From JBFLXN01 sp040755715 [NCBI: Candidatus Edwardsbacteria bacterium] (GTDB taxonomy: Bacteria > Edwardsbacteria > AC1 > JBFLXN01), in assembly GCA_040755715.1 (NCBI GenBank), contig JBFLXN010000098.1, forward strand, positions 1 to 10,301: a DNA stretch of 10,301 nt, given 5' to 3'. Below, one piece after another: positions 1 to 10,301 of the stretch. The translations under genes and the position numbers were made by a program. Positions within the stretch are counted from its first letter, which is position 1. The number at the start of each line of letters is the position of its first letter. The notes beneath the pieces are model-generated. The model did not search any database. It had not been told where the DNA came from and saw only the letters and a list, made by a program, of their open reading frames with translations.

Positions 1-12
1 CAGCACTTTCAC

Positions 13-28
13 AGGGGCTATCGCCCCT
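13..28. repeat. Short GC-rich inverted repeat
   Basis: Arms AGGGGC (13-18) and GCCCCT (23-28) pair perfectly around a TATC loop. This is the first of four inverted repeats packed into bases 13-166. No T-run follows, so it does not look like a terminator. It may belong to a larger palindromic element continuing left of the window. Confidence 0.6.
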
Positions 29-33
29 ATGAC

Positions 34-66
34 ATTCCGAAACTTGCCACTGGCAACTTTCGGAAT
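34..66. repeat. Nested 15-bp imperfect palindrome
   Basis: The outer arms ATTCCGAAA (34-42) and TTTCGGAAT (58-66) are perfect complements. The inner arms TTGCCA (44-49) and TGGCAA (51-56) are also perfect, centred on C50. The only break is a C/C mismatch at 43/57. The near absence of a loop means it could extrude as a cruciform in DNA. No function is evident. Confidence 0.75.
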
Positions 67-74
67 TGTAACCC

Positions 75-102
75 CTTAGGGGGTGAGGCTTCACCCCCTA
101 AG
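75..102. repeat. 12-bp perfect hairpin with 4-nt loop
   Basis: Arms CTTAGGGGGTGA (75-86) and TCACCCCCTAAG (91-102) are exact reverse complements around a GGCT loop. It is GC-rich and stable, but followed by a C-run rather than a T-run on +, and not followed by a T-run on - either. A terminator reading is therefore weak. It adjoins the preceding palindrome with 8 nt between them. Confidence 0.75.
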
Positions 103-111
103 ACCCCCCGC

Positions 112-166
112 AGTGGTCTGTATCTTCAGGCCAACTTAATAGCGTTAATTTATGTTACAGACCACT
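112..166. repeat. Inverted repeat, 11-bp arms, 33-nt loop
   Basis: Arms AGTGGTCTGTA (112-122) and TACAGACCACT (156-166) are exact reverse complements separated by an AT-rich 33-nt interior. The right arm ends where recognisable methyltransferase coding sequence begins (165-168), so this repeat sits at the breakpoint of the truncated gene. It could be the end of an inserted palindromic element or a rearrangement scar. No transposase is present in the window. Confidence 0.7.
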
Positions 167-311
167 AGATCCATTCAATGGCGTGGGAACTACAACTTTA
201 GTAGCCTACAAGCTAAAAAGGAAATACATTGGTTTAGATATTTCAGAAGAGTATTGTAAAACTGCGGAAGAAAGATTGAAAGAAGAACAAAGACAGACAA
301 GGTTATTTTAA
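165..311 (+). pseudogene. 3' remnant of a beta-type DNA methyltransferase
   Basis: Reading in frame to the TAA at 309-311 gives 48 residues beginning LDPFNGVGTTTLVAYKL and continuing through YIGLDISEEYC to the end QTRLF. DPFNGVGTT is the SAM-binding motif I (FxGxG type). The following LDIS segment is what follows motif I at the C-terminal end of N4-cytosine or N6-adenine methylases whose motif IV comes first. The frame is open only back to a stop at 99-101, and no SPPY/DPPY motif or other methylase body lies upstream; palindromic sequence occupies that place instead. It is therefore a fragment, probably non-functional alone. A start codon for it cannot be identified. An assembly join near 165 is an alternative explanation. 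Confidence 0.8.
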
Positions 312-331
312 CAACCATTAATCAACTCTTC

Positions 332-913
332 ATGACTATGAACCCAAAATATATACTGGGACTTATTGGTAGCCCGAGAATTGGCGGGAATACCGATTTC
401 TTGGTAAGTGAGATTTTGAAAGCCTCTAAGGAAACGGGTGTCAAGATAGAAAAAATATATCTGAACGAACTCAAAATCTCACCCTGCCAGGGGTGTGACC
501 ATTGTAAAACATATACTACCTGCGCCCAAAAAGATGATATGCAATCTCTTTATAGAAAAATTCATAAAGCAAACGGTATTGTGCTTGGCACACCCACTTA
601 CTTTGGCCAGGAGACAGCGCAGACCAAAATTTTTATTGATAGACTCTACGCACTCCTTGACAAAGATTTCAATTCACGAATTAAAAATAGGAAAACTGGT
701 GCCTTCGTATTTATCTGGGCAGAATCAAGCAGGTCTTATGCTGAACACCGAAAGCCGGTAATTGAATTTCTCAGCGCAATATTACAACATAGACTAAAGG
801 CAAAAATTGTTGGAAGGATTATAGGCGGGGGAGTCTCCTCAATCGGTGATGCCGCAGGCAATAAGAAGATGGTAAGAAAGGCGAGAGTTATTGGGAAGAA
901 ACTTGGAAGATGA
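332..913 (+). CDS. Iron-sulfur flavoprotein (Isf-like), flavodoxin-fold NAD(P)H-dependent oxidoreductase family
   Basis: This is a 193-residue flavodoxin-fold protein. The N-terminal strand runs into GSPRIGGNT (residues 13-21), the phosphate-binding loop for FMN in the NADPH-dependent FMN reductase family. A compact cysteine cluster follows: C52-x2-C55-x2-C58-x5-C64, the spacing that binds a 4Fe-4S cluster in Isf proteins of methanogens and anaerobic bacteria. GTPTYFGQ (86-93) is the second FMN-contacting loop. The expected role is cytoplasmic electron transfer between ferredoxin-like donors and an unknown acceptor; the substrate cannot be read from sequence. ATG 332 and ATG 338 are both possible starts, and neither has a clear Shine-Dalgarno sequence. 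Length is normal for the family. The next gene starts 13 nt downstream, which suggests co-transcription. Confidence 0.85.
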   Translation: MTMNPKYILGLIGSPRIGGNTDFLVSEILKASKETGVKIEKIYLNELKISPCQGCDHCKTYTTCAQKDDMQSLYRKIHKANGIVLGTPTYFGQETAQTKIFIDRLYALLDKDFNSRIKNRKTGAFVFIWAESSRSYAEHRKPVIEFLSAILQHRLKAKIVGRIIGGGVSSIGDAAGNKKMVRKARVIGKKLGR

Positions 914-917
914 AGGT
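912..917 (+). promoter_or_regulatory. RBS of the THEP1-like gene
   Basis: GAAGGT overlaps the stop codon of the flavoprotein gene and lies 9 nt before ATG 927. It supports ATG 927 over the upstream in-frame ATG at 891, which would add 12 residues before the conserved NILITG strand. Confidence 0.6.
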
Positions 918-926
918 CAGCGGACA

Positions 927-1466
927 ATGAATATCCTTATTACCGGTAAACCTCGGTGTGGAAAGACTACTCTGATAAAGGAACTTATTGGGTTACTTGA
1001 CCACACTTGCGGATTCTACACGGAGGAGATAAGAGAAAAAGGTAAGAGAGTCGGTTTTCTCTTAAGGACGATGAATGATAAAGAGACGATGTTTGCCCAT
1101 ATTGATTTCAAAAGCCCTTTTAGAGTGAGCAAATATGGAGTGGATGTTGTGGGCTTTGAGAAAATAGCCATGTCTGAACTGAAAAAAGGAATAGAGAGAG
1201 GTTCAATCATTGTCATAGATGAGATAGGCAAGATGGAGCTATTCTCAAGAAGTTTCAAAGAGGCGGTCCTATCTTCCCTTTCCACCGGTCGGGTCTTAGG
1301 AACCATTAGCTTCAAAGGAGACGATTTTATTCAGAAGGTCAAGGAGAGAAAGGATATAAAACTCTATCTCCTTACTCCAGACCGATACGAGGAAATAAAA
1401 GAAGAGATTATTCATTTTTTGCCTGGACCAAAAGTCCATCAATCAAGTGATGAAGATGGATGGTGA
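927..1466 (+). CDS. THEP1-type P-loop nucleoside-triphosphatase
   Basis: The 179-residue product begins MNILITGKPRCGKTT, with the Walker A loop GKPRCGKT at residues 7-14. The segment GFYTEEIREKGKRVGF (29-44) is characteristic of the THEP1/NTPase_1 family. A hydrophobic strand leads to Walker B at IIVIDE (94-99) and the family motif DEIGKMEL (98-105). Family members hydrolyse NTPs in vitro and are small monomeric cytoplasmic proteins; the physiological role is unsettled. The ATG at 927 places the P-loop at the usual distance from the N-terminus. The 3' end overlaps the start of the next gene by 11-20 bases depending on its start codon, suggesting translational coupling. The C-terminal tail after LPGPK is not family-like and overlaps the next coding sequence. 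Family assignment is firm; the cellular substrate is unknown. Confidence 0.9.
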   Translation: MNILITGKPRCGKTTLIKELIGLLDHTCGFYTEEIREKGKRVGFLLRTMNDKETMFAHIDFKSPFRVSKYGVDVVGFEKIAMSELKKGIERGSIIVIDEIGKMELFSRSFKEAVLSSLSTGRVLGTISFKGDDFIQKVKERKDIKLYLLTPDRYEEIKEEIIHFLPGPKVHQSSDEDGW

Positions 1467-1659
1467 AGATAAAAAGGAAAATATAGAATTCCCTGTGACA
1501 GGAACCATTGCAGAATGCCCTAAATGTAAGAGAAAGATGCTTGTGGAAAGGGCATTATTTGGAGTGAATCACACATTTGGTCTCCACATCACCTGCTGGG
1601 ACTGTCTGGATGAAGAGAGTAAAGAAAGAGCTAAGAAAAGATATAAGTTGCAGGAATGA
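1450..1659 (+). CDS. Small four-cysteine (putative zinc-ribbon) protein, unrecognised
   Basis: A 69-residue product. Two CxxC knuckles, C23-P-K-C26 and C49-W-D-C52, are 22 residues apart, as in zinc-ribbon or rubredoxin-like folds that bind Zn or Fe. The tail is strongly charged (ESKERAKKRYK). I do not recognise the family. Starts at GTG 1447, ATG 1450 and ATG 1456 are all possible and none has a clear Shine-Dalgarno site; all overlap the end of the THEP1-like gene, so translation is probably coupled. The retained CxxC pairs, the coupling to both neighbours and the correct-strand position argue that it is real rather than chance. It could assist the flavoprotein or NTPase, but that is only context. 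Confidence 0.65.
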   Translation: MKMDGEDKKENIEFPVTGTIAECPKCKRKMLVERALFGVNHTFGLHITCWDCLDEESKERAKKRYKLQE

Positions 1660-1670
1660 AGTGCGAATTA

Positions 1671-1678
1671 AAGGAGGT
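1671..1678 (+). promoter_or_regulatory. Strong RBS that fixes the DUF3160 gene start
   Basis: AAGGAGGT is a near-perfect Shine-Dalgarno sequence 7 nt before ATG 1686. It argues against the in-frame ATG at 1656, which overlaps the previous stop and would add ten residues (MKCELKEVLK) in front of the signal peptide. Confidence 0.85.
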
Positions 1679-1685
1679 TTTGAAG

Positions 1686-3917
1686 ATGTTCACCAAAAAG
1701 TTCAGCATAGTTCTTCTGATGGTAATCTGGTTGTTTTTCAGTCACCAGAGGTCTTTTAGTGAGATGGTAAGTTTAAGTCGCTTAGCCAGAAAAAATCCGG
1801 AATTTATCAGATTCTATCAGCCAACACAGATAATAGTAGAGGCGAAAATTCCTTCCTACCAGTTGCCTTTAGACCTGTCAAAAACAGAAAATTTCACTCA
1901 AGTCTCAAATCTATTGGGAATGAGTTCCGAAGCCCAATCACTCTTGAGCCAAAATGGTTTCGTGGTGGTTAAATCTAATGCTCAAGATGACTTTGTCCAA
2001 TCGTTCAAAGATTTGAAACACAAAGGATTGCCCATCTTCATCACCACTGACGCCTTGCTCCATCTCTATCATATTCAGTTTGATGAGACTCTGCGAGATA
2101 TTGAAGAGCGGGAGTTTTTTAACGACCTAATTTCAATCACCCAAGTGATGCTAAAAAAATCAGATGAACAATACCACCAATACACCGGCGAACTTAAAGA
2201 AGCCGCCAAAAGAAATGTTGCCTTCTTCAGCGTTGCCTTGAAGTTATTAGCGCCTGAGGAAGATATTCCTACTTATATTCAAGATTGGGTTAAACAGGAA
2301 TTCGCCAGCATAGGGACTCATCGGGGATTCGCTAAAAGTCCCATCTTTAAATATGAGGAGGATTACTCTCAATATGTGCCGAGAGGACATTATACCCGAA
2401 GTGAAAATTTGAAAAAATATTTCCGGGCAATGATGTGGTATGGAAGAATGAGTTTTATTTTGAAGGGCGGCGAGCCCTTTGGTCAATTTGCACCTTGCCT
2501 CATTTCTAAAACAGATGCTAAAATCCAGACGATTCAGGCAATCCTAATCACCATTGCTCTGGAGAAACTCAAGAGCAACGAAAGAGGCTTGGGTGATATT
2601 TGGGATAGAGTCTATTCAGTCACCGCCTATTATGTAGGCTTGGCTGATGATTTGACATTTCATCATTACAGAGAAGCAGTGACCAAAACTTTTGGTTACT
2701 CATTTGAGATTTCAAACTTAACTAATGAGAATAAACTATTTAATTTGAAATTAGAGTTGGCCAAATTAAGTGCCCCAGCGATTTACAGTGGAACAGGAGG
2801 AAGTGGCATAGACTTGGTTAAGGAGGGATTTAAACTCACACCGGCTCAATTGGATAGTATCTTGGACAAAACCAAAGGAATGCGGTTCATTGGACAAAGA
2901 TATGTTCCTGATAGTTACTTGTTCTCAAGATTGGTTGCCCCAAATGTAGGTAGGCTCTTAGGAAAAGAATGTTTTACTACCGTATCCATACCGGGCTTTG
3001 GTGAAGTCAGAGGATTCCCTCGTGGTTTAGATGTAATGGCAGTTTTAGGTTCAGTAAGGGCGATGGAAATTCTTTCGGAACTGGGGGACAATAATTACGA
3101 AAATTATGCTCACCAATTTGAAATGCTACAAAAAGAATTTTCTAAATTCTCTAAGAAAGAATGGAATAGAAATCTTTACTGGTCCTGGCTTTATACTCTT
3201 AAATCTATACTGGTTACATATAGTCAAGGCTATCAAACCTTCATCACTAACAAAGCCTGGCAGGACAAGACTCTTGCTACTTGTCTGGGTTCCTGGTCAG
3301 CCTTAAGACACGATACGATTCTTTACGCCAAGCAAAGTTATACCCCACTGCTTATTACAGCGGTACCACCTAAACCAAAACCAATTTCCCAGGGCTATGT
3401 AGAGCCAGCCCCTGAATTTTATGCACGATTGTTAACCTTGACTCAGATGACTACTCAAGGGCTTGAGGAAATGCAGGTGTTAAACGAAATAGCCAAGAAT
3501 AGGCTTTTAAGTTTAGAAAGAATTTTAAAGGCACTATTAGAAATTTCTTTGAAAGAATTGAGAAATGAAGAACTCTTACCTGCAGATTATGATTTCATTG
3601 CCAATTTTGGTGAGAAATTGGAAGGGGCGGTAATGGGAGTAGAGAACAAAGGGATGAAGACAACTATGATTGCTGACGTTCACACTGACCAGAACACAAA
3701 AAAAGTTTTGGAAGAAGGGACAGGTTATGTAAATCTGTTGGTAGTGGCTTACCTGCAACCAGATAATACTACAGTAATTGGTGTTGGGCCAGTCTTTTCT
3801 TATTACGAATTTAAGTGGCCGATGGAAGATAGATTAACAGATGAAAAGTGGCAAGAAGTGCTTCGCCAAAACATCACCCTTAATTTACCTGAATGGTCAA
3901 AGAGTTTCATAAGATAG
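1686..3917 (+). CDS. DUF3160-domain protein, secreted
   Basis: The 743-residue protein begins with a short basic segment (FTKK) and a hydrophobic core (residues 6-18), then a polar stretch ending HQRSFS, a type I signal peptide probably cleaved near residue 25. No lipobox cysteine is seen. The mature part carries the DUF3160 hallmark around LPIFITTDALLHLYHIQFDETL (about residues 115-136), with D122, H126, H129 and D133 as conserved polar positions. A later YEF..PMEDRLTDEKW segment near the C-terminus fits the same family. The family occurs in diverse bacteria and has no established reaction; a cell-surface or periplasmic location is expected. It lies 26 bases after the small cysteine protein, so it may be the last gene of that cluster, but its strong RBS suggests independent high translation. 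No obvious terminator follows. Confidence 0.85.
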   Translation: MFTKKFSIVLLMVIWLFFSHQRSFSEMVSLSRLARKNPEFIRFYQPTQIIVEAKIPSYQLPLDLSKTENFTQVSNLLGMSSEAQSLLSQNGFVVVKSNAQDDFVQSFKDLKHKGLPIFITTDALLHLYHIQFDETLRDIEEREFFNDLISITQVMLKKSDEQYHQYTGELKEAAKRNVAFFSVALKLLAPEEDIPTYIQDWVKQEFASIGTHRGFAKSPIFKYEEDYSQYVPRGHYTRSENLKKYFRAMMWYGRMSFILKGGEPFGQFAPCLISKTDAKIQTIQAILITIALEKLKSNERGLGDIWDRVYSVTAYYVGLADDLTFHHYREAVTKTFGYSFEISNLTNENKLFNLKLELAKLSAPAIYSGTGGSGIDLVKEGFKLTPAQLDSILDKTKGMRFIGQRYVPDSYLFSRLVAPNVGRLLGKECFTTVSIPGFGEVRGFPRGLDVMAVLGSVRAMEILSELGDNNYENYAHQFEMLQKEFSKFSKKEWNRNLYWSWLYTLKSILVTYSQGYQTFITNKAWQDKTLATCLGSWSALRHDTILYAKQSYTPLLITAVPPKPKPISQGYVEPAPEFYARLLTLTQMTTQGLEEMQVLNEIAKNRLLSLERILKALLEISLKELRNEELLPADYDFIANFGEKLEGAVMGVENKGMKTTMIADVHTDQNTKKVLEEGTGYVNLLVVAYLQPDNTTVIGVGPVFSYYEFKWPMEDRLTDEKWQEVLRQNITLNLPEWSKSFIR

Positions 3918-3982
3918 TCCCCCATCTTTTCCCTTATTTCAAATTTTTTAGAAAAAAATCTGCATTTTCTGGGCTTAATCTA
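3918..3982. other. AT-rich spacer after the DUF3160 gene
   Basis: This stretch holds T- and A-runs, including a weak A:T-only pairing of ATTTTTT with AAAAAAT, but no GC-containing stem followed by a T-run. I see no gene and no convincing terminator before the promoter that starts at 3983. Confidence 0.5.
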
Positions 3983-4011
3983 TTGACTTTTTAGGGAATT
4001 TTTGTTATAAT
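3983..4011 (+). promoter_or_regulatory. Near-consensus sigma-70 promoter with extended -10
   Basis: TTGACT (3983-3988) and a perfect TATAAT (4006-4011) are separated by exactly 17 nt. TG at 4003-4004 gives an extended -10 (TGnTATAAT). Transcription should start near 4018 and read into rpsU about 207 nt downstream. It is the best promoter visible in the window, as expected for a ribosomal protein gene. Confidence 0.85.
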
Positions 4012-4095
4012 ATAGAGTATAAGTCTACGAAGGCATTTTGAAATTGGTCTTTCAGGGCTTTAAGTCTTTTAAATCATCAAATCCTTAAGAAATAA

Positions 4096-4123
4096 ATCCA
4101 GCACCTAGGCCTAGGTGCTGGAT
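4096..4123. repeat. Perfect 28-bp palindrome in the rpsU leader
   Basis: ATCCAGCACCTAGG (4096-4109) is immediately followed by its exact reverse complement CCTAGGTGCTGGAT (4110-4123), with no loop. It lies about 80 nt after the predicted start of transcription and about 100 nt before the rpsU ATG. As DNA it resembles a site for a dimeric protein or a cruciform. As RNA it would form a strong stem with a minimal loop. No T-run follows, so simple termination is unlikely. A role in controlling the rpsU-cvpA transcript is an inference from position. Confidence 0.8.
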
Positions 4124-4181
4124 AAAGTCCAAAAAATCAAGGGGTTACAAAACGAGTTAAGCAAAAGAAATAAGGTCTTAA

Positions 4182-4197
4182 AGTATTTGACAATACT
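4182..4197 (+). promoter_or_regulatory. Short hairpin just upstream of the rpsU RBS
   Basis: AGTATT (4182-4187) and AATACT (4192-4197) pair perfectly around TGAC, four nt before the purine-rich RBS. It is short and A:T-rich, so only weakly stable. It could modulate access to the RBS or be chance. Confidence 0.35.
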
Positions 4198-4201
4198 CAA
4201 A

Positions 4202-4211
4202 GAGAGGGGGG
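4202..4211 (+). promoter_or_regulatory. G-rich RBS of rpsU
   Basis: GAGAGGGGGG precedes ATG 4225 by 13 nt, longer than the usual 5-9 nt. The ATG is nevertheless firm because MVSIRVKEEES is the canonical bS21 N-terminus. Confidence 0.55.
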
Positions 4212-4224
4212 ATTAAATTAGATT

Positions 4225-4407
4225 ATGGTAAGCATCAGAGTTAAAGAAGAGGAATCTTTGGAAAGTGCCTTGCGCCGTTTTAAAAAGAATGTGGAAAGAG
4301 AAGGTATCTTGACCGACATCAAAAAACATCAACAGTTTGAGAAACCAAGTGAAAGAAAAAAGAGAAAAAAGATGCAAGCCCAAAGAAGAGTGCAAAGAGG
4401 TGGATAA
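4225..4407 (+). CDS. rpsU: 30S ribosomal protein bS21
   Basis: The 60-residue basic protein begins MVSIRVKEEESLESALRRF and continues EREGIL...FEKPSERKKRK, the conserved bS21 pattern, ending in an Arg/Lys-rich tail. bS21 is a small subunit protein near the 3' end of 16S rRNA that helps initiation. Length is normal for the family. The gene has its own near-consensus promoter and a leader of about 207 nt, and is followed after 17 nt by the CvpA-family gene, so both are likely on one mRNA. bS21 is bacterial only, which helps place the organism. Confidence 0.97.
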   Translation: MVSIRVKEEESLESALRRFKKNVEREGILTDIKKHQQFEKPSERKKRKKMQAQRRVQRGG

Positions 4408-4424
4408 AAACGGAGCGAATTCTA

Positions 4425-5027
4425 TTGAACTGGTTTGATGTCTTAATTTTGATAATCTTAGGAGTGTTTATCTTTTGGGGTTTCCACAAAGGCTTTCTCG
4501 GGGAAATTGTTGCCTTAGCCGGTTTAATTCTGGCTTTGTTCTTCGCCGCACAACTGATGGACCAAGCGGCCAGACTTTTACTCAAATGGATGAAAATTTC
4601 TCCTGAATTAGCCCTGGCCGGTGGTTTCTTGCTGGTTTTCCTTCTTACCTTTATCCTCGTCAATCTCTTTGGACTTCTCCTAAGACATCTGGTTAAAACC
4701 TCTCCCCTGGCTTTTTTTGACCGATTGGGTGGTGTGGTCTTCGGTCTGATTAAAGGGACAATGTTTCTTTCTGTTCTCCTCCTTCTACTATTAGCTGTTC
4801 CTCTTCCACCAAAGATTGCCAAACCAATTCAGGGTTCCAAAATTACAAGCCCCTTGCGCCAAATTGCTCCCAGTGTTTATACCTGGACAAAAAACCTGTT
4901 ACCTCGGTTACAAAAATATTATCAGCAGTTCAGGGAGATGAAAGAAAAAATCCCTATCCGTAAATTAGAAGACCTCAAAAAGATAAAAAATTTAGAAAAT
5001 CTGAAAGACACAACTAAAGGACAATAA
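4425..5027 (+). CDS. cvpA: CvpA-family inner membrane protein
   Basis: The 200-residue protein starts at TTG 4425, with GGAG at 4412-4415 nine nt upstream. Four hydrophobic segments are visible, at about residues 5-20, 24-44, 63-86 and 100-125. The first two are joined by GFHKGFLGEIVAL, the conserved CvpA loop. After the last segment comes a basic, Lys-rich cytoplasmic tail of about 70 residues. CvpA proteins were named for colicin V production in E. coli and are linked to envelope integrity; the molecular function remains unclear. In Bacillus the homologue precedes polX and mutS2, and here it is likewise upstream of mutS2 with a nuclease between. Length and topology are normal. Confidence 0.88.
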   Translation: MNWFDVLILIILGVFIFWGFHKGFLGEIVALAGLILALFFAAQLMDQAARLLLKWMKISPELALAGGFLLVFLLTFILVNLFGLLLRHLVKTSPLAFFDRLGGVVFGLIKGTMFLSVLLLLLLAVPLPPKIAKPIQGSKITSPLRQIAPSVYTWTKNLLPRLQKYYQQFREMKEKIPIRKLEDLKKIKNLENLKDTTKGQ

Positions 5028-5072
5028 TCAAACAATAGAGGTTATTTTGAGGTCTAGGAATTTGAATAAAAT

Positions 5073-5100
5073 AGTAGCGAGTAGAGAGTAGCAAGTAGCC
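5073..5100. repeat. Two tandem 14-bp units, left outer arm of the intergenic repeat
   Basis: AGTAGCGAGTAGAG (5073-5086) is followed directly by AGTAGCAAGTAGCC (5087-5100), differing at three positions. The first 12 bases, AGTAGCGAGTAG, recur as the exact reverse complement CTACTCGCTACT at 5202-5213, so these form outer inverted arms around the long hairpin. This AGTAGC-type simple repeat is non-coding here. Confidence 0.7.
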
Positions 5101-5112
5101 AGAAGGAAACAA

Positions 5113-5184
5113 GTTTGTTGGGTTTACACAGTTTATTGAGTTTGTCCCGATTTCATCGGGACGAACTCAATAAACCCAACAAAC
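5113..5184. repeat. Long hairpin with 21-bp and 9-bp stems
   Basis: The inner arms at 5131-5151 and 5155-5175 pair over 21 positions around a TTC loop. The only departure is a T/G pair, which is a G-U wobble in RNA. The core is CCCGATTTCATCGGG. Outside a 9-nt bulge (5122-5130), GTTTGTTGG (5113-5121) pairs with CCAACAAAC (5176-5184). No T-run follows, so this is not a standard terminator. It is the largest fold-back in the window and separates rpsU-cvpA from the nuclease-mutS2 pair. It may be a dispersed palindromic or MITE-like element. Confidence 0.85.
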
Positions 5185-5201
5185 CCAAGACTCTCTTCTT
5201 G

Positions 5202-5213
5202 CTACTCGCTACT
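5202..5213. repeat. Right outer arm of the intergenic repeat
   Basis: CTACTCGCTACT is the exact reverse complement of 5073-5084 and closes the roughly 140-bp fold-back region. The flanks show no clear target-site duplication. Confidence 0.6.
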
Positions 5214-5219
5214 TGCCGA

Positions 5220-5237
5220 CCCCGATGAAAATCGGGG
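5220..5237. repeat. CCCCGAT-GAAA-ATCGGGG hairpin
   Basis: Seven-bp perfect arms (5220-5226 and 5231-5237) enclose a GAAA tetraloop of the stable GNRA type. The core is the reverse complement of the CCCGATTTCATCGGG core at 5145-5160 with one extra A, so the two look like inverted relatives of one element. It lies 16 nt before the RBS of the nuclease gene. It could stabilise the mRNA 5' end or reduce initiation. Confidence 0.7.
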
Positions 5238-5253
5238 GAGGCTTATCTTGTCT

Positions 5254-5259
5254 GAGGAG
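5254..5259 (+). promoter_or_regulatory. RBS of the nuclease gene
   Basis: GAGGAG lies 6 nt before ATG 5266 and fixes the start of the PD-(D/E)XK nuclease. Confidence 0.7.
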
Positions 5260-5265
5260 TAAAAT

Positions 5266-6240
5266 ATGCTTACTGAACTTTTAAATCAATTTGCTCAGCA
5301 AGAAATGGCTAAGCCCCGTCGGCCTAAGGAAAAGCATTGGCCCTCAGATGCGGGGAAATGTCTCAGAGCCTTGGTCTATCTCTGGCGAGGCACTGAAGGG
5401 AAAAAACCTGATAACCGAACCTTTTTTGTTTTTGAAGACGGTCACCTTCATCATCAAACCATCCGTAATCAACTGCGTCGGGCTGGCCTTGAATTTACAA
5501 TGGAAGAAGCCCCCATCTCTGACCCCAAAATTCCTCTGTCAGGTAAATTAGACGCCGTCATCCGACTGGGCGGAAAATATTATGTCCTGGAAATAAAATC
5601 AATCAACCGTTTCTCCTTTGAAGAAGTGACTCATCAGGGGCCAATACCTTCTCATGTCATTCAATTGCAGTTATATCTACATTATGTCCAAAATCTCTTT
5701 CGCCTAAACACTCAGTCGGGTATTTTGCTTTACAAATGCAAAGACACCAGCCGCTTCTGGGAGTCCCTCATTGAATATGATGAAACGCAGGTCAAGACCT
5801 TCTTTGACACGGTGGCAGAGGTCAAAGAACATCTTGGAAAAAATACACTCCCGCCACGCCCTTATAGAGTTACGGATTGGGAGTGTCAATATTGTGACTA
5901 TTCCGAAATTTGCTGGGAAGGTATGGAAAAAGAATTAGAAAATCGTTTGAAAGAAATAAGAGAAGAAGAATTAGTGAAATTGATTGGTGAACTCATCTTT
6001 GTGCGGGACCAAAAAAAGCAAGTTGAGAAGGAAGAGAAACGGCTCACCGAATTGATAAAATCAATTATGGTGCAAAAAGAAATCAAGTCAGGCAAAATCG
6101 GTAGTTATTTTGTGGAATTAAAAGAGCAGAGTAGAAAGAATCTTGACAGAGAACTTCTAATTGAGAAATTAGGAGACTTGGAACCATTCTATAAGGTAGA
6201 TACCTATTCAACATTACAGATAAAAGAAAAAGACCTGTAA
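5266..6240 (+). CDS. PD-(D/E)XK nuclease with Cas4/AddB-like four-cysteine cluster
   Basis: The 324-residue protein has the RecB/Cas4-type nuclease pattern. GKLD has D96, followed by E109-I-K111 as the ExK of the active site, then Q133-L-Q-L-Y137, the QxxxY motif IV. H60-H63 in EDGHLHHQ may be the conserved N-terminal metal-binding histidine region. Four cysteines frame the domain, C32 (GKCLRALVYLW) and C206-x2-C209-x5-C215 near its end, the arrangement that holds a 4Fe-4S cluster in Cas4, AddB and eukaryotic Dna2. After the domain comes a charged, probably coiled-coil segment (about 220-275) and a short C-terminal tail. It should be a DNA exonuclease acting on ends or single strands. mutS2 begins 3 nt after its stop, so the two are surely co-transcribed. 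No cas1, cas2 or helicase partner is nearby, so a CRISPR role is not supported. Confidence 0.85.
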   Translation: MLTELLNQFAQQEMAKPRRPKEKHWPSDAGKCLRALVYLWRGTEGKKPDNRTFFVFEDGHLHHQTIRNQLRRAGLEFTMEEAPISDPKIPLSGKLDAVIRLGGKYYVLEIKSINRFSFEEVTHQGPIPSHVIQLQLYLHYVQNLFRLNTQSGILLYKCKDTSRFWESLIEYDETQVKTFFDTVAEVKEHLGKNTLPPRPYRVTDWECQYCDYSEICWEGMEKELENRLKEIREEELVKLIGELIFVRDQKKQVEKEEKRLTELIKSIMVQKEIKSGKIGSYFVELKEQSRKNLDRELLIEKLGDLEPFYKVDTYSTLQIKEKDL

Positions 6241-6243
6241 TCA

Positions 6244-8697
6244 GTGAACGACCATACCCTTCAAGTCTTAGAATTTGATAAGATTTTAGCTATACTGGCT
6301 GAACGCACCAGTTCACCCTTAGGTAAAGAACTGGCTCACCAGTCAAGACCCTCAACAGACTTTGAGACCGTTTCTCAGAGACTAAAAGAAGTTACCGAAC
6401 TGAAAAAATTTATTTCGGCTGGGGAAAATTTTTCTTTAACTGGATTAAAGGACATTCGCTCAAGTTTAGAAAAATTAAAAATAGAAGGGACTATCCTTGA
6501 ACCTCGGGAATTGTTAGATATTGCCGAAACCTTGGGCACAGCCCGCCGAATTAAGAAAATTTTTTCCGCCAAACTGATGGCGGACAGGTCCGCCACAGCA
6601 GAAAAATTTCCCTTACTCTACAAACTGACCAATCCCTTGGTTGTTTTTAAGGAAATTGAAGAAAAGATTGAACAAACTGTTGATTCCTCAGGCGAAATTT
6701 TAGATAAAGCCTCAAGAAAATTATCGCAATTAAGAAGAGAGAAGGAGCGAATCCGAGAGAAGATTCAAGAGAAATTAACCGCCGTCATTAATTCTCCCAA
6801 AAACAAAAAGATTATTCAAGAACCAATTATCACCCTCCGTGATGAACGCTATTGCATTCCGGTGAAAGCCGAAGAACGGACAAAAATAAAAGGGATAGTT
6901 CATGAAACTTCACAATCGGGCGCCACTGTCTTTATTGAGCCCTTGACCACGGTAGAGTTGAACAATTCTCTCCGTCAGTGTGGACTTGAAGAAAAACGAG
7001 AAATTCAGAAAATCTTAAATGAAATTTGCCAACTGGTGCGCTTTAATCTCGCCGAAATCAGCCAGAATTTGAACATCCTGGCTGAATTTGACCTCATCCT
7101 TGCCAAGACCCGTCTGAGCCTTGATTGGAAGTGTGTTGAACCACAATTGAATACACAAGGATATATTTCCCTAAAGAACGGAAGACATCCTTTCTTAATT
7201 CAAGAAAAGGAACCGAGAGCGGACTATCAAAATAGCAAAGTAGCCGCCAAGAAGGTTATTCCGCTTAACCTTCAGATTGGTCAAGATTTTACTACGCTTA
7301 TGATTACAGGGCCCAATACTGGGGGGAAGACCGTAGCTTTGAAAACCATAGGAATTCTTGTCCTGATGACCCAAACCGGAATGCACATCCCGGCAGGAGA
7401 AGATTCTGAGATTTCCCTCTTCCCTCAAATCTTTGCTGATATTGGCGATGAACAGTCAATTGAAGAATCGCTTTCTACCTTCTCTTCCCATTTACGGAAT
7501 GTCAAAGATGTTTTAAAAGAAGCAAATTCTCAAAGTTTAGTTTTACTTGATGAAATTGGTGTGGGCACAGACCCTGAAGAAGGACAAGCTCTGGCCATGG
7601 CCATTTTAGAAGAATTGACTTTGAGACAATGCAGAGTGATTGCTACTACTCACTACGGCACCTTGAAGGTTTTTGCTCATTCAAAACCGGGTATGCAGAA
7701 TGCAGCCATGGAATTTGACCGCACAACCCTACATCCGACCTATCGCTTGATGATGGGTGTGCCAGGTGGAAGCTATGCCTTAGAAATTGCCCAGAGACTG
7801 GGAATTCCTATAGATGTTTTAGAAAAGGCGAAAGGCTTTGTCTCCTCTGAAGCCATTCATTTAGACGAACTAATTGCTAAATTAGAGGAGAGTATACAAG
7901 AAGGGGAAAAGACTCGCTGGGAAGTAAATCAGAAATCAGAAGAATTAACCACCTTGATTTCTCAATATGAAAAGAGAATGGAAACTATTAGGGAAGAAGA
8001 AAAGAGAATTAAGGAAAGGGCAAAAGAAGAAGGAAGGAAAATCTTAGAAGAGACAAAGAGGGTTTCCCAAAGAGCCATTGAAGAAATTAAAAAACAACCA
8101 CCAAGCCATCCAACTGTCAGAAAGATAGAAAGGGTTTTGAGTGAAGAGATAAGAAAATTGGTAAACAGTGAAAAACTAAAAGTGCCCAAAAAGCCACTCA
8201 AAGATTTAAAAATCGGAGAGAAACTTTGGCTAGAGTCAGTCAAACGCGAAGGAGTACTTCTTACCCTCCCAAACTCGCAAGGAAAAGTGAAGGTGCAAAT
8301 CGGCTCACTGCGTTTGGACTTATCAGCAGAAGAGCTCTCTCGTCAATCAGTAAGACCACGGGCATTCAGCCCCCAGATTTTTCAGAGACCTTTGGAGAAA
8401 GTAGAAGAAGATGAATTAGAAACCAGTTCAGTCAATTATGAAAATGAAGGTTCATTCTCACCCGAATTACATTTGATTGGGAAGAGGGTGAAGGAATCTG
8501 TAGAGATTTTGGATAAATATTTGGACGATGCTCAATTGAAGGGTATTTCCTTTATAAAGATTGTTCATGGTAAAGGGAAGGGTATTTTGCGGGCAGTAGT
8601 CAAGGAGGCCTTAGCTAAAGACGAGAGAGTCAAATCATTCCGCCTCGGAGAGTGGAATGAAGGTGGGAGCGGCGTGACGGTGGTGGAGTTGAAATGA
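6244..8697 (+). CDS. mutS2: MutS2 ATPase with Smr domain
   Basis: The 817-residue length is close to other MutS2 proteins. It starts at GTG 6244, 3 nt after the nuclease stop and without a clear RBS, implying coupled translation. A helical core and clamp region (1-330) precedes the ATPase: Walker A GPNTGGKT at 356-363, signature SLSTFSSH at 409-416 and Walker B LLDE ending D436-E437. A long charged coiled coil follows (about 540-650), then a KOW/SH3-like segment (GEKLWLESVKREGVLLTLP...), and a C-terminal Smr domain from about 742 with the HGKGKG motif. MutS2 lacks the MutS mismatch-recognition domain; it has been tied to suppression of recombination and, in Bacillus, to rescue of collided ribosomes. 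Two oddities: the Smr LDxR/LDLxG motif reads LHLIG (742-746), and a palindrome at 6578-6595 is read in frame. Confidence 0.95.
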   Translation: MNDHTLQVLEFDKILAILAERTSSPLGKELAHQSRPSTDFETVSQRLKEVTELKKFISAGENFSLTGLKDIRSSLEKLKIEGTILEPRELLDIAETLGTARRIKKIFSAKLMADRSATAEKFPLLYKLTNPLVVFKEIEEKIEQTVDSSGEILDKASRKLSQLRREKERIREKIQEKLTAVINSPKNKKIIQEPIITLRDERYCIPVKAEERTKIKGIVHETSQSGATVFIEPLTTVELNNSLRQCGLEEKREIQKILNEICQLVRFNLAEISQNLNILAEFDLILAKTRLSLDWKCVEPQLNTQGYISLKNGRHPFLIQEKEPRADYQNSKVAAKKVIPLNLQIGQDFTTLMITGPNTGGKTVALKTIGILVLMTQTGMHIPAGEDSEISLFPQIFADIGDEQSIEESLSTFSSHLRNVKDVLKEANSQSLVLLDEIGVGTDPEEGQALAMAILEELTLRQCRVIATTHYGTLKVFAHSKPGMQNAAMEFDRTTLHPTYRLMMGVPGGSYALEIAQRLGIPIDVLEKAKGFVSSEAIHLDELIAKLEESIQEGEKTRWEVNQKSEELTTLISQYEKRMETIREEEKRIKERAKEEGRKILEETKRVSQRAIEEIKKQPPSHPTVRKIERVLSEEIRKLVNSEKLKVPKKPLKDLKIGEKLWLESVKREGVLLTLPNSQGKVKVQIGSLRLDLSAEELSRQSVRPRAFSPQIFQRPLEKVEEDELETSSVNYENEGSFSPELHLIGKRVKESVEILDKYLDDAQLKGISFIKIVHGKGKGILRAVVKEALAKDERVKSFRLGEWNEGGSGVTVVELK
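6578..6595. repeat. 18-bp in-frame palindrome inside mutS2
   Basis: TGGCGGAC (6578-6585) and GTCCGCCA (6588-6595) are exact reverse complements separated by AG. It is markedly GC-rich against its AT-rich surroundings and encodes MADRSAT (residues 112-118), between KKIFSAK and EKFPLLYKL. It may be a palindromic element inserted without breaking the reading frame. Confidence 0.65.
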
Positions 8698-8739
8698 GGA
8701 GAAAAAGGTCTATAGTGAGCAGTAACTCGGAAAGTAAAA

Positions 8740-10218
8740 ATGGATAAAAAATACTGGCAGATAAATACCGAAAAATTAGCCGATGATATTAGAGAGGTCG
8801 CTCGTCAAGTTAAAAGTCAATTAAAAAAAGAAGAAGACCTCAAAATGCGTGTAGAACCTCTACTTCAGAACGCATTTAAAAAAATTGGAGTAGACATTGA
8901 CATTGTGGGATATGAGAAAACATCCACAAGTTACAGAGGTAGAGCAGATGCAGTTTATGGGTATTTGACAATAGAATACAAGTTTCCTGGCAAATTATCT
9001 CAGAAAACAGAAATAAAAAAAGCTGTAGAACAGCTTCAGCGGTATTTGAGTGAACAATCAGCACAGTTCGGACAGCAAAAAGAGGACTTTTTAGAAAAAG
9101 CGGTTGGTGCTGCTCTTGATGGTGAAAATATAATGTTTGTTAGATTTACAAAAGCTCCAACAATTCTACAGACACCGGTTCCTATTGAAATGCCGCAAAT
9201 AGCCCTTTTCCCGCAAGTGCAGGTTGGACAAGGATTTCATATCCAAGGGCCATATTCTGTTAATAAATCAAGTATAAGCAGTCTATTGATATATGTGAGA
9301 GCGTCTCGCCGTCGTCCTTTGACAGCAAAAGACCTCGCTACAGTCTTTTCCCCCACCTGTTCAACAACGCAACAAGCAATATCTGAACTGTATTCTGAAA
9401 TTATGAGAGCACAGCGAAGGCAGGTTCCGTCCCGGATAAAAACATTTTTTGATGAGTGGAACAGAATTTTTGGAATTGTCTATGGCCAGGAACTTGAAAA
9501 GGCAGAAAAATCAGCAGAAAGGACGGCTAAATTATATCAAATGCCCGGAGGCTCTCGTCTCCAACAGCTCTTATTCTCAATTCACACTTTTTATGCTTTT
9601 TTGATGAAACTAATTGCTATTGAACTCATTTCTTCGCAAAGAAAAAGCACCGTGGAATCGTTTGTCAAAGGGCTATCTTCCTTAGGTGATGATGAATTAA
9701 GAGATAAATTGGTTCATTTGGAAAGTGGAGCAGATTTTATTCAACAGGGAATTGAAAATTTTTTGGAAGCAGATTTCTTCTCTTGGTATCTTGATGGATG
9801 GACCCCACAAATTGCAAATATTTTCCGTGATATTGTCAGAGCACTTTCCGATTTTGAACCTGTAACACCGATTTTAGAACCCGAATGGACAAAGGACCTG
9901 TTACAAAATCTTTACGAAGTGATTGTCCCACAGGAATTGAGACACGACTTGGGCGAATATTATACACCTGACTGGTTAGCTGGATATGTAGTTGACAAAA
10001 CTGGATATATGGGAGAGATTGGTTGTCGTTTTCTTGACCCTGCCTGCGGCTCCGGAACATTTTTAGTCCAGGCGATTAACCGGGTAATAAAAAATGTTGG
10101 GAAACAAAAAGGACTTGATGTCAAAGAAATTGGTCAGCACATACTCGCCAATATTGTTGGTTTTGATATAAATCGGGGCTTCACCGATTTCGGTGCAAAT
10201 TTTAAAGGAAGACGCTGA
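8740..10218 (+). CDS. Type IIG-like restriction-modification protein, truncated after methylase motif I
   Basis: The frame encodes 492 residues from ATG 8740, with GGAAAG at 8729-8734 as RBS. The N-terminal part looks like a restriction nuclease: E39, then GRAD with D70 and E79-Y-K81, and later EQLQRYL. A long helical linker (about 180-400) leads to a gamma-type N6-adenine methylase start: LGEYYTPDWLA (about 403-413) is motif X, and LDPACGSGTFL (432-442) is the SAM-binding motif I. VGFDIN follows as the segment after motif I. The family should continue with an LAV...AK.N helix, the catalytic NPPY motif IV and a target-recognition domain; none of these appears. Similarity stops after R479 (base 10176), where a palindromic repeat starts, and a stop follows 13 codons on. 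No frame in the last 100 bases restores the family pattern. Cleavage and methylation are both probably lost unless the gene resumes outside the window. Confidence 0.8.
   Translation: MDKKYWQINTEKLADDIREVARQVKSQLKKEEDLKMRVEPLLQNAFKKIGVDIDIVGYEKTSTSYRGRADAVYGYLTIEYKFPGKLSQKTEIKKAVEQLQRYLSEQSAQFGQQKEDFLEKAVGAALDGENIMFVRFTKAPTILQTPVPIEMPQIALFPQVQVGQGFHIQGPYSVNKSSISSLLIYVRASRRRPLTAKDLATVFSPTCSTTQQAISELYSEIMRAQRRQVPSRIKTFFDEWNRIFGIVYGQELEKAEKSAERTAKLYQMPGGSRLQQLLFSIHTFYAFLMKLIAIELISSQRKSTVESFVKGLSSLGDDELRDKLVHLESGADFIQQGIENFLEADFFSWYLDGWTPQIANIFRDIVRALSDFEPVTPILEPEWTKDLLQNLYEVIVPQELRHDLGEYYTPDWLAGYVVDKTGYMGEIGCRFLDPACGSGTFLVQAINRVIKNVGKQKGLDVKEIGQHILANIVGFDINRGFTDFGANFKGRR
10178..10199. repeat. Palindromic direct repeat, copy 1
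   Basis: This 22-nt unit, GCTTCACCGATTTCGGTGCAAA, contains the dyad CACCGA-TT-TCGGTG. It begins two bases after the last codon that looks like methylase. It is matched by a second copy exactly 60 bases further on, differing at two positions. Confidence 0.75.
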
Positions 10219-10301
10219 AATATCAATATGTTTGTTAGCTTTTCCGATTTCGGTGCAAACTGGGCAAATGCAGATCTTAGGAACTTGTGATTTAACAACC
10301 C
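10219..10301. other. Repeat-bearing DNA at the window edge
   Basis: Apart from the second repeat copy I see no gene or restored methylase frame. On the minus strand a frame from the window edge to a stop at 10134-10136 is open and reads KFAPKS or FAPKSE at each repeat, 20 residues apart. This could be chance or the end of a repeat protein. Confidence 0.4.
10238..10259. repeat. Palindromic direct repeat, copy 2
   Basis: GCTTTTCCGATTTCGGTGCAAA repeats copy 1 with TT in place of CA, which shortens the dyad to CCGA-TT-TCGG. The 38-nt sequence between the copies is not itself repeated. The remaining 42 bases to the window edge show no third copy. Confidence 0.75.

Follow-up and report, generated by a model that had tools for sequence, protein, structure and literature searches.

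The window analyzed here is a whole stretch of 10,301 nt, the contig JBFLXN010000098.1 of a Candidatus Edwardsbacteria bacterium. Its right end carries the 5' part of an N6 adenine DNA methylase gene, followed by sequence that contains two copies of a 22-nt unit and a short transposase-like reading frame on the opposite strand (Table 1). Among the other genes there are a DUF3160 gene (positions 1656-3917, E 1.2e-203), whose 753-aa product has best relatives in genome_contigs with about 50% identity (51% at best) in many phyla, some of them archaeal, and, in 5266-8697, a PD-(D/E)XK / Cas4-like nuclease gene directly 5' of MutS2, possibly forming a repair pair with it. The best full-length identity of MutS2 is 43%, in one of 147 genomes from the phylum of G017, and 42% in the phylum of G010. 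The left contig end (window 1-166 and 165-311) contains four inverted repeats with arms of 10-16 nt and, directly after them, the C-terminus of a second DNA methylase (PF01555 positions 186-221 of 221, E 7.7e-12), which is also truncated, at structured sequence of another type; no plasmid match for this end was found at E <= 0.1.

Table 1. Features at the right end of the window (L143, L144 and L149 are the related loci described in the text)
Feature	Position	Strand	Details
5' part of N6 adenine DNA methylase gene	8740..10174	+	PF02384; interrupted after ...VGFDIN
Visible end of the putative element, 127 bases	10175..10301	.	outer edge at 10175, begins GGGGCTTCACC; likeness to ISL3-type ends, transposase-like fragment, 127-base length
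Putative terminal repeat, copy 1 (outer)	10178..10199	+	GCTTCACCGATTTCGGTGCAAA; similar pair in L149
Putative subterminal repeat, copy 2	10238..10259	+	GCTTTTCCGATTTCGGTGCAAA; 60 from copy 1
Transposase-like N-terminal fragment (zinc-ribbon start)	10255..10299	-	VVKSQVPKICICPVC; BLOSUM62 match to L144/L143/L149

The methylase gene matches the PF02384 N6_Mtase profile at E 1.1e-6 (profile search) and contains the motif LDPACGSGTF; the term "type IIG-like" is a label taken over from the initial annotation. In 11 of its 13 relatives from viral contigs the homology stops at residue 478 (base 10173), while the matches of the other two, L099 and the contig-truncated L090, are shorter. All 11 relatives continue with Pro (PLAV or PVAV), and their open frames extend another 286-666 residues past residue 478. 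The motif NPPW lies 127-179 residues beyond the match end in 12 of the 13, L090 being the exception. Hence the gene is indeed cut, as had been proposed, and the missing catalytic motif does lie beyond the break in the relatives, although they carry NPPW and not the expected NPPY. In the window the codon after Asn-478 is CGG, where C in position 10174 is compatible with a Pro codon and G in position 10175 is not, so the break is placed at 10174/10175, with foreign sequence starting from 10175. The similarity had originally been described as lost at 10176; the loss is confirmed, and the exact break differs by no more than two bases. The bases immediately before it (10167-10174) are TATAAATC. The methylase has presumably been inactivated by an insertion.

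The two copies of the 22-nt unit are identical in 20 of 22 positions at a spacing of 60, in agreement with the earlier description of a unit recurring with two changes, and none of 2000 shuffled sequences matched this. A degenerate 21-nt pattern of the unit, allowing up to three mismatches, occurs at two places in the window, both of them the copies themselves, compared with a maximum of zero in 200 shuffles. The unit had been called palindromic, which holds for CACCGA-TT-TCGGTG in copy 1 (predicted fold of this copy alone, -6.4 kcal/mol), but the palindrome is short, and only CCGATTTCGG is kept in copy 2. The repeat finder (minimum length 12) listed no inverted pair in the window, and no part of the window matched Rfam at the gathering score, the best hit near the contig end having E 0.83.

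The 16-mers CCGATTTCGGTGCAAA and GCTTCACCGATTTCGGTG were found in six and three loci of viral_contigs, respectively, each time as a single motif with unrelated surroundings in the stretches read. No paired CCGATTTCGG cores within 300 bp occur on the scanned strand of 130 loci. Allowing three mismatches, the unit pattern is present in two of 147 genomes, at a single place each. The two-copy pattern (gap 34-56) is absent from genome_contigs, which would fit a fast-changing end of an insertion sequence (IS) in a lineage with no close sequenced relative among those reached.

The terminal 127 bases as a whole (query 10160-10301) gave no DNA match at E <= 1 among plasmids and phages. Of 30 genomes or records, at least 15 gave weak short DNA matches at E <= 1, as did at least seven of 147 at E <= 0.01 and at least two of 84. 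These matches (best E 0.0046), not each of which was read, are short and involve different parts of the query; they were taken as chance.

Elements with comparable ends were found among ISL3-type transposases. Searching the 147 genomes from the phylum of G017, reached via L025 (candidate division WOR-3), with PF01610 (DDE_Tnp_ISL3) gave 29 places in 19 genomes, and 11 ISL3 loci were scanned for inverted repeats. L143 and L144 were followed because their ends resembled the window. The ends around the L144 and L143 transposases are GCTTCTCCGTATTTTGTCCAA and GCTTCACCGAATTTTGTCCAAC, respectively. The right end of L144, GCTTCTCCGTATTTTGTCCAAA, is identical to window copy 1 in 16 of 22 positions, and GCTTCACCGAATTTTGTCCAAC of L143 in 17; over all four ends of the two loci the identity is 15-17/22, the inverted partner of copy 1 lying off the contig. 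A search with the L143 transposase matched four of the 147 genomes, and L149 was taken up afterwards; its ends agree with copy 1 in 14/22 (the end with paired copies) and 16/22 (the other end). The inverted repeats of L133 and L137 are clear but different (TGGTTCTTCACGGATTTA and TGGCTCTTCCCC..., respectively). Since other places reach 19/22 with copy 1 (1.82 million bases scanned, with several loci fetched for that very motif), the terminal repeat alone is no proof of kinship. One of the better matches, 18/22 (GCTTCACCAATATCGATGTAAA), lies in L144 itself, at 21-42, outside the IS, and exceeds the scores of the IS ends. No relative of the L143 or L149 transposase was seen in viral_contigs. The L143 transposase matched none of 82 genomes in the phylum of G015 (E <= 1e-20), and the L149 transposase none of 391 in the class of G018 (E <= 1e-25), both being empty answers that carry no weight.

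The arrangement of the repeats in L149 (G127:C519) is the same as in the window. At its 5' end a 21-nt terminal repeat occurs twice, in positions 925-945 and 985-1005, that is, 60 bp apart; over 22 nt the pair shows 20/22 identity at +60, as in the window, and again none of 2000 shuffles matched this. The transposase ORF starts at 1066, after a leader, in the same direction as the repeat pair. A second repeat copy beyond the level of shuffles was seen in only one of 10 relative ends (the left end of L149) and in the window. Two elements would thus represent a divergent ISL3-like branch in which one end carries copies of the terminal repeat exactly 60 bp apart. Our literature search found no description of paired subterminal repeats in ISL3, though we do not claim that they are absent from the literature.

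The assignment of the relatives is based on their transposases. The ORFs of L143 and L144 match PF01610 above the Pfam cut-off and NF033550 below its cut-off, and the L149 match covers PF01610 positions 1-123 of 240 (E 1.7e-7). Since L143 scores 58.4 bits against NF033550, where the NCBI cut-off for ISL3 is 180, the relatives look like a divergent ISL3 branch. The core spans of L143, L144 and L149 are about 1.3-1.4 kb. In the ISL3 family the target duplication is 8 bp; L144 has nine bases shared by both flanks, while no shared flank of six or more bases was found for L143 and L149. None of the three transposases is intact (67 + 318 aa in L143, 282 + 146 aa in L149, stops in L144), so no active helper is seen among them.

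The fragment encoded on the minus strand of the window also resembles these transposases. Over its 15 residues the BLOSUM62 scores of VVKSQVPKICICPVC are 61 with L144, 59 with L143 and 56 with L149 (identities 7/15, 7/15 and 8/15, respectively), the aligned starts being VVEPKIPRFCICPDC in L149 and ILRRRVPKTCVCPIC in L144. For comparison, the top score among 204 CxCxxC sites, drawn from 3.36 million residues of translated sequence (the remainder of the window plus loci L001-L132), is 37, and the maximum in 2000 shuffles of the 127 bases is 36. The ORFs of the relatives start with MNRTEIKVVEPKIPRFCICPDCG (L149), MPEQFKIKILRRRVPKTCVCPICG (L144) and MPKEPKIKILKARIPKTCVCPNCG (L143). Among 161 loci, the regular expression PK.C.C[PS].C picked out L143, L144 and the window and nothing else; L149, which has PR, escapes it. 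Moreover, L187, a left-end contig of the genome G125, encodes MSISLKIKWVKSH before its end, resembling VVKSQ of the window. The 42-aa minus-strand frame matched no NCBIfam or Pfam model.

These data bear on two readings put forward in the initial annotation. The first is a short array of repeats separated by unique 38-nt spacers, considered here as CRISPR-like or REP-like; two copies with a short palindromic core would suit it, as would the contig end at 10301, given that a third copy at the same spacing would start at 10298. Yet a transposase-like peptide is encoded after copy 2, the L149 pair sits at the end of a transposase-bearing element, and the two-copy match is missing from genome_contigs, making an array very improbable. 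The second reading is a recombination site able to switch gene halves, considered here as site-specific switching between methylase halves, a form of phase variation. The break does lie inside a methylase gene and the opposite contig end holds another truncated methylase, but no recombinase was found among the 10 window ORFs scanned, an IS end accounts for the 22-mer, and the repeats of the left end are different. We found no evidence in favor of such switching and regard it as equally remote. The third suggestion, an inserted repeat family, was right in kind, as the sequence resembles the end of an ISL3-like mobile element.

The length of the foreign sequence is informative as well. The stretch from 10175 to the contig end at 10301 measures exactly 127 bases. 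Contigs built by a de Bruijn assembler with k = 127 break off k bases beyond the divergence of repeat copies. Among the loci matched by the DUF3160 search, some contig titles contain k127 or k141. In G125, whose contigs break off in copies of a related, ISL3-like element type, five contigs (L168, L178, L184, L190, L192) extend exactly 141 bases beyond the last base that they have in common with another copy, and two (L181, L187) extend 140 bases beyond it; here, for each contig, the same-end copy sharing most was used, while other same-end pairs give 136-139. This genome has 12 places with the pattern, eight of one type; seven of the eight, the measured ones, are at contig ends, and the remaining one, L193, has diverged and lies within a contig. 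The pattern was searched for in seven genomes and matched six, but the reversed control also matched five (nine places), so only rows that were multi-copy, had 0-2 mismatches, or were same-type contig ends were used. Given the distance to the contig end and the G125 precedent, the simplest reading of the 127 bases of the window is that they form the edge of a multi-copy element. An assembly error had been named as what would overturn an insertion; it is relevant in part, as the contig end resembles a break left by k-mer assembly at a repeat, and the inverted join within the last 47 bases, discussed below, could be chimeric. More generally, when a gene stops at a sequence resembling a terminal repeat and the contig runs on for exactly k bases, this is a signature of a mobile element that the assembly did not cross.

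The likeness to ISL3-type ends, the 60-bp pair in L149, the transposase-like peptide and the 127-base distance to the contig end together point to an ISL3-like element end. We estimate at roughly 90% the probability that a multi-copy ISL3-family-like element has transposed into the methylase gene behind codon Asn-478, splitting it, and that 10175-10301 represents one of its ends. Counting against this are the failure of the 127 bases to give a convincing DNA match, the missing profile hit for the 42-aa frame, the +60 copy being present at a single relative end out of 10, and the split or stop-bearing transposases of the relatives. The 22-nt unit would then be the terminal repeat of the element, and copy 2, located 60 bp inside, a subterminal copy, by its position most simply predicted to be a second transposase-binding site. 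The transposase of a relative would bind the terminal repeat, perhaps both of the 60-bp-spaced copies, and move the element into the methylase gene, and an assembler with k = 127 would stop where it met a k-mer common to several copies. With the ISL3 family (PF01610 / NF033550) the element appears to share ends of the type GGGCTTC..CC and the zinc-ribbon start; it differs in that the branch is divergent, judging by the L143 score, and in that the window copy is known from 127 bases alone. Assigned by one end and 15 residues, it is filed as ISL3-like and not as a proven family member. The finding is ordinary bacterial genome biology and is largely explained; the ISL3-like reading accounts for a contig end that might otherwise pass for a novel kind of repeat array.

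The window and L149 share the direct terminal-repeat pair at exactly 60 bp and the type of transposase start, but the L149 transposase points inward from the paired end, while the window fragment runs toward the element edge, and its similarity is gone after CPVC, at copy 2. As the inverted N-terminus is cut at copy 2, the visible part is no plain IS end. At the join (10254-10260) the six bases GTTTGC (minus strand) are common to the transposase codons and copy 2. With the fragment pointing outward and cut in this way, we consider the window copy most likely to be an internally rearranged, non-autonomous (MITE-like) derivative, probably moved by the transposase of a relative. Such a derivative might have both ends from the 5' end, or might come from a deletion joining the transposase N-terminus to the end with paired copies. 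In its most specific version, suggested here only tentatively, the element would be miniature and multi-copy, with a 5' end on either side, each derived from the left end of an ISL3-like IS, and would be spreading in an uncultivated bacterial lineage; it would bear 22-nt transposase sites in pairs, at 60-bp spacing, together with the transposase N-terminus in inverted orientation.

Two other accounts of the inverted fragment were considered. The element could be an ordinary IS, with the fragment arising from an amplification or assembly chimera joined at the GTTTGC microhomology. The inverted orientation of the join, the six bases common across it and the location of the fragment, which by the L149 layout is near the expected transposase start, all suit this account, and multiple displacement amplification is described as forming chimeras (PMC1855051). 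On the other hand, there is no sign that the sample was amplified, and, should the k = 127 reading hold, the 127-mer spanning the join is present in at least two places, so that the join would be repeated and not a single chimeric read; a chimera therefore seems unlikely, though with an appreciable chance. Alternatively, two copies of the element could be nested or adjacent, the end region of one cutting the transposase gene of the other, since on the minus strand the transposase fragment is followed by two copies of the terminal repeat. However, the GGGG edge at 10175 has no counterpart at copy 2, and in L149 a 60-bp pair makes up the layout of a single end, so we regard nested copies as improbable.

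A rearranged derivative of this kind can be compared with the miniature derivatives (MITEs) that this group does contain, such as the one in G126:C284 (L179), a short element with inverted terminal repeats that spans 270 bp from core to core. It is flanked on both sides by TTTTTTTC, within a shared stretch of 12. It retains its ends and a transposase scrap, as the window element would; its scrap is a remnant of the C-terminus, LQVSHYFKEQI*, whereas in the window an inverted N-terminus and a single end are visible. The remnant can be set beside the end of the second L149 ORF, FQITHYLKQQI.
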